64,000 bases of DNA. Origin: Flavobacteriaceae bacterium CG2_30_34_30 (GTDB lineage Bacteria; Bacteroidota; Bacteroidia; Flavobacteriales; Flavobacteriaceae). The notes under the pieces are model-generated. The model was not told the DNA's origin. It made no database searches and saw nothing but the letters and a program-made list of their open reading frames with translations. Shown in pieces: positions 1-64,000 of this stretch (positions are counted from its first letter, which is position 1; each line of letters opens with the position of its first letter). Position numbers and translations under genes: made by a program. The DNA lies in contig MNYN01000001.1 of NCBI GenBank assembly GCA_001873105.1, positions 1 to 64,000 of the forward strand, given 5' to 3'.

Positions 1-5
1 TATTG

Positions 6-467
6 TTATTCTATCCATTCAAATAAATATTCATTTTTATATTCTACATTGAATTTGTTTAACAATTCAATATATTCTTCTTTAAATGTTTTCTTTTTAT
101 GATGTTCTTTCTGATTCATGATATACGCAATTACATTATCTAATTGAGAATGATTGTAAGAAAAAGCACCGAAGCCAGATTGCCATTGAAAATGTAATGG
201 GCAAAATTTATTTTCTTTGATAAAATCGTTGCTTGACTTTTTCACTTCTCTTACCAAATCAGATAAACAACAAGTTGGTTTCATCCCGATAAGAAAATGG
301 ATGTGATTGGGAATTCCATTAATGGCTAACATTTTTTGTTCTTTATTTTGAACAATACCGGTAATGTATTTATACAATTGTTCTTCCCATGAATGGTTTA
401 TTAACGAGCTTCTGCCTTTTACTGCAAAAACGACTTGAATGTAAATTTGTGTGTAAGTATCTGCCAT
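6..467 (-). CDS. IS200-like HUH transposase, RAYT-type (copy 1)
   Basis: 153 aa; HUH motif in NGIPNHIHFLIG, downstream Tyr region VIAYIMNQKEHH; typical Y1_Tnp length. Confidence 0.9.
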   Translation of the reverse strand: MADTYTQIYIQVVFAVKGRSSLINHSWEEQLYKYITGIVQNKEQKMLAINGIPNHIHFLIGMKPTCCLSDLVREVKKSSNDFIKENKFCPLHFQWQSGFGAFSYNHSQLDNVIAYIMNQKEHHKKKTFKEEYIELLNKFNVEYKNEYLFEWIE

Positions 468-533
468 TTATTGGATATATTTAATTAGGGAGTGTTTTTT
501 ATTTATATCAAATGTATTCAAAATATTTGATTC

Positions 534-948
534 GACCCCTCTGGGGTCGTCGTGTGACGCTAATATTATTTTCTATAAACGTTTGACCCCTCTGGGGTCC
601 TCGTGTGGTGCTAATTTGATTTTCTATAAACGTTTGACCCCTCTGGGGTCTTCTTTTGTTTTTGTGATTTTCTGTTATAATGTTGTTGAACCCAGTAGGT
701 TCCAATGTGTATAGAAAAGATGGATACATTGAAAAGGAACCCATCGGGTTCCAATGTTTATAGCAAAATAAGAATATATTGAAAGGAACCCAGCAGGTTC
801 CAAAGTTTATAGCAAAAGAAGCTTATTTAAAAGGAACCCAGCGGGTTCCAATGTTTATAGCAAAATAAGAATAGATTGAAAAGGAACCCAGCAGGTTCCA
901 ATGTGTATAGAAAAGAAGAATACATTAAAAAGGAACCCAGTGGGTTCC
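534..948. repeat. Array of REP-like hairpins, copy 1: 3x GACCCCTCTGGGGTC then 6x (G)GAACCC-NNN-(G/A)GGTTCC
   Basis: Palindromes start at 534, 585, 636 (class A) and 688, 736, 785, 833, 883, 932 (class B), period ~48-52 bp. Confidence 0.9.
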
Positions 949-977
949 AATGTTTATTGCCGATTTTTGATGTATTG

Positions 978-1439
978 TTATTCTATCCATTCAAATAAAT
1001 ATTCATTTTTATATTCTACATTGAATTTGTTTAACAATTCAATATATTCTTCTTTAAATGTTTTCTTTTTATGATGTTCTTTCTGATTCATGATATACGC
1101 AATTACATTATCTAATTGAGAATGATTGTAAGAAAAAGCACCGAAGCCAGATTGCCATTGAAAATGTAATGGGCAAAATTTATTTTCTTTGATAAAATCG
1201 TTGCTTGACTTTTTCACTTCTCTTACCAAATCAGATAAACAACAAGTTGGTTTCATCCCGATAAGAAAATGGATGTGATTGGGAATTCCATTAATGGCTA
1301 ACATTTTTTGTTCTTTATTTTGAACAATACCGGTAATGTATTTATACAATTGTTCTTCCCATGAATGGTTTATTAACGAGCTTCTGCCTTTTACTGCAAA
1401 AACGACTTGAATGTAAATTTGTGTGTAAGTATCTGCCAT
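978..1439 (-). CDS. IS200-like HUH transposase, RAYT-type (copy 2, identical protein)
   Basis: Protein identical to ORF 6..467; offset exactly 972 bp. Confidence 0.9.
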   Translation of the reverse strand: MADTYTQIYIQVVFAVKGRSSLINHSWEEQLYKYITGIVQNKEQKMLAINGIPNHIHFLIGMKPTCCLSDLVREVKKSSNDFIKENKFCPLHFQWQSGFGAFSYNHSQLDNVIAYIMNQKEHHKKKTFKEEYIELLNKFNVEYKNEYLFEWIE

Positions 1440-1505
1440 TTATTGGATATATTTAATTAGGGAGTGTTTTTTATTTATATCAAATGTATTCAAAATATTT
1501 GATTC

Positions 1506-1969
1506 GACCCCTCTGGGGTCGTCGTGTGACGCTAATATTATTTTCTATAAACGTTTGACCCCTCTGGGGTCCTCGTGTGGTGCTAATTTGATTTTCTATA
1601 AACGTTTGACCCCTCTGGGGTCTTCTTTTGTTTTTGTGATTTTCTGTTATAATGTTGTTGAACCCAGTAGGTTCCAATGTGTATAGAAAAGATGGATACA
1701 TTGAAAAGGAACCCATCGGGTTCCAATGTTTATAGCAAAATAAGAATATATTGAAAGGAACCCAGCAGGTTCCAAAGTTTATAGCAAAAGAAGCTTATTT
1801 AAAAGGAACCCAGCGGGTTCCAATGTTTATAGCAAAATAAGAATAGATTGAAAAGGAACCCAGCAGGTTCCAATGTGTATAGAAAAGAAGAATACATTAA
1901 AAAGGAACCCAGTGGGTTCCAATGTTTATAGAAAAGAGGAATAGATTGAAAAGGAACCCAGCGGGTTCC
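1506..1969. repeat. Array of REP-like hairpins, copy 2: 3 class A + 7 class B
   Basis: Same hairpins shifted by 972 bp plus one extra class B unit at 1953-1969. Confidence 0.9.
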
Positions 1970-1980
1970 AATGTTTATAA

Positions 1981-2055
1981 CCTACAAGCGACGTAGTGGC
2001 AAATGCAGGGACGAAATTTTTAAAAGCCAAAAAATTAGAAGAATTCATAGAATGA
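1981..2055 (+). pseudogene. Possible C-terminal gene remnant (..SDVVANAGTKFLKAKKLEEFIE*)
   Basis: Short protein-like reading frame ending in TGA, with an in-frame stop just upstream at 1978, abutting the hairpin array. Confidence 0.3.
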
Positions 2056-2149
2056 TTTTCCAATATACCCAGCGACAATGATTTTATCATAACCATCTTG
2101 AACTTTTCATTTTTTGAAATCTTCGTCTTTAATTTTCCTTCATTTTACT

Positions 2150-2157
2150 TATCTTTG
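2150..2157 (+). promoter_or_regulatory. Bacteroidota -7 box TATCTTTG
   Basis: TAnnTTTG ~20 bp upstream of ATG 2177. Confidence 0.5.
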
Positions 2158-2176
2158 CACTTCTAAAAAACTAACT

Positions 2177-3109
2177 ATGAAAGACGGGATTTACGCAAAG
2201 TTTAATACTACAAAAGGAGCAATTACGGTAGAACTTACTTACCAACAAACCCCAGGAACGGTGGGTAATTTTGTTGCGTTAGCAGAAGGCACCCTTGAAA
2301 ATACTGCAAAAAAACAAGGGCAAGCCTTTTATGACGGTCTTGTTTTTCATCGGGTAATACCGGATTTTATGGTACAAGGAGGCGATCCAAAAGGCACGGG
2401 GACTGGAGGACCGGGTTACCAATTTGAGGATGAATTTCATCCCGATTTGCGTCATGATGCACCCGGCATTCTTTCTATGGCAAATTCAGGACCCAACTCC
2501 AATGGTAGTCAGTTTTTTATTACCCATGTGCCTACCCCTTGGTTAGATGGCAAACATACCGTTTTTGGGAAAGTGGTGGAAGGACAAGAAGTTGTTGACA
2601 GCATTGGTCAAGGAGATATTTTAGAAACTCTGGAAATCGTTAGAGTAGGATCAGAAGCCAAGCAATGGAATGCGGTGGAGACTTTTCGACAATTTGCTGG
2701 AGCAAAAGAAGCAAGACAAGCTGCTGCCAAGAAAAAACAAGAAGAATTATTAGGAAAGCTATCGGAAGGCTTTGAAAAAACCCCAAGCGGATTGCGCTAT
2801 AAAATAACACAAAAAGGAAGTGGTAAATCCCCTATGAAGGGCGATATCGTTTCGGTACACTACGAAGGGATGTTTACCGATGGTGGCGTTTTTGACTCTT
2901 CTATTAAACGTGGGAATCCTATAGATTTTCCTATAGGAAAGGGCAATGTTATAGAAGGATGGGATGAAGGCATAATGCTTTTAGGTGTGGGCGACAAAGC
3001 ACGTTTTGTGATTCCATCGGATTTGGCTTATGGTGAACAAGGTGCAGGTGGTGTAATTCCTCCTAATGCCACTTTGGTATTTGATGTAGAATTGGTAAAA
3101 ATAAAATAA
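2177..3109 (+). CDS. Peptidylprolyl isomerase, cyclophilin + FKBP two-domain
   Basis: N-terminal cyclophilin ([35 protein letters not shown]) and C-terminal FKBP ([39 protein letters not shown]); start moved to internal ATG 2177. Confidence 0.9.
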
Positions 3110-3165
3110 ACCCAAACTTTTTTAATTTCGTCTTGGTTTTAAATACGATTGTTTTTGATACCAAA

Positions 3166-3720
3166 TTATTTCCATTTGATATTACATCCCATACTTGGTT
3201 TTTGATCTATGCGTTGTGGGCTATTGTTCAAAATGCTGTCCAATGCTTCTCGTAGGTCTCTTCCGTTGGGTTGAATACTATTTCCGGGTCTGGAATGGTC
3301 TAATTGTCCTCGATATACTAATTTTAGTTCCTCGTCAAACACGTAAAAATCGGGTGTACAAGCAGCGTTGTAAGCTTTAGCGACCTCTTGGGTTTCATCA
3401 AAAAGATAGGGGAAGCCATAGTCTAACTCCTCGGCACGGAGAACCATTTCTTCAGGGCCATCCTGAGGGTAGGCAACCACATCGTTGCTATTGATAGCTA
3501 CAAAACCAAAGCCTTGGACTCTATAGTCATTGGCTACACGAACAATTTCTTCGTTTACATGTTTTACATAGGGGCAATGGTTGCAAAGAAACATAACCAC
3601 AGTGCCATGTTTACCGATAACATCGTAAAGCGTTACCCACTCCTTAGTGATTACATCTAGAAGTTTAAAATCTGGTGCTTTTGTGCCTAGTGCCAGCATC
3701 GTGGAAGCGGTAAGAGTCAT
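3166..3720 (-). CDS. Thioredoxin-like / AhpC-TSA family protein
   Basis: LGTKAPDFKL, CNHCPYV active-site-like motif. Confidence 0.85.
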   Translation of the reverse strand: MTLTASTMLALGTKAPDFKLLDVITKEWVTLYDVIGKHGTVVMFLCNHCPYVKHVNEEIVRVANDYRVQGFGFVAINSNDVVAYPQDGPEEMVLRAEELDYGFPYLFDETQEVAKAYNAACTPDFYVFDEELKLVYRGQLDHSRPGNSIQPNGRDLREALDSILNNSPQRIDQKPSMGCNIKWK

Positions 3721-3878
3721 ATATTAATTTTAGTTCTAAGTTACAATTAATTTAAAAGACATGCAATATTTTGTTATTTAAAAACTCTGTTAAAAGAAAG
3801 CCATATTGCGAATTAAAGTTATACCAATTGTTTGGGTATCGTTTTATAAACCATTAATTTTGGTGTAATGATTTAAAA

Positions 3879-4193
3879 ATGAGAAAGAAAATGCAAGAGA
3901 CCTATGTTACATTATCAGAGGCGATAGCTCATTTACAGCAGCTAGGCTATACGATTGATTATAACCTAAAAGAGCATGGTTTACTTGATGATTTGTTTAT
4001 GACAAGAGAAACGGAAAAGTTACAAGTAATTAAGTTTTATCGTTTTGAGGGCGAAAGCAATCCTGCGGATAATATGATTCTTTATGTATTGGATAATGCT
4101 AAAGGAAAAAAAGGATTACTTGTAGATGCTTATGGTGCAGATAGTTGTAACTTAGTGCCTGAAAAAATACAAAGAATGAATATCTTAAGATAA
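3879..4193 (+). CDS. Conserved small protein (~104 aa)
   Basis: Complete ORF, 2 bp upstream of the CsaA-like gene. Confidence 0.7.
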   Translation: MRKKMQETYVTLSEAIAHLQQLGYTIDYNLKEHGLLDDLFMTRETEKLQVIKFYRFEGESNPADNMILYVLDNAKGKKGLLVDAYGADSCNLVPEKIQRMNILR

Positions 4194-4195
4194 CT

Positions 4196-4534
4196 ATGAC
4201 AACTATTGATTGGCAGCATTTTCAAGAAGTACAGATGCGTGTAGGCACGATTATAACTGCGGAAGATTTTCCGGAAGCCAAACAACCTGCCTACAAACTA
4301 CAGATTGATTTTGGCAGGGAATTAGGCATAAAAAAATCGTCAGCACAAATCACCGAACGCTACCAAAAAGAAGAGTTGATAGGCAGACAAATTATAGCAG
4401 TAATTAATTTTCCACCCAAACAAATAGCCAACTTCATGAGCGAATGTTTGGTGCTTGGTGCGGTAGATGCTACCGGGGATGTTATCCTATTACAACCCGA
4501 AGCAAACGCAGCAAATGGGTTGCGCATATCCTAA
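4196..4534 (+). CDS. csaA: tRNA-binding domain protein, CsaA-like
   Basis: VQMRVGTIITAEDFPEAKQPAYKLQIDFG, NFPPKQIANFMSECLVLGA. Confidence 0.85.
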   Translation: MTTIDWQHFQEVQMRVGTIITAEDFPEAKQPAYKLQIDFGRELGIKKSSAQITERYQKEELIGRQIIAVINFPPKQIANFMSECLVLGAVDATGDVILLQPEANAANGLRIS

Positions 4535-4543
4535 AAGTACTCC

Positions 4544-7060
4544 TTACATAAAATCACCAAAGAAAATGGCATTCATCAATAATTTGTTGGTGCCAAACCA
4601 AAACGCTCTAAAGTTGGTGTTTTCTAGAAACAAGAGTACTTTGCCACTGCCAAAATTTTCTACTTTGAAAGCCGAACTGTTGGCGAGGTTTTTTAAATTG
4701 TCTTTAGTAATATAGCCGCTTAATAGCGGATTTTCGGTAAAAAGAATCGGGTTGTTGTAACTTTGCACATCGGGTTCTAAAAATAGGGTGGAATTTTTGA
4801 ATAAAGGCAAAGTAGAATTTTTATAGCCAAAATTCACCGGATGTGAACGGTCTAATTTTGTTTCAAATATGGCACCTCCAATTCCCTTTGCACCACGATA
4901 ATCGTTTCTTTTTTCAAAAGATATATTGGTTGCAGTATCTTTTACTTCTTTAAATGTAAGCTTAACGAGCTCATTGGAAGTTGCCCATTTTGCCGCATTT
5001 TTATAGCCTATAAATATCCCTCCGTTTTTAATCCAGGTTTTTATTTTTTCGGTATCGTTTTTATCTAAGGCATTTCCCCAACTATTCGGCAAAATAAGAT
5101 GGGTGTATCGGCTTACATCGGTGCGGCTTACATTTCGGGTGTCAAGTTTGGTAATTTTCATTGCATAGCGTTGGTCAAACAAATGCCATATTTCCCCTGC
5201 ATCGGAAGGTGTAATTCCATCTCCAACCAGTAAAGCCACTTTTGGTTTTTTGAGGGTTTTAAAATTATTACTACCTAAATCCATTCCATTTGTTCTTCCG
5301 GTGGATACACTTGTAATAGTGGTAAAGGATTCGTGAGCCACCTTAGTAAGAAATTGGGCAAGTTCTTGTGGTGTCATTTTTTGGTTTTGTACAGGGATAA
5401 GGATGGTGCCATAATCGAATTTTTTTCCATCCATTTCAAAGGGTTTTAGTCCCACTTTTGCTGTAATATCGGCTTCTAAAATTTGGTTAAGTGCTTTAGG
5501 TGTATAGTACTCATGCCATTCCATCAAATAGGCATAGTTTGAAGTAGAAAAGTCGCTAACCACAGGAGGTTTTATACTAGTAATTTCAGATCCTAACTGG
5601 TTAAGAGGCGCATTTTCATTATAATCTACATTAAAAGCAAGAGGAAACGACCAAGCGGAAATATCATAAAACAAGCTATCTTCAAAGGTGGTTCTTTTTT
5701 CAAAAATAGCTTGTATTAAGCGCGTTTGTTTTTGATTGGTAGGAACCATATAGCTGTAGCCTTTTTTATAATTTTTATCATTAAGGGTAAAATTGTCTTT
5801 GATTTCGTAAATTTTTATTTTGTGTTGCTGAAGGATTTCAGCCAAATGGTAGGCTTTTGCTGCATCTTTTTCATCACCAAATACGATAGCAGTGGTTTTG
5901 GCTTCTTTTCGGGCATTTTGAAAAAATTGGCGTTGGTAGCTTAAAATCTTTTCTCTTAATTTCACACCTGCTTCTAGGGTGGAAAGTGCGGTAACAAATT
6001 GATTTCTTATGGTAAAAGGAAAGGTTAAGATGCCATTGTCACTTTCTTGTGCATGGCCTCTAGAAGAAGCTTGTTCAAACAGAATACCTATACTTCCTTG
6101 AATATCCGGAAATGTGGAGCCTTTGCCATAATAAAAATCATCATAGTCTTCTTCCGAATAATAAAAACTTCCTATTTGGTCTAAAGCATTGGCATGAAAT
6201 TGTGCGATATCGCCGGTTAGGCTCTGATTTTTCTTAGGTGTTAACGGATGCGTTCTGGAAGGAATTCCGGGTTGAAAAAAGAAGGTTGCATTGGTGCCCA
6301 TTTCGTGGTGGTCGGTTAGGATGTTTGGGTACCATTGGTGAAAAGTTTTAATTCTAACCCTACTTTCCGGCAGTTGCGATGGTAGCCAGTCTCGGTTCAT
6401 ATCAAACCAGTAGTGGTTTGTTCTGGCACCCGGCCAGGATTCACGATATTCACGGTCGTTGGGATCTGGATTGATGTTTTCACTTTTGTGCATATTAACC
6501 CAAGTAGAAAATCGTTGCAGCCCGTCCGGGTTAAAGGACGGATCAAACAAGATGATGGTGTTGTCTAGGATTTCGTCTATTTTTGTGCCTTGTGCGGCAG
6601 CCAGATAATAGGCAACGGCTAGAGCCGCATTGCTGCCGCTGGGTTCGTTGCCGTGAATGGAAAACCCTTGGTTTATTACAATGGGCATATTGGAAAGATC
6701 TAAACCTGCCCCATCAGCTTCCGAAAGGTTAAGGTGTTTTAACCGAATATTTTCGATATTTTCATGGTTTTTAGGTGAGGTGATAGTGAGTAAAATAAGC
6801 GGTCTGCCTTCTATGGTTACGCCTCGGTTTTCAATGGTTATTCTATTACTGCTATTAGCTAATGCCTGCATGTATTGAACCAATTTGTCGTGGGTAATGT
6901 GCCATTCGCCTACTTCGTGACCTATTACGCTTTTTGGTGTTGGGATGTGTTTGTTATAAGAAACATCTTGTGGTAAATAATAAGAAAGATCAAGAGGTTT
7001 GTTTTGTGCAATGCAAAAAAAGGAGGAAATAAGAAGGAGTAGGAAAATATTTTTTTTCAT
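4544..7060 (-). CDS. M14 family zinc carboxypeptidase
   Basis: Signal peptide; GFSIHGNEPSGSNAA (HxxE-like), FNPDGLQRFSTW, DHHEMGTNATFFF. Confidence 0.85.
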   Translation of the reverse strand: MKKNIFLLLLISSFFCIAQNKPLDLSYYLPQDVSYNKHIPTPKSVIGHEVGEWHITHDKLVQYMQALANSSNRITIENRGVTIEGRPLILLTITSPKNHENIENIRLKHLNLSEADGAGLDLSNMPIVINQGFSIHGNEPSGSNAALAVAYYLAAAQGTKIDEILDNTIILFDPSFNPDGLQRFSTWVNMHKSENINPDPNDREYRESWPGARTNHYWFDMNRDWLPSQLPESRVRIKTFHQWYPNILTDHHEMGTNATFFFQPGIPSRTHPLTPKKNQSLTGDIAQFHANALDQIGSFYYSEEDYDDFYYGKGSTFPDIQGSIGILFEQASSRGHAQESDNGILTFPFTIRNQFVTALSTLEAGVKLREKILSYQRQFFQNARKEAKTTAIVFGDEKDAAKAYHLAEILQQHKIKIYEIKDNFTLNDKNYKKGYSYMVPTNQKQTRLIQAIFEKRTTFEDSLFYDISAWSFPLAFNVDYNENAPLNQLGSEITSIKPPVVSDFSTSNYAYLMEWHEYYTPKALNQILEADITAKVGLKPFEMDGKKFDYGTILIPVQNQKMTPQELAQFLTKVAHESFTTITSVSTGRTNGMDLGSNNFKTLKKPKVALLVGDGITPSDAGEIWHLFDQRYAMKITKLDTRNVSRTDVSRYTHLILPNSWGNALDKNDTEKIKTWIKNGGIFIGYKNAAKWATSNELVKLTFKEVKDTATNISFEKRNDYRGAKGIGGAIFETKLDRSHPVNFGYKNSTLPLFKNSTLFLEPDVQSYNNPILFTENPLLSGYITKDNLKNLANSSAFKVENFGSGKVLLFLENTNFRAFWFGTNKLLMNAIFFGDFM

Positions 7061-7090
7061 TGTTGAAAGATTTATTAGGGTTAAAGATAA

Positions 7091-7122
7091 AAAAACCGCT
7101 CCACTAAGGGAACGGTTTTAAA
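7091..7122 (-). terminator. Hairpin terminator downstream of the DUF3276 gene
   Basis: aaaaaccgctccactaagggaacggtttta with A/T tracts on both sides. Confidence 0.55.
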
Positions 7123-7145
7123 AATTTTATTAAAGGATTAAGCAA

Positions 7146-7544
7146 TTAAATATCTTCAAAGTTGATATTGGTAAAACTATCGCTATTTCTTGGAATCTCT
7201 GATTTCTCAACATCCGATTTTCCTGGAGTATCTAAACCATTTTCTTTTTTAAAGTCTTTTTGGTGGCGTTCACTAATTACTTCTTCTCCTTTTTCTTCAA
7301 TGATATAGTCAATCATTTCATTGATGTTTTCTCTAAAGCTGGCAAAATCTTCTTTGTATAAATAAATTTTGTGTTTTTTGTAGTGAAAAGAACCATCATC
7401 ATTGGTAAATTTTTTGCTTTCGGTAATAGTAAGGTAGTAATCTCCGGCTTTCGTTGCTCTCACATCAAAGAAATAAGTTCTTCTACCGGCACGTAAAACT
7501 TTTGAGTAGATTTCTTCTTGCTCCATCATTTCGTTATCGCTCAT
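7146..7544 (-). CDS. DUF3276 / PUR-alpha-like protein
   Basis: SKVLRAGRRTYFFDVRATKAGDYYLTITESKK..HKIYLYKEDF. Confidence 0.8.
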   Translation of the reverse strand: MSDNEMMEQEEIYSKVLRAGRRTYFFDVRATKAGDYYLTITESKKFTNDDGSFHYKKHKIYLYKEDFASFRENINEMIDYIIEEKGEEVISERHQKDFKKENGLDTPGKSDVEKSEIPRNSDSFTNINFEDI

Positions 7545-7612
7545 AATATATTTTGTTTTTAACTTTATTATAAGTCAAAAATCTAAAAAAAATACCTATT
7601 GACCAACTAAAA

Positions 7613-9370
7613 TTAACTTTCTTTTTCTAAAAGTTGTTTTGCATATAATTCTTTGTAATAGCCATCGGTTTCTATCAACTGATTGTGAGTACCTTGTTGT
7701 ATAATTTTGCCTTCTTGAAGGACTATAATTTTATCGGCATTTCTGGCTGCAGAAATACGGTGACTGACTAAAATGGTCGTTTTTCCTTTGGAAAGTTTTT
7801 TCAAATTGCTTAAAACTTCTTCCTCGGTTTCTGTATCTACTGCAGAAAGACAATCGTCAAAAAGATATATGGTAGGGTTTTTAATTAAAGCCCGTGCTAT
7901 GGAAACACGTTGTTTTTGACCACCACTTAGGGTAATTCCCCTTTCCCCTAATACGGTTTCATATTTTTTTGTGAAACCCATTATATTTTTGTGCACTGAG
8001 GCATTTTTTGCCATTTTTACAATGTCTTCATCAGTGGCATCCTCTTTGCCAAATTTGATGTTATTGGCAATACTGTCGCTAAATAAGAAAGAATCTTGGG
8101 GTACATACCCTATAGCTTCTCTTAAACTAGTAAGGTTGTGTTTTTTTATGGGTATATCGTCTAAAAGTAACTCCCCCGATTGTAGGTCATACAGCCTGCC
8201 TATGAGTTCGAGTATGGTGGATTTTCCGGAGCCTGTATTTCCAATAATGGCTAGTGTTTCCCCCGGATTTACAGAAAAAGAAACATTTTTTAAAGCCGTG
8301 ATGTTCGTGTCTGGATAGGTAAACGAAGCATTTTTAAATTCAATTTTACCTTGAATAGGAAAAATTTGGTTATTGGCATTGATGATTTCCGGTTTTTCTT
8401 TAAGAAACTCGTTAATTCGTTTTTGAGAAGCTTCGGCTTGTTGCACCATAGAAGTCACCCAACCCACCACGGCAACCGGCCAAGTGAGCATATTCACAAA
8501 AATTAAAAATTCAACAATAGTGCCCAATTCTTTTATCTGTCCATTGATGTATTGGTTACCGCCAATATAAACCACCATTAAGTTACTCGCTCCTATAAGC
8601 AACAACATTAAAGGAAAAAACAAAGCCTGAACTTTTACCAAATCTAGATTTTTATCTTTACTATCATTTGCCAATTCCACAAAATTGGCATTAGTTTGTG
8701 GCTCCATAGCATAGGCTTTTACCACAAAAATACCACTAAACGATTCTTGGGTAAAAGTGGTTAGTTTGGAAAGGTATTGTTGTACTATAGTACTTCTTTT
8801 ATTTATTGCTACACTTAAGCGGTAAATGGCAAAGGAAAGAATAGGCAGTGGAGCAATGGTATAAAGCGTTAGCAAAGGAGCCTGGCTATACATATACCAA
8901 ATTACAATAATAAATAAGGAGATGGTTTGTACACTATACATAAGTGCAGGTCCGGCATACATTCTAACTTTAGAAACGTCTTCACTGATTCGGTTCATGA
9001 GGTCACCGGTTCGGTTACTTTTATAGAAATTAAGAGAAAGTGCTTGGTAGTGTTTATATACTTCGTTTTTTAAATCAAACTCAATACGTCTTGACACTAC
9101 AATAAAAGTTTGCCGCATCAAAAAAGTAAAAAGAGCAGCAATAAGTGTGGCACCAATAATAATAGCAATATTAATAAGTAGTTCTTTTTTTACAATGGCA
9201 ATCTCTATCGTTTCTTTATCGATGTATCTTTTGATGCTATTTACCGATTCGCCAATAAGTTTTGGGGTAACAAGGGCAAGTATTCTTGCAATGATTGTTA
9301 TTACAAGACCTAAAAGAAGTCTTCCTCTGTATTTTACAAAATATTTATGTAGGTGTTTTAATTCTTTCAT
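7613..9370 (-). CDS. ABC transporter, fused permease/ATPase (MsbA-like)
   Basis: Walker A GNTGSGKST, signature LSGGQKQRVSIARAL, N-terminal TM domain. Confidence 0.95.
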   Translation of the reverse strand: MKELKHLHKYFVKYRGRLLLGLVITIIARILALVTPKLIGESVNSIKRYIDKETIEIAIVKKELLINIAIIIGATLIAALFTFLMRQTFIVVSRRIEFDLKNEVYKHYQALSLNFYKSNRTGDLMNRISEDVSKVRMYAGPALMYSVQTISLFIIVIWYMYSQAPLLTLYTIAPLPILSFAIYRLSVAINKRSTIVQQYLSKLTTFTQESFSGIFVVKAYAMEPQTNANFVELANDSKDKNLDLVKVQALFFPLMLLLIGASNLMVVYIGGNQYINGQIKELGTIVEFLIFVNMLTWPVAVVGWVTSMVQQAEASQKRINEFLKEKPEIINANNQIFPIQGKIEFKNASFTYPDTNITALKNVSFSVNPGETLAIIGNTGSGKSTILELIGRLYDLQSGELLLDDIPIKKHNLTSLREAIGYVPQDSFLFSDSIANNIKFGKEDATDEDIVKMAKNASVHKNIMGFTKKYETVLGERGITLSGGQKQRVSIARALIKNPTIYLFDDCLSAVDTETEEEVLSNLKKLSKGKTTILVSHRISAARNADKIIVLQEGKIIQQGTHNQLIETDGYYKELYAKQLLEKES

Positions 9371-9415
9371 ACCAATTTCAAAAAAGCAGAAAACCGATTT
9401 TTAATTCTGCAATTA

Positions 9416-9423
9416 TATTTTTG
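9416..9423 (+). promoter_or_regulatory. Bacteroidota -7 box TATTTTTG, apparently orphan
   Basis: TAnnTTTG with no CDS start for ~280 bp downstream. Confidence 0.35.
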
Positions 9424-9650
9424 CACGTTAAAATGTGTTTGCCGTGGTTTATAAACTAGACGAAAGAATATAGATAAAAGATAGTAGTCTATAGGTTTAT
9501 TAATCAATTATTTGTCAAATTAAATTTTAAAATATATTATCGTCGATTTAATATAATACATTCTTTTAAACCATCTGTACTTTCAATATGGATACTTGAA
9601 TCTATAAAAATCATTTCTCACATTTTTATAGAATCTAGCAAAATAAACCG

Positions 9651-9658
9651 TATTTTTG
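9651..9658 (+). promoter_or_regulatory. Bacteroidota -7 box TATTTTTG for the leucine dehydrogenase gene
   Basis: TAnnTTTG ~50 bp upstream of ATG 9706. Confidence 0.5.
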
Positions 9659-9705
9659 CACCTCTTTTTTAAAGGAATCTATTACTAAATATTTATATAA
9701 CCATT

Positions 9706-10815
9706 ATGATTACAGAAGTAGTTAATGCGAATGAACTTCATAAAATAGACCCTGTTTTTGGTCAACTTTCGTTTGACAATCACGAGCAAATTGTTTTTTG
9801 CAACGACAAAGATACAGGATTAAAAGCAATAATAGGAATACATAATACAGTTTTAGGGCCTGCCTTAGGAGGCACAAGAATGTATAATTATGCCAGTGAA
9901 TGGGAGGCTCTTAATGATGTTTTGCGTTTGTCTAGAGGGATGACATTTAAGTCGGCCATTACAGGATTAAATTTAGGTGGAGGAAAAGCGGTCCTTATGG
10001 GAGATGTGAAAACACAGAAAACGCCGGAGTTAATGAAAAAGTTTGGTGAATTTGTACATTCTTTAGGAGGAAAATACATTACCGCTGAAGACATAGGAAT
10101 GACCACCGCCGATATGGATTTAGTACGCACCGTAACCCCTTATGTTACCGGAATATCAGAATCTTTAGGAGGAGCAGGAAACCCATCACCTATTACTGCT
10201 TATGGAGTGTTTATGGGAATGAAGGCTGCAGCTAAATTTAAATTTGGCTCAGATGTACTAGAAGGTAAAGTTATTTATGTACAAGGAATAGGCAATGTAG
10301 GGGAAGCACTCGTAGAACACTTAACCAATGAAGGAGCAAAAGTTATCATATCAGATATCAATCAAGAGCGATTAGAAGAAGTACGAGATAAATATGGTGT
10401 GACCATTTATGGAGGCATCAACCTTTACGCTGAAGAAATGGATATATATGCCCCTTGTGCTTTAGGTGCAACCATTAATAATAAAACTATAGCTGTATTA
10501 AAAGCTAAAATTGTAGCCGGTGCTGCCAATAACCAATTAGCAGACGATCAAATACACGGAAAACTTTTACAAGATAGAGGCATTGTTTACGCGCCAGATT
10601 TTTTAATCAATGCGGGCGGCATCATTAATGTATATGCAGAGTTAGAAGGTTATGGTAAAGCAGAAATTATTCGCAAAACGGAGAATATTTATAACACTAC
10701 TTTAGAAATTCTTCAAAAAGCTGAAATCAAAAAGATTACCCCAAATCAAGCAGCTTTGGAACTGGCACAATCTAGAATAGATACAAGAAAAAAAGAAGCA
10801 AAAGCTAAAAAATAA
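9706..10815 (+). CDS. Leu/Glu/Phe/Val dehydrogenase
   Basis: LGPALGGTRM, LGGGKAVLMGD, GNVGEALVEHL Rossmann motif. Confidence 0.92.
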   Translation: MITEVVNANELHKIDPVFGQLSFDNHEQIVFCNDKDTGLKAIIGIHNTVLGPALGGTRMYNYASEWEALNDVLRLSRGMTFKSAITGLNLGGGKAVLMGDVKTQKTPELMKKFGEFVHSLGGKYITAEDIGMTTADMDLVRTVTPYVTGISESLGGAGNPSPITAYGVFMGMKAAAKFKFGSDVLEGKVIYVQGIGNVGEALVEHLTNEGAKVIISDINQERLEEVRDKYGVTIYGGINLYAEEMDIYAPCALGATINNKTIAVLKAKIVAGAANNQLADDQIHGKLLQDRGIVYAPDFLINAGGIINVYAELEGYGKAEIIRKTENIYNTTLEILQKAEIKKITPNQAALELAQSRIDTRKKEAKAKK

Positions 10816-10823
10816 ATATATTT

Positions 10824-10858
10824 GCAACGCACAAATTACTTTTGTGTGTTGTTTTTTT
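10824..10858 (+). terminator. Rho-independent terminator
   Basis: CAACGCACAAA-ttac-TTTTGTGTGTTG followed by TTTTTTT. Confidence 0.75.
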
Positions 10859-10881
10859 AACAATAAAGTTCTTTAAAAAGT

Positions 10882-11826
10882 ATGCTTACAAGAAGACATA
10901 TTCGCGTTAAGGTTTTGCAATCTCTCTATGCTTATCAAAATCAAAATAATGCTAATTTAGAAAAGCAAGAAAAGTTTTTAGTGTATAGTATGGAACAAAT
11001 GCACGATTTGTATTTGTTGCTCCTTCATCTACTCACTGCCATCCACACCCAGGCGGAAGGCTATATGGAAAAATCAAAATTAAAACATTTAGCTACCTCT
11101 CTAGAAAAATCGCCAAACCGAAATTTTATAGACAACAAAATATTGGCATTGTTGGCAGAAAATAATCCATTAAATATCCAATTAAAAAACAAAAAAATTA
11201 CCAATTGGGAATTGGATAACGAATACCCACAGATTCTTTTTAAAGAAATCAGACAAAGTGAATTGTATGCCGATTATTTGAAATTGATTCACCCAACTTT
11301 TCAACAAGACAAAGCATTTATCATTACTCTTTACAGTGAAATTATAGCCCCAAACGAAAAACTGTATTCCTATTTAGAAGACCATCGCCTTACTTGGATT
11401 GATGATTTTCCTATTGTAAACACTGCAATTGTGAAAATGTTAAACCAATTAAAGCCCATTACAAAGGAAGATAAATTAGTACCTAAATTGTATAAAAACG
11501 ACGAGGACAAAGATTTTGCGATTGCTTTGTTTAACAAAACGGTGCTTCAAGACACCAATTTGCTTGCAGAAATAGAAGGAAAAACTCCAAATTGGGATAA
11601 AGAACGTATCGCCGAATTGGATCTGATACTCATAAAAATGGGAATAACCGAATTTTTATATTTTCCATCCATCCCTGTTAAAGTTACAATCAACGAGTAT
11701 TTAGAGATAGCAAAGGAATATTCCACACCAAAAAGCAGTTTGTTTATCAATGGTATCTTAGATAAATTGGTTAAAGAATATATGGAAAATAATAAACTGA
11801 ACAAAATTGGACGCGGGCTACAGTAA
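10882..11826 (+). CDS. nusB: Transcription antitermination factor NusB
   Basis: MLTRRHIRVKVLQSLYAY; C-terminal VKVTINEYLEIAKEYSTPKSSLFINGILDKL. Confidence 0.92.
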   Translation: MLTRRHIRVKVLQSLYAYQNQNNANLEKQEKFLVYSMEQMHDLYLLLLHLLTAIHTQAEGYMEKSKLKHLATSLEKSPNRNFIDNKILALLAENNPLNIQLKNKKITNWELDNEYPQILFKEIRQSELYADYLKLIHPTFQQDKAFIITLYSEIIAPNEKLYSYLEDHRLTWIDDFPIVNTAIVKMLNQLKPITKEDKLVPKLYKNDEDKDFAIALFNKTVLQDTNLLAEIEGKTPNWDKERIAELDLILIKMGITEFLYFPSIPVKVTINEYLEIAKEYSTPKSSLFINGILDKLVKEYMENNKLNKIGRGLQ

Positions 11827-11877
11827 AACAATTTTTTTTATTAATTTAGTCCCCGTCTAAAAAAATAACTTATTATT

Positions 11878-12375
11878 ATGAAAAAATCGATTTTTATTTC
11901 AGCTCTAGCTGTTGCATTTGTATTTACTTCGTGCAAAGAAAACGCAGCAGATAAAGTAAATGAAGAAAATGCTCAAGCAGCAACTGCAGAAGCAAATGCG
12001 GAAACAGGTAAATACCCGGTGATGACTTTTGAAGAAACCGAATATGATTTTGGTACTATCGATCAAGGAACTCCTATGGAACACCTATTTGTTTTTACCA
12101 ATACTGGAGATGCTCCACTTGTAATTTCCGATGCAAAAGGAAGTTGTGGATGTACCGTTCCAACATTTACTAAAGAACCAGTAGCTCCCGGAGACAAAGG
12201 TGAAATGTTAGTAAAATTTAACGGTAGTGGTCAAAACCAAAGAACCATCACAGTTACTGTTACTACAAACACAAAAGCAGGTACAGAAAAAGTAAATATT
12301 AAAGCCTTTGTAACCCCTAAAGAAGGAGCTCCGGCAGCAAGCAACTTATCTGCTACAGGTAAAACAACTAAATAA
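11878..12375 (+). CDS. DUF1573 lipoprotein
   Basis: Lipobox VFTSC; ETEYDFGTIDQGTPMEHLFVFTNTGDAPLVI. Confidence 0.88.
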   Translation: MKKSIFISALAVAFVFTSCKENAADKVNEENAQAATAEANAETGKYPVMTFEETEYDFGTIDQGTPMEHLFVFTNTGDAPLVISDAKGSCGCTVPTFTKEPVAPGDKGEMLVKFNGSGQNQRTITVTVTTNTKAGTEKVNIKAFVTPKEGAPAASNLSATGKTTK

Positions 12376-12380
12376 TTTTT

Positions 12381-12665
12381 ATGGAATCTTTACAATCCTT
12401 TGCTCCTTTTTTATTGATGTTTGTAGTGGTGTATTTTTTTATGATACGTCCGCAAATGCAACGTACTAAAAAAGAGAAAGCCTTTGCAGCTGCTCTTAAA
12501 AAAGGAGATAAGGTTATTACAAAAAGTGGTCTGCATGCCAAAATATTAGAAATAAACGAGGATGGCACTGTAATTTTAGAAACCCTATCCGGGAAAGTAA
12601 AGTTTGAAAAATCAGCTCTTTCTTTAGAAATGAGCACAAAGCTAAGCGATAGTACTTCTAAATAA
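12381..12665 (+). CDS. yajC: Preprotein translocase subunit YajC
   Basis: VVYFFMIRPQMQRTKKEKAF..LKKGDKVITKSGLHAKI. Confidence 0.93.
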   Translation: MESLQSFAPFLLMFVVVYFFMIRPQMQRTKKEKAFAAALKKGDKVITKSGLHAKILEINEDGTVILETLSGKVKFEKSALSLEMSTKLSDSTSK

Positions 12666-12685
12666 AGACCTAAATCAATACTATG

Positions 12686-12719
12686 AAAAACCGCCTTAAA
12701 ACTAAGGTGGTTTTTTTTT
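12686..12719. terminator. Bidirectional terminator between yajC and the AlkB-like gene
   Basis: ACCGCCTT-aaaact-AAGGTGGT followed by a T run and preceded by an A run. Confidence 0.8.
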
Positions 12720-13749
12720 AGAAAAGCATTTCTTTAGGGATATTCTTATTCATTACTTGAAACCAAAGCGGAGGAATTAGTGCCAAAACCATAGAAGTTG
12801 GATAGCCATAAGGCAATTGCGGACTTTCCGGATGGTGTTTTAACGTTTGGTATTTCTTTGTAGATTTATAATGATGGTCGCTGTGGCGAGTAAGTTCATA
12901 AAGAATAATTCTTCCCAAAATGTGATTGGAATTCCAAGAATGTATTCTATCCACACGTTCATATCTGCCGGAAGGTAATATCTTTCTTCTTAAGCCATAA
13001 TGTTCTATATAGTTAATGGTTTCTAAAAGTAAAAATCCTACTACAGCAGCCACAATGGCTAAGGAAAATCCCAGAAAACCAAAAAAATAATAATTACTCG
13101 TCAGGTATGCAGCCTGTAGGATAGTAAACCACAGCATGTCATTTTGCGGAGAATACCAAGATATGTGTTTTTGGGAATTTAATTGTTTTTGAATTTGCCA
13201 AGCTTTTTTGTACGTTCCATAAACCGTTTGTATCCAAAAGCGGAAAACAGATTGATTATATTTAGCTGTAGAAGGATCTTCCGGTGTTGCCACGTGCACA
13301 TGATGTCCATGATTGTGCTCTATAAAAAAATGCATATATAGGGTAGGAATAAGCAATATTTTAGCTGCTATTCTTTCTGATAAAGTAACCCGATGTCCTA
13401 GTTCGTGTGCCACATTTATACCATTTGCACCCAGAAGTATTCCAGCGCAAAGGGTAAAGCCTATGATTTCAAAAGTAGAGGTATTAGGATTGCTTGTTGT
13501 ATATAAAAAATAATAGAGTAGTGCAAAAACAATTGGCACATTGAGGTAAAGTAGCAAGTCGTATTTTTTTGAAACTGCCAACTGTTTATATTCTTCTTCA
13601 GTAGCATTTTTAGCATCTTCGGGAAGTATCCTCTCTAAAATAGGAATGAAAACAAACGCAAAAAATACCGTAAAATAACTTGCGATTCCCTGAAAGTATA
13701 AGGCAAATAAGGTTGCTACCGGAATGCTATATGCCCAAAGGTATTTCAT
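12718..13749 (-). CDS. AlkB-like alkane 1-monooxygenase / membrane fatty-acid desaturase family
   Basis: His boxes HELGHR, EHNHGHHVH, NYIEHYGL, HSDHHYKSTKKYQ; multiple TM segments. Confidence 0.88.
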   Translation of the reverse strand: MKYLWAYSIPVATLFALYFQGIASYFTVFFAFVFIPILERILPEDAKNATEEEYKQLAVSKKYDLLLYLNVPIVFALLYYFLYTTSNPNTSTFEIIGFTLCAGILLGANGINVAHELGHRVTLSERIAAKILLIPTLYMHFFIEHNHGHHVHVATPEDPSTAKYNQSVFRFWIQTVYGTYKKAWQIQKQLNSQKHISWYSPQNDMLWFTILQAAYLTSNYYFFGFLGFSLAIVAAVVGFLLLETINYIEHYGLRRKILPSGRYERVDRIHSWNSNHILGRIILYELTRHSDHHYKSTKKYQTLKHHPESPQLPYGYPTSMVLALIPPLWFQVMNKNIPKEMLF

Positions 13750-13750
13750 T

Positions 13751-14986
13751 TCATTTTTGTGCTGTTAGTTGCGCAATGTTAATAATAACCTCTACTGCTT
13801 TTTGCATACTTTCCACCGGTACGTATTCATACCTTCCGTGAAAATTGTGTCCCCCTGCAAAAATATTGGGGCAGGGGAGTCCTTTATAGCTTAATTGTGA
13901 GCCATCGGTGCCTCCGCGAATAGGTTTTACAATGGGTTGAATACCCGCCATTTTTATAGCTTCTTCAGCTATGGTAACAATATGCATAACGGGTTCAATT
14001 TTTTCACGCATATTAAAATACTGGTCTTTTATTTCAATTTGAATCAACTCCTGATTTAATTGACTATTTAGCTCCCTGACCAATTTTTGCAGCATTTCTT
14101 TGCGTGCTTCAAAATGGTCTTTGTTATGGTCTCGGATGATATATTCTAAAACGGTTTGATCTACTTTTCCCGAAACTGCTGTTAGATGAAAAAAGCCTTG
14201 TCGGTCTTCGGTTAACTCGGGAGTTTCCATTCGTGGAAGCGAATTGATGAAATCGGTAGCAATATACAGGCTATTGATCATTTTTCCTTTTGCATAGCCG
14301 GGATGTACAATTTTACCTTGAATGGTGACCACAGCTCCTGCCGCATTAAAGTTTTCAAATTCAAGTTCGCCTATCTGGCTACCATCCATAGTATATGCCC
14401 ATTCAGCACCAAATTTTTCCACATCAAATTTATGGGCACCGCGACCAATTTCTTCATCGGGTGTAAACCCTATACGAATTTTGCCGTGTTTTATTTCCGG
14501 ATGTTGAATAAGATATTCCATAGCAGTAACAATTTCGGTTATCCCTGCTTTGTCATCGGCACCTAAAAGGGTAGTGCCATCGGTTGTGATTAGGGTCTGT
14601 CCTTTGTATTGCAGTAAATCTTCAAAATAATCCGGGCTTAAAACGATGTTTTCGACGGCATTTAAAACAATATCTTTACCGTCATAATCTTCTATGATTT
14701 GTGGCTTTACATTAGCTCCGGTAAAATCTGGTGAGGTATCAAAATGGGAAATAAACCCTATTGTAGGTACTTCTTGGTTCACATTGCTTGATAAAGTAGC
14801 CATAATATAGGCATTTTGGTCTATAGAGATCTCCTGCATGCCAATGGTTTTTAGTTCTTCTACTAATTTATTGGCAAGGTTCCATTGTTTTTCTGAGCTT
14901 GGGGTAGTTGTGCTTTTTGGGTTGCTTTCGGTGTCTATGGTAACGTAACTAATAAAGCGGTTTATGAGGTGTTGTTTGTCGATCAT
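13751..14986 (-). CDS. pepT: Peptidase T
   Basis: ISHFDTSPDFTGANVKPQ, TTLLGADDKAGITEI, FTPDEEIGRGA; start moved to ATG at 14986. Confidence 0.93.
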   Translation of the reverse strand: MIDKQHLINRFISYVTIDTESNPKSTTTPSSEKQWNLANKLVEELKTIGMQEISIDQNAYIMATLSSNVNQEVPTIGFISHFDTSPDFTGANVKPQIIEDYDGKDIVLNAVENIVLSPDYFEDLLQYKGQTLITTDGTTLLGADDKAGITEIVTAMEYLIQHPEIKHGKIRIGFTPDEEIGRGAHKFDVEKFGAEWAYTMDGSQIGELEFENFNAAGAVVTIQGKIVHPGYAKGKMINSLYIATDFINSLPRMETPELTEDRQGFFHLTAVSGKVDQTVLEYIIRDHNKDHFEARKEMLQKLVRELNSQLNQELIQIEIKDQYFNMREKIEPVMHIVTIAEEAIKMAGIQPIVKPIRGGTDGSQLSYKGLPCPNIFAGGHNFHGRYEYVPVESMQKAVEVIINIAQLTAQK

Positions 14987-15203
14987 TGGAATTAAAAATT
15001 TTTTCAAAATTAACAAATATTCTATGGAAATAGTTACACAATTCCTATAAAAAATAATTTTTGTTGTGCACTAAAATTAGGAGGTCTTTTTTTATAAATA
15101 CTAGCGTTTCTTAGCGATTATATAGTCTTAAGTTTTCTAAATAATTTTTACTTTTTTTCTTATGCGTAATTAGCCTATTTTTACACCATTGAAATACCTT
15201 ACG

Positions 15204-16220
15204 ATGTATAAAACCCTAATTAGACCTTTCCTTTTTCTGTTTGATCCAGAAAAAGTGCATCATTTTTCTTTTGCCTTTATTCGGTTTTTACATGCCCTAG
15301 GATTTTCAAGGTGGTTGCAACACTTGTATTTGGTTACGGATAGGCGTTTAGAAAGAAAAGTATTTGGACTTACCTTTAAGAATCCGGTGGGATTGGCAGC
15401 CGGTTTTGACAAAGATGCGACCCTGTATAAGGAATTATCTGATTTTGGCTTTGGATTTATTGAAATAGGCACTCTAACGCCAAAGCCCCAAGCTGGAAAT
15501 CCCAAAAAGCGTTTATTTCGCTTGCAGGAAGATACCGCCATCATCAACCGAATGGGGTTTAACAATTTGGGAGTGGACAAAGCTGTATTGCAATTGAAAA
15601 AAAATAAAGGAGTGCTTATCGGTGGCAACATCGGAAAAAATAAAAAAACTCCAAATGAAACAGCCACAAACGATTATGTGTATTGTTTTGAAGCGTTATT
15701 TGAAGTGGTAGATTATTTTGTGGTCAATGTATCCTCACCAAACACGCCCAATTTAAGAGCACTGCAAGACAAAGAACCATTGACAGCACTATTGCAAACC
15801 CTGCAAAATCTTAACAACAAAAAATCTTCCCCCAAACCCATACTTTTAAAAATAGCACCTGATGTAACCAATGAGCAATTGCTGGATATTATTGATATTG
15901 TTTCAAAAACCAAAATTGCCGGTGTTATTGCAACCAATACAACGATAAGTAGAGAAGGATTAAAGTCAAGAAACAAAGCAGAAACAGGCGGATTAAGCGG
16001 GAAACCTTTAGTAAAACGATCTACAGAAGTTATTCGGTTTTTATCGGAAAAAAGCAATAAGGCATTTCCCATAATTGGAGTAGGAGGCATACACAGTGCA
16101 AAAGATGCCATAGAAAAATTAGATGCAGGTGCAAGTTTGGTGCAGCTTTATACCGGCTTTATTTATGAAGGTCCTGCTTTAGTGAAAGAAATCAATAATG
16201 CGATATTGAATAGAAGCTGA
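15204..16220 (+). CDS. pyrD: Quinone-dependent dihydroorotate dehydrogenase
   Basis: [44 protein letters not shown] track start at 15189. Confidence 0.93.
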
Positions 16221-16292
16221 AGCGTGAGGTACTGATTTATTCCTTCGTTTTTCATCCAATGCAAATTATTTTATCAGATATGGAATATAAAT

Positions 16293-16910
16293 ATGATTGA
16301 AATTTTACTATCCTTTAGTCTTGCCTCCATAGCCTTAGCGTTTTCGCCTGGACCAGATAATATTTTTGTATTCACACAAAGCGTAACCAATGGAAGTTCT
16401 TATGGTATAGCAACCACGGCAGGGTTAATTTCGGGGTGTATCTTGCATACTACCTTGGTGGCTTTTGGTATTTCCGCCATAATAATGGCTTCGGAAGGAG
16501 TGTTTTTAGGAATTAAAATTGCAGGTGCTTGCTATCTACTTTACCTTGCTTATCAGGTATATAAAGCAGGAAACACATTAATGATTACGTCAGAAGAAGC
16601 GGTTAAGAAGTCGCATATGCAGTTATACAAGCAAGGAGTTATCATGAACATCCTTAACCCAAAGGTTAGTCTCTTTTTTTTAGCATTTTTTCCCGCTTTT
16701 TTATGGGATAAGGAGGGAAATACGATTGTTCAGTTTTATATATTAGGGTTGCTTTTTATGGGCATATCCTTTGTAGTTTTTTCTAGTATTGCTTTGCTTT
16801 CCGGAAGAATCTCTACTTTTTTGCAGCAAAAAAAGAATTCCGGTGTGTTTTTTAAATGGTTGCAAATCATAGTTTTTATAGGAATTGCAATTTTTCTCTT
16901 TCTTCCATAA
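16293..16910 (+). CDS. LysE family translocator
   Basis: SLASIALAFSPGPDNIFV, MNILNPKVSLFFLAFFPAF. Confidence 0.88.
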   Translation: MIEILLSFSLASIALAFSPGPDNIFVFTQSVTNGSSYGIATTAGLISGCILHTTLVAFGISAIIMASEGVFLGIKIAGACYLLYLAYQVYKAGNTLMITSEEAVKKSHMQLYKQGVIMNILNPKVSLFFLAFFPAFLWDKEGNTIVQFYILGLLFMGISFVVFSSIALLSGRISTFLQQKKNSGVFFKWLQIIVFIGIAIFLFLP

Positions 16911-16959
16911 AGAAATTGTATTTTTATGCCATAATTATGCTTCGGCTTTTGCCTGGTTT

Positions 16960-17826
16960 ATGAGTAAAAAAGTAAAAATAATAGAATGTCCAAGAGATGC
17001 TATGCAAGGCATCAAGGCATTTATTCCCACGGAAAAAAAGGTACAATACATTCAATCTATTTTGCGATGTGGTTTTGATACCATAGATGTGGGAAGTTTT
17101 GTTTCGCCAAAAGCAATACCCCAGATGGCAGATACTGCAGAGATGCTTTCCAGACTTGACCTTTCAAAAACCGAAAGCAAACTCCTAGCTATAGTTGCGA
17201 ACCAGCGTGGGGCAGAGGATGCTGCACAACATGAATGCATTGATTATTTAGGATATCCATTTTCTATTTCCGAAAACTTTCAAATGCGCAATACGCACAA
17301 AACCATAGCAGAGTCCATGGTGGTGCTGCACGACATATTAACTTTGGCGCATGCTAAAAATAAAGAAGTGGTAGCCTATTTGTCTATGGGTTTTGGAAAT
17401 CCGTATGGCGACCCTTGGAATGTGGAAATTGTTGGCGAATGGACAGAAAAGCTTGCCGGCATGGGCGTAAAAATATTATCGCTTTCTGATACAGTAGGCT
17501 CTTCCACACCCGATATTATTACCTATTTGTTTCAAAATTTGATTCCGAAGTTTCCAAAAGTAGAATTTGGAGCGCATTTACACACCGTACCAACCAAATG
17601 GCATGAAAAAGTGGATGCTGCATACAAAGCAGGATGTAGACGATTTGACGGTGCCATACAAGGTTTCGGAGGTTGCCCAATGGCAAAAGATGAACTCACG
17701 GGTAACATGCCTACAGAAAAAATGCTTTCTTATTTTACTGCAGCAAAGGCAGATACCAATATTACGATGATGTCATTTGAATCGGCATATAACGAAGCCA
17801 CAAAAATATTCACCAATTACCATTAG
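16960..17826 (+). CDS. Hydroxymethylglutaryl-CoA lyase
   Basis: VKIIECPRDAMQGIKAFIPTEKKVQYI, FGAHLHT, DGAIQGFGGCPMA; start at ATG 16960. Confidence 0.92.
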   Translation: MSKKVKIIECPRDAMQGIKAFIPTEKKVQYIQSILRCGFDTIDVGSFVSPKAIPQMADTAEMLSRLDLSKTESKLLAIVANQRGAEDAAQHECIDYLGYPFSISENFQMRNTHKTIAESMVVLHDILTLAHAKNKEVVAYLSMGFGNPYGDPWNVEIVGEWTEKLAGMGVKILSLSDTVGSSTPDIITYLFQNLIPKFPKVEFGAHLHTVPTKWHEKVDAAYKAGCRRFDGAIQGFGGCPMAKDELTGNMPTEKMLSYFTAAKADTNITMMSFESAYNEATKIFTNYH

Positions 17827-17827
17827 C

Positions 17828-19354
17828 ATGAAAAATAGATATTTTGCATTTCTTTTATTTTCTTTACTTTTTATAGGGTGTAAAACAACCACCACGGTAA
17901 TAAAAGACGATGGGGTCATTCAATTTAAAATCATTCAGTTAAACGATGTATATGAAATAGCACCACTTAGTGGAGGGCTTTATGGCGGCATGGCTAGAGT
18001 GGCGCATGTGGCTGACTCGGTACGAGCCATAAACAAAAATATGATGATGGTTATGGCAGGCGATTTTTTAAATCCATCGCTTTTAGGAGCCCTTCGACAC
18101 AATGGTGAACGCATAGCTGGAAAACAAATGGTAGAAGTTATGAATGCAATGAACTTTGATTTAGTGACTTTTGGAAATCACGAGTTTGATTTAAAAGAAC
18201 CTGATTTACAAAAACGCCTTAACGAATCTGATTTTGCATGGCTTTCTTCCAATGTATTTCATCAAAAAGGAGATACTTATTTTCCATTTGAAAAACAGCA
18301 AAACAATCAAAACCAGCCGGTGCATACCACCTTTCAAAAGCAATTTACTGACGAGGATGGAACAACAATTACTCTTGGTTTTTTTGGAGTTACTATTGAT
18401 TCTAATCCGCAGCCTTATGTGTATTATACCGATTATTTGGAAGCCACAAAAAATGCAACTTCTAGTTTAAAAAATACCAGCGATGTACTAATAGGATTAA
18501 CCCATTTAGCCTTAGAGCAAGATAAAATAATTGCAGAGCAATTACCAGAAGTTTCCTTTATAATGGGAGGTCATGAGCATACTAACATGCTTGTAGAGAC
18601 CAAAAACGCCAAAATTGCCAAAGCAGATGCTAATGCCATAAGCATCTATATTCATACATTTACCTATTACAAAAATCAAAATAAATTGGTTATCGATTCG
18701 CATTTGTTTCCTATTGATGCTACAACAGCATCAAAAAAGGAGGTAGAAACCATCGTGGATAAATGGAATTTAATTTTAGATACCCAAATTAAAACGGTAG
18801 TAAAAGATCCTTATGAGGTGATTTACCTTGCAAACACACCATTAGACGGAACAGATAGTGCCAGCAGAAGCATACAAACCAATTTAGGCAGTGCCATAGC
18901 CGAAGCCATGGCAGCATCTTTTGGGTATAAAGTAGATGGAGCTTTGGTTAATGGAGGTTCTATACGAGTGGACGATATGCTATCCGGACCCATAACTCCA
19001 ATTGATATATTTAGAGTATTGCCATTTGGAGGAGGTGTTTTAAAAGTAGATATGACCGGCAATTTGTTAACAGAAGTGTTAGACTATGGAGAAACTAAAA
19101 GAGGTAAGGGAGCGTATTTACAACGCTATAATTTTTCGCAAAGCGAAAAGGGGGAGTGGCTTATTTCTCATCAACCCATAGAACCATCAAAAACTTACAC
19201 CATAGCTTTCAGCGATTACTTACTTAAAGGGTTTGACATTCCATTTCTTACTCCAGAAAACAAGGGTGTTTTGCACATATTTACTCCAGAACCTGACAGT
19301 CTTGCCGGCGATATTCGCAATGCTATTATTGCCTTTTTAAAGGGCAAAGAATAG
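17828..19354 (+). CDS. Bifunctional metallophosphatase / 5'-nucleotidase (UshA-like) lipoprotein
   Basis: Lipobox LFIGC; QLNDVYEI, GDFLNPS, GNHEFDLKE, GGHEHTN, C-terminal 5'-nucleotidase domain. Confidence 0.88.
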   Translation: MKNRYFAFLLFSLLFIGCKTTTTVIKDDGVIQFKIIQLNDVYEIAPLSGGLYGGMARVAHVADSVRAINKNMMMVMAGDFLNPSLLGALRHNGERIAGKQMVEVMNAMNFDLVTFGNHEFDLKEPDLQKRLNESDFAWLSSNVFHQKGDTYFPFEKQQNNQNQPVHTTFQKQFTDEDGTTITLGFFGVTIDSNPQPYVYYTDYLEATKNATSSLKNTSDVLIGLTHLALEQDKIIAEQLPEVSFIMGGHEHTNMLVETKNAKIAKADANAISIYIHTFTYYKNQNKLVIDSHLFPIDATTASKKEVETIVDKWNLILDTQIKTVVKDPYEVIYLANTPLDGTDSASRSIQTNLGSAIAEAMAASFGYKVDGALVNGGSIRVDDMLSGPITPIDIFRVLPFGGGVLKVDMTGNLLTEVLDYGETKRGKGAYLQRYNFSQSEKGEWLISHQPIEPSKTYTIAFSDYLLKGFDIPFLTPENKGVLHIFTPEPDSLAGDIRNAIIAFLKGKE

Positions 19355-19407
19355 TTTGCCTTGAAAAGAACACCTAGAGAGTCGTAACTCAATAGGTATG
19401 GTACAAA

Positions 19408-19433
19408 GAAACTGCCTTGTAAAAGGCAGTTTC
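19408..19433. terminator. Perfect 11-bp-stem hairpin between convergent genes
   Basis: GAAACTGCCTT-gtaa-AAGGCAGTTTC. Confidence 0.65.
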
Positions 19434-19456
19434 AAACTAATTAATAAAAAAAACAC

Positions 19457-21688
19457 TTAAAAAGAATATCCAATACCAGCATTCACCATAAACGGTGCTC
19501 CGGGACGAAGTCCTGCAGGAAGTCTTGCCACTTCATACTCCGTATCCAATACATTTAGCACATTGGTAAATATTGTTATTCCGGGAGAGTAAAAATATCT
19601 AGCCGCAACATCCATCACAAAGTGACTTCCGATTTCAAATTTCTGTGGAATTGCTCCTGTACCGGATTGAGTTCGGAAGGCATCCGTATATCGGCCACTA
19701 AGGCTAATGTTAAATACGGAGTTTTCTAAAGCTGCCGTAATATTAAACTGGTTTTTAGCAATATATGGAATTTGATCGCCATTTTTTACTACACCAAAAA
19801 TACCCACTTCACTTTCAAAATCTGACTGGAATTTGGCATCGGTAAGCGTATAAGAAAAGGTTAAGGGAAGTTTTAAATGACTATTGGTTTCTTGCATTAC
19901 ATTATAGTTAAGTAAAAGTTCTACTCCTTTCACCAGAGCTTGTCCCGCATTAAACTGGTCTAAACTACCCGTACCACCAGATGCTGCTAAATCGCTGCCC
20001 AATAAGTTTTCATAATCATTAAAATAGCCGACAACTTCGCCGGTTATGCCTTTAATATTAAAACGTGTGCCAAGCTCCACATTGGTGCTTTTTTCGGGGT
20101 TGGTACCTTCGGTATTTCCCGGAGGGGCAAACCCTTTATGTACACCACCAAAAAGGGAGACGGCTTTTGAAAATTTATAGTTTACACCAATACCGGGGAT
20201 AAAAACGTCGACTTTATTTTTGTCGGTGTTTAGGTTTATTCCGGTTCTGAAGCTGTCGTTTTTTCCAAAATCCTTTTTATTCAAGGTTATATTTTCATAT
20301 CGTACTCCGGGGGTGATGGTTAGCTTGTTAAATGTTGCTTTATAAAGAATGTGTGCTGCAAATGCATTAGCACTGCTTATTCTGTTTGCATCACTTCCTT
20401 TTCTTGCCACCGTGGTACGAATCATTTGGTGGTTTTGGATAGCAAATTTATCTTTCCACTGAAAGCGGTCTTCAAAATCTTCATGGTAGCGAAAACCTAG
20501 TTCTATATCTTGATACACGGTATTTCCAAAGTTGAAATTTACAATACTTTGAATACCTTTTGCTTCGTAACTTCGGTTGTTTGCTTTTACCCCAAAAACA
20601 TCGTCGGCCGTATCAACAGCACCTGTAATGGCTGTATATTCTTCTGGAAATTGCGAAGGATTATTGAGTATAGTAGCAATGCCAATCCCTTCAGAAAGGT
20701 TTATATCTTCCAGTTTGTACCAATTACGTGAAAAGGTGTTTTTATATGCTGTGGTATTTATTTTAAAATTAGGAGTAAATTTAATGAAATGGTGTACCTG
20801 AAATTGTTGGTGTTCGGCTTCCATTTTGTCTTGCGAGGAGGCCACGTATCTTCGGTAAGGATTGGCATCAAAATCTTCTTGGGTAAGTCCAAGGTAAGTT
20901 TCGTTTGCAGTTTCTTCGGAATATTGAATTTTAAAGGTTAGCGCTTGAAAGACTTTGGCATCCGGATTACTTTTTAATTGGAATTTTCCGAGATAATCGG
21001 TTTTATCAAATCCTGTATTTCCACCACCGTCAAGACTTTTAAAACCATCGGAATTGTAATTGTAATATTGTGCTACAAAACCGAAGTTCTCTTTAGAATC
21101 GCCTATGGTGGCTTCTGTATTTCTGGAGTTGTAGGTTCCATATGTAAAACGCACATCGCCAGAAAAATCTTTTGGAGTTTGTTTAGAAACCAAATTAATT
21201 GCGCCACCTGTAGTGTAAGGCCCATATTGCACTTGGCTACTTCCTTTTAATACTTCAATGGCTTCAATACGGCCTACAGTAGGAAAATAATAAGCGGAAG
21301 GAGCGCTATAAGGAGCAGGAGCTATTAAAACCCCGTCTTCCATAATGGTTATTTTAGAACTTCTTTCGGGTGAGGTACCACGCAAACTAATATTAGGGCG
21401 TAAGCCAAAACCGTCTTCTTCATATAATGAAATACCGGGCACTGCTCGTAGTACTTTATTAATATCAGTATAACCAAATTGTTGCAAATCCTGAGGAGAT
21501 AAATAATAGGCAGATCCTGTTCTGTTTTTTACTTCAAATTTACTTCCTAGTATGTTGCTGGAAAGAATTATTTCATTTAGATGTTCAATTTTTTGATTAG
21601 AGAATGTGGTATCTTTTGATTTTTCCTCTTGAGAATAAAGAAGGGTAGTAACTACAAAAAGGCTGAGAAAGCTAAGTGATATTTTCAT
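19457..21688 (-). CDS. TonB-dependent receptor (FecA/siderophore-like)
   Basis: Plug domain VLRAVPGISLYEEDGFGLRPNISLRGTSPERSSKITIMEDGV; C-terminal aromatic barrel end. Confidence 0.92.
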   Translation of the reverse strand: MKISLSFLSLFVVTTLLYSQEEKSKDTTFSNQKIEHLNEIILSSNILGSKFEVKNRTGSAYYLSPQDLQQFGYTDINKVLRAVPGISLYEEDGFGLRPNISLRGTSPERSSKITIMEDGVLIAPAPYSAPSAYYFPTVGRIEAIEVLKGSSQVQYGPYTTGGAINLVSKQTPKDFSGDVRFTYGTYNSRNTEATIGDSKENFGFVAQYYNYNSDGFKSLDGGGNTGFDKTDYLGKFQLKSNPDAKVFQALTFKIQYSEETANETYLGLTQEDFDANPYRRYVASSQDKMEAEHQQFQVHHFIKFTPNFKINTTAYKNTFSRNWYKLEDINLSEGIGIATILNNPSQFPEEYTAITGAVDTADDVFGVKANNRSYEAKGIQSIVNFNFGNTVYQDIELGFRYHEDFEDRFQWKDKFAIQNHQMIRTTVARKGSDANRISSANAFAAHILYKATFNKLTITPGVRYENITLNKKDFGKNDSFRTGINLNTDKNKVDVFIPGIGVNYKFSKAVSLFGGVHKGFAPPGNTEGTNPEKSTNVELGTRFNIKGITGEVVGYFNDYENLLGSDLAASGGTGSLDQFNAGQALVKGVELLLNYNVMQETNSHLKLPLTFSYTLTDAKFQSDFESEVGIFGVVKNGDQIPYIAKNQFNITAALENSVFNISLSGRYTDAFRTQSGTGAIPQKFEIGSHFVMDVAARYFYSPGITIFTNVLNVLDTEYEVARLPAGLRPGAPFMVNAGIGYSF

Positions 21689-21963
21689 TATATTAATTAA
21701 GACTGATTATAAATTGTTTATTTTTCTTTTGCAAAATTAAATGTCTATTTTTACATCAGCAAGCTTATTTAGATTTATTTTAAATAAGATATGTGTTAAA
21801 TTTTATAAATAAAATAATATCAGGAAAATCAAATCCATAAACAGGATTTAAAGGTGGAATCTTCTGTTAGAATTAACTATAGTGTGGGAGGTACCATGAG
21901 TTTTATTTACAAACTTTTCTATTTTTTGATAGCACAATTAAAAATTTCTGTACATTTAAGATA

Positions 21964-22584
21964 ATGAAAGAAGTAAAAAAGAAATTAGCATTTCTTGAAT
22001 CAGAACTTGTAAAGGAACTGCTTGAAATTGCTACGGTTAAAGAAATTTCAAAAGGGACGGTGGTTTTAAGGGAAGAGCAATATGTTAAAGTATTGCCTGT
22101 AGTTATTAATGGATTAGTGAAAGTCTATTCCCGATTTGAAGATAGAGAATTATTACTTTATTATATACAGCCTCAGGAAAGTTGTGTTATGTCTTTTTCT
22201 GCATTTAACCAAAAGGAACCCAGTAAAATTTTTGCCATAACCGAAGAGGATTCTAAAGTATTACTTCTTCCGGTTGAAAAAATGAATACTTGGTTAAAAG
22301 CGTATCCTAGTTTAAACAATTTATTTTATCGTCAATATAGTTTGCGTTATGCAGAATTATTAGAAACCATTCATCAACTTTTGCTTAAAAAGATGGATAC
22401 AAGGCTTTTTGATTATTTGGTTGCAAAGAAAAAGCTCACCAATCAGGATTTTTTAAAAATTTCTCACCTTCAAATTGCTAATGATTTAGGCACTGTTAGA
22501 GAAGTTATTAGCCGAGTTATGAAAAAATTAGAAACAGAGGGAAGAGTCAAGCAATTATATCATGGGGTACAACTTTTAAGTTAG
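21964..22584 (+). CDS. Crp/Fnr family transcriptional regulator
   Basis: cNMP-binding-like N-terminus; HTH LQIANDLGTVREVISRVMKKLE. Confidence 0.9.
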   Translation: MKEVKKKLAFLESELVKELLEIATVKEISKGTVVLREEQYVKVLPVVINGLVKVYSRFEDRELLLYYIQPQESCVMSFSAFNQKEPSKIFAITEEDSKVLLLPVEKMNTWLKAYPSLNNLFYRQYSLRYAELLETIHQLLLKKMDTRLFDYLVAKKKLTNQDFLKISHLQIANDLGTVREVISRVMKKLETEGRVKQLYHGVQLLS

Positions 22585-22598
22585 TGACCTTGGTCACT
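22583..22598. promoter_or_regulatory. Inverted repeat AGTGACC-TT-GGTCACT, candidate Crp/Fnr operator
   Basis: 7-bp perfect arms, overlaps the regulator stop codon, upstream of small ORF and DUF2892 gene. Confidence 0.5.
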
Positions 22599-22630
22599 GC
22601 GCATAATAATAACTTTTTATAAATTGCCCA

Positions 22631-22729
22631 ATGAAAATAAATAAAATCATAAAAATATTAGCGGTATGCACCTTGTGTATTTTGTTAATTTATGGTTTGG
22701 TTTTACTTTTTACCTTTTTGTTTCACTAA
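22631..22729 (+). CDS. Predicted 32-aa single-pass membrane peptide (MKINKIIKILAVCTLCILLIYGLVLLFTFLFH)
   Basis: Complete small ORF between regulator and DUF2892 gene, strongly hydrophobic, below the ORF-track length cutoff. Confidence 0.5.
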   Translation: MKINKIIKILAVCTLCILLIYGLVLLFTFLFH

Positions 22730-22740
22730 AATAAAATAAT

Positions 22741-22953
22741 ATGAAAAAAAACATGGGATCTGCAGATAAATTGATACGAGTTTTTCTTGCAGCAATTATT
22801 GGAGTATTGTATTTTACCAATGTAATAACAGGAACCTTGGGTATTGTGCTTATGGTTTTAGCTATTGTATTTTTACTGACCAGTTTGGTTAGTTTTTGTC
22901 CATTGTATCCCCTATTAGGAATTCGGACTTGCCCATTACAAGATAAAAAATAA
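22741..22953 (+). CDS. DUF2892 (YgaP-like) membrane protein
   Basis: MGSADKLIRVFLAAIIGVLYF..LTSLVSFCPLYPLLGIRTCP. Confidence 0.85.
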   Translation: MKKNMGSADKLIRVFLAAIIGVLYFTNVITGTLGIVLMVLAIVFLLTSLVSFCPLYPLLGIRTCPLQDKK

Positions 22954-23049
22954 TTTTTAACACTTGCTTGTAAAAAGGAGAGAGGCAGTAATGAAGTTTT
23001 AGCTAATAATCTCGCTTTCGTAACTTTTTAGGTAGATATTGCTTTAAAA

Positions 23050-23092
23050 GAAAAACACCTAACCGGAGTAGTTTCGGCTAGGTGTCTTTTTA
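23050..23092. terminator. Bidirectional terminator
   Basis: ACACCTAACCG-gagtagttt-CGGCTAGGTGT flanked by A and T runs. Confidence 0.8.
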
Positions 23093-23112
23093 TAAGATTT
23101 AAAAATTAACGT

Positions 23113-25038
23113 CTATTTTTTCCAGACATTATTACTTTCATCGATATCGGCTAAAATACCGTCGGGATCGATTTGCACTTGTGTTACTTTTTTATTGGTT
23201 TCAATCAAACTAATCCAACGATCTCCACGTTGCCAAATTTCAACAGGCAATTGTTTTCTCTCTTTGCTTCCGTCGTCATAAGTTACTTCATAATGAATGG
23301 GCATGGGCATTCCTTTATTGACAAAAGTAACGATATAATCGCTTCCAACTTCATTTACTGCTTCCACAGATAAATCGATATTGTCATTGCCATAAAACCA
23401 AGTTTTCCAAAACCAATTCAAATTTTCGCCAGCTACATTTTCCATTATGTTGAAAAAATCATTAGGCTGTGGGTGTTTAAATGCCCAAGCCTCTATATAG
23501 GCTTTAAAAGCGTTGTCAAATCGTTCCGGACCTAAGACATATTCTCTAAGCATAAATAGACCGTATGCAGGTTTGTAATAGGCGGTCATTCCTAGATTGT
23601 TGCTTTGGGTAATATCAGGATGGGTAATGATGGGTTCCCGATTAGGGCTTTTTAACCAATTAAGTATAAAGCTTTTTTCTAAACGGGCTTTATATTCGCC
23701 ATTATTAAACTCTAAAGTGCTGTAATAGTTAATGAAGGTATTAAATCCTTCATCCATCCATGCGTTTTTTCTTTCGTTGGAACCAACAATCATAGGAAAC
23801 CATAGGTGACCAAATTCGTGATCGGTAACTCCCCATAATCCTCTTCCTTTCGATTTATAGCCACAAAAAGCGAGTCCTGGATATTCCATTCCTCCTACGT
23901 CAGCCGCAACATTTACTACAACAGGATATGGATAGTTAAACCATTTTTTTGAATAATGTTCAACAGCGGCTTTGGTATATTCGGTAGAACGCTCCCACGC
24001 ATTGTTGCCATTACTTTCCAGCGGATAAACAGATTGTGCCATCGCTTTTGTGCCATCGGCAAGGTTAATACGAGCGGCATCCCAAATAAAAGATTTGGAA
24101 GAGGCAAAAGCAACATCTCTTGCGTTTTCAATTTTAAAATGCCAAGTTATTTTACCATTTTGTTTTGGTCGTGTGATGGTTGTTTTACCTACTTCATCGG
24201 CAGTTATAATCATTATCGTTGCATCGCTATTTGCCGCTTTTTGCATGCGTATTTGTTGTTCTTTGGTAAGCACGTCTTTTTCGTTTTGCAATTTTCCGGA
24301 AGCAACAACAATATGATCATAAGGAACTGTAACTTTAAAATCGAAGTTGCCATAACCTAAATAAAATTCGCCGGCTCCAAGATAGGGTTCTGTATTCCAT
24401 CCTTCCACATTGTCAAAAACAGCCACTTTAGGATACCATTGTGCCAGTGCATAAATAGTGCCATTTTGAGTTTCTAATTGCCCCATCCTATCCATTCCTG
24501 CTTTTGGAATTTTGAAAGAAAAATCCATGCTTATTGTAGCTTTTCCTCCATTAGCAGCTATTGGTTCGTTAAAAAATACCTGCATACGAGTATCGCTAAT
24601 AAGGTGTTTTGATGAACTTGTAGCTTTTCCGGTTTTTGCAATTACATGATTGATGATGTAACCGCCATCTACATCCCCTGAATAGCGATTTCCTTGAATT
24701 GGGGTTGTTAATGTCCCTCTGGAATCTTTTGTAAAACGGTTTTGTTCTAAATACAGCCAGACAAAGTTAAGTGGCTCCGGACTATTGTTGTGGTAAGTAA
24801 TTTCAACTTTTCCTTTAATAGCGTTTTCTTTGTCATCTAAATCTGCTTCCATCACATAATCGGCACCGTTTTGCCAATATTGAGGTCCGGGATTTCCTGA
24901 AGCCGAACGATAAGCAGTGCCATGTCGGTAAGTAAAATCATCAAATTTATCTTGGTTATTTTTTAATTGTGCAAAGCTTTGCGAAGCTATTAAAACGCAA
25001 AATAGGAAAGAAAAGGTACTGCCAAATAGGTTTTTCAT
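23113..25038 (-). CDS. M1 family metallopeptidase
   Basis: HEFGHLWFP zinc motif (HExxH variant region), VGGMEYPG (GxMEN-like), signal peptide. Confidence 0.85.
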   Translation of the reverse strand: MKNLFGSTFSFLFCVLIASQSFAQLKNNQDKFDDFTYRHGTAYRSASGNPGPQYWQNGADYVMEADLDDKENAIKGKVEITYHNNSPEPLNFVWLYLEQNRFTKDSRGTLTTPIQGNRYSGDVDGGYIINHVIAKTGKATSSSKHLISDTRMQVFFNEPIAANGGKATISMDFSFKIPKAGMDRMGQLETQNGTIYALAQWYPKVAVFDNVEGWNTEPYLGAGEFYLGYGNFDFKVTVPYDHIVVASGKLQNEKDVLTKEQQIRMQKAANSDATIMIITADEVGKTTITRPKQNGKITWHFKIENARDVAFASSKSFIWDAARINLADGTKAMAQSVYPLESNGNNAWERSTEYTKAAVEHYSKKWFNYPYPVVVNVAADVGGMEYPGLAFCGYKSKGRGLWGVTDHEFGHLWFPMIVGSNERKNAWMDEGFNTFINYYSTLEFNNGEYKARLEKSFILNWLKSPNREPIITHPDITQSNNLGMTAYYKPAYGLFMLREYVLGPERFDNAFKAYIEAWAFKHPQPNDFFNIMENVAGENLNWFWKTWFYGNDNIDLSVEAVNEVGSDYIVTFVNKGMPMPIHYEVTYDDGSKERKQLPVEIWQRGDRWISLIETNKKVTQVQIDPDGILADIDESNNVWKK

Positions 25039-25176
25039 ACGATTAAAAGTGTTTGGAAATTATGTAATTGCTAAAATAGGCAAAGGATTAAAATTGCAAA
25101 ACTTTACAACCACTATTAACATAACTTTTAGAATAAAGTTTTAAACAGTATCAACTGTTTTAGTTTATAAAAGCGT

Positions 25177-25184
25177 TATATTTG
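25177..25184 (+). promoter_or_regulatory. Bacteroidota -7 box TATATTTG for guaB
   Basis: TAnnTTTG ~25 bp upstream of ATG 25208. Confidence 0.6.
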
Positions 25185-25207
25185 CACGCAATTAAACCTT
25201 AATTGCA

Positions 25208-26680
25208 ATGACTGCACACCACAATAAAATTTTAGGAGAAGGACTTACCTACGACGATGTATTGTTAGTTCCTGCCTATTCCGAAGTGCTTCCAAGAGAA
25301 GTATCTATTTCTACAAAATTTACTAAAAACATTATTATTAATGTGCCTATTATTTCAGCGGCTATGGACACCGTTACTGAAAGTGCTATGGCTATTGCCA
25401 TAGCCAGAGAAGGTGGTATAGGCGTTTTACACAAAAACATGAGCATTGAGCAGCAAGCCGGTGAAGTGCGAAAAGTAAAACGAGCAGAAAGCGGCATGAT
25501 TATCGATCCGGTGACATTACCGATAACTGCAACGGTAGGAGATGCTCAAAAAAATATGCGAGAATACAGTATTGGAGGAATACCGATAACCGATAAAACA
25601 GGAAAATTAATTGGTATAGTAACCAACCGCGATTTGCGTTTTGAAAAAAACAATAAAAGGCCAATAAGCGAGGTAATGACTTCCAAAAATTTAGTAACGG
25701 TAAGTGAAGGTACCTCTCTTGAACAAGCAGAAATTGTCTTACAAAAACATAAAATTGAAAAATTACCCGTTGTACAAAAAGATGGTACTTTGGTTGGTTT
25801 AATAACGTTTAGAGATATCACCAAACTTTCTCAAAAACCAATTGCAAACAAAGATACTTTCGGCAGACTGCGTGTGGCTGCGGCTTTAGGTGTCACTCCC
25901 GATGTTATGGAGCGCACAGACGCTCTCGTACATGCAGGAGTGGATGCTGTAATCATTGATACGGCACATGGACATACCAAAGGAGTAGTAGAAGTTTTAA
26001 AAGATGTAAAGAAAAAATACCCAAAATTAGATGTAGTGGTTGGTAATATTGCCACTGCGGCAGCAGCTAAATATTTAGTTGCAGCTGGTGCTGATGCAGT
26101 AAAAGTTGGTATCGGTCCCGGATCTATTTGCACAACACGTATCATAGCTGGCGTTGGTTTTCCTCAATTTTCAGCGGTATTGGAAGTAGCAGCAGCCATA
26201 AAAGGCAGTGGAATTCCTGTAATAGCAGATGGTGGAATTCGTTATACGGGTGATATCCCAAAGGCATTAGCAGCAGGAGCTGATTGTGTTATGCTAGGGT
26301 CTTTATTAGCCGGAACAAAAGAAAGTCCCGGAGAAACTATTATCTATGAATCCAGAAAATTTAAGTCCTATCGCGGTATGGGTTCGGTAGAAGCAATGAA
26401 TCAAGGTTCTAAGGATCGCTATTTTCAGGATGTAGAAGATGATATTAAAAAATTAGTTCCTGAAGGAATTGTTGGACGTGTACCTTATAAAGGAGATTTA
26501 TCAGAAAGCATGACACAGTTTATTGGTGGTCTTAGAGCAGGAATGGGATATTGCGGTGCAAAAGATATTGTTACGTTACAAGAAACCGGAAAGTTTATTC
26601 GGATTACAGCTTCAGGTATAAATGAAAGCCACCCGCACGATGTTTTTATTACAAAAGAGGCACCTAATTATTCGAGATAA
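25208..26680 (+). CDS. guaB: IMP dehydrogenase
   Basis: [16 protein letters not shown] domains, [25 protein letters not shown]. Confidence 0.96.
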
Positions 26681-26770
26681 TGGCAGAATTTGTAATGTAT
26701 AATTCTTATCTTTTTCTTAAAAATTATTTTATATTAAATAGGTTCTGATTGTTTGTACCATGGTCAATTC

Positions 26771-27736
26771 TTATTTCAATTCCTTCTGCTTTATTGCCAC
26801 AGACAATAAGATACCCGCACCAAGAGCTAGTGTAATTACACCCAGAGATAACCATTCCGGAAGGATGATATGATGAGCAAACAACATCTTTAGCCCCACA
26901 AAGGCAAGAATCATAACAAGACTGTAATTAATAAACCGGAACTTATCCAGCATCTGTGTAATAAGAAAATACATTGACCGAAGCCCTAAAATCGCGAAGA
27001 TATTAGAACTGAACACGATAAACGGGTCTGTAGTAATAGCGAGAATCGCAGGGATGCTGTCCAGCGCAAAAAGAATATCGGTCAATTCAATAATAAGCAA
27101 CGCCATAAATAGAGGGGTGGCTATCCTTTTCCCCATGCGCCGTATAAAAAACTTTTCCCCGTCAATAATTGCGGTAAAGGGCAAGAATTTTCGAATATTT
27201 CTGAAGATAAAGGAATTCATCAAATTTAATGTGGAATTATCTGTTTTAAGCATTTTGTAAGCAGTATAGAGCAGGAAAACCCCGAACACATATATAATCC
27301 AGTCAAACTTATTGATAAGTGCCACGCCAAAGAAAATCATTATCGCCCTGAAAACAATCGCTCCCAGAATGCCCCAGAATAACACACGATGTTGGTATTG
27401 TTTTGGAATACTAAACGATTTAAAGATGACTGCAATGACAAACACATTGTCAATACTTAAGGAAAGCTCAATCAAATAGCCGGTTATGTATTTGAGCACT
27501 GCAGCATCAGGGGTCAGCCCAGTAGAGTTTCTTATACTCCCGCCGTCAAACAGCCACCAGATTACCCCTGAGAACCCTAACGCCATAGCGATCCAGACAG
27601 TAGTCCATACAGCAGCTTCCCTAGTCTTTATTTCGTGGGAAACCCTGTTAAAAACCCCAAGATCGAGGGCGAGAAAGAGTAAAATGGTACTGGTAAAAAG
27701 AACCCAAACAAGCATAGAGATAGTATAGATTATCAA
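26771..27736 (-). CDS. TerC family membrane protein
   Basis: LELSLSIDNVFVIAVIF-type motif (YLIELSLSIDNVFV), ELTDILFALDSIPAILAITTDPFIVFSSNIFAILGLRSMYF. Confidence 0.93.
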   Translation of the reverse strand: MIIYTISMLVWVLFTSTILLFLALDLGVFNRVSHEIKTREAAVWTTVWIAMALGFSGVIWWLFDGGSIRNSTGLTPDAAVLKYITGYLIELSLSIDNVFVIAVIFKSFSIPKQYQHRVLFWGILGAIVFRAIMIFFGVALINKFDWIIYVFGVFLLYTAYKMLKTDNSTLNLMNSFIFRNIRKFLPFTAIIDGEKFFIRRMGKRIATPLFMALLIIELTDILFALDSIPAILAITTDPFIVFSSNIFAILGLRSMYFLITQMLDKFRFINYSLVMILAFVGLKMLFAHHIILPEWLSLGVITLALGAGILLSVAIKQKELK

Positions 27737-29026
27737 TTAAGGATTAGTTGTTTCAGTAGTGGCAGGTACTTTCATCTTGCATGCCACTATCATGGAGACT
27801 GCGGCATCCCCACTTATGTTTATAACCGTTCGGCACATATCCAGCGGACGGTCAATTGCAAAGATCAAAGCCAGTCCGGTTTCGGGTATTCCAGCTTGTG
27901 CAAGCACGATAACCAGCATCACCATCCCAGCACCCGGTACCGCTGCAGAGCCTATGGAGGCGAGGGTAGCAGTAGCAATAATGCCTAGCTGGGTAGTTAA
28001 TGACAGGTCCATGCCAAATGCCTGTGCTATAAAAACTGCCGCCACCGCCTGGTACAAACTGGTGCCGTCCATATTGATAGTGGCGCCTATAGGGAGAACA
28101 AAACTGGCAACTTCTTTTGGTACATTTAAGTATTTTTCCACCCTTTCCATAGTGACGGGTAAAGTGGCTGCACTCGAACTGGTAGAAAATGCAAGCAATT
28201 GAGCCGGGGCAATACCCTTGAAAAAGAACGCTGGGGTTTTTCGTGTATAAAGCCATACAATTACTGCATAAATACCTAGAATACAAGCAAGGCCTAAAAG
28301 AACAGTAATAACATATAATGCCAGTGCTGAAAAAAGATCAGAACTGGGTGATTCTACTACCAGAGCCGCTAGTAAGGCAAATACTCCATAAGGAGCGGCT
28401 GCCATGATGAGGTCAATGATCTTAAGGATAACATCATTAAATCCGTCAAAAAACTTCTTGACCGGCTTGGCTGATTTTTTTGGAATTAAAATAAGGCCTA
28501 TGCCAAATAGTATCGCAAAAAAAATGACCTGCAGCATGCTCGTGTTGTAACTTGCTGCATAAAAAATATTATCGGGTACAATATCCTCTAATGCTTGTAA
28601 AGGGCCACTTTCTTCCTGCTCCTTTGCCACAGATATTCTTTTGGAAGCATCATTGCTGTAACTGATTAAGAGTTCTGTTCTGGTTTCTTCGGAAATGGCA
28701 TTGCCCGGTTTGATGATATTAACAAGCACTAGGCCAATGGAGACCGCCAGCACAGTAGTAATGATAAAAGTGGCTATCGTTCGAGTTCCCATTTTAGAAA
28801 GTTTAGAGATATCCTTAAGGTCAGAAACCCCTTTAATGAGTGATGCCAATATTAATGGTACAGCAATAAGCTTTAAACAATTGATAAAAATAGTACCAAA
28901 TGGCTTAATCCAGTCGCGTATAAATTGTGGCCCCCAGCTAAAATTAGATAGCAACAGTGCAACAACCACTCCTGCTGCCATCCCGATAAGTATCTGCCAG
29001 TGTAATGCTATTTTTTTATCTTTCAT
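27737..29026 (-). CDS. Dicarboxylate/amino acid:cation symporter (DAACS family)
   Basis: AFSTSSSAATLPVTM, LPIGATINMDGTSLYQ. Confidence 0.93.
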   Translation of the reverse strand: MKDKKIALHWQILIGMAAGVVVALLLSNFSWGPQFIRDWIKPFGTIFINCLKLIAVPLILASLIKGVSDLKDISKLSKMGTRTIATFIITTVLAVSIGLVLVNIIKPGNAISEETRTELLISYSNDASKRISVAKEQEESGPLQALEDIVPDNIFYAASYNTSMLQVIFFAILFGIGLILIPKKSAKPVKKFFDGFNDVILKIIDLIMAAAPYGVFALLAALVVESPSSDLFSALALYVITVLLGLACILGIYAVIVWLYTRKTPAFFFKGIAPAQLLAFSTSSSAATLPVTMERVEKYLNVPKEVASFVLPIGATINMDGTSLYQAVAAVFIAQAFGMDLSLTTQLGIIATATLASIGSAAVPGAGMVMLVIVLAQAGIPETGLALIFAIDRPLDMCRTVINISGDAAVSMIVACKMKVPATTETTNP

Positions 29027-29112
29027 CTAATTCCTCATAAAGTTAAATGGATTGTAATTTTTTAGTTTTCAGTCTCTTTAAAATTTTCACTTAAAGGCAA
29101 ATCCATTTCCCG

Positions 29113-29619
29113 TTATGCTGCTTTTTCTTTCGCTTTAGGTTTTTCAAGGATACTATTGATAAGTGTGTTCCATTTTTCTGCATGCTTCATTTCATAATCC
29201 TGCTCAAAGGTGTAACCGGAATCAAATAAGCTTACCATTGTTTTATCTGTTCCCTCAAAAGGGGTTAGTTCCAGAAAAATCTTATCCAGTTCAGTGGTTT
29301 CTTTATTACCCGTCTTTACCAGATGGGTACAAGTAACGATCGAACTTTTTATAATCTTCTTTAAAGGAATAACCTCTGCAAGTAATTTTTCATTTTGTCT
29401 TACCACCAGAAGTATCTTTTTTTGATTAAAGTCAATCCCCATTACATTCATGTTCCACCGTTCATATTCATCTATGTGTAACCCTAGCAGTTTAACTTCC
29501 TGTTGAAATTTTTTTTCAATTTCATTAAACTGTGTATGCCCTAAATATATAAAGGCTATATAAGGCACTAATATTATACTGACTACCGCTATATTAACGA
29601 GAAGTGTTTCTATATTCAT
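29113..29619 (-). CDS. Hypothetical protein with N-terminal TM helix
   Basis: Complete ORF; VNIAVVSIILVPYIAFIYLG. Confidence 0.65.
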   Translation of the reverse strand: MNIETLLVNIAVVSIILVPYIAFIYLGHTQFNEIEKKFQQEVKLLGLHIDEYERWNMNVMGIDFNQKKILLVVRQNEKLLAEVIPLKKIIKSSIVTCTHLVKTGNKETTELDKIFLELTPFEGTDKTMVSLFDSGYTFEQDYEMKHAEKWNTLINSILEKPKAKEKAA

Positions 29620-29725
29620 TTTTTAAGTTTTAAGTTATTTATTAAGTAATACGTGAGGTTTTCCTTTTTCGGAAACCGTAAATCAAAACAGCATCTGCTG
29701 TTGCGATGGTACTCTTAGAAAATAA

Positions 29726-30076
29726 TTATAGAAAATTATGGAATGGGAAAATAATATCCGGCACATCCAGTCCGGGTTCAATGTATTTGGAAAGTTTTAA
29801 ATAGCTGTTGCCGGAAAGGGTTTCAAAAGCACTGTAAAAGTAAAAGGAGTGTACCACATTGTCTGTGGAAAATGTTTTCTTTTGAAGCATAACGGAAAAC
29901 ACAAGGGTACTATCATATACTTCTACTAGATTTTCAGTAAGTACAGGAATGATGGTGTCTTTTTTAAAATCAGACGGAGTTATACAAGTGGAGGAAAATG
30001 CAAAAGTAGTACTGCTGATGAGCAGTATTAGTAAAGCGAAAATCACTTTGGGCATTTTCATAAAATTAAGTAACAA
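29726..30076 (-). CDS. Hypothetical secreted protein
   Basis: Complete ORF with N-terminal signal-like VIFALLILLISSTTFA. Confidence 0.55.
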   Translation of the reverse strand: MLLNFMKMPKVIFALLILLISSTTFAFSSTCITPSDFKKDTIIPVLTENLVEVYDSTLVFSVMLQKKTFSTDNVVHSFYFYSAFETLSGNSYLKLSKYIEPGLDVPDIIFPFHNFL

Positions 30077-30432
30077 TACAACAAATGTATAACAAGATTT
30101 AGTTAAAAAAACATTAACTACAAAAATTTTAATAGGAGTTTAAATAAAGTGCAAAATGGGGTTAATGGTTTATAGTTAATTGGAATTTAGAAATTTAGAT
30201 ATTAAGAGAGTTTTCTCTTCATAAATCAAAAGTCATTTATAGTCAAAGAAAAACTCTTTTTCTATGCTTTTCGAAGTTTTCCCACGCTAAAAAAAGCTAC
30301 AAAGGATAATAAAGGTTCGGAGTATGAAGATGTAGAAACTGAGAAATTAAGTAATTGTGTTAATGATATTCTGATTGTTGACCAATTATAGATGACCCTA
30401 ATCGACCAAAGTCTAAAGTTTCTTTATAAATT

Positions 30433-30687
30433 TTATATCATAAAAATAGTTCCACGATGTGGTTTTAAAGCATCACGAACAGCTATCATTACACTTTTGT
30501 CCACCACTAAATACGCAACAAAGTGCATCTTTGAAATACTTTCAACACCTGTTAATGGGTTGTTTAATGCTTCTTTTTCAGCAAATTCATGCAGATGGAT
30601 TGCATGGTGTTTTGCTATTTTCATAGCATCAGGCCCCCTAAAGTCCCAAATGAGTTTTATTCTTTCTTTCAAACTATTTTTATTCAA
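30433..30687 (-). CDS. Conserved hypothetical protein (84 aa)
   Basis: Complete soluble ORF adjoining the OmpH-like gene. Confidence 0.6.
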   Translation of the reverse strand: MNKNSLKERIKLIWDFRGPDAMKIAKHHAIHLHEFAEKEALNNPLTGVESISKMHFVAYLVVDKSVMIAVRDALKPHRGTIFMI

Positions 30688-31189
30688 CCGAAATTCCTAA
30701 ATCTTTTAAAATGGATAGCGTTAAATCTAAAGAAGGGTCTAAATAAATCACAGTATTACTATCGGATAAAGACAATACTTGGGTGTAATTTTCAGCTTTA
30801 GCTAGTTTTTCTAGGGACTGTGCAATTTTTTGATATAAAGGTCTTTTTAATTCGTCCTCCTTGATACGAATTAATTGCACCGCATTTTGTTGAAATTTAG
30901 TAATTTCTTGTTCCAGAGCATATATTTCCTCTTGTTTTTCTTTAGTTTGAGCCTCTGTAAAGGTATTAATGGAGTTGTTATAACCATCCAGTTTCGCTTG
31001 GTAAGAAGCCATTTTGTCTTTAAATTGAGTGTCTAAACCGGTGCCATATTCTTTTAGAGCATCGCTTACTTTTGTCAATTCCGGCATTTTTGAAAGAATA
31101 TAATCCACATCCACCGTGCCAACTTTACTTTGTGAAAATCCTGTTATTGAAGTTGTAACTAGGAGTATAAGAAGTATTATTTTTTTCAT
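30680..31189 (-). CDS. OmpH/Skp family outer-membrane chaperone
   Basis: Signal peptide MKKIILLILLVTTSITGFSQ; KVGTVDVDYILSKMPE; coiled-coil middle. Confidence 0.85.
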   Translation of the reverse strand: MKKIILLILLVTTSITGFSQSKVGTVDVDYILSKMPELTKVSDALKEYGTGLDTQFKDKMASYQAKLDGYNNSINTFTEAQTKEKQEEIYALEQEITKFQQNAVQLIRIKEDELKRPLYQKIAQSLEKLAKAENYTQVLSLSDSNTVIYLDPSLDLTLSILKDLGISVE

Positions 31190-31336
31190 TTCATAGTATT
31201 TTACAATTGCCAAAGATAGAAAGATTTTTAAAAGTAAAAAGGATATATTTATAAACCATTAGGCAAAAATTTTTTGTAATATTTCTCCTTTACTTTCTAA
31301 TTTATACATTTTTATTATACGGAGCAATAGTTGCTA

Positions 31337-31366
31337 TTGGATAACCGTTACTTTTTGTTATTTTTG
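31337..31366 (+). promoter_or_regulatory. Bacteroidota promoter TTG-N19-TATTTTTG
   Basis: TTG at 31337-31339 and TATTTTTG at 31359-31366, ~26 bp upstream of ATG 31392. Confidence 0.65.
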
Positions 31367-31391
31367 CAACCATAAAAAAAATACACATACT

Positions 31392-33341
31392 ATGAATTTT
31401 AGATCTTCTGTTTTTTATCTTTTTATCTTTTTTACCAGCTTTGGTTTTTCCCAAACCAATAAAACGTTGTTAACTATTGATGGTGAAGGTGTTACTGTAA
31501 AAGAATTTTTAAGAGTTTATAACAAGAATCTTGATATGGTTCAGGATGAGAGTCAAAAAAATATAGACACCTATTTAGATTTGTTTATAAATTACAAACT
31601 TAAAATAAAAGAAGCTTATGCCCAGGGTTTAGACAAGGAGCCGGCATTTGTAAAGGAATTTTCCGGTTATCAAAAACAACTTTCTGAAAACTATTTATTC
31701 AATCAGGAAATTACTGAAGCACTGATTAAAGAAGCCTACGAAAGAATGCAAATAGAAATAAATGCCAATCATATTTTAATCCGGGTAACAGAGGATGCAA
31801 CCCCCAAAGATACTCTTGTTGCATATAACAAAATAAAAGAAATTTGGCTAAAGGCAAAAAGTGGCGAAGACTTTGAAACGTTAGCAAAAACCTACTCTGA
31901 AGAACCAAAAGCAGACGAAACCGCAGGCAGTTTGGGGTATTTTAAGGGATTTTCTATGGTGTATCCTTTTGAAAACATGGCTTATAAAACACCGGTAGGA
32001 CAGGTTTCGGATATTTTAAAAACAAGATATGGCTATCATATTTTAAAAGTTAATGAAAGAAGAGACGTTCCGAATGAAGTTACCGTAGCACATATTATGA
32101 TTTCTAACCGCGATGGAATTTCTGACGAAGAAGGAAATAGCAGAATACAGGATATTTATAAAAAAGTAAAGCAAGGTGAAGATTTTGGAGCATTGGCAAT
32201 TCAATTTTCAGAAGATTCCGGCACCGCTAAAAATGAAGGGAAACTAGCCCGCTTTGGATCTGGAAGGTTAAACTCAAAAATATTTGAAGAAACCGCCTTT
32301 GCCCTTAAAAATCCCGGAGATATTTCAGTACCATTTAAATCCAGTTATGGCTGGCATATCATAAAACTTCTTGAACGACATCCTAAAGAAACCCTAGAAG
32401 AGGCTAGACCGGAATTGTTAAACAAAATTAAAAACAATGACCGTTCTAAAAAGGTTATTGCAAATGTAAATCATAGAATTAAAGAAAAATACGGTTTCCA
32501 GAGAAATGAAAAAGCACTTCCTTTTTTTCAAAGCTTTGTAACCGATAGTGTGCTAAAAAGAAATTGGGAATATGTGGAACATCCCGAATTAAAAAATACG
32601 CTTTTTACCATAGGAAATAAAAAACACACTTTTGATGAATTTGCAAAATACATTGTAGAACGTCAAAAAAAATCACGTATTTACCTTGAAAAAGAAACCC
32701 TTTTAACTGCTTATTATAAAGAGTTTGAAGAAGAAAAATTAAAACAATTTTTCATCAATAACCTTGAAAATGAAAATGAAGAATATGCAGCTACAATTTC
32801 TGAATACAGAAACGGATTGCTTATTTATGAATTAATGCAAAAAAATATTTGGGAGGCTTCTAAAAAAGATAGTATAGGACTTGCCACTTTTTTTAAAAAT
32901 AACAAGGAGAACTACAAGTGGAATACGCGAGTAAAAGCAAACATTGGTGCAGCAGCCAGTATGGCGATAGCTAAACAAATTCAAGACCTGTTACAGCAAG
33001 GTAAAACAAATGAAGAAATAAAGGCAGCACTAAATACCGATGATGTTGTGAATGCCATAATGACCACAGGTGTATTTGAAATAGGACACCCATTATTACC
33101 CGCTAGTTTTGAAATTAAAAAGGGGGTTTCTAAAATTTATGACCCAATAGAAAACGAAAACACTAAATCCGGACAATTTATCGTTGTAGATGTACAAGAA
33201 GTAATTCCGGCTAGTCCTAAAAATTTAGGAGAAGTTAAGGGAAAAGTAATAGGAGACTATCAAAACTATCTGGAAGAAGAATGGATGAAAGAACTTCGAA
33301 AAAAATATGTGGTTAAAGTAAACAAGAAAGTATTAAAATAA
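31392..33341 (+). CDS. SurA/PpiC-like peptidylprolyl isomerase with two parvulin domains
   Basis: INANHILIRV..AGSLGYFKGFSMVYPFENMAY..YGYHILKV and AHIMISNRDG..LARFGSGRL..YGWHIIKL. Confidence 0.88.
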   Translation: MNFRSSVFYLFIFFTSFGFSQTNKTLLTIDGEGVTVKEFLRVYNKNLDMVQDESQKNIDTYLDLFINYKLKIKEAYAQGLDKEPAFVKEFSGYQKQLSENYLFNQEITEALIKEAYERMQIEINANHILIRVTEDATPKDTLVAYNKIKEIWLKAKSGEDFETLAKTYSEEPKADETAGSLGYFKGFSMVYPFENMAYKTPVGQVSDILKTRYGYHILKVNERRDVPNEVTVAHIMISNRDGISDEEGNSRIQDIYKKVKQGEDFGALAIQFSEDSGTAKNEGKLARFGSGRLNSKIFEETAFALKNPGDISVPFKSSYGWHIIKLLERHPKETLEEARPELLNKIKNNDRSKKVIANVNHRIKEKYGFQRNEKALPFFQSFVTDSVLKRNWEYVEHPELKNTLFTIGNKKHTFDEFAKYIVERQKKSRIYLEKETLLTAYYKEFEEEKLKQFFINNLENENEEYAATISEYRNGLLIYELMQKNIWEASKKDSIGLATFFKNNKENYKWNTRVKANIGAAASMAIAKQIQDLLQQGKTNEEIKAALNTDDVVNAIMTTGVFEIGHPLLPASFEIKKGVSKIYDPIENENTKSGQFIVVDVQEVIPASPKNLGEVKGKVIGDYQNYLEEEWMKELRKKYVVKVNKKVLK

Positions 33342-33344
33342 ACA

Positions 33345-34199
33345 ATGAATAAATTTATCCTCCTCCTCCTAGTAGCACCATTTTTGTCATGCACTTTCTT
33401 TAAAAAAGTAGAGGAGAATGAGGCAATTGCAAGGGTTGGAGATGAATATCTTTACCTTTCAGACATCGAAAATCGTACAGAAGCAGCAACATCAAAAGAA
33501 GATAGCATTCTTATTGTCAACAATTTTATCACCAATTGGGCAACACAAAAATTACTTACCCAACTAGCAAAAATAAATCTTTCAGAAGAAAAATTACAAG
33601 CGTATGATGCTTTAGTTGATAAGTATAGAACCGATTTATACACCAAGGGATATACGGATATTATCGCCACAAAGACACTTAATACTTCTATTGACGAAAA
33701 TGAATATGAGAGTTTTTACAAACAAAACAAAGAAAATTTTGTTCTTAACGAAGAACTTATACAACTTCGATACATACACGTAGGAAAAGAAAATACAAGT
33801 ATTGATAAAATTAAGCAACAATTAATTCGGTTTAATACAAAGGATCGTGAGGAATTAGAAGCCAAGGCTTTTCAATATAAATCCTACTCCTTAAATGATT
33901 CACTTTGGGTGCAAGTGACTACTGTGACAGATAAAATTCCTGTTTTGCAAAATGACAAAGCACAACAATTGTTAAAAAAATCTAATTTTATAGAATTACA
34001 AGATTCATTAGGAGTATATTTGGTTCAAATTAAAGACGTATTGTTACGCAATGAAATAGCACCATTATCCTATATAAAACCAACGATTGAAGCGGTTATT
34101 CTTAACAAAAGAAAATTAGAAATAATAAAAAATTTAGAAAAAGATATATTACAAGATGCAATTAAAACAAAGAATTTTGAAACCTATAACAAAAAATAA
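33345..34199 (+). CDS. SurA-N-like periplasmic lipoprotein
   Basis: Lipobox FLSC; ARVGDEYLYLSDI; sits between two parvulin-type PPIase genes. Confidence 0.65.
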   Translation: MNKFILLLLVAPFLSCTFFKKVEENEAIARVGDEYLYLSDIENRTEAATSKEDSILIVNNFITNWATQKLLTQLAKINLSEEKLQAYDALVDKYRTDLYTKGYTDIIATKTLNTSIDENEYESFYKQNKENFVLNEELIQLRYIHVGKENTSIDKIKQQLIRFNTKDREELEAKAFQYKSYSLNDSLWVQVTTVTDKIPVLQNDKAQQLLKKSNFIELQDSLGVYLVQIKDVLLRNEIAPLSYIKPTIEAVILNKRKLEIIKNLEKDILQDAIKTKNFETYNKK

Positions 34200-35619
34200 C
34201 CTTTTCATTCTATTTTTGTCCTTTACATTTTCATTTTTAGGAAATGCACAGGAAGTATTGGTAATTGATGAAACAAGTAATTTAAACCCCGAAATTGCAA
34301 CAAACATAAAAACCGACACCATCTTAAAATTAAAAAGATATAAAGTAGATGGCATAGCCGGTGTGGTAGGCGAGTATATTGTATTAGAAAGCGATATTGA
34401 CAAAACCTATTTAGAGTTAAAACAACAAAGTTTTTCTACCGAAGGAATTACCCGCTGCGAGCTTTTTGGAAAATTGTTAGAAGACAAACTCCTTGCGCAT
34501 CATGCAGTACAAGACAGTATTGTGGTAGCCGATTCAGAAATTCAAGGCAGAACAGACCAGCAAGTAGATTATATGATAAGTCAATTAGGTTCTGAAGAAA
34601 AAGTGACTAATTTTTATCGTAAAAATTCGTTGGAAGAAGTTCGTAAAGAATTATTTGAAATCAATAAAACTGCCAGACTTGCTTCTATGATGCAAGAAAA
34701 GATTTTTGAAGGTATAGAAATCACTCCAGAAGAAACGCGACAGTTTTTTTATGCTATTCCTGAAGAAGACAGACCTATTTTTGGAGCAGAATTAGAAGTG
34801 GCACAAATAGTAATTGAACCCGAAATAACTGAAGCTGCAAGAAAACAAGTAATTAATAAATTAAAAGAATTTAGAAGAGATATTGTTGAAAACGGTGTAA
34901 GTTTTACTTCTAGAGCGGTAATGAACTCACAAGATCCGGGATCTGCTTCACGAGGGGGTCTTTATACCATCAATAAAAAATCAAGTTTTGCCAAGGAGTT
35001 TAAAGACAATGCTTTTTCGTTACAAGAAGGCGAAGTAAGTGAACCATTTGAAACCGAATTTGGTTTTCATATTCTAAAAGTAGAAAAAGTAATGGGTCAG
35101 GACAGAGAAGTGCGCCATATCTTGTTGATTCCGGAAGTAACCGAAGAAACCATAGAAGCAGCTAGAAAAAAAATAGACAACATTAGAAATAAAATTGTTG
35201 CCGGTGAAATTACTTTTGCGGAAGCAGCTAGATTAGATTCCGATGAAAAAGAAACAAAAAATAACGGTGGGCAATTGATAAACCCGGAAACCTTTGATAC
35301 CCGTTTTGAATTGACAAAAATGGATCCTGTTTTAAGCGCACAAGTATATAACCTTGCCGATGGTGAAGTATCACGTGTAATTGTAGACGATGACAGAACA
35401 GGTCGAAAACGCTTTAAAATACTAACAGTAACTAATCGCCACGAAGAGCATGTTGCTGATTATGTTAAAGATTACGAAAAAATAAAAGATTTGGCATTGA
35501 TGCAAAAACGTATTAGTGCTATTGAAAAATGGCAAAAAGCCAAAATAAAAGAAACGTATATCAGTATCAGTAAAGAGTTTTCGGATTGCGAATTCACCAA
35601 TAACTGGACACAAAAATAA
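34156..35619 (+). CDS. SurA-like peptidylprolyl isomerase
   Basis: VDGIAGVVGEYIVLESDID; parvulin FGFHILKVEKV; signal sequence near start. Confidence 0.9.
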   Translation: MQLKQRILKPITKNNLFILFLSFTFSFLGNAQEVLVIDETSNLNPEIATNIKTDTILKLKRYKVDGIAGVVGEYIVLESDIDKTYLELKQQSFSTEGITRCELFGKLLEDKLLAHHAVQDSIVVADSEIQGRTDQQVDYMISQLGSEEKVTNFYRKNSLEEVRKELFEINKTARLASMMQEKIFEGIEITPEETRQFFYAIPEEDRPIFGAELEVAQIVIEPEITEAARKQVINKLKEFRRDIVENGVSFTSRAVMNSQDPGSASRGGLYTINKKSSFAKEFKDNAFSLQEGEVSEPFETEFGFHILKVEKVMGQDREVRHILLIPEVTEETIEAARKKIDNIRNKIVAGEITFAEAARLDSDEKETKNNGGQLINPETFDTRFELTKMDPVLSAQVYNLADGEVSRVIVDDDRTGRKRFKILTVTNRHEEHVADYVKDYEKIKDLALMQKRISAIEKWQKAKIKETYISISKEFSDCEFTNNWTQK

Positions 35620-35629
35620 CATTTACCCT

Positions 35630-36583
35630 ATGTCAGATGTTGCAGCCATTGAGCAGTTAGTAAAAAAACACAGTGCGTTAAAAAAAGAAATTTCTAAAAT
35701 TATTGTAGGGCAAGAAAAAGTTGTAGACCAAGTTCTTCTAGCAATATTTTCAGGTGGGCATGCCTTGTTAATCGGTGTTCCGGGTCTTGCTAAAACCTTG
35801 ATGGTAAATACCATTGCACAAGCTTTAGGATTAGATTTTAAACGAATACAGTTTACGCCCGACTTAATGCCAAGCGACATCTTAGGTTCAGAAATTCTAG
35901 ACGAAAACAGGCATTTTAAATTTATTAAAGGACCTATTTTTGCAAACATCATTCTGGCAGACGAAATAAATAGAACACCACCAAAAACACAAGCAGCACT
36001 TTTAGAAGCCATGCAGGAACGCGCGGTAACTATTGCAGGTAATCACTATAAATTATCTTTACCCTATTTTGTTTTAGCCACACAAAACCCGATTGAGCAG
36101 GAAGGAACGTATCCCTTGCCGGAAGCCCAATTAGATCGTTTTATGTTTGCCATAAATTTAGAATATCCTTCCTTTGAGGAAGAAGTAAACATTGTAAAAA
36201 CTACGACTACTGACCATTTTGAAACCGTAAATGCTTTGTTTACTGCTCAAGAAATTATCGATTTTCAAAACCTAATACGACGCATACCTGTAGCAGATAA
36301 TGTTATGGAATATGCTGTAAATTTAGTAGGAAAAACACGTCCCAATTCCCCCACAGCTTCAAATATGATAAAAAACTACATCGACTGGGGAGCAGGACCA
36401 AGAGCCTCACAAAACCTTATATTAGCTGCTAAATCAAATGCTGCCTTGCATGGCAAGTTTTCACCGGATATTGAGGATGTACAAATGGTAACCACAAGTA
36501 TTTTACGCCATCGATTAATAAAAAATTACAAAGCAGAAGCAGAAGGATTGACTATTGAAGCTATAATTGAGAGTTTGTTTTAA
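35630..36583 (+). CDS. MoxR-family AAA+ ATPase
   Basis: GVPGLAKTLMV, ADEINRTPPKTQAALLEAMQE, ATQNPIEQEGTYPLPEAQLDRF. Confidence 0.95.
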   Translation: MSDVAAIEQLVKKHSALKKEISKIIVGQEKVVDQVLLAIFSGGHALLIGVPGLAKTLMVNTIAQALGLDFKRIQFTPDLMPSDILGSEILDENRHFKFIKGPIFANIILADEINRTPPKTQAALLEAMQERAVTIAGNHYKLSLPYFVLATQNPIEQEGTYPLPEAQLDRFMFAINLEYPSFEEEVNIVKTTTTDHFETVNALFTAQEIIDFQNLIRRIPVADNVMEYAVNLVGKTRPNSPTASNMIKNYIDWGAGPRASQNLILAAKSNAALHGKFSPDIEDVQMVTTSILRHRLIKNYKAEAEGLTIEAIIESLF

Positions 36584-36651
36584 TGGTTATTTTTCTTTTT
36601 AATCTCTTAAAGTAAAACATATTTGAATCTTTGTTTTCTAAGGCATTTCCA

Positions 36652-37794
36652 ATGATTATAAATTACAAAGGCCGAATTTTTGGATTAGACCTCATGCGAG
36701 CAGCTGCTATACTTTTTGTGGTATTCTCACATGCACTTTGGATTTTTCCCGAAGCTTCCGGCAATTTTGTAGATGTGTTGCATTTAATGGGCGTAATGGG
36801 TGTAGAGATTTTCTTTGTTCTTAGCGGATTTTTAATAGGTAGAATTCTTTTAAGAATTTTCACAAAGTCCGATTTTAATTACAAAGACATCCATTATTTT
36901 CTCGTAAGGAGATGGTTTCGCACCTTACCCAATTACTACCTAGCTTTAGGCATCAATATAGGCATTATGCTTTACTTTGGCAGAGTATTGCCCGAAATGA
37001 TTGGTTCCTATTTTTTGTTTCTGCAAAATGCAGTGGGTGGAATGGATATTTTTTTTACAGAATCCTGGAGCCTTCCCATTGAAGAATTTGCCTACATTCT
37101 TTGTCCCTTTCTATTTTATATCACACTACTTTTTCGATTAAAAATAGCCAAACAAAAGCTTTTTCTTTTTGTTACACTTTTTATTTTGATGTTTTTCTTT
37201 GGTACTAAAATATTTTATAATTTCACGTCACCCTCTAGCGATATGGTATATTGGAATATAAACCTTAAAGCTGTAGTTTTATATCGAATAGATGCCATTT
37301 ATTATGGTGTTTTAGCAGCGTATCTTTCCTTAATCTATAAAGGTAGCTGGCAACACTATAAAAATCTGTTTCTTTTTATAGGAATATCCGCTTTTCTTAC
37401 CGTACATTTTTGGATTTCCTTGCAAAACATACTTATTGAAGAGTATTCATTTTTTTGGGATGTTCTTTATTTACCTGTTTGTTCTATTTGCATTGCATTA
37501 TCGCTTCCTTTTTTATCGCAATGGAACGTGACTTCTTCCTTTTATTTGCGACCTATTACTTTTATAAGTCTTATTTCGTATGCCATGTATTTGCTGCATT
37601 ATTCTATTATTTTGCAATTAATGCGATATTTTATACCCATTGAGGTTTTAGAATTTTCAGAAAAACTTATTTTCACAGGAGTTTATGTCTTGATTACCAT
37701 ACTACTTTCCTATGTGTTATATCGTTTGTATGAAAAACCTTTGATGGATTTTCGTGATAAACCTTATTTTAAAAAAAGATATGCCAAAGCATAA
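36652..37794 (+). CDS. Acyltransferase 3 (OafA/YrhL-like) membrane protein
   Basis: GLDLMRAAAILFVVFSHAL, VEIFFVLSGFLIGRIL, multiple TM. Confidence 0.88.
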   Translation: MIINYKGRIFGLDLMRAAAILFVVFSHALWIFPEASGNFVDVLHLMGVMGVEIFFVLSGFLIGRILLRIFTKSDFNYKDIHYFLVRRWFRTLPNYYLALGINIGIMLYFGRVLPEMIGSYFLFLQNAVGGMDIFFTESWSLPIEEFAYILCPFLFYITLLFRLKIAKQKLFLFVTLFILMFFFGTKIFYNFTSPSSDMVYWNINLKAVVLYRIDAIYYGVLAAYLSLIYKGSWQHYKNLFLFIGISAFLTVHFWISLQNILIEEYSFFWDVLYLPVCSICIALSLPFLSQWNVTSSFYLRPITFISLISYAMYLLHYSIILQLMRYFIPIEVLEFSEKLIFTGVYVLITILLSYVLYRLYEKPLMDFRDKPYFKKRYAKA

Positions 37795-37929
37795 TTTAGT
37801 AATTCAGTAATTTTTGATATTTAAAAATATCATATACTCAATTTTTACAATTAAAATTTTATTTTCATTGAATTATATTCATTAAATAGAAGCTTTCCTT
37901 ATTATTTTTTAAATGTCAAGTGGTTTTTG

Positions 37930-37937
37930 TAACTTTG
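37930..37937 (+). promoter_or_regulatory. Bacteroidota -7 box TAACTTTG for aconitase
   Basis: TAnnTTTG ~41 bp upstream of ATG 37978. Confidence 0.55.
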
Positions 37938-37977
37938 CGATACTTCAAAAAAAGAAATACATATAAAATAAATTCTT

Positions 37978-40245
37978 ATGGCATTTGATATCGAAATGAT
38001 TAAAAAAGTCTATGCAACCATGCAAGACCGAGTGGAGAAAGCCCGCAACCTAGTTGGCAAACCCCTAACACTTACTGAAAAAATATTATACACCCATCTT
38101 TGGGATGGTTCACCATCTAAAATTTTTACCAGAGGGAAAGATTATGTAGATTTTGCGCCAGATAGAATTGCTTGTCAGGACGCTACAGCTCAAATGGCTT
38201 TGTTACAGTTTATGCAAGCTGGTAAAGATAGAGTAGCAGTGCCTACAACGGTTCATTGTGATCACCTTATACAAGCAAAATCAGGTGCTTTTGAAGATTT
38301 AAAACGTGCAAACGACTCCAGTAAAGAGGTTTTTGATTTTCTTGAATCGGTATCTAATAAATATGGTATTGGCTTTTGGAGACCCGGAGCAGGAATCATA
38401 CATCAAGTGGTGTTAGAAAATTATGCTTTTCCCGGCGGTTTAATGATAGGAACCGATTCACACACCGTTAATGCCGGCGGATTAGGAATGGTTGCCATTG
38501 GTGTAGGAGGCGCAGATGCCGTTGATGTTATGGCGGGAATGCCGTGGGAATTGAAATTTCCAAAACTAATAGGCGTAAAATTAACCGGAAAACTAAATGG
38601 TTGGACAGCTTCAAAAGACGTGATACTTAAAGTTGCAGGAATCCTAACAGTAAAAGGTGGCACCGGAGCCATCGTAGAATATTTTGGTGAAGGCGCAAAA
38701 AATCTTTCGTGTACCGGAAAAGGAACTATTTGTAATATGGGAGCTGAAATAGGTGCAACCACTTCTACTTTTGGCTATGACGATGCTATGGAACGATTCC
38801 TTCGCGCCACCGACAGAAACGACATAGCCGATGCAGCAAATAAAGTAAGAGAGCATTTAACAGGCGATCCGGAAGTGTATGCAAATCCGGAGCAATATTT
38901 TGATCAAGTTATTGAAATAAATCTGGATACATTACGCCCACATTTAAACGGTCCTTTTACTCCCGATTTAGCCACTCCGGTGGGAGAACTTGGTAAAAAA
39001 GCAAGAGAAAATGGCTGGCCTCTAAAAGTAGAGTGGGGATTAATAGGTTCCTGTACAAACAGTTCGTATGAAGATCTAACCCGCGCAGCTTCCATAGCCA
39101 AACAAGCCGTAGATAAAAAAATAAAAGCCAAATCCGATTTTGGTATCAATCCCGGTTCCGAACAAATACGATTTACTGCCGAACGCGATGGTATCTTAAA
39201 AATATTTGAAGACTTAAATGCCACCATTTTCACAAATGCTTGTGGGCCTTGTATTGGACAGTGGGATAGAAGTGATATGAAAGGCGATGAAAAAAATACC
39301 ATTGTACACTCCTTTAACCGAAACTTTTCAAAAAGAGCAGATGGCAACCCAAACACCCACGCATTTGTAGGTTCACCGGAAATGGTGGCTGCCATAGCCA
39401 TATCCGGACGTTTGGACTTTGACCCCATGCACGACACGTTAATCAATGAGGACGGTGAAGAAGTGATGCTTGAAATACCAAAAGGTATTGAATTGCCACC
39501 ATTAGGTTTTGATGTAAAAGACAATGGATTTTTAGCACCAACAGAAAACGGACGCCATGTGGAAGTAAAAGTAAGCACTACTTCGGAACGACTTCAGCTT
39601 TTAGAGCCATTTACTCCTTGGGATGGAAAAAATATTTTGGGTGCTAAATTGCTTATCAAAGCTTTCGGAAAATGTACTACAGACCACATTTCTATGGCAG
39701 GACCTTGGCTGCGTTTCAGAGGACATTTAGATAATATTGCCAACAATACCTTAATAGGTGCTGTAAATGCTTTTAATAAAAAAACAAATTTTGTAAAAAG
39801 TCAATTAACCGGCGAATATGGTGGCGTACCCGATGTACAACGCGAGTATAAAAAAGCAGGTATCCCCACGATTGTCGTTGGCGACCACAATTATGGCGAA
39901 GGCTCTTCCAGAGAGCACGCAGCTATGCAACCACGCCATCTAGGTGTTCGAGTGGTTTTGGTAAAATCATTTGCCCGGATTCACGAAACCAATTTAAAAA
40001 AACAAGGTATGCTGGGATTGACCTTTGCTAAAGAATCTGATTACGATTTGATTCAAGAAGAGGATACCTTCAACTTTATTGATTTAAATGCTTTTGCACC
40101 AGACAAACCAATCACTGTAGAAATAGTGCATAAAGATGGTAGCAAGGATGTTATCAAAACAAACCATACCTACAACCAAGCGCAAATTGAATGGTTTAAA
40201 GAAGGATCGGCACTAAATTTGATTAAAAAAGAAAATGCATCCTAA
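37978..40245 (+). CDS. Aconitate hydratase
   Basis: [60 protein letters not shown]. Confidence 0.95.
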
Positions 40246-40297
40246 ATTATTTCTGAAAAGTCATTTTCATTAAAGAAAGGAAATTAATTTTCACACA

Positions 40298-40346
40298 AAG
40301 CCGCAAGGATATTTAAGAAATAAAATCCTTGCGGCTTTTCTTTTTG
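40298..40346 (+). terminator. Rho-independent terminator after aconitase
   Basis: AAGCCGCAAGGAT..ATCCTTGCGGCTT (13-bp perfect stem) then TTCTTTTT. Confidence 0.85.
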
Positions 40347-40435
40347 CCCTGTTTTTAAAATTTTATGTGGAATCAAAAAAATGAATAAAAATTCAATATC
40401 TTTAAACTGCATTTTAAAAACTAAAAAAACTTTCC

Positions 40436-40984
40436 ATGAGTGTCTTTATAATTTCCTTGGTAGTACTAACTCTTGTATATTTTATATTTATATACAATAA
40501 ACTTATTCGGTTACGAAATATGGTAGCCGAGGCGTGGAGTGGTATTGATGTGCAGTTACAAAAACGTTACGACTTGATTCCAAATATTATAAAAGTAGTG
40601 CAGGGCTATGCCACGCACGAAAAAAATCTTTTTGAAAGCATCACCAGATTACGAGCACAAGGGATGGATGCCGAAACGGTAAAAGACCATGAAGTAGCAG
40701 AAGTAGAACTTTCAAAAGCTTTAGGGAGTTTGTTTGTGGTGGTTGAAAATTATCCGGAGCTAAAAGCCAACCAAAACTTTTTAGAACTGCAACGTGATCT
40801 ATCTAAAGTAGAAAACGATTTACAACGCGCAAGGAGGTATTATAATGGAAGCGTTAGAAACTATAACATACTCATTGAACAATTTCCATCTAAACTCATT
40901 GCCAAAGCGGCAAACCACCAGCAACGGGATTATTTTGATATTAAAAATGAAACGGAAAAAGCAATACCGCAAGTGAATTTTTAA
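40436..40984 (+). CDS. LemA family protein
   Basis: RNMVAEAWSGIDVQLQKRYDLIPNI, ARRYYNGSVRNYN. Confidence 0.93.
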   Translation: MSVFIISLVVLTLVYFIFIYNKLIRLRNMVAEAWSGIDVQLQKRYDLIPNIIKVVQGYATHEKNLFESITRLRAQGMDAETVKDHEVAEVELSKALGSLFVVVENYPELKANQNFLELQRDLSKVENDLQRARRYYNGSVRNYNILIEQFPSKLIAKAANHQQRDYFDIKNETEKAIPQVNF

Positions 40985-40994
40985 AAAGTGCTCT

Positions 40995-42680
40995 ATGAAA
41001 TTTTATGTTATTTTATTTTTAAGTTGTTTGTTTTTAAATACAGGTTTTTCTCAAGAGCGAATTATCACTTATAATTCTACCATAAAAGTGGAACCTTCCG
41101 GCTCCCTACTAGTGCGTGAAGACATTACGGTACAAGCAGAAGGCGACCAAATAAAAAGAGGTATTTATCGCAGTTTTCCTACCCAATATAAAGACAAATT
41201 AGGCACCAGATTTCATGTAGAATTTGTTGTAACAGAGGTATTAAGAAATGGAAACGCTGAGCCTTATTTTACCGAAAAGAAAGGTAATGGCGTTGTGGTG
41301 TATATAGGTAATAAAAATACTTTTTTAGAAAAAGGTGTTTATACCTATTCTATTTCGTATCGCACCACCAAACAAATAGGATTTTTTAAAGAATTTGATG
41401 AATTGTATTTTAACGCCATAGGTGGTGATTGGGTTTTTACCATTGAAACAGCCACAGTAACCATTGAATTACCTGAAAACGCCACGATAACACAGTTAGC
41501 CGCTTATTCAGGATTGCAAGGAACCACTACCTGCGATTGTTCTTTACTTTCTACAGACAATAAGGTGAGGATAACCACTACGCGAGCACTGCAACCCTAC
41601 GAGCAACTTACTCTTGCAGTAGCTTGGCCAAAAGGATTTGTGAACGAACCTACAACTACCCAAAAGACCATTTCTTTTTTTAAAAGCAATTTTCACGTGC
41701 TTTTTGCACTCCTCGGTTTTGTGCTGGTAAGTTTTTTATATTATAAAGCTTGGAAAAAAGTAGGCGTAGATCCTGCAAAAGGAACAATTATACCTTTGTT
41801 TGACCCACCTGTAGCCTTTAGCCCGGCAGATATTGCCTTTTTAAGCCGTATGTATATCACCCAATCTACTATTTCAGCAGCCATAGTGCATATGGCAGTA
41901 AAAGGTCATTTAAAAATTATTCATCTGAAAAAAGAATATACTTTAGAACGTCTTTCCACAGATTTTTCATTGCTTACGGAAGAAGAAAAAGCGATTTCGA
42001 GTGCTTTATTTTCCGAAAGCGAACAAATAGAATTGGATAATAAAAACCACAGCAAGTTTAGCAAAGCAAGAGTAAATGCCAATAGCATTTTAGCTAAAAA
42101 AATGCAACCCAAGTATTTTAATTTAAACTATGGGCATTTAGTAAAGGGCATATTAGCCTCTATATTTTTAATTGTCCTAACCTTTGTTTTTTCACCCTCT
42201 CCGATAATACCTTTTATTTTAATTTTTTTACTTATTGTTTTAGTTGCTTTTTTTACCTATTTGATTAAAGCCCCTACAAAAGAAGGGCGCCAACTGATGG
42301 ACGAGATTGAAGGATTTAAAATGTATATAGCAGTAGCCGAACAAAAACAACTAGACGCCTTGCATGAACCAGAACTTACAGTAGAACGTTTTGAGTCATT
42401 ACTACCTTATGCCATTGCTTTGGGCGTTGAAAATCAATGGGGTAAAAAGTTTGAAAATGCGCTGACAAAATCGTTGCAAGAAACACAAAGTTACAGTCCG
42501 TCGTGGTACGTTGGAGCAGGAGCGATGGCATTTTCGCCTCAACAGTTTTCCTCCAGTATGGGAAAAAGTTTTTCTTCTGCCATATCTTCTGCATCTACAC
42601 CTCCGGGCAGTTCGTCAGGAAGTGGGGGAGGTGGTTCTTCAGGCGGCGGTGGTGGCGGCGGTGGTGGCGGTGGTTGGTAA
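40995..42680 (+). CDS. DUF2207 membrane protein with Gly-rich C-terminus
   Basis: Signal peptide, N-terminal DUF2207-like region, TM segments, C-terminal SSSGSGGGGSSGGGGGGGGGGGW. Confidence 0.85.
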   Translation: MKFYVILFLSCLFLNTGFSQERIITYNSTIKVEPSGSLLVREDITVQAEGDQIKRGIYRSFPTQYKDKLGTRFHVEFVVTEVLRNGNAEPYFTEKKGNGVVVYIGNKNTFLEKGVYTYSISYRTTKQIGFFKEFDELYFNAIGGDWVFTIETATVTIELPENATITQLAAYSGLQGTTTCDCSLLSTDNKVRITTTRALQPYEQLTLAVAWPKGFVNEPTTTQKTISFFKSNFHVLFALLGFVLVSFLYYKAWKKVGVDPAKGTIIPLFDPPVAFSPADIAFLSRMYITQSTISAAIVHMAVKGHLKIIHLKKEYTLERLSTDFSLLTEEEKAISSALFSESEQIELDNKNHSKFSKARVNANSILAKKMQPKYFNLNYGHLVKGILASIFLIVLTFVFSPSPIIPFILIFLLIVLVAFFTYLIKAPTKEGRQLMDEIEGFKMYIAVAEQKQLDALHEPELTVERFESLLPYAIALGVENQWGKKFENALTKSLQETQSYSPSWYVGAGAMAFSPQQFSSSMGKSFSSAISSASTPPGSSSGSGGGGSSGGGGGGGGGGGW

Positions 42681-42864
42681 ATTTTAGTTTTTTAAAAACG
42701 CCCTTTTTAACATTAAAAATAAAAATTGCATTATTTTGTGTTGTATGGATTATATAACAAACAATATTTTAGTCAAACTGTTCTAATAATTTTACACACC
42801 AAACATTTTACAGTGTTTTTTAAATTCACTAAATTTTTAAAACCAATTCTGTAAATGACTTATG

Positions 42865-43857
42865 TTAAAAAAAATGGATTTTTGCTTTTATTTTTGCATC
42901 AATAAATGGATAATCCATCTTTTCACTATCTAATCTATTAAGGAGAAGTATGGCTGCTTTTTTACCTATATTTTCGGCATTTTGATTGATATAGTTCATT
43001 TTTGGAAAGGTCAGAAGAGCATTCTTAGTGTTAGAAAACCCAATTATCTTGATGTTTTTTGTTTTGAAAGGTTTAATAGAAAGAAGACAATTTTCAAGCA
43101 TAATACCAGAACTATTATCGGCAGCAAGTACTGCATCAAAATCATTTTTTTCAGCCCAACTCCTTAGCTTTTTATGCATATTAGATAAGCTTTGTACACT
43201 AAGTTCTAGTTTTTTTTCATAAACAATTTTTGCCTCTCTCAAAGCTTTTAAATATCCTATTCTGCGTTCTTTTCCAACATTTAGATTATTTATGGAGCTT
43301 AAAAAAGCAATTTTTTTGTAGCCTTTTTCAAGGAGCCGTTTAGTGACCTCATACGTGATTTTTTGATCATCAACACTAACCTTGTCACAGTTTATTTGAT
43401 TTGACAACCTATCAAAAAGCACAAGTTTATTTTTGTGTATTTGGTTAGTAATATGAGAAACATCACCTGTTTTAATAGTTTGGGCTGCAAGTGAAATAAT
43501 AAACCCATCCACACTGCCACTTTTTAATAGTTTTATTTTTTCGGCTTCTTTTTGTGTTTGTTCATTACTTATACAAACAATAGTATCATAGCCTTTTTCT
43601 GAACATTGTTTTTCAATTCCAAAAAGAACTTCTGCAAAAAAGGAGTTTAATATGTCTGGAATAATAACACCTATGGTTTTTGATTTATTATTTCGCAATC
43701 CAGCACCCATTTTGTTTGGTTGATAATTCATTGCTTCTGCTAGTTCTTTTACACGAAATTTGGTATGTTCAGAAATATCTTTGGCATCATTTAATGCTTT
43801 AGATACTGTTGAAATAGAAACGCTTAAGAGTTTTGCTAATTCTTTTAATGAACTCAT
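42865..43857 (-). CDS. LacI family transcriptional regulator
   Basis: SSLKELAKLLSVSISTVSKALNDAKDISEHTKFRVKELAEAMNYQPN; KTIGVIIPDI. Confidence 0.93.
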   Translation of the reverse strand: MSSLKELAKLLSVSISTVSKALNDAKDISEHTKFRVKELAEAMNYQPNKMGAGLRNNKSKTIGVIIPDILNSFFAEVLFGIEKQCSEKGYDTIVCISNEQTQKEAEKIKLLKSGSVDGFIISLAAQTIKTGDVSHITNQIHKNKLVLFDRLSNQINCDKVSVDDQKITYEVTKRLLEKGYKKIAFLSSINNLNVGKERRIGYLKALREAKIVYEKKLELSVQSLSNMHKKLRSWAEKNDFDAVLAADNSSGIMLENCLLSIKPFKTKNIKIIGFSNTKNALLTFPKMNYINQNAENIGKKAAILLLNRLDSEKMDYPFIDAKIKAKIHFF

Positions 43858-43862
43858 TTAAT

Positions 43863-43876
43863 AAACAAATTTGTTT
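43863..43876. promoter_or_regulatory. Perfect palindrome AAACAAATTTGTTT, candidate LacI-type autoregulatory operator
   Basis: 14-bp perfect palindrome 5 bp upstream of the LacI start codon. Confidence 0.45.
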
Positions 43877-43889
43877 GCTATTTTAAATT

Positions 43890-43920
43890 TAAGCCCCAAT
43901 AGCAAATTATTGAGGCTTTG
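43890..43920 (-). terminator. Hairpin terminator between T9SS gene and lacI-type gene
   Basis: AAGCC-c-CAATA..TATTG-a-GGCTT followed on the minus strand by an A/T-rich tract. Confidence 0.5.
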
Positions 43921-43942
43921 AATTAAAATAATATAAAAAAAA

Positions 43943-44758
43943 TTACTTTTTAATTAATTTGATTGTGTTTGATGCATTTTCTGAAGTAATTTTAGCAAAA
44001 TAGATTCCTGTTTTAAAACTAGAGGCATCAATAGAAAGGTTTTGTTGTGTGTTAGTATTGAAATTAGCCATCAATTGACCTTTAACATCATATACTTGGG
44101 TAAGAAAAGTAGTATTTGCTTTGTTTAAGACGACCCATTTATCTGAAGAGGGATTAGGGTAAACAATAAAACTATTTGAAAATTCATTTGATTGGGTGGA
44201 AAGCGTTCCATCACTAAAAACGATATTGTCAAAGAAAATAATGTTGTCTTGTGTTCTTGCATCAAAATCAGGAAAAACTACAATTTGATTTAACACACCA
44301 TTACCTGCGGGAGGATTAATAAAACTAGAAAAATCGAATGTAATTTTTTCCCATTCGTTTATCACGGTATTTGGAATTTTAATTTCACCTTGAGACCAAA
44401 AAGTAGAGGATACTAATTTTATTCCCACATCGCTTATTACAGGTTTCCAAACCATGATGGTAATAATATTATTTGATGCATCAAGAACAAATTCTCCAAG
44501 ATCAGCTCCTTGAGCAGATTCAACTCCAGCAAAAGGTTGGCCGGTTTGTAATGCTGTAAATTGAGCAACAGTTGCAGATGTATTTATTCCGGAAGGATTA
44601 GGATTAGAAATTATTTGTAATTCTGGGTTGGTATCATTTTCAAAGACAGTCCAGGTCCAGTCTGCTCCATTACCGGATGTTTCAAAATTAATTGGGGTGT
44701 TTTGGCTAAATCCATAAAAAATGGTTAGCATTAGCAAAAGGGAAATAATATTTTTCAT
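43943..44758 (-). CDS. T9SS type A sorting domain protein, putative glycan-binding
   Basis: Signal peptide; C-terminal FIVYPNPSSDKWVV..YDVKGQLM..GIYFAKITSENASNTIKLIKK. Confidence 0.82.
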   Translation of the reverse strand: MKNIISLLLMLTIFYGFSQNTPINFETSGNGADWTWTVFENDTNPELQIISNPNPSGINTSATVAQFTALQTGQPFAGVESAQGADLGEFVLDASNNIITIMVWKPVISDVGIKLVSSTFWSQGEIKIPNTVINEWEKITFDFSSFINPPAGNGVLNQIVVFPDFDARTQDNIIFFDNIVFSDGTLSTQSNEFSNSFIVYPNPSSDKWVVLNKANTTFLTQVYDVKGQLMANFNTNTQQNLSIDASSFKTGIYFAKITSENASNTIKLIKK

Positions 44759-44847
44759 TTTATTTTATATTTTAGGTGTTAAAAATTAAAAAGACCCCAA
44801 TTAATATTAAAGTAATAAAATTAATGCCATTAAGGATTTCAGAAATA

Positions 44848-45708
44848 TTATTTTTTAATGAGTTTTATTGTGTTTGAACTGCTTTCTGAAATAATATTGG
44901 CAAAATAAATCCCCGCTTTTAAAACAGAAGTATCAATAGTAAAGGTTTGATTGGAAATATTCTCATTGGTTAAAAGAAGTTTTCCGTTTACGTCATAAAG
45001 GTTTAACGAAAAGCTGGTTAGATTTTTGTTATTAATAATCCAGTTTTGTGTGGTGGGATTTGGATATGCTATGATTGAAGCAATGTCAAAATCTAATGTT
45101 GAAAGAATAAATGGTCCTACAACAACGTTTCCTAAAGTTGCTTCATCTGCTGGGTTAGCATTTAGTCCGGTTACTGAAAATCCGTATTGTATTACCGCGT
45201 CAGTAGCTTCAACATTTGTATATGTGATGGCAAATGTTCCAGCACTGGTAAGTGGTAAACTTTCTTCTTTTAATACGGAAAAATCAGCATTAAATACTTT
45301 AATAAATGCTTTAACAACATATTCTGAAGAAAGTGTAAAAGATTGCACATCTGCTGAAAAGGTTAACTCTTGGCCAAGAAGGTTGCTGTTATTTTCATTA
45401 AATGTATTTCCTTCAAAAACTTTGTTGCCTTCGCCTGTGGTTTGATTTACCCAAAAAGGATCTGTAGGATTATCTCCATAGGTGTTAAAATTTGGAAATA
45501 GAGTAACAGTATTTCCACTTACATCTACTACAGACTTAATGTCTGGAACTCCCCAAGGAGAGCCAAAAACAAATCCACCGCCATTGGCTGGTGTTTCAAA
45601 TACATTGGCAAAACCTAAAAATGTTGCACTGCCATCAATAGTAACTGTGTTTTGACCTACCATAAAGGCAGATGCAAAAAGTAAACTTAATAAGGTGATT
45701 TTTTTCAT
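44848..45708 (-). CDS. T9SS type A sorting domain protein
   Basis: Signal peptide; C-terminal IIAYPNPTTQNWII..LYDVNGKLLL..GIYFANIISESSSNTIKLIKK. Confidence 0.82.
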   Translation of the reverse strand: MKKITLLSLLFASAFMVGQNTVTIDGSATFLGFANVFETPANGGGFVFGSPWGVPDIKSVVDVSGNTVTLFPNFNTYGDNPTDPFWVNQTTGEGNKVFEGNTFNENNSNLLGQELTFSADVQSFTLSSEYVVKAFIKVFNADFSVLKEESLPLTSAGTFAITYTNVEATDAVIQYGFSVTGLNANPADEATLGNVVVGPFILSTLDFDIASIIAYPNPTTQNWIINNKNLTSFSLNLYDVNGKLLLTNENISNQTFTIDTSVLKAGIYFANIISESSSNTIKLIKK

Positions 45709-45815
45709 AATCTTTAATTTTAAATTTATAATATTTTAGAAACCCTTAAGATTTAATTCTTATCTAAAAGAAAAATTAAAATTAGAATAAGAAATAAAAT
45801 TTGATAACTAACTTT

Positions 45816-45823
45816 CAAATATA
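45816..45823 (-). promoter_or_regulatory. Minus-strand -7 box TATATTTG upstream of the first T9SS gene
   Basis: CAAATATA on the plus strand. Confidence 0.5.
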
Positions 45824-45865
45824 TATCCTAAGATTAAATTTATTCATCTTTTATATATTACAAAT

Positions 45866-45885
45866 TAACTACAACGATGTAGTTA
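45866..45885. promoter_or_regulatory. Inverted repeat TAACTACA-ACGA-TGTAGTTA, candidate activator site
   Basis: 8-bp perfect arms, ~43 bp upstream of the minus-strand -7 box. Confidence 0.55.
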
Positions 45886-45987
45886 TATTAATTTACTTGT
45901 AATAAATGGGGGTGTATCCTTTAAATAATAAGATTTTGTATATGTTAAAGTTTTAAATTAACAGGAAAAAGTGCTTAATAAAGTTAA

Positions 45988-46008
45988 GATGTAGTGGCGA
46001 TGTAGTGG
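45988..46008. repeat. Direct repeat GATGTAGTGG-c-GATGTAGTGG (11-bp phase)
   Basis: Two identical 10-mers sharing the GATGTAGT core with the nearby inverted repeat. Confidence 0.6.
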
Positions 46009-46042
46009 TAATGTATGGGTAAAACCGGCAAATGTAATATGG

Positions 46043-48859
46043 TTAAATATCTAAAATATAATTAGTTAAATTAGTTTCATTGGGTAAGTTCATTTTTTTT
46101 CGTAATCGATACCTTTTAATCTCTACGCTTTTTGGTGAAATATTAAAAAGTGGTGCAATTTCTTTGGAAGAAAGATTAAGTCTTAAATACGCACACAATC
46201 TAAGATCATCTGGAGTTAATGCAGGGTGGTTTGTTTTTATTTTTTTAAAAAAATCTTTATCAGCATTATTAAATGCTTCTTCAAAAAATTTCCAGTCATC
46301 ATTGCTGTTTAAATTTTTATCTATTATTTTCACTACTTTTTTAATATCTTTTTGATCTTGTGTAAATTGGTTTATTTCTGATTTAATACTATTTAGAAAT
46401 TCATTTTTTTTAATAAGACTCATTGTTGAAATAGCAAGCTCTCTATTTTTACCTTCAATATCTTGTAACAATTTTTCATTTTTTAGTTTCATTAATGCTC
46501 TTTTATTTTCAGATTCTTTTAGAGCTAACTCTCTTTTGTTTTTTACCTCAATTTTGCGCCGTTGTTTTTTATAGTACGTTTTATAGATATTATGAATAAT
46601 AATAATGGATATAATAAGCAATATGCAATAAAGGATTAGCATGCTATTAGAAAGATAAAATGGTCTATTAATTCTAAAAGGATAAATAGATATATTTGAA
46701 AAATTATCCTCTCCAATTCTGCCCTTTACCATAAACTCATAATTTCCGTAAGGGAGGTTATTAAAGGTGGCTTCACTACTGATCTGCCAAGAGCTCCAAT
46801 CTTCCATTAAACCATTTAATTTATATTGATACTCTGAAGTATAATATTTTTCGAAAGCAGTTATACTAAAATTAAAATAAATATTGTTGTTTTTGTTTTC
46901 TAATTCAGGTAGTTCTTTTAATGATAAATGAAATGGCGGTTTATTGATTTGGTTAGCTGTTACTTTGTGTATAGTAAGCGAAGGATTTTGTTTTCTGCTA
47001 TAAAATTGTTTTAAATCCAGTAAAAAATAACCTTGCGCATTTCCAAAAAGGTAATTATCATCTTTGTATTCAATAACATTTTCATAGCCAAGCATAGCAT
47101 TTCTAGTGCTATTGGGAATGGGAATAGACAATATTTCTTGGGTTTTACTAACTTTACTTTGAGAAATATAATTTATAAATTGATCTGTAAAATTCCATAT
47201 AGCTAATCCATCATTTGAAACTACTAATTTACCTGAGGTATAACTTGAAGTGTCGTAAAGATTGCTAAAAAATAAGTCTTTTTCAAAAGCTTTTAGTGAA
47301 TTATTGTATTTCCAAATTCCTTTTTCATAAGCATAATAAACGCCATCTTTGTTTTTTACTAGACTTGAATAAAGACCTTTTTCAACAGAATTATCTTTTT
47401 GAATATTTGTTATATTGTTGAAGTCCTCATCCACAGTTAGGGTATAAATTCCTTTGTATTCGTGAGCAACTAATAGTGTATTTGAGTTTACAAATTCTAT
47501 AAACTTAGAGGACATTTTAAAGCCAGTGAGGGTATTTCTATACCGCCATTCTCCTTTAATTTTTTCCAAAAGACTCACTCCTTGATAATTTCCTTGTAAT
47601 AGCAAATTTTTATTTGCATCAACGGTTTTAAAACACCATGTGCCAAGGTTTTCTGAAATTTTCTTTAGCGTTGTATCTTCCACAATAAATGTGCCTTCAT
47701 GGTGGCCACAAAAAAGTGTGTTGTCATAAACAAATAAGGACCATACTTGTCCTACAGAAGAATCAATTAAATTAAATTTGCTAGTATAATCATCGCTTAG
47801 TAAACGATAAAATAATCCTTGATTTGTGCCTAAATACAATTTATTGTCAAAAACAGCCGAAGCGTACACAGTACCTAATTTTCCACTATCATCATTAAAT
47901 ATTTTTATAGAAGATTTTAAATTAAGGCAATCAATTCCATTATCAAGTCCTAACCAAATATTTCCTATTTCATCTTCAAAAATTGAAAGCACCGTGTTGT
48001 TGCTCAAGCTTTGATTTTTAGTTATTTGAAAGTCGATTGACCCTTCTTTATTTAAGTAAATCACACCTTGCGATATGGTACCCAATATAATATCTCCAGA
48101 TTTTGTTTGTAAGCTAGTGTAAACATTTAATGAGTTTAAAAAATTTGCATTATGATCCCATAATTTGGGATTTTCTTCTAAAGTATAAATGCCTTTTGAA
48201 TTGGTTTGGACTAAAATGGTATGGTTAATTTTATAAATATTAATGATTAAGTTTTCTTTAAAAATGGGGTGGTCTGATACAAGTTCTGTTTGAGCGTTGG
48301 AGAGTTTGAATATGCCTGCTTTGGGTTTGCTTATATAAATGTCAGTTTCAATTTGAAACATTTTTGTGATACCTTCTTCCGAGTGAATTTTTTGGATTTC
48401 GCCATTTTGAAGGTTATAGATATAGATGGAATTTAAAGATTGAAACAGCAAAAAGTTAACGTAATGTAAAATAGTCCAAAATTGTTCATCTTCCGACATT
48501 TCATTTTCAAGGCCTTTGCTAAGGGAGGTGTATTTTAATGTCCCAGTTTCTTGTCTTTCCCAAAATCCAAACTCTTTATAACACCCGGTATAAATTTTTT
48601 GGTTAAGTACAAATACAGATCTTATTATACTTTTATTTGGCGATGGATAAAGATTCCATGAGTCTCCATTAAATTCTAATAAACCTTTATTGTTTGCTAC
48701 ATATATGAGTTTATCGTCTCCTTGACTTATAGACCAATTTTGATTATCAGCTTGATAGTCTTTTGAGGAAAAGGAAATTAATGGAGGAAGTTCTTGAGAA
48801 GAAGTCTTATTCCAAAATAAAAAAATCAAAAAATAAATAAAAAAGTATTTTACCTTCAA
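46043..48859 (-). CDS. Sensor-type regulator: beta-propeller + Y_Y_Y domain + TM + LuxR-like HTH
   Basis: Repeated two-component-propeller motifs (FEDEIGNIWLGLDNGIDCLNL), YQYKLNGLMEDWSSWQISSEATFNNLPYGNYEFMVKG, TM, C-terminal LTPDDLRLCAYLRLNLSSKEIAPLFNISPKSVEIKRYRLRKK. Confidence 0.9.
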   Translation of the reverse strand: MKVKYFFIYFLIFLFWNKTSSQELPPLISFSSKDYQADNQNWSISQGDDKLIYVANNKGLLEFNGDSWNLYPSPNKSIIRSVFVLNQKIYTGCYKEFGFWERQETGTLKYTSLSKGLENEMSEDEQFWTILHYVNFLLFQSLNSIYIYNLQNGEIQKIHSEEGITKMFQIETDIYISKPKAGIFKLSNAQTELVSDHPIFKENLIINIYKINHTILVQTNSKGIYTLEENPKLWDHNANFLNSLNVYTSLQTKSGDIILGTISQGVIYLNKEGSIDFQITKNQSLSNNTVLSIFEDEIGNIWLGLDNGIDCLNLKSSIKIFNDDSGKLGTVYASAVFDNKLYLGTNQGLFYRLLSDDYTSKFNLIDSSVGQVWSLFVYDNTLFCGHHEGTFIVEDTTLKKISENLGTWCFKTVDANKNLLLQGNYQGVSLLEKIKGEWRYRNTLTGFKMSSKFIEFVNSNTLLVAHEYKGIYTLTVDEDFNNITNIQKDNSVEKGLYSSLVKNKDGVYYAYEKGIWKYNNSLKAFEKDLFFSNLYDTSSYTSGKLVVSNDGLAIWNFTDQFINYISQSKVSKTQEILSIPIPNSTRNAMLGYENVIEYKDDNYLFGNAQGYFLLDLKQFYSRKQNPSLTIHKVTANQINKPPFHLSLKELPELENKNNNIYFNFSITAFEKYYTSEYQYKLNGLMEDWSSWQISSEATFNNLPYGNYEFMVKGRIGEDNFSNISIYPFRINRPFYLSNSMLILYCILLIISIIIIHNIYKTYYKKQRRKIEVKNKRELALKESENKRALMKLKNEKLLQDIEGKNRELAISTMSLIKKNEFLNSIKSEINQFTQDQKDIKKVVKIIDKNLNSNDDWKFFEEAFNNADKDFFKKIKTNHPALTPDDLRLCAYLRLNLSSKEIAPLFNISPKSVEIKRYRLRKKMNLPNETNLTNYILDI

Positions 48860-48878
48860 AATTTTGAAACTTAGTAAA

Positions 48879-48886
48879 CAAATATA
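48879..48886 (-). promoter_or_regulatory. Minus-strand -7 box TATATTTG upstream of the Y_Y_Y regulator
   Basis: CAAATATA on the plus strand, ~20 bp upstream of the start codon. Confidence 0.45.
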
Positions 48887-48999
48887 CTTATTTTTATAAT
48901 TAGCTATATGTATATTTTTTTTTAATATCAGAGAAATTAAGGTAGGTCACAAATTAACAATAATCTTAAAATCATTTTGAAACTACTTTATAAGTAATG

Positions 49000-49932
49000 T
49001 TAGTAAAAAAAATTTTTGTTTTTCAAAATAAGTTTTGGGTTTCTGTTTTCATTATATAAACCCCAGTGTTTTTCAGGCTCCATGGCATCATTAGAACCCT
49101 TCCAAGATTCGTCAAATGCTTCAAAAACAAAGGTCAGAATTTTCTCTTGCTCACTCCATTTCATCAAATCTTTTATATAAATTTCCTGTAATTCCTCACT
49201 TACATTGTGTGGTAGAATACCATTTCCATTTGAGTTTGTTGCCCAACCGGCCTCGGTGATTATTACTGGTTTATGGCAAAATTTTGATGCGACAGCGTGA
49301 TAGTTTTGTTGTGTTACTTGAAGTGCATCGTGTATGTTTTTATACTCCCACACGGGATAGGAATGAATGGAAATAAAATCAATTTCAGCGACTAAGGGCT
49401 CTAATTTGTTTAACCACGGCACATAATTTTCACAAAAAGTGACTGGTTGTTTGGCTCCATTTTTTACCATTCGCACATATTTAATGACACTTTCTACAGA
49501 AACATAGTGATCTGTCCACTCCGCACAAGCTTCATTTCCCACAGAAAGTGCACATATTGTTTCAGGATATTGATTTGCAAATGAAATTAACTTATTGATT
49601 TGTGCCTTATTATATTTTTTATTTTGCTTTAATATTTCTTCTGAATAAACACCGCCCCAGGGACATCCAAAATTATTCATCTCGGCTACAATATAAGCGC
49701 CTAAAAGAACTTTAAAATTCATTTTTTCCTTTTTAATGACTTTTAAAACTGTTTTTGCGTGGAGGTCACAATCATAAATTCTCAAATATTTCCAGTGATT
49801 TTGAAGTAATTCTAAGTCTTCTTTTACTTCTTGATAAGTGGGGTATTCCCCTCCGGGTTGTTGCCCTTGCCTAAATCCTGAATAGCAAATGGCATTGCCG
49901 GATTGTAATTGTAGAGCCTTATATAAATTCAT
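49000..49932 (-). CDS. GH17-like glycoside hydrolase, no signal peptide
   Basis: ALSVGNEACAEW (acid/base region), PVIITEAGWATNSNGNG (nucleophile region), FVFEAFDESWKG. Confidence 0.85.
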   Translation of the reverse strand: MNLYKALQLQSGNAICYSGFRQGQQPGGEYPTYQEVKEDLELLQNHWKYLRIYDCDLHAKTVLKVIKKEKMNFKVLLGAYIVAEMNNFGCPWGGVYSEEILKQNKKYNKAQINKLISFANQYPETICALSVGNEACAEWTDHYVSVESVIKYVRMVKNGAKQPVTFCENYVPWLNKLEPLVAEIDFISIHSYPVWEYKNIHDALQVTQQNYHAVASKFCHKPVIITEAGWATNSNGNGILPHNVSEELQEIYIKDLMKWSEQEKILTFVFEAFDESWKGSNDAMEPEKHWGLYNENRNPKLILKNKNFFY

Positions 49933-50849
49933 TAAAATTTCATTTTTTCATTTTTATCCCAAATACCCCAATAGGCACCCACATCACCTTCGGCACCCTC
50001 TTTCCAAGATTCATCAAAGGAGGAAAAGTAAAACACTTCAATACCGTTAGCTTGCGCCCAAAGTTGTGTTCTTATAAAATAATTTAAGGCATTCATATAG
50101 GATGGTGTAGCACCTTTAAAGCCATTGCCTTGACTGGGCCAGCCTGTTTCTGTGATAATGACTCTTTTGCCATTTCCGGCGGCTTTAGCTTGATGATACA
50201 TTTGATTCATATGGTGTAAGGAATACTCAAACGGGCAGCCTTCCCAATAAGGATAACAGTTGGTGAGTATCACATCACATGCCTCAGTAATGCGAGGACG
50301 TGCTGAAAATTCATAATAAGCATCTACATAGCCCACAGGTATGTTTTTTGGGATGGCATTTTTCACTTGATACAAAAAATCTAGTAGTTCATCTTCACTC
50401 AAGTCTTTGCGGTACATCACTTCGTTGCCCACCGCTGCAATATCAACAAGTCCTTTGTTAGAGAGTTCAATTAAGCCTTCAATTTCGCGTTTGTTAATTT
50501 CTGGATTATCACCCAGCCAAGCTCCTACCAGTGTTTTTAAGCCCATTTTTTTGGCAATTTTTGGAATGTTCTCGTTACCATCTGTACAAGAAAAAGACCG
50601 AACCCAATTAGATACCGGTTGAAGAATTTTCATACGGCGATGCACCTGAGCTTCACTTATGATATCTCCGGGTTGTTGGCCATCTTCATATAAACTGAAA
50701 CAAAAACCGTGAATACCACTATTTAAAATTTTATGGAGCAATGCTTTAAGTTCTTTTTCTGAAGATGCTTCAGGAAACTTAATTTCTTTAAACTTTAAAA
50801 GGTATTCGAGCCACCCACCTTCTAAAACTCTTTCTTTTCTGTATGACAT
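49932..50849 (-). CDS. GH17-like glycoside hydrolase, no signal peptide
   Basis: AAVGNEVMYRKD, RVIITETGWPSQGNG, FYFSSFDESWKEG; overlaps next gene as TAATG. Confidence 0.87.
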   Translation of the reverse strand: MSYRKERVLEGGWLEYLLKFKEIKFPEASSEKELKALLHKILNSGIHGFCFSLYEDGQQPGDIISEAQVHRRMKILQPVSNWVRSFSCTDGNENIPKIAKKMGLKTLVGAWLGDNPEINKREIEGLIELSNKGLVDIAAVGNEVMYRKDLSEDELLDFLYQVKNAIPKNIPVGYVDAYYEFSARPRITEACDVILTNCYPYWEGCPFEYSLHHMNQMYHQAKAAGNGKRVIITETGWPSQGNGFKGATPSYMNALNYFIRTQLWAQANGIEVFYFSSFDESWKEGAEGDVGAYWGIWDKNEKMKF

Positions 50850-50874
50850 ACTATGGTTGTTTTTATATTAAATT

Positions 50875-53253
50875 TTAATCTTTTGTAAATTTAAATTTTT
50901 CATGAACGTCCCAAAGACCCCAGGAGGTTCCTGCCCACCCTTCATCGTGTATTTTCCAAGACTCATCAAATGAAGAGAAATAGAATAAGTCTACGTTGGC
51001 GTGATTGGCCCAATGTTGAATATTTATGAAATACTTCATCACATTTGTTTTTGATGGAACAGCTTCTTCTTCCACTTTTCCTTTGCCGGGCCAACCTGTT
51101 TCTGAGATAACTACTTTTTTATTTTGGGCAATTTCTTGTGTTTTTTGATACATTTCCTGAAGGTATAAGCCGGCATAGTCAATTTGCGCACCTTCCCAAA
51201 AAGGATAGCAATTAATCATAACTACTTCACAAACTTCAATAAGTGCCGGGCGGTTATAAAATTCATAATACACATCGACATAACCCACCGGAATATCTTT
51301 CGCTTTGTTTTTTACTTGTTTGATGTAATTGATGAGTTTTTCTTCCTGTTGGTCTCCTCTAAAGAGCACTTCATTACCAACTGAAGCCATATCTATCAAC
51401 CCTTGTTCGATTAAATTTATAAGCGATTGAATTTCTAGATTGTTTTTTTCATCATTTTTACTTATCCAGGCACCCATGAGTATTTTGAAACCCATTTCTT
51501 TGGCAATGGCAGGTATTTTTTCGTGACCGTTTGTACACGAAAAAACCCTCACCCACTCACTATGTGGTTTCAAAACAGCAAGTCGTTTTCTTATTTGTTT
51601 TTCCGAGATAAAGTCGCCGGGATTTTGATTTTCTTGATAAGGACTAAAACAAATTCCGTGCAATCCTTTTTCAAATGTTTCAGTGAAGTGAGCTTGTAAA
51701 AGCTCTGCATCGAGTGAATCTACATCAATGGGTGTGCTGTAGTAGTTTGGAAATCTGTCGAGAACCTCAGCTTTTGTAAAACCTTTTATATTGATTTCGG
51801 GTATAATTCTTGCGGCTCCATATCCTGAAGGTTTTGGTTTTTTTCTTCGGGCTAATTCAGCTTGAATTTCATTGGCTCGCTGCTCGGTTAAATCATAATT
51901 GCGCATTACAAACATGGCGATGAGGGTTCCCATAATTGGAATACCCGAATAGAAAAGGCGCAACCCAGTTACAGCACCTTCTGTTTGTGATTCTGCACCA
52001 GGGACAAAGCCCACAGCTGAGATGATGACCCCGCTCAACAAGCCTGCAATGGCAAAACCAAATTTCACCATCCACCAATAGATGGCTCCAAAAATGCCTT
52101 CTCTTCTTTTTCCGGTGTTTAATTCATCTAAATCACAAACATCTGCTGTCATTGACATCATTAGGGTAAATAAACTTCCTATTCCAAAGGAAAAGAAGGG
52201 TAATGCAAAAATAAACATATAAGGTTTGCCGGGAATGAATAAAAACCACAGTAAGATGTATCCAATGATGGAGATTCCTTGCGACCAAAGAAAAGCATTT
52301 TTTTTGCCCATTATCCGAGACATTTTGGCTACAATGGGAATTACTAAAAACGTTGTAACTACAGCACCCAAACTACCAAAGAGTGTAGGCCAAATGCCAG
52401 CAGCTTCGGCATTTCCATTAAACAAATGATAGACAACAATAAAAAATGAAAAGGCAGCAATGGTGTTAAACGCATTGAAAATAAGAAATGTAGAAATACA
52501 GAGCTTTCTGAATGGTACTGAAGAAAAAGCTTCTTTAAAACCAATTAGGATTTGTTTAAAACTACTTCCAATAGTTTTGAAGGTAATAGGGGTTAGTGAG
52601 TTATTATTTTTTGTTGACTTGCTTTTAATAAAAAAAGCTGGCATCATCGCTAATATAGTACAACTAACACCCACCCAAATTGCAAGGGTGCGGGTTGCTG
52701 TATCTGCATTTGGAAACCATTCCGGGTCATACATTACTACCCAAAACCAGGGGGCGATAACCCACGCCCACTGGCCAATCCATTGAGCAACGGCCATAAT
52801 GTTTGTACGCTCATGAAAATTATCACTCATTTCATAACCCATTGCCACATAGGGCACACTAAAAATGGTTAAGCCTAAATAAAACACAAAAGACCAAAGC
52901 AAAAAATAATAAAAATTGTAATACATGCCATTTTCACGATACAATTGCCACATGATGATAAAGGAAATGCCCATGAGTATAGAACCAATAAAAACATACT
53001 GCCGCCTACGTCCCCAAACAGAGCGTGTATTGTCTGAAATAAAGCCCATTATGGGGTCTGTAATGGAATCAAATACTCTGGGTAAGAAAAACAAAATGCC
53101 CCACATCCATCCAGGAAAACCAAGATCTTGTACAAGCACCACCATAAAGATTCCCAATGCCGCCGGAAACATTTGATTTGCTAACATTCCCAAGCCAAAG
53201 GCCACTTTTTGACCAAATGCTACTTTACCGAGATTGCTTACTTGTTTTTCCAT
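50875..53253 (-). CDS. GPH-type MFS sugar transporter (aa ~1-460) fused to C-terminal GH17 domain (aa ~510-792)
   Basis: DSITDPIMGFISDNTRSVWGRRRQ (GPH signature-like) and typical C-terminal YDLTEQRANEIQAELARRK, then VGNEVLFRGD and VVISETGWPGKG in the same uninterrupted frame. Confidence 0.9.
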   Translation of the reverse strand: MEKQVSNLGKVAFGQKVAFGLGMLANQMFPAALGIFMVVLVQDLGFPGWMWGILFFLPRVFDSITDPIMGFISDNTRSVWGRRRQYVFIGSILMGISFIIMWQLYRENGMYYNFYYFLLWSFVFYLGLTIFSVPYVAMGYEMSDNFHERTNIMAVAQWIGQWAWVIAPWFWVVMYDPEWFPNADTATRTLAIWVGVSCTILAMMPAFFIKSKSTKNNNSLTPITFKTIGSSFKQILIGFKEAFSSVPFRKLCISTFLIFNAFNTIAAFSFFIVVYHLFNGNAEAAGIWPTLFGSLGAVVTTFLVIPIVAKMSRIMGKKNAFLWSQGISIIGYILLWFLFIPGKPYMFIFALPFFSFGIGSLFTLMMSMTADVCDLDELNTGKRREGIFGAIYWWMVKFGFAIAGLLSGVIISAVGFVPGAESQTEGAVTGLRLFYSGIPIMGTLIAMFVMRNYDLTEQRANEIQAELARRKKPKPSGYGAARIIPEINIKGFTKAEVLDRFPNYYSTPIDVDSLDAELLQAHFTETFEKGLHGICFSPYQENQNPGDFISEKQIRKRLAVLKPHSEWVRVFSCTNGHEKIPAIAKEMGFKILMGAWISKNDEKNNLEIQSLINLIEQGLIDMASVGNEVLFRGDQQEEKLINYIKQVKNKAKDIPVGYVDVYYEFYNRPALIEVCEVVMINCYPFWEGAQIDYAGLYLQEMYQKTQEIAQNKKVVISETGWPGKGKVEEEAVPSKTNVMKYFINIQHWANHANVDLFYFSSFDESWKIHDEGWAGTSWGLWDVHEKFKFTKD

Positions 53254-53259
53254 TTCATT

Positions 53260-54786
53260 TTAGTTTGGATTTAGTACAATTGTTTGAAGGGCTTCACCGT
53301 CTATGGCGATTGTTTTAGTAAAATTTTCAAGTTGCAAATTGAAATTTTTAGCTTCTTTTTCCTGATTTAAAAGCACGACTACAAAACTGCCATCGGGGTT
53401 TTGGACAGCAGTAACTAGAAGTGTTGCATCAGTACTTTTCCAACCAATACGTTTTGCACCGGGTCTAATAAATTTGCTGAAATGAACCATGGTGTAATAC
53501 AAAGGGGTGAAATACACTTCGTTTTTTTCCGGATCTACAATCACTGGAGCAATACACCAGTTTTCAAACCAGTTGGGTCCTCCTTGTTTGTCGAGCACCA
53601 TATTCCAGTCTATCCAGCCGTTTACCCAGTTATTCAAACAGCCTATAATGTCTATCGCATAACGATATACGGGCACATATTTTGGGTGAAGATATTTTTT
53701 ATCTTCTGAGGCCCAAGTCCAGCCCCAGTCTGTGGCTTCTTTTTTCCAATACCAGGCATCATCATGCCAAACGGGCACTTGAGCATCAATACATGCCTCA
53801 GTTTGAATTAAATAATCATCATGGGCTTTTTGATGTGCATATTGCAATGCTTCCGGAAATACTTCAAAAGTACTTGCATACCAGTGAATGGCAGTTCCGT
53901 CAATGTATTTTGAGGATGCCTTATCAGCATACATCACATCTACCCATTTTTTGAGTTCATCACGATTTTGATCATAGCCTAAAATTTTTACATTTTCAAG
54001 TCCCTCATATTCCATTTTAGGACCTAAATATTTTTTGACAAAGTCGGTCATTTCTTGTGCTGTGTAGTGCATACTCTCCCAATTGTTTGAGTTGCCCAAA
54101 GGCTCATTTTCCAGGGTAATTCCCCAAATATCGATGCCTTCTGTTTGATAAGCCTGTATGTATTTTGCAAAATACAACGCCCAGCTGTCGTAATATTCCG
54201 GAAGAAGTTTTCCGCCAACCCAGTTGTTGTTGTCCTTCATGTATGGAGGCGCAGTCCAGGGAGAGGAGATGATTTTAAAGCCTTGCGGCGAAATGGCTTT
54301 GGCTTCTAATATCATGGGAATAATGTCATCTCTGTCTGGCTCAATAGAAAATTTTTCCAATTGAAAATCATCAGGGTCATCAGAATAGGCATATTGGCTT
54401 AATGAAAAATCACAGGAGTTAATGTGTGTGCGAGTCAAGGAATAGTTTGCTCCATTTTCACTAAAATAGGCTTCAAGAATTTTAGTTCTGTTTTCTTGAC
54501 TAAGTTGGTTGAGAAGATAGCCTGAGGCCTCGGTAAATGAGCCTCCAAAGCCTAGTATTTCCTGAAATGTTTCTTCAGGGTGAAGGCTGATATTGTTTTC
54601 TGAATTTTTCTGAGGAAATTCTGTAATAATTGCTAAATGATTTCCCGCTGAGGAAGTTTCATAGACTTCTATTTTCATTTTATTTGATTCTTGACAACTC
54701 ACAAAAGATAGCATAATGACAGAAGCCCAAATCAGATTTGGTAATTTACTAAGTGAAAACTGTATGCCATTAATCTTTAAATTCAT
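53260..54786 (-). CDS. GH30 family glycosidase (lipoprotein)
   Basis: Lipobox SFVSC; EILGFGGSFTEAS, ITLENEPLGNSNNWESMHYTAQEM, IQTEACIDAQVPVWHDDAWYWKKEATDWGW. Confidence 0.9.
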   Translation of the reverse strand: MNLKINGIQFSLSKLPNLIWASVIMLSFVSCQESNKMKIEVYETSSAGNHLAIITEFPQKNSENNISLHPEETFQEILGFGGSFTEASGYLLNQLSQENRTKILEAYFSENGANYSLTRTHINSCDFSLSQYAYSDDPDDFQLEKFSIEPDRDDIIPMILEAKAISPQGFKIISSPWTAPPYMKDNNNWVGGKLLPEYYDSWALYFAKYIQAYQTEGIDIWGITLENEPLGNSNNWESMHYTAQEMTDFVKKYLGPKMEYEGLENVKILGYDQNRDELKKWVDVMYADKASSKYIDGTAIHWYASTFEVFPEALQYAHQKAHDDYLIQTEACIDAQVPVWHDDAWYWKKEATDWGWTWASEDKKYLHPKYVPVYRYAIDIIGCLNNWVNGWIDWNMVLDKQGGPNWFENWCIAPVIVDPEKNEVYFTPLYYTMVHFSKFIRPGAKRIGWKSTDATLLVTAVQNPDGSFVVVLLNQEKEAKNFNLQLENFTKTIAIDGEALQTIVLNPN

Positions 54787-54794
54787 TTTAGTGG

Positions 54795-56069
54795 TTAATT
54801 TTTGGAGTATAAAGGAGGAGCTAAGGTTGCTTTAATAATTATAGATTCATCACCGTTTTGGGTTTTTCTAATGAGGTTGCCATTCCTTGTTAGACCTTCA
54901 AAAACTCCTCGATTTACGAGATTCCAGAGGGCATATTTTGCTTGACCATCAACAGTAAATAAACCAAAGTGGTTTTCAGAACCTGCTGGGTTTGCTGCGT
55001 CTTTCCAAGGTTCATCAAAGGCTTCAAAATAAAAACAACTAATGCTGTCTTTTTGGGTCCATTCTCGCATATGCTTATAATAAACTCCCTCTTTGTATTC
55101 ATCGCAAGTTTTGGAGCCACCTGGGCCGAAATACCCATCAGAAGAGCTTGCCCAGCCAGTTTCACCAATATGAACCGGTTTGTCAACACCCAATGATTTC
55201 ATATAGTTAATAACAGATTTGTATTGCTTTTGAGCGAAGGATTTAGCGCGTAACATTGCTGCGTCAATTTTTTCTAAATCACTAAGGTTTTCTTCACTTT
55301 CAGGCGTAAACCAAAAATCGGGATTGTAGTGTGTGTCAAGCATAGGGTAGGTATGCATCATGATAAAATCTACTGAGCGTATGAGTTTTTCTAAATCGGG
55401 GACGTGGTATTCTGAATCACCGCCACCCCATGAAGCAAAATTATCTGAGCTAGTAATCCACAATTCCTCCTTTAATTTTCCATTTTTTTTAAGGTCTTGT
55501 AAGTAATTAACCCACTTTAGAATGACTCCCGGCTGCACATAGTAACTTTCTGCCCATTTGACCATGGCTTCATTGCCAACGGCGATTGCTTTTACGATAT
55601 CTGGGTATTGATTGGCGAGTTCTGCCGCACGCTTTATTTCCCATTCGTTATTTTCGTCTTCTTCTTTGTGATTGGGGTTGGCTTTAAAGGCATCTTTACA
55701 GTTTATCCACGCACCCACAACGACATACATTTTAAAATTGGGATTTTCCTGTTTTAGTTGGTGTATGGCTTTCAAAACATTTGAAGCGTGAGGCTTGTGT
55801 AATTTATAAGTGCGTAAAAGATGAACGCCCATTGCATGGAGTATTTTCAGGTCTTCTTTTAATTGCTCTACAGTGGGTTCACTATCGTGATTGGCATCGC
55901 GATAACCGCCAAATGAGATGGCTTTAAAGTTTGGATTACCAAAAACTTGTGAAGGACTTAAGCGACTATTTTCATTCATATGTGGGGAGGCATTTTTACA
56001 AGAAACAGTTATGAGCAGTATTAATATAAAGCCAGAAAGGTTAAATTGTATGTTATTTAATAGTCTCAT
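54795..56069 (-). CDS. GH17-like glycoside hydrolase (lipoprotein)
   Basis: Lipobox ITVSC; AIAVGNEAMVKW, VHIGETGWASSSDG, FYFEAFDEPWK. Confidence 0.87.
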   Translation of the reverse strand: MRLLNNIQFNLSGFILILLITVSCKNASPHMNENSRLSPSQVFGNPNFKAISFGGYRDANHDSEPTVEQLKEDLKILHAMGVHLLRTYKLHKPHASNVLKAIHQLKQENPNFKMYVVVGAWINCKDAFKANPNHKEEDENNEWEIKRAAELANQYPDIVKAIAVGNEAMVKWAESYYVQPGVILKWVNYLQDLKKNGKLKEELWITSSDNFASWGGGDSEYHVPDLEKLIRSVDFIMMHTYPMLDTHYNPDFWFTPESEENLSDLEKIDAAMLRAKSFAQKQYKSVINYMKSLGVDKPVHIGETGWASSSDGYFGPGGSKTCDEYKEGVYYKHMREWTQKDSISCFYFEAFDEPWKDAANPAGSENHFGLFTVDGQAKYALWNLVNRGVFEGLTRNGNLIRKTQNGDESIIIKATLAPPLYSKN

Positions 56070-59000
56070 TTTAAATATTTTGAGGTTAAATGCACGTCAA
56101 TTTTTACAATTTCACCTGTTCTTTGGAAAACTTTATTGCTGTTTTCATTATTGAGTTGAAGTGAGGTTGGATTTTGCGTTTTCCCGTCAACAAAAGAGAG
56201 TATTAATGCTTCTTTTTCGCTTAGGGTATAAACAATTGGAATTTGACAATAAGTAAAGGCTAATGATCCTGCTGCTAACTCAATTTCTTGTTGGTTTTGA
56301 TGAACGTCGATAAAAGAAAACAGAGCAGCCTCTTTTAAAAACTCTTCTTCTTTTCGCAGTAAACAGGGGTAAAAAAGAAGTTTGCCCTCGTATACAAAAA
56401 CGCCCAATTCTCCAAATCGGCTAAGAATATCTTCTTTTACCTGTCCAGTCATACCGGGTTGTTGGGCTCCTTTACCGGCTGGCGTGTGCGAGTAAGGGTC
56501 TGTTGGAAAGGCCCCATAGAGTTTGGGTGATTTATGCACACCAATTCCTTCGTTGATTTCATAATAATGTTCAAGGAGTTTGCCAATTACTTCGGGGGTT
56601 TCGTTTTCACGAATGGCCTTCAGGCAACATTCCTGTACCGCTAGTTGCAATTTTGAAACCATATGCCAATAAATAGAGCCTAAACCTTCATAGCCATAAA
56701 AGGTTCCGGAACGTCCGGTAAATTCTTTGTGATTGAAAACCATTTCGAAAAGTTGCAATAATTGAGGGGTTTCTTTTTCAATCAAACGAGAATATTTAGA
56801 CTGTTTTAAAGATTCTAAAGTGTGCTTTAATACACGGGCATTGTTAAAATTTCCGTTAAAGTGATAGTTGCCATTAATGTCTTTTTCTACAATTTGTGTA
56901 TTACCGTCTTGCATCATTTTGACTAATAACTCAGAACTTTCAACGGTTTCTTTTGGGAGCACATTTTTCTCTAAAAAGGAGGGCAATTCTTTATTAGGAT
57001 ATAAAATATAGCTGTATTGGTCTGGTCTAAAGAGCTTACTTTTTTTGAGAGCATTGAGCACCGCTAGGCTTTCTGCTGAAGTTAAATACCCAGCGCTTAA
57101 AGCGGCTACTTGTCCTTCGAGCATTTCATTTAAATATGAAATTTGTATTTCATTTTTATTAGAAATGGTCATTAGGTTGTAAGCGTGGTAGAGGTTGTCG
57201 GGTCTTTTGTTTGCTCTAATAGAGTGATCAATGAAATTTAAGGTGGTTTCTATAAAAGTTTTTAGTTGACTTAGTTCTAACATACTTTTTCTTCCGCTAA
57301 AAGCCTTTTTGTAAATGGTTGTTCTGTAGTTAGAGGCTGATTGACCCACAGCATCAAGAATTATTTTTCTTTCAGAATCTTTAATGCTTCGTTTAAGTAT
57401 ATGGTCATGGTCTTTGAGTGTTTTGGCCACTTGATTAAAATAGGAGAGCAATTCATTTGAAATTTCTACTTGAGCGGGTTCAGCATCTGCAACAATTTTG
57501 TTGAAAAAGCTTAAAAAGCGTCTCAAATAGTAAAGTGTTACCATCGACACACCGTTTCCAACCAACGCATTGTTTGCATCGTTCCATTCGGGTCTTTGGG
57601 TGTTGAGCCATATGCCTGCTTCGGGAATAAAATTAGACACTTTAGCAAGAATGGTAGCCAACATTTTTTCGATAAAGTTAACTTTGCAAATAAACAAGTT
57701 TTCATCTCTAAGCAAAAAGCCATCTGCGCCCAATTCTTGTTTTTTGATGTTGAGTTTTTCATCGAGTTCATAATCAAACTCAATAGTGTCTTTGGGGTTT
57801 TTTACGAGGTCTTTATAGGGTTTTATTTTATAAGGAACGTTAGCATAAACAAATAAATCTTTATCAAAAAAACTTTGAAGAATGTCTGGTTTGTGGTTTT
57901 CTAGGGATTCTAAAAATTTTAGTAAATATATTATTTGATGATCTCCCCAATAACCAATATAGGACCAAGGATTGTTTTCTTCAATAACTTCCCAATCAAA
58001 ACCATCTTTGGTGATCCGGTAAGGGTTGTAACCGTCAAAAGTGGTGGCGTTAAGAAATTTGTGAATCATACTTTCTATAAACTCTGGAAAAGCGGTAGAT
58101 AAGGCTTCCCAGTTTTGAAAAATATCTCTCCAGTTTCCTTCATAATCTAATATTTTTGATCCATCTATTTCATTACGAGTATTGATGGAAAATTTATTCC
58201 AAGGTCTGCTTGGGTCGCCATGTCTTCTGCTAAATTTGAGGGGCATATACTCTAGACAAAGTCTTCTAAAGTTTTTATCGTCACTCTCAAGTCCTATTTT
58301 TTTTAAGCTAGTTAGGTCAAATATATCTGGAAGTGTTTTTAGAGTTTTTTCAGACGTTTTAAAAACTTTTTTGTTTGCGCTAGACAGGTATTTTTCAAAA
58401 TCCCATTTTTCTATTTGATAGTTGTTATCAAAAACACCACCTCTCATTATATTAAACAAGGTATTTGCCATATGTCTAGTATCTCTTGCTTTGTCAGCAG
58501 TTAGTTGCAAGGCATCTGAGGAGGCAATTAGTTTTATTAGTTTTTGGGTTCCTATATTACTATCATCAAGTACATCTTGATAGAGTAGTGAATTGGTTTT
58601 GATTTTGTCAATTAGTGAAGCAATGGCGCTGTGGTTTTGGTTTACATTTGCAATTATCAGCCAGTCTTTTTGTGTGTAAGAGGAGAGGTTTATTTTTTTG
58701 TGAATAAAATAGGCTCCTTTTTCTGCTTTAATGTCGGTTTCTGAAATTAATGTTTTACCTTTTCTAAAATCCTCAAGTTGTAAATTTGAGAGGAGATAGG
58801 TAGGATTTTCTATTCCAATGGACCAAACTATATTTGCTTTTAGTGCTTCACTAGGTTCGGCTTTATCTACAATGATGGCGCTTAAAGCAAAAATACCTAA
58901 ACCGCTATTTGCTTCTAACTCAGTTCTTTTATATGCATCAACCAGATTGCTGCTTTGATTTTGCAAATCTGCACTTACGCCATAAGGCATAACATTTTGA

Positions 59001-59536
59001 ATGCCGTCTAATAGAGAGAGTTTAACCTCAAAATTGTTATTATTTATGAGCGAAGATTTTTTTACAAAACCATAGGTGTCTGATGAATTCCATTGATACC
59101 TGAAGGTAATTCCAAAAGTGTAATTCACTTCTTCAAAAATAATTTTGTTTCCGTAGCGGTTTTTGTAAAGATTTCGAGTAATCTGAAAATTTGCTTTGGT
59201 TCTTTTAGAAAATGGCTCCCATAGAAAATTGTTTTCATTTTGACGAACAATTACGAGAGTTTTACTTCCGGTAGTTCCGGCAGATTCGGTGATTTTATCT
59301 TCTGTATAATAAGGAAATAAGGCATTATTACTGTCTTTTCTTCCGGCTGTTAATCCTCCGTTGCTTGAAATAAACATCCAATGATTTGAATCACTTACTA
59401 TATTCATAAAAAAAGGACGCATCGCATCGGAATTTTCTATTTTATAATACAATTCGTTATCTATTTCGACATAGGAGTGATTACTATTTTTGATTGATAA
59501 ATCTTGTAATTCCTTTATTGTTAATTCCTTATTCAT
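56066..59536 (-). CDS. GH149/GH94-like carbohydrate phosphorylase, candidate beta-1,3-oligoglucan phosphorylase
   Basis: 1156 aa, no signal peptide; MFISSNGGLTAGRKDSNNALFPYYTEDKITESAG, ILDYEGNWRDIFQNWEAL; 4-bp ATGA overlap with downstream GH17. Confidence 0.75.
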   Translation of the reverse strand: MNKELTIKELQDLSIKNSNHSYVEIDNELYYKIENSDAMRPFFMNIVSDSNHWMFISSNGGLTAGRKDSNNALFPYYTEDKITESAGTTGSKTLVIVRQNENNFLWEPFSKRTKANFQITRNLYKNRYGNKIIFEEVNYTFGITFRYQWNSSDTYGFVKKSSLINNNNFEVKLSLLDGIQNVMPYGVSADLQNQSSNLVDAYKRTELEANSGLGIFALSAIIVDKAEPSEALKANIVWSIGIENPTYLLSNLQLEDFRKGKTLISETDIKAEKGAYFIHKKINLSSYTQKDWLIIANVNQNHSAIASLIDKIKTNSLLYQDVLDDSNIGTQKLIKLIASSDALQLTADKARDTRHMANTLFNIMRGGVFDNNYQIEKWDFEKYLSSANKKVFKTSEKTLKTLPDIFDLTSLKKIGLESDDKNFRRLCLEYMPLKFSRRHGDPSRPWNKFSINTRNEIDGSKILDYEGNWRDIFQNWEALSTAFPEFIESMIHKFLNATTFDGYNPYRITKDGFDWEVIEENNPWSYIGYWGDHQIIYLLKFLESLENHKPDILQSFFDKDLFVYANVPYKIKPYKDLVKNPKDTIEFDYELDEKLNIKKQELGADGFLLRDENLFICKVNFIEKMLATILAKVSNFIPEAGIWLNTQRPEWNDANNALVGNGVSMVTLYYLRRFLSFFNKIVADAEPAQVEISNELLSYFNQVAKTLKDHDHILKRSIKDSERKIILDAVGQSASNYRTTIYKKAFSGRKSMLELSQLKTFIETTLNFIDHSIRANKRPDNLYHAYNLMTISNKNEIQISYLNEMLEGQVAALSAGYLTSAESLAVLNALKKSKLFRPDQYSYILYPNKELPSFLEKNVLPKETVESSELLVKMMQDGNTQIVEKDINGNYHFNGNFNNARVLKHTLESLKQSKYSRLIEKETPQLLQLFEMVFNHKEFTGRSGTFYGYEGLGSIYWHMVSKLQLAVQECCLKAIRENETPEVIGKLLEHYYEINEGIGVHKSPKLYGAFPTDPYSHTPAGKGAQQPGMTGQVKEDILSRFGELGVFVYEGKLLFYPCLLRKEEEFLKEAALFSFIDVHQNQQEIELAAGSLAFTYCQIPIVYTLSEKEALILSFVDGKTQNPTSLQLNNENSNKVFQRTGEIVKIDVHLTSKYLK

Positions 59537-59612
59537 TATTTTTTAATAAAGCTATTAGATTATTTTTATAGAATACATCCAATTTTGAAGTTGTTAGGTT
59601 AATACGTTCATT

Positions 59613-59646
59613 ATTAAAAAGGTCGGGATGATTTGTTTCCGACCTG
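59613..59646 (-). terminator. Rho-independent terminator (minus strand) after GH16
   Basis: Minus strand AGGTCGG-aaacaaatcatc-CCGACCT followed by TTTT. Confidence 0.75.
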
Positions 59647-59701
59647 TATTAATTAGTTTTGATTAAAAAAGTAGATGATTAGAAAAAATAGATAAAAAAA
59701 T

Positions 59702-60520
59702 TTATTCATATACTCTTATATAGTCTACAAGCATTGTTTGCGGAAATAGCGTATTATCGTTTGGTGGTCCTACAAAAGAACCTCCAACGGCAACATTCAT
59801 AATAATATAAAAAGGATGATTAAAAACCCAATCTCCAGGAACATCTGCTGGAGTAATTTGATTATATAAGGTATCATCTACATAAAAATTAATAAAATCT
59901 GGACCCCATTCTATCCCAAATATGTGAAAACCTGTATCAAATCTATCGTTTTCTAAAATAAAACCCTTTGAAACAGATTCACCTGCTGAATAACCAGGTC
60001 CGTGAACGCTGCCGTCTATTCTTATAGGATTTTGCCCCCTGTATTCCATAATGTCAATTTCACCACATAAAGGCCAATCGTTTTGTTCACAGTTATTGCC
60101 TAAAAGCCAAAAGGCTGGCCAAATACCTTGACCCCAAGGGAGTTGTATTTTGGCTTCAAATCGTCCATAAGTTTTTTCAAATTTGCCTTGTGTTTTTATT
60201 CTGGCAGAAGTAAAATTAGAACCTTGAAAGGGTTCTTGACGAGCAATGAAATGAAGCATTCCATTTTCAATTTTAATATTTTCTGGACGGTCTGTATAAT
60301 ACTGTAATTCATTATTGCCCCATCCATTGTCTCCAGTACCAATATCAAAAGACCATAGGGAACTATCAATTGTGCCGTCGTTATTAAACTCATCTGAAAT
60401 AGAAAGTTTTGTAAAGTTATTTCCTATACTTTGAGTTTCATCGGTTGTACAACCTACTAGGATGGTCAAATAAATACCAACTAAAAAACGAGTGATTTTA
60501 TATGTATTTTTCATAATCAA
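59702..60520 (-). CDS. GH16 family glycosidase (laminarinase-like lipoprotein)
   Basis: Lipobox ILVGC; CGEIDIMEYRGQNP catalytic EIDIME; WPAFWLLG. Confidence 0.93.
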   Translation of the reverse strand: MIMKNTYKITRFLVGIYLTILVGCTTDETQSIGNNFTKLSISDEFNNDGTIDSSLWSFDIGTGDNGWGNNELQYYTDRPENIKIENGMLHFIARQEPFQGSNFTSARIKTQGKFEKTYGRFEAKIQLPWGQGIWPAFWLLGNNCEQNDWPLCGEIDIMEYRGQNPIRIDGSVHGPGYSAGESVSKGFILENDRFDTGFHIFGIEWGPDFINFYVDDTLYNQITPADVPGDWVFNHPFYIIMNVAVGGSFVGPPNDNTLFPQTMLVDYIRVYE

Positions 60521-60539
60521 ATTGTAAGTGTTTTTTCTT

Positions 60540-62450
60540 TTAATCTATAATTTGTAAATCATCATAGTAGTATGTGCTTCCATCACCTGGCAAATCAGCA
60601 ATAAATTCGAAAAACACGACTATTCTAACAAAACTTGCAGAAGTGTTCATACCATTAAAGTCCCATTCTAATTCTTCCCATTCATTAAGAGTAGTTGTAT
60701 TTGCGTCTAACTCAATTCCTACTGAATTGTCAACATTTTCAAGTCGTACTCTAATGGGAATACCACTTTTGGGTGAAAGTACTTTCATTCTGAATTTTTG
60801 AGAGTTTGAAAAATCTATTGGGGAATCGAGATTGAGTAGGGTGCCTGCAAAAAATTGGGATCCGGCAGTTTTAGTGGAACGCATCACTCTTGAAGTTGGA
60901 TTTATTCCTTCAGGTAAAGGATTCGTTTCAATAACGGAATCTGCACCTTCAAACCCTAAAAAGTCATAGGCAAGAGTTATAGATTCAAAACCAATGGGCA
61001 GAGCTACTTGTGTTGCACCTGAATCATCCACATTAGGGGAAGGTGTTATAACATCTCTGTAATAATAAATATTGTCAACAAAAATATTTGATATGGTGGC
61101 ATCAGAAACAAAAAATAAGAGTCCAATTTGATTTCTTGCACCTAAACCCGTAAATTCTTCTAGAGGAATATCAAGACTTGCCCATTGATTGGTTACTAAT
61201 ATAGAATTTGTGAAAGTTACAGAACCTGATGTTTCATTATTGCCAACATTATTTATTAATTGTATTTTAATAAAATCTCCCGGCTCTATAGTTTCTTGTA
61301 CATTAATATCCACGTGAAGATGTGTCATTGTAGAGGCATTTATTGTTGGTACATTTAAAAATGTGCCTATACCCACAAAATTTAGGTCTGTATAATTTAT
61401 TACTTCTTCACCTCCTATATTAATAGGTGGAGCTCCTCCTTGTGTGGTTTGCCCATCTCCATTAAAAAAACCATTGTAATAATCTACTGGTACATTGGTG
61501 TATGCATCGCTAAAAACAGAAATAACATTTTCCGGAGCTCTAGTTGGGGTAGGAGCTTGTTCAAATTCTCCTAATGATTCTATAGTTAGAGATCCTGTGG
61601 CCTCTACATCGCCTAAACTTGCTCTTATTACTGTAGTGCCAGAGCCAATAATGGCAATTTCACCAAGGTCATTTACCGTTGCAACTTGTGGATTTGAAGA
61701 AATAAAATTAAAGTAACTAGGTGCAGCACTAACTGTTTGGTTTGATCCATTTTCAAGATTAAAAGTTTGAGATAAACCGGTAGTCATAATAGTTGAACCT
61801 GAAAAAGTTTGTTGGGTTATATTTTCACCATTAAAAATTTTTGGTCTTGGTTGTGCTATGGTTCCTAATTTTTCATATTTTAATTCATCTACCCAAAAAG
61901 TATAGCCATTTCCGTTTTCAGGACCTTCAGCATACCAAAAGAGACCTTTTTCTTCTATTAATTTTGAAGGATCAGGTATTGCAATTGTATATTTTTGCCA
62001 GTTAGTCGTTAATTGTAGGTTTTGAAGGGTGGTTAAATACTTGTTTTCACCAAAATCTTGACCAAAGCCTATTTCATTTATTGTACCTGCGGTGGTTGCT
62101 TTTGCCCAAAAAGTAAGGGCATCATACTCCGTTAGATCTCTTCCTGAAAAGTCGGGAAAAATGGCACCGGCAAAGGCGCCTAGGGGATCTCCTACATTAG
62201 GCACATCAAATCGCATTGAAGCGGTTCCTTCATATTTTTCGTTGGTATCCACATTGAAGGCATCAAGTCTTGAACCTGCAAAGGGTAAATATTGTAAACC
62301 AGCACTAAAGCCGTCTATAAATACTTCTGGATTATTAGAAAATCTTGCTTCAACAGCATCTTGTGTAAGATCTCTATCACAACTAAATGATATGAGAAGA
62401 AGTCCTAGTGTAGTTGTGGTTATGATATATTTTTTCATCCAATTTTTCAT
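60540..62450 (-). CDS. Surface glycan-binding-like lipoprotein with Ig-like (Big_2) domain
   Basis: Lipobox LISFSC; beta-rich CBM-like segments, Ig-like VATVNDLGEIAIIGSGTTVIRASLGDVEATGSLTI. Confidence 0.7.
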   Translation of the reverse strand: MKNWMKKYIITTTTLGLLLISFSCDRDLTQDAVEARFSNNPEVFIDGFSAGLQYLPFAGSRLDAFNVDTNEKYEGTASMRFDVPNVGDPLGAFAGAIFPDFSGRDLTEYDALTFWAKATTAGTINEIGFGQDFGENKYLTTLQNLQLTTNWQKYTIAIPDPSKLIEEKGLFWYAEGPENGNGYTFWVDELKYEKLGTIAQPRPKIFNGENITQQTFSGSTIMTTGLSQTFNLENGSNQTVSAAPSYFNFISSNPQVATVNDLGEIAIIGSGTTVIRASLGDVEATGSLTIESLGEFEQAPTPTRAPENVISVFSDAYTNVPVDYYNGFFNGDGQTTQGGAPPINIGGEEVINYTDLNFVGIGTFLNVPTINASTMTHLHVDINVQETIEPGDFIKIQLINNVGNNETSGSVTFTNSILVTNQWASLDIPLEEFTGLGARNQIGLLFFVSDATISNIFVDNIYYYRDVITPSPNVDDSGATQVALPIGFESITLAYDFLGFEGADSVIETNPLPEGINPTSRVMRSTKTAGSQFFAGTLLNLDSPIDFSNSQKFRMKVLSPKSGIPIRVRLENVDNSVGIELDANTTTLNEWEELEWDFNGMNTSASFVRIVVFFEFIADLPGDGSTYYYDDLQIID

Positions 62451-62544
62451 CTGTATAGAATATTAGTTTTTTAAGCGGAACAATTAAAAAGTTTTAATAA
62501 TCAGTTGAATTTGTTTATTAAAATACTTTTTTATTTAGATTATT

Positions 62545-64000
62545 TTATTTTCCAATGTTTATATGTATGTAGGTTCTTATTTCCCATTCTTGCCCATCGT
62601 CAAAGCCAACAGGGCTAAGGGGTGGTTCGCCAAATTCAGGGCCTTGATTAGGTAAATACCTTGGGGAATATTTATTTAAAGATCTCCAAGTTCCTTTTAT
62701 GCCTGCACGAGTATTAGGCAAAATAAACCAATTGGGTTTGCCTAAAGAGGTGGAAATATCAAGCATGAGCTGAATAGGGTAAGTAAGGTTAAAATCACGA
62801 TGGTAGTCAAAAGGTCCCCAGTCATTTATTTTTAAAGCATTTACTAATTTAATATTCTTGTAGATAAGTCTAATGTCTGAACCAAAACGGGTAATCATTC
62901 TCGAGTCACTTCCATTTGCTTGTCCGTTTCCGTAATATAAATTAGCAATAAGACCCAATTCGGGATTTACTTTGGATACGATTCGAGTATTAATTTCCCA
63001 CAAGTCTTCTTCAGGAGCTGAATTTGGGAAGGCAAAAGAGGTTCTATTACTTAGAAAACCAATTGCAGCGTCTTGAGTGGTAGGTAAATGACGATAAACA
63101 AAACCTGCACTAAAAGCAATTTTAGCATCTTCGGCTATATCATTGTCCCACTCATACATCCAAGTTGCAGGGGTTGGGTCAAAAGTGAATAATATTTCAC
63201 CGGCAACGGTTTCTCTGTTAATTCTAACAGCAAAGGGGTCGTCTTGAATATTTCTGAGTCTTCCCGGACTATTTACATCATTGGGCATTGCGTCAACAAT
63301 TGGTTTTTGCCATAGAAAGTTTGGAGCTATTTGTAGTTTTCCATATGTATAAGTAAATCCTGACAAGAAATTTGTTTGATTTCCACTGCCACTATCTTTA
63401 AGTGTCCATCCTGTATATGTACGTGTGTAATCGCCACCGCCGTTAGCTACTATTCCCATTGCTGCAGCTTGCGCATACCAATTAAAACGGCCTTTTGAAA
63501 ATGTTATTTTTGCTTTACCTCCCCAATTGTCTTTTGAGGATACTCTGTCTTCTATTATGTTGTAGTTTCCAGGTTGTCCTTGTGCAATCTGAAATTTTCT
63601 GCCGTTTAGGGGTTCTCCTGCCCAAATACCTCCAATTTCAAGACCCAAGTTGCCTATTTTAGTCTTTAAATGTAGGGTTGCCCTTCTTGTTTTAGGAAGG
63701 GGAATAGCAATGGAAGAAACGATAGAGGATGCATTATCAATGTCTTCGTGGTAGATACCAGTTATATCTACTGAGCCAATTTTACGGCTATATTTTAATA
63801 ATGCAGCAGGATTTGCTCCCCACCATAGTTGTGGCCCATAAGCTGCTTTTAATCCATTAAAAGATTTTTTACCATCGATTTCAAATCCTGAAATTTCACC
63901 ATTGTATAAATCCAAATTAGGACCATAATTAGCTTCTGGATATAGACCAAAAAAATCACCTTCATAACCCCAATGGTAATGTCCTGTTCTATAAAATGCT
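62545..64000 (-). CDS. Outer-membrane beta-barrel protein, 5'-partial (runs off the window)
   Basis: Frame stays open to 64000 (AFYRTGHYHWGYEGDFFGLYPEANYGPNLDLYNG..); the 63915 start in the ORF track is an internal TTG; alternating aromatic/polar strands. Confidence 0.7.
   Translation of the reverse strand, partial: AFYRTGHYHWGYEGDFFGLYPEANYGPNLDLYNGEISGFEIDGKKSFNGLKAAYGPQLWWGANPAALLKYSRKIGSVDITGIYHEDIDNASSIVSSIAIPLPKTRRATLHLKTKIGNLGLEIGGIWAGEPLNGRKFQIAQGQPGNYNIIEDRVSSKDNWGGKAKITFSKGRFNWYAQAAAMGIVANGGGDYTRTYTGWTLKDSGSGNQTNFLSGFTYTYGKLQIAPNFLWQKPIVDAMPNDVNSPGRLRNIQDDPFAVRINRETVAGEILFTFDPTPATWMYEWDNDIAEDAKIAFSAGFVYRHLPTTQDAAIGFLSNRTSFAFPNSAPEEDLWEINTRIVSKVNPELGLIANLYYGNGQANGSDSRMITRFGSDIRLIYKNIKLVNALKINDWGPFDYHRDFNLTYPIQLMLDISTSLGKPNWFILPNTRAGIKGTWRSLNKYSPRYLPNQGPEFGEPPLSPVGFDDGQEWEIRTYIHINIGK

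Follow-up and report, generated by a model that had tools for sequence, protein, structure and literature searches.

Organization of the laminarin cluster

The window, i.e., the whole stretch of DNA analysed here, comprises the first 64,000 nucleotides of contig MNYN01000001.1 of Flavobacteriaceae bacterium CG2_30_34_30. Along its minus strand lie, in this order, genes for an SGBP-like lipoprotein, a GH16, a GH149, a GH17A, a GH30, an MFS transporter fused to a GH17 domain, and two more GH17 proteins, GH17b and GH17c, followed by a regulator (Table 1). A relative of the window's GH30, FbGH30, has been characterised by Unfried et al. 2018 (PMC6246565). No signal peptide was seen on the stand-alone GH17b.

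Table 1. Genes of the laminarin cluster, with the parts and predicted key residues of the MFS-GH17 fusion.
Feature	Coordinates	Strand	Evidence or remark
Surface glycan-binding-like lipoprotein, putative function	60540..62450	-	no family over cut-off
GH16 lipoprotein-like endo-glucanase candidate	59702..60520	-	Pfam search
GH149 beta-1,3-glucan phosphorylase	56066..59536	-	NF058639, 1778 bits vs cut-off 1150
GH17A-type lipoprotein-like enzyme; endo-laminarinase type by relatives FbGH17A/MlGH17A (PMC6246565; PMC13188888)	54795..56069	-	Pfam search
GH30 lipoprotein-like; beta-1,6-glucosidase family by relatives	53260..54786	-	Pfam search
MFS transporter-GH17 fusion gene, 792 aa	50875..53253	-	single open frame; both Pfam cut-offs passed; one frame in 38 loci
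MFS_2/GPH-like transporter part, residues 13-471	51841..53217	-	12 TM helices and cytoplasmic C-terminal helix 457-471
Linker, about residues 472-500	51754..51840	-	model confidence low at 472-484; no in-frame start codon
GH17 (beta/alpha)8 domain, about residues 501-792	50878..51753	-	Pfam match, model, fold match to 4wtr
E628, predicted acid/base (VGNE)	51370..51372	-	VGNEVLFR opposite VGSEVLYR of RmBgt17A
F631	51361..51363	-	position of MlGH17B Tyr136 / RmBgt17A Tyr102
E718, predicted nucleophile (ISETGWP)	51100..51102	-	opposite the residue mutated to Ala in 4wtr
Stand-alone GH17 (GH17b)	49932..50849	-	Tyr kept at 136; MlGH17B-related in type; Pfam search, alignment
Third, more divergent GH17 (GH17c), cytoplasmic-type	49000..49932	-	conserved in some other loci
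Sensor-regulator: Reg_prop / Y_Y_Y / LuxR-type HTH	46043..48859	-	profile search

No SusCD pair stands beside the cluster: the SusD profile found no match on the window's contig, and the two matches of the genome lie on other contigs. The C70 SusC/D pair was considered as the partner of the cluster and rejected; it adjoins a LacI regulator and another MFS gene, a setting that seems to resemble an alpha-glucan cluster.

A genuine transporter-glycoside hydrolase fusion

The fusion frame contains no stop codon and encodes the transporter first, with MFS_2 (PF13347) matching residues 19-457 (E=1.1e-61), then the hydrolase, with Glyco_hydro_17 (PF00332) reaching 38.0 bits against a cut-off of 28.2. 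The preliminary description had placed an uninterrupted 792-aa frame at 50875-53253 and read it as a GPH/MFS transporter followed by a complete GH17 domain. Coordinates and frame are correct, the strand, unstated there, is the minus strand, and both domains exceed their Pfam cut-offs, the former having a GPH/MelB-like fold. Translation of a separate GH17 from an internal start was ruled out: there is no in-frame ATG, GTG or TTG between M450, in the last transmembrane helix, and residue 531, inside the GH17 barrel, so an intact separate GH17 cannot come from internal initiation.

That the frame might be an assembly or frameshift artefact, a concern voiced in the same description, is ruled out by the recurrence of the fusion in about 30 other Bacteroidota genomes. 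The MFS_2 plus GH17 architecture, for which it had proposed a search, occurs in one frame in 38 loci, representing about 30 distinct genomes once duplicate records are removed. Since it is present in an isolate, Chryseobacterium gambrini DSM 18014, and on a closed chromosome from Balneolaceae, neither chance nor misassembly can account for it. The order GH149-GH17A-GH30-[MFS-GH17]-GH17b(-GH17c) recurs across Flavobacteriaceae, Weeksellaceae and Balneolaceae. Four congeners were sampled: G681 carries the fusion with 90% identity, a second shows an equivalent GH30-MFS-GH17b layout in which the carrier is unfused and distantly related, and the other two gave no match. Many related loci likewise encode an unfused carrier with a stand-alone GH17b beside it; as unfused carriers do the same job there, fusion is not essential.

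Two sorts of candidate were discarded. Apparent MFS fusions of another kind, as 1025-aa "open frames", were rejected as the MFS frames stop at normal length before the next gene. Matches spanning 9-790 with stops inside proved, where checked, to be mostly separate adjoining MFS and GH17b genes. Four laminarin loci (L045, L046, L047 and L049) each contain a pair of dissimilar MFS carriers, sharing about 48% and 70% identity with that of the window, and two GH17b genes, none of them fused.

Relation to published systems

The MFS-GH17 fusion is already known: it has been in print since 2018 and is spread widely among bacteria that feed on laminarin, so its novelty is low. Unfried et al. described the same fusion as FORMB_24740/FbGH17B of Formosa sp. 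Hel1_33_131, called it common in marine Flavobacteriia, and found its GH17 domain to be an exo-beta-1,3-glucosidase with in vitro hydrolytic activity on debranched laminarin and its oligosaccharides, releasing glucose (PMC6246565). As in the window, the N-terminal MFS and C-terminal GH17 are encoded by one gene within a laminarin cluster holding GH30 and GH17A. In a 2023 bloom metatranscriptome, at least one MFS-GH17 fusion was present in most of the expressed "variant 1" laminarin PULs, including those of the gammaproteobacterial SAR92 (PMC10108472); the fusions gathered here are from Bacteroidota. These variant 1 PULs, from Bacteroidota and Gammaproteobacteria, share with the window the fusion along with GH149, GH17, GH16 and GH30, but the window's cluster has no adjoining SusCD pair. 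A lack of susCD was also reported for one NS4-clade MAG (PMC10108472), and the absence is consequently not decisive for membership. By its frame, its domain order and its clustering with GH30, GH17A and GH149, the window's gene is a member of the FbGH17B-type MFS-GH17 fusions.

Transporter part and topology

The transporter part aligns end to end with MelB, residues 13-472 covering MelB 5-452 up to its C-terminal tail, and its best PDB fold matches are MelB (TMt 0.79-0.83) and MFSD2A. D62 and D66 of the fusion stand opposite MelB D55 and D59, its cation-site residues. MelB D19 and D124, which belong to the sugar site, correspond to Q27 and S132; as they are not kept, the substrate cannot be read from MelB. 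TIGR00792 (GPH) scores 180.8 bits, below the NCBIfam cut-off of 231.35, making "GPH-like" (MFS_2) the safe name. The carrier thus shares with MelB and MFSD2A the fold and the aligned Asp pair, while it differs in the lost sugar-site Asp, in falling under the TIGR00792 cut-off and in the attached GH domain.

The structure model of the fusion, built from 8 sequences (mean pLDDT 78.6), displays 12 transmembrane helices, the last of which ends at residue 451. An amphipathic helix (457-471), a linker of low confidence (472-484) and the GH17 barrel come next; with a pTM of 0.60, the relative placement of carrier and GH17 domain in it is not reliable. With helix ends taken from the model, predicted inner loops hold 29 Lys and Arg residues versus 2 on outer loops. 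No signal peptide or 13th helix was seen in the fusion protein, and the chain beyond residue 475 contains no further hydrophobic stretch (maximum Kyte-Doolittle 0.98). Both termini of MelB are inside. Together, the 12 helices, the positive-inside signal and the MelB topology place the GH17 domain in the cytoplasm, a computationally supported prediction in which GH17 starts beyond the MelB-like C-terminal tail. The 12 helices, inside termini and cytoplasmic GH17 proposed in the preliminary description are supported by the same model, charge counts and alignment. Alternatively, the GH17 could sit in the periplasm and cut oligosaccharides before import of glucose or laminaribiose. Unfried et al. 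discussed simultaneous cleavage and transport, the membrane side not being fixed in the available text (PMC6246565), which leaves room for such an arrangement. It is nonetheless highly improbable, as the helix count, the charge distribution and the homology to MelB all point to an internal C terminus, and neither a signal peptide nor a 13th helix was seen.

Catalytic and acceptor-site residues of the GH17 domain

In sequence comparison, the GH17 part comes nearest to RmBgt17A (PDB 4wtp/4wtr; residues 553-768, E=4e-34), which is also the nearest solved structure, and a structure search with the predicted model gave 4wtr as best PDB fold match (TMt 0.81). The acid/base and nucleophile motifs pointed out earlier (VGNEVLFR and ISETGWPG) are borne out by this alignment, E628 and E718 being an invariant pair in alignment A1. 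Loss of catalytic residues, which had been named as a possibility, was not seen: counterparts of both occur in 33/33 fused domains compared. The PF00332 match over cut-off and both predicted catalytic Glu identify the domain as a GH17 member.

Its mode of action is less straightforward. RmBgt17A is a beta-1,3-glucanosyltransferase in which replacement of the acceptor Tyr by Ala abolishes transglycosylation, and the stand-alone MlGH17B of Muricauda lutaonensis, 53% identical to FbGH17B, is a transglycosylase as well; Tyr136 of MlGH17B is Met in FbGH17B, which its authors proposed as one reason for the activity difference (PMC11005184). Of the acceptor-site trio (Tyr136, Trp191 and Glu192 in MlGH17B numbering), the fused domain of the window keeps Trp and Glu, and Tyr is replaced by Phe, unlike the Met of FbGH17B (PMC11005184). 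MlGH17B resembles the window's fused domain in GH17 type, place in the cluster and cytoplasmic location; it differs as a stand-alone transglycosylase with Tyr at 136, and is nearer to the window's stand-alone GH17b.

Fused and stand-alone GH17 domains form separate lineages

On the GH17 tree, the clade of stand-alone GH17b excludes the fused domains with starred support, L080 being the one exception. There (478-2940), a GH17b-type domain is fused to the carrier and no other GH17b lies in the locus stretch; on sequence grounds, L080 is an independent fusion event, at least one such having occurred. In loci L050 and L057, GH17 domains of the fused type are joined to carriers from another clade (transporter part 41-43% identical), and on the MFS tree fused and unfused carriers interleave, with 12 label changes, at least 8 of them on starred branches.

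Position 136 separates the groups to a large extent. Tyr is found in 84/91 stand-alone domains, a non-exhaustive set collected through their resemblance to the window's protein, versus 6/33 fused ones; non-Tyr residues occupy it in 27/33 fused (L17, M5, F4, H1) versus 7/91 stand-alone domains. The window follows this pattern: its fused domain has Phe and the stand-alone neighbour has Tyr. At the remaining catalytic and binding positions checked, both groups show little or no variation, 168, 190 and 275 being the variable ones. Only 4 Tyr/non-Tyr changes map on the GH17 tree, so the counts reflect few events, and a tree-aware test of fusion against Tyr136 loss yielded 2 independent pairs, too few for significance. 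The difference suggests a hydrolase/transglycosylase split resting on few evolutionary events. As the subclade holding the window's fused GH17 has both Phe and Tyr at 136, FbGH17B-like behaviour should not be presumed for this copy. What is possibly new is that fused GH17s are lineages apart from their stand-alone neighbour and mostly lack the acceptor-site tyrosine.

The third GH17 (GH17c) stands far from the other two on the tree, has Val at 136 and is conserved in laminarin loci of Flavobacteriaceae and Balneolaceae; no description of its function was found in the papers cited here.

Proposed role of the fusion

We consider it probable that the window encodes a fusion of the published family in which the carrier imports debranched beta-1,3-gluco-oligosaccharides and the tethered GH17 trims them at the cytoplasmic exit. 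The outer enzymes GH16, GH17A and GH30 would convert laminarin to short debranched beta-1,3-gluco-oligosaccharides in the periplasm, and the GPH-like carrier, presumably cation-coupled, would take these across the inner membrane. At its cytoplasmic exit the tethered GH17 would trim the arriving chains, and the resulting glucose and shortened chains would pass to GH149 phosphorylase in the cytoplasm, to the stand-alone GH17s and into central metabolism. With the tether, little free oligosaccharide would build up at the exit, which, we propose, would pull transport forward. Cleavage of oligosaccharides by the GH17, as put forward in the preliminary description, finds support in its homologue FbGH17B, which acts on debranched laminarin and oligosaccharides in vitro (PMC6246565). 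For this organism, we infer the transported substrate, the coupling of import to cleavage, and the product.

The main rival, which we judge unlikely, is that the fused GH17 is chiefly a transglycosylase. Imported oligosaccharides would then be elongated or branched on entry and, unable to flow back through the carrier, metabolically trapped as better GH149 substrates or as a small store. Kinship with RmBgt17A and MlGH17B (PMC11005184) would fit such a role, as would the invariance in fused domains of W191, E192 and the other binding residues checked apart from 136, 168, 190 and 275; the window's Phe at 136 is, moreover, still aromatic. Yet FbGH17B, the only fused domain assayed, releases glucose and is described as an exo-hydrolase (PMC6246565), and 27/33 fused domains are without the tyrosine whose replacement by Ala kills transglycosylation in RmBgt17A (PMC11005184).

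A second rival, less likely still, takes the tether as structural or regulatory bookkeeping (stoichiometry, co-expression) without channelling, a soluble enzyme being equally good. The interleaving of fused and unfused carriers agrees with it, as does the stand-alone GH17b kept beside the carrier in unfused loci. Against this, the GH17 lineages to which the window's fused domain belongs occurred in our sample solely as fusions, and a second GH17 type was fused independently in L080, which together suggest some benefit of fusing.

Trimming at the exit, the reading we prefer, can be extended only tentatively to a division of labour between two cytoplasmic GH17 paralogues. Possibly, the tethered-only lineage, devoid of the acceptor Tyr, hydrolyses at the exit and the stand-alone one transglycosylates; fusion at least twice and exchange of carriers would then reflect repeated selection for tethering. 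It is in this division that the remaining interest lies. The paralogue split and the acceptor-site change bear on the acknowledged contradiction between FbGH17B as a hydrolase and the 53% identical MlGH17B as a transglycosylase. Much marine carbon flows through laminarin, and an enzyme attached to its carrier also offers a natural test of channelling between uptake and processing.

Additional features

Beyond the window, the cluster seems to go on (L093:2549-13078, G000:C46) with a GH2-like TIM-barrel protein, an SSF symporter and a PIG-L deacetylase-like protein, again without SusCD. Two small secreted proteins with Por_Secre_tail sorting domains (43943-45708) adjoin both a LacI-type regulator (42865-43857) and the cluster. 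At the very start of the contig (1-1439), bases 1-957 are exactly repeated at a shift of 972, either a tandem copy or an assembly end artefact; two identical 153-aa ORFs (6-467 and 978-1439) lie there, which we take to resemble IS200-type transposases.
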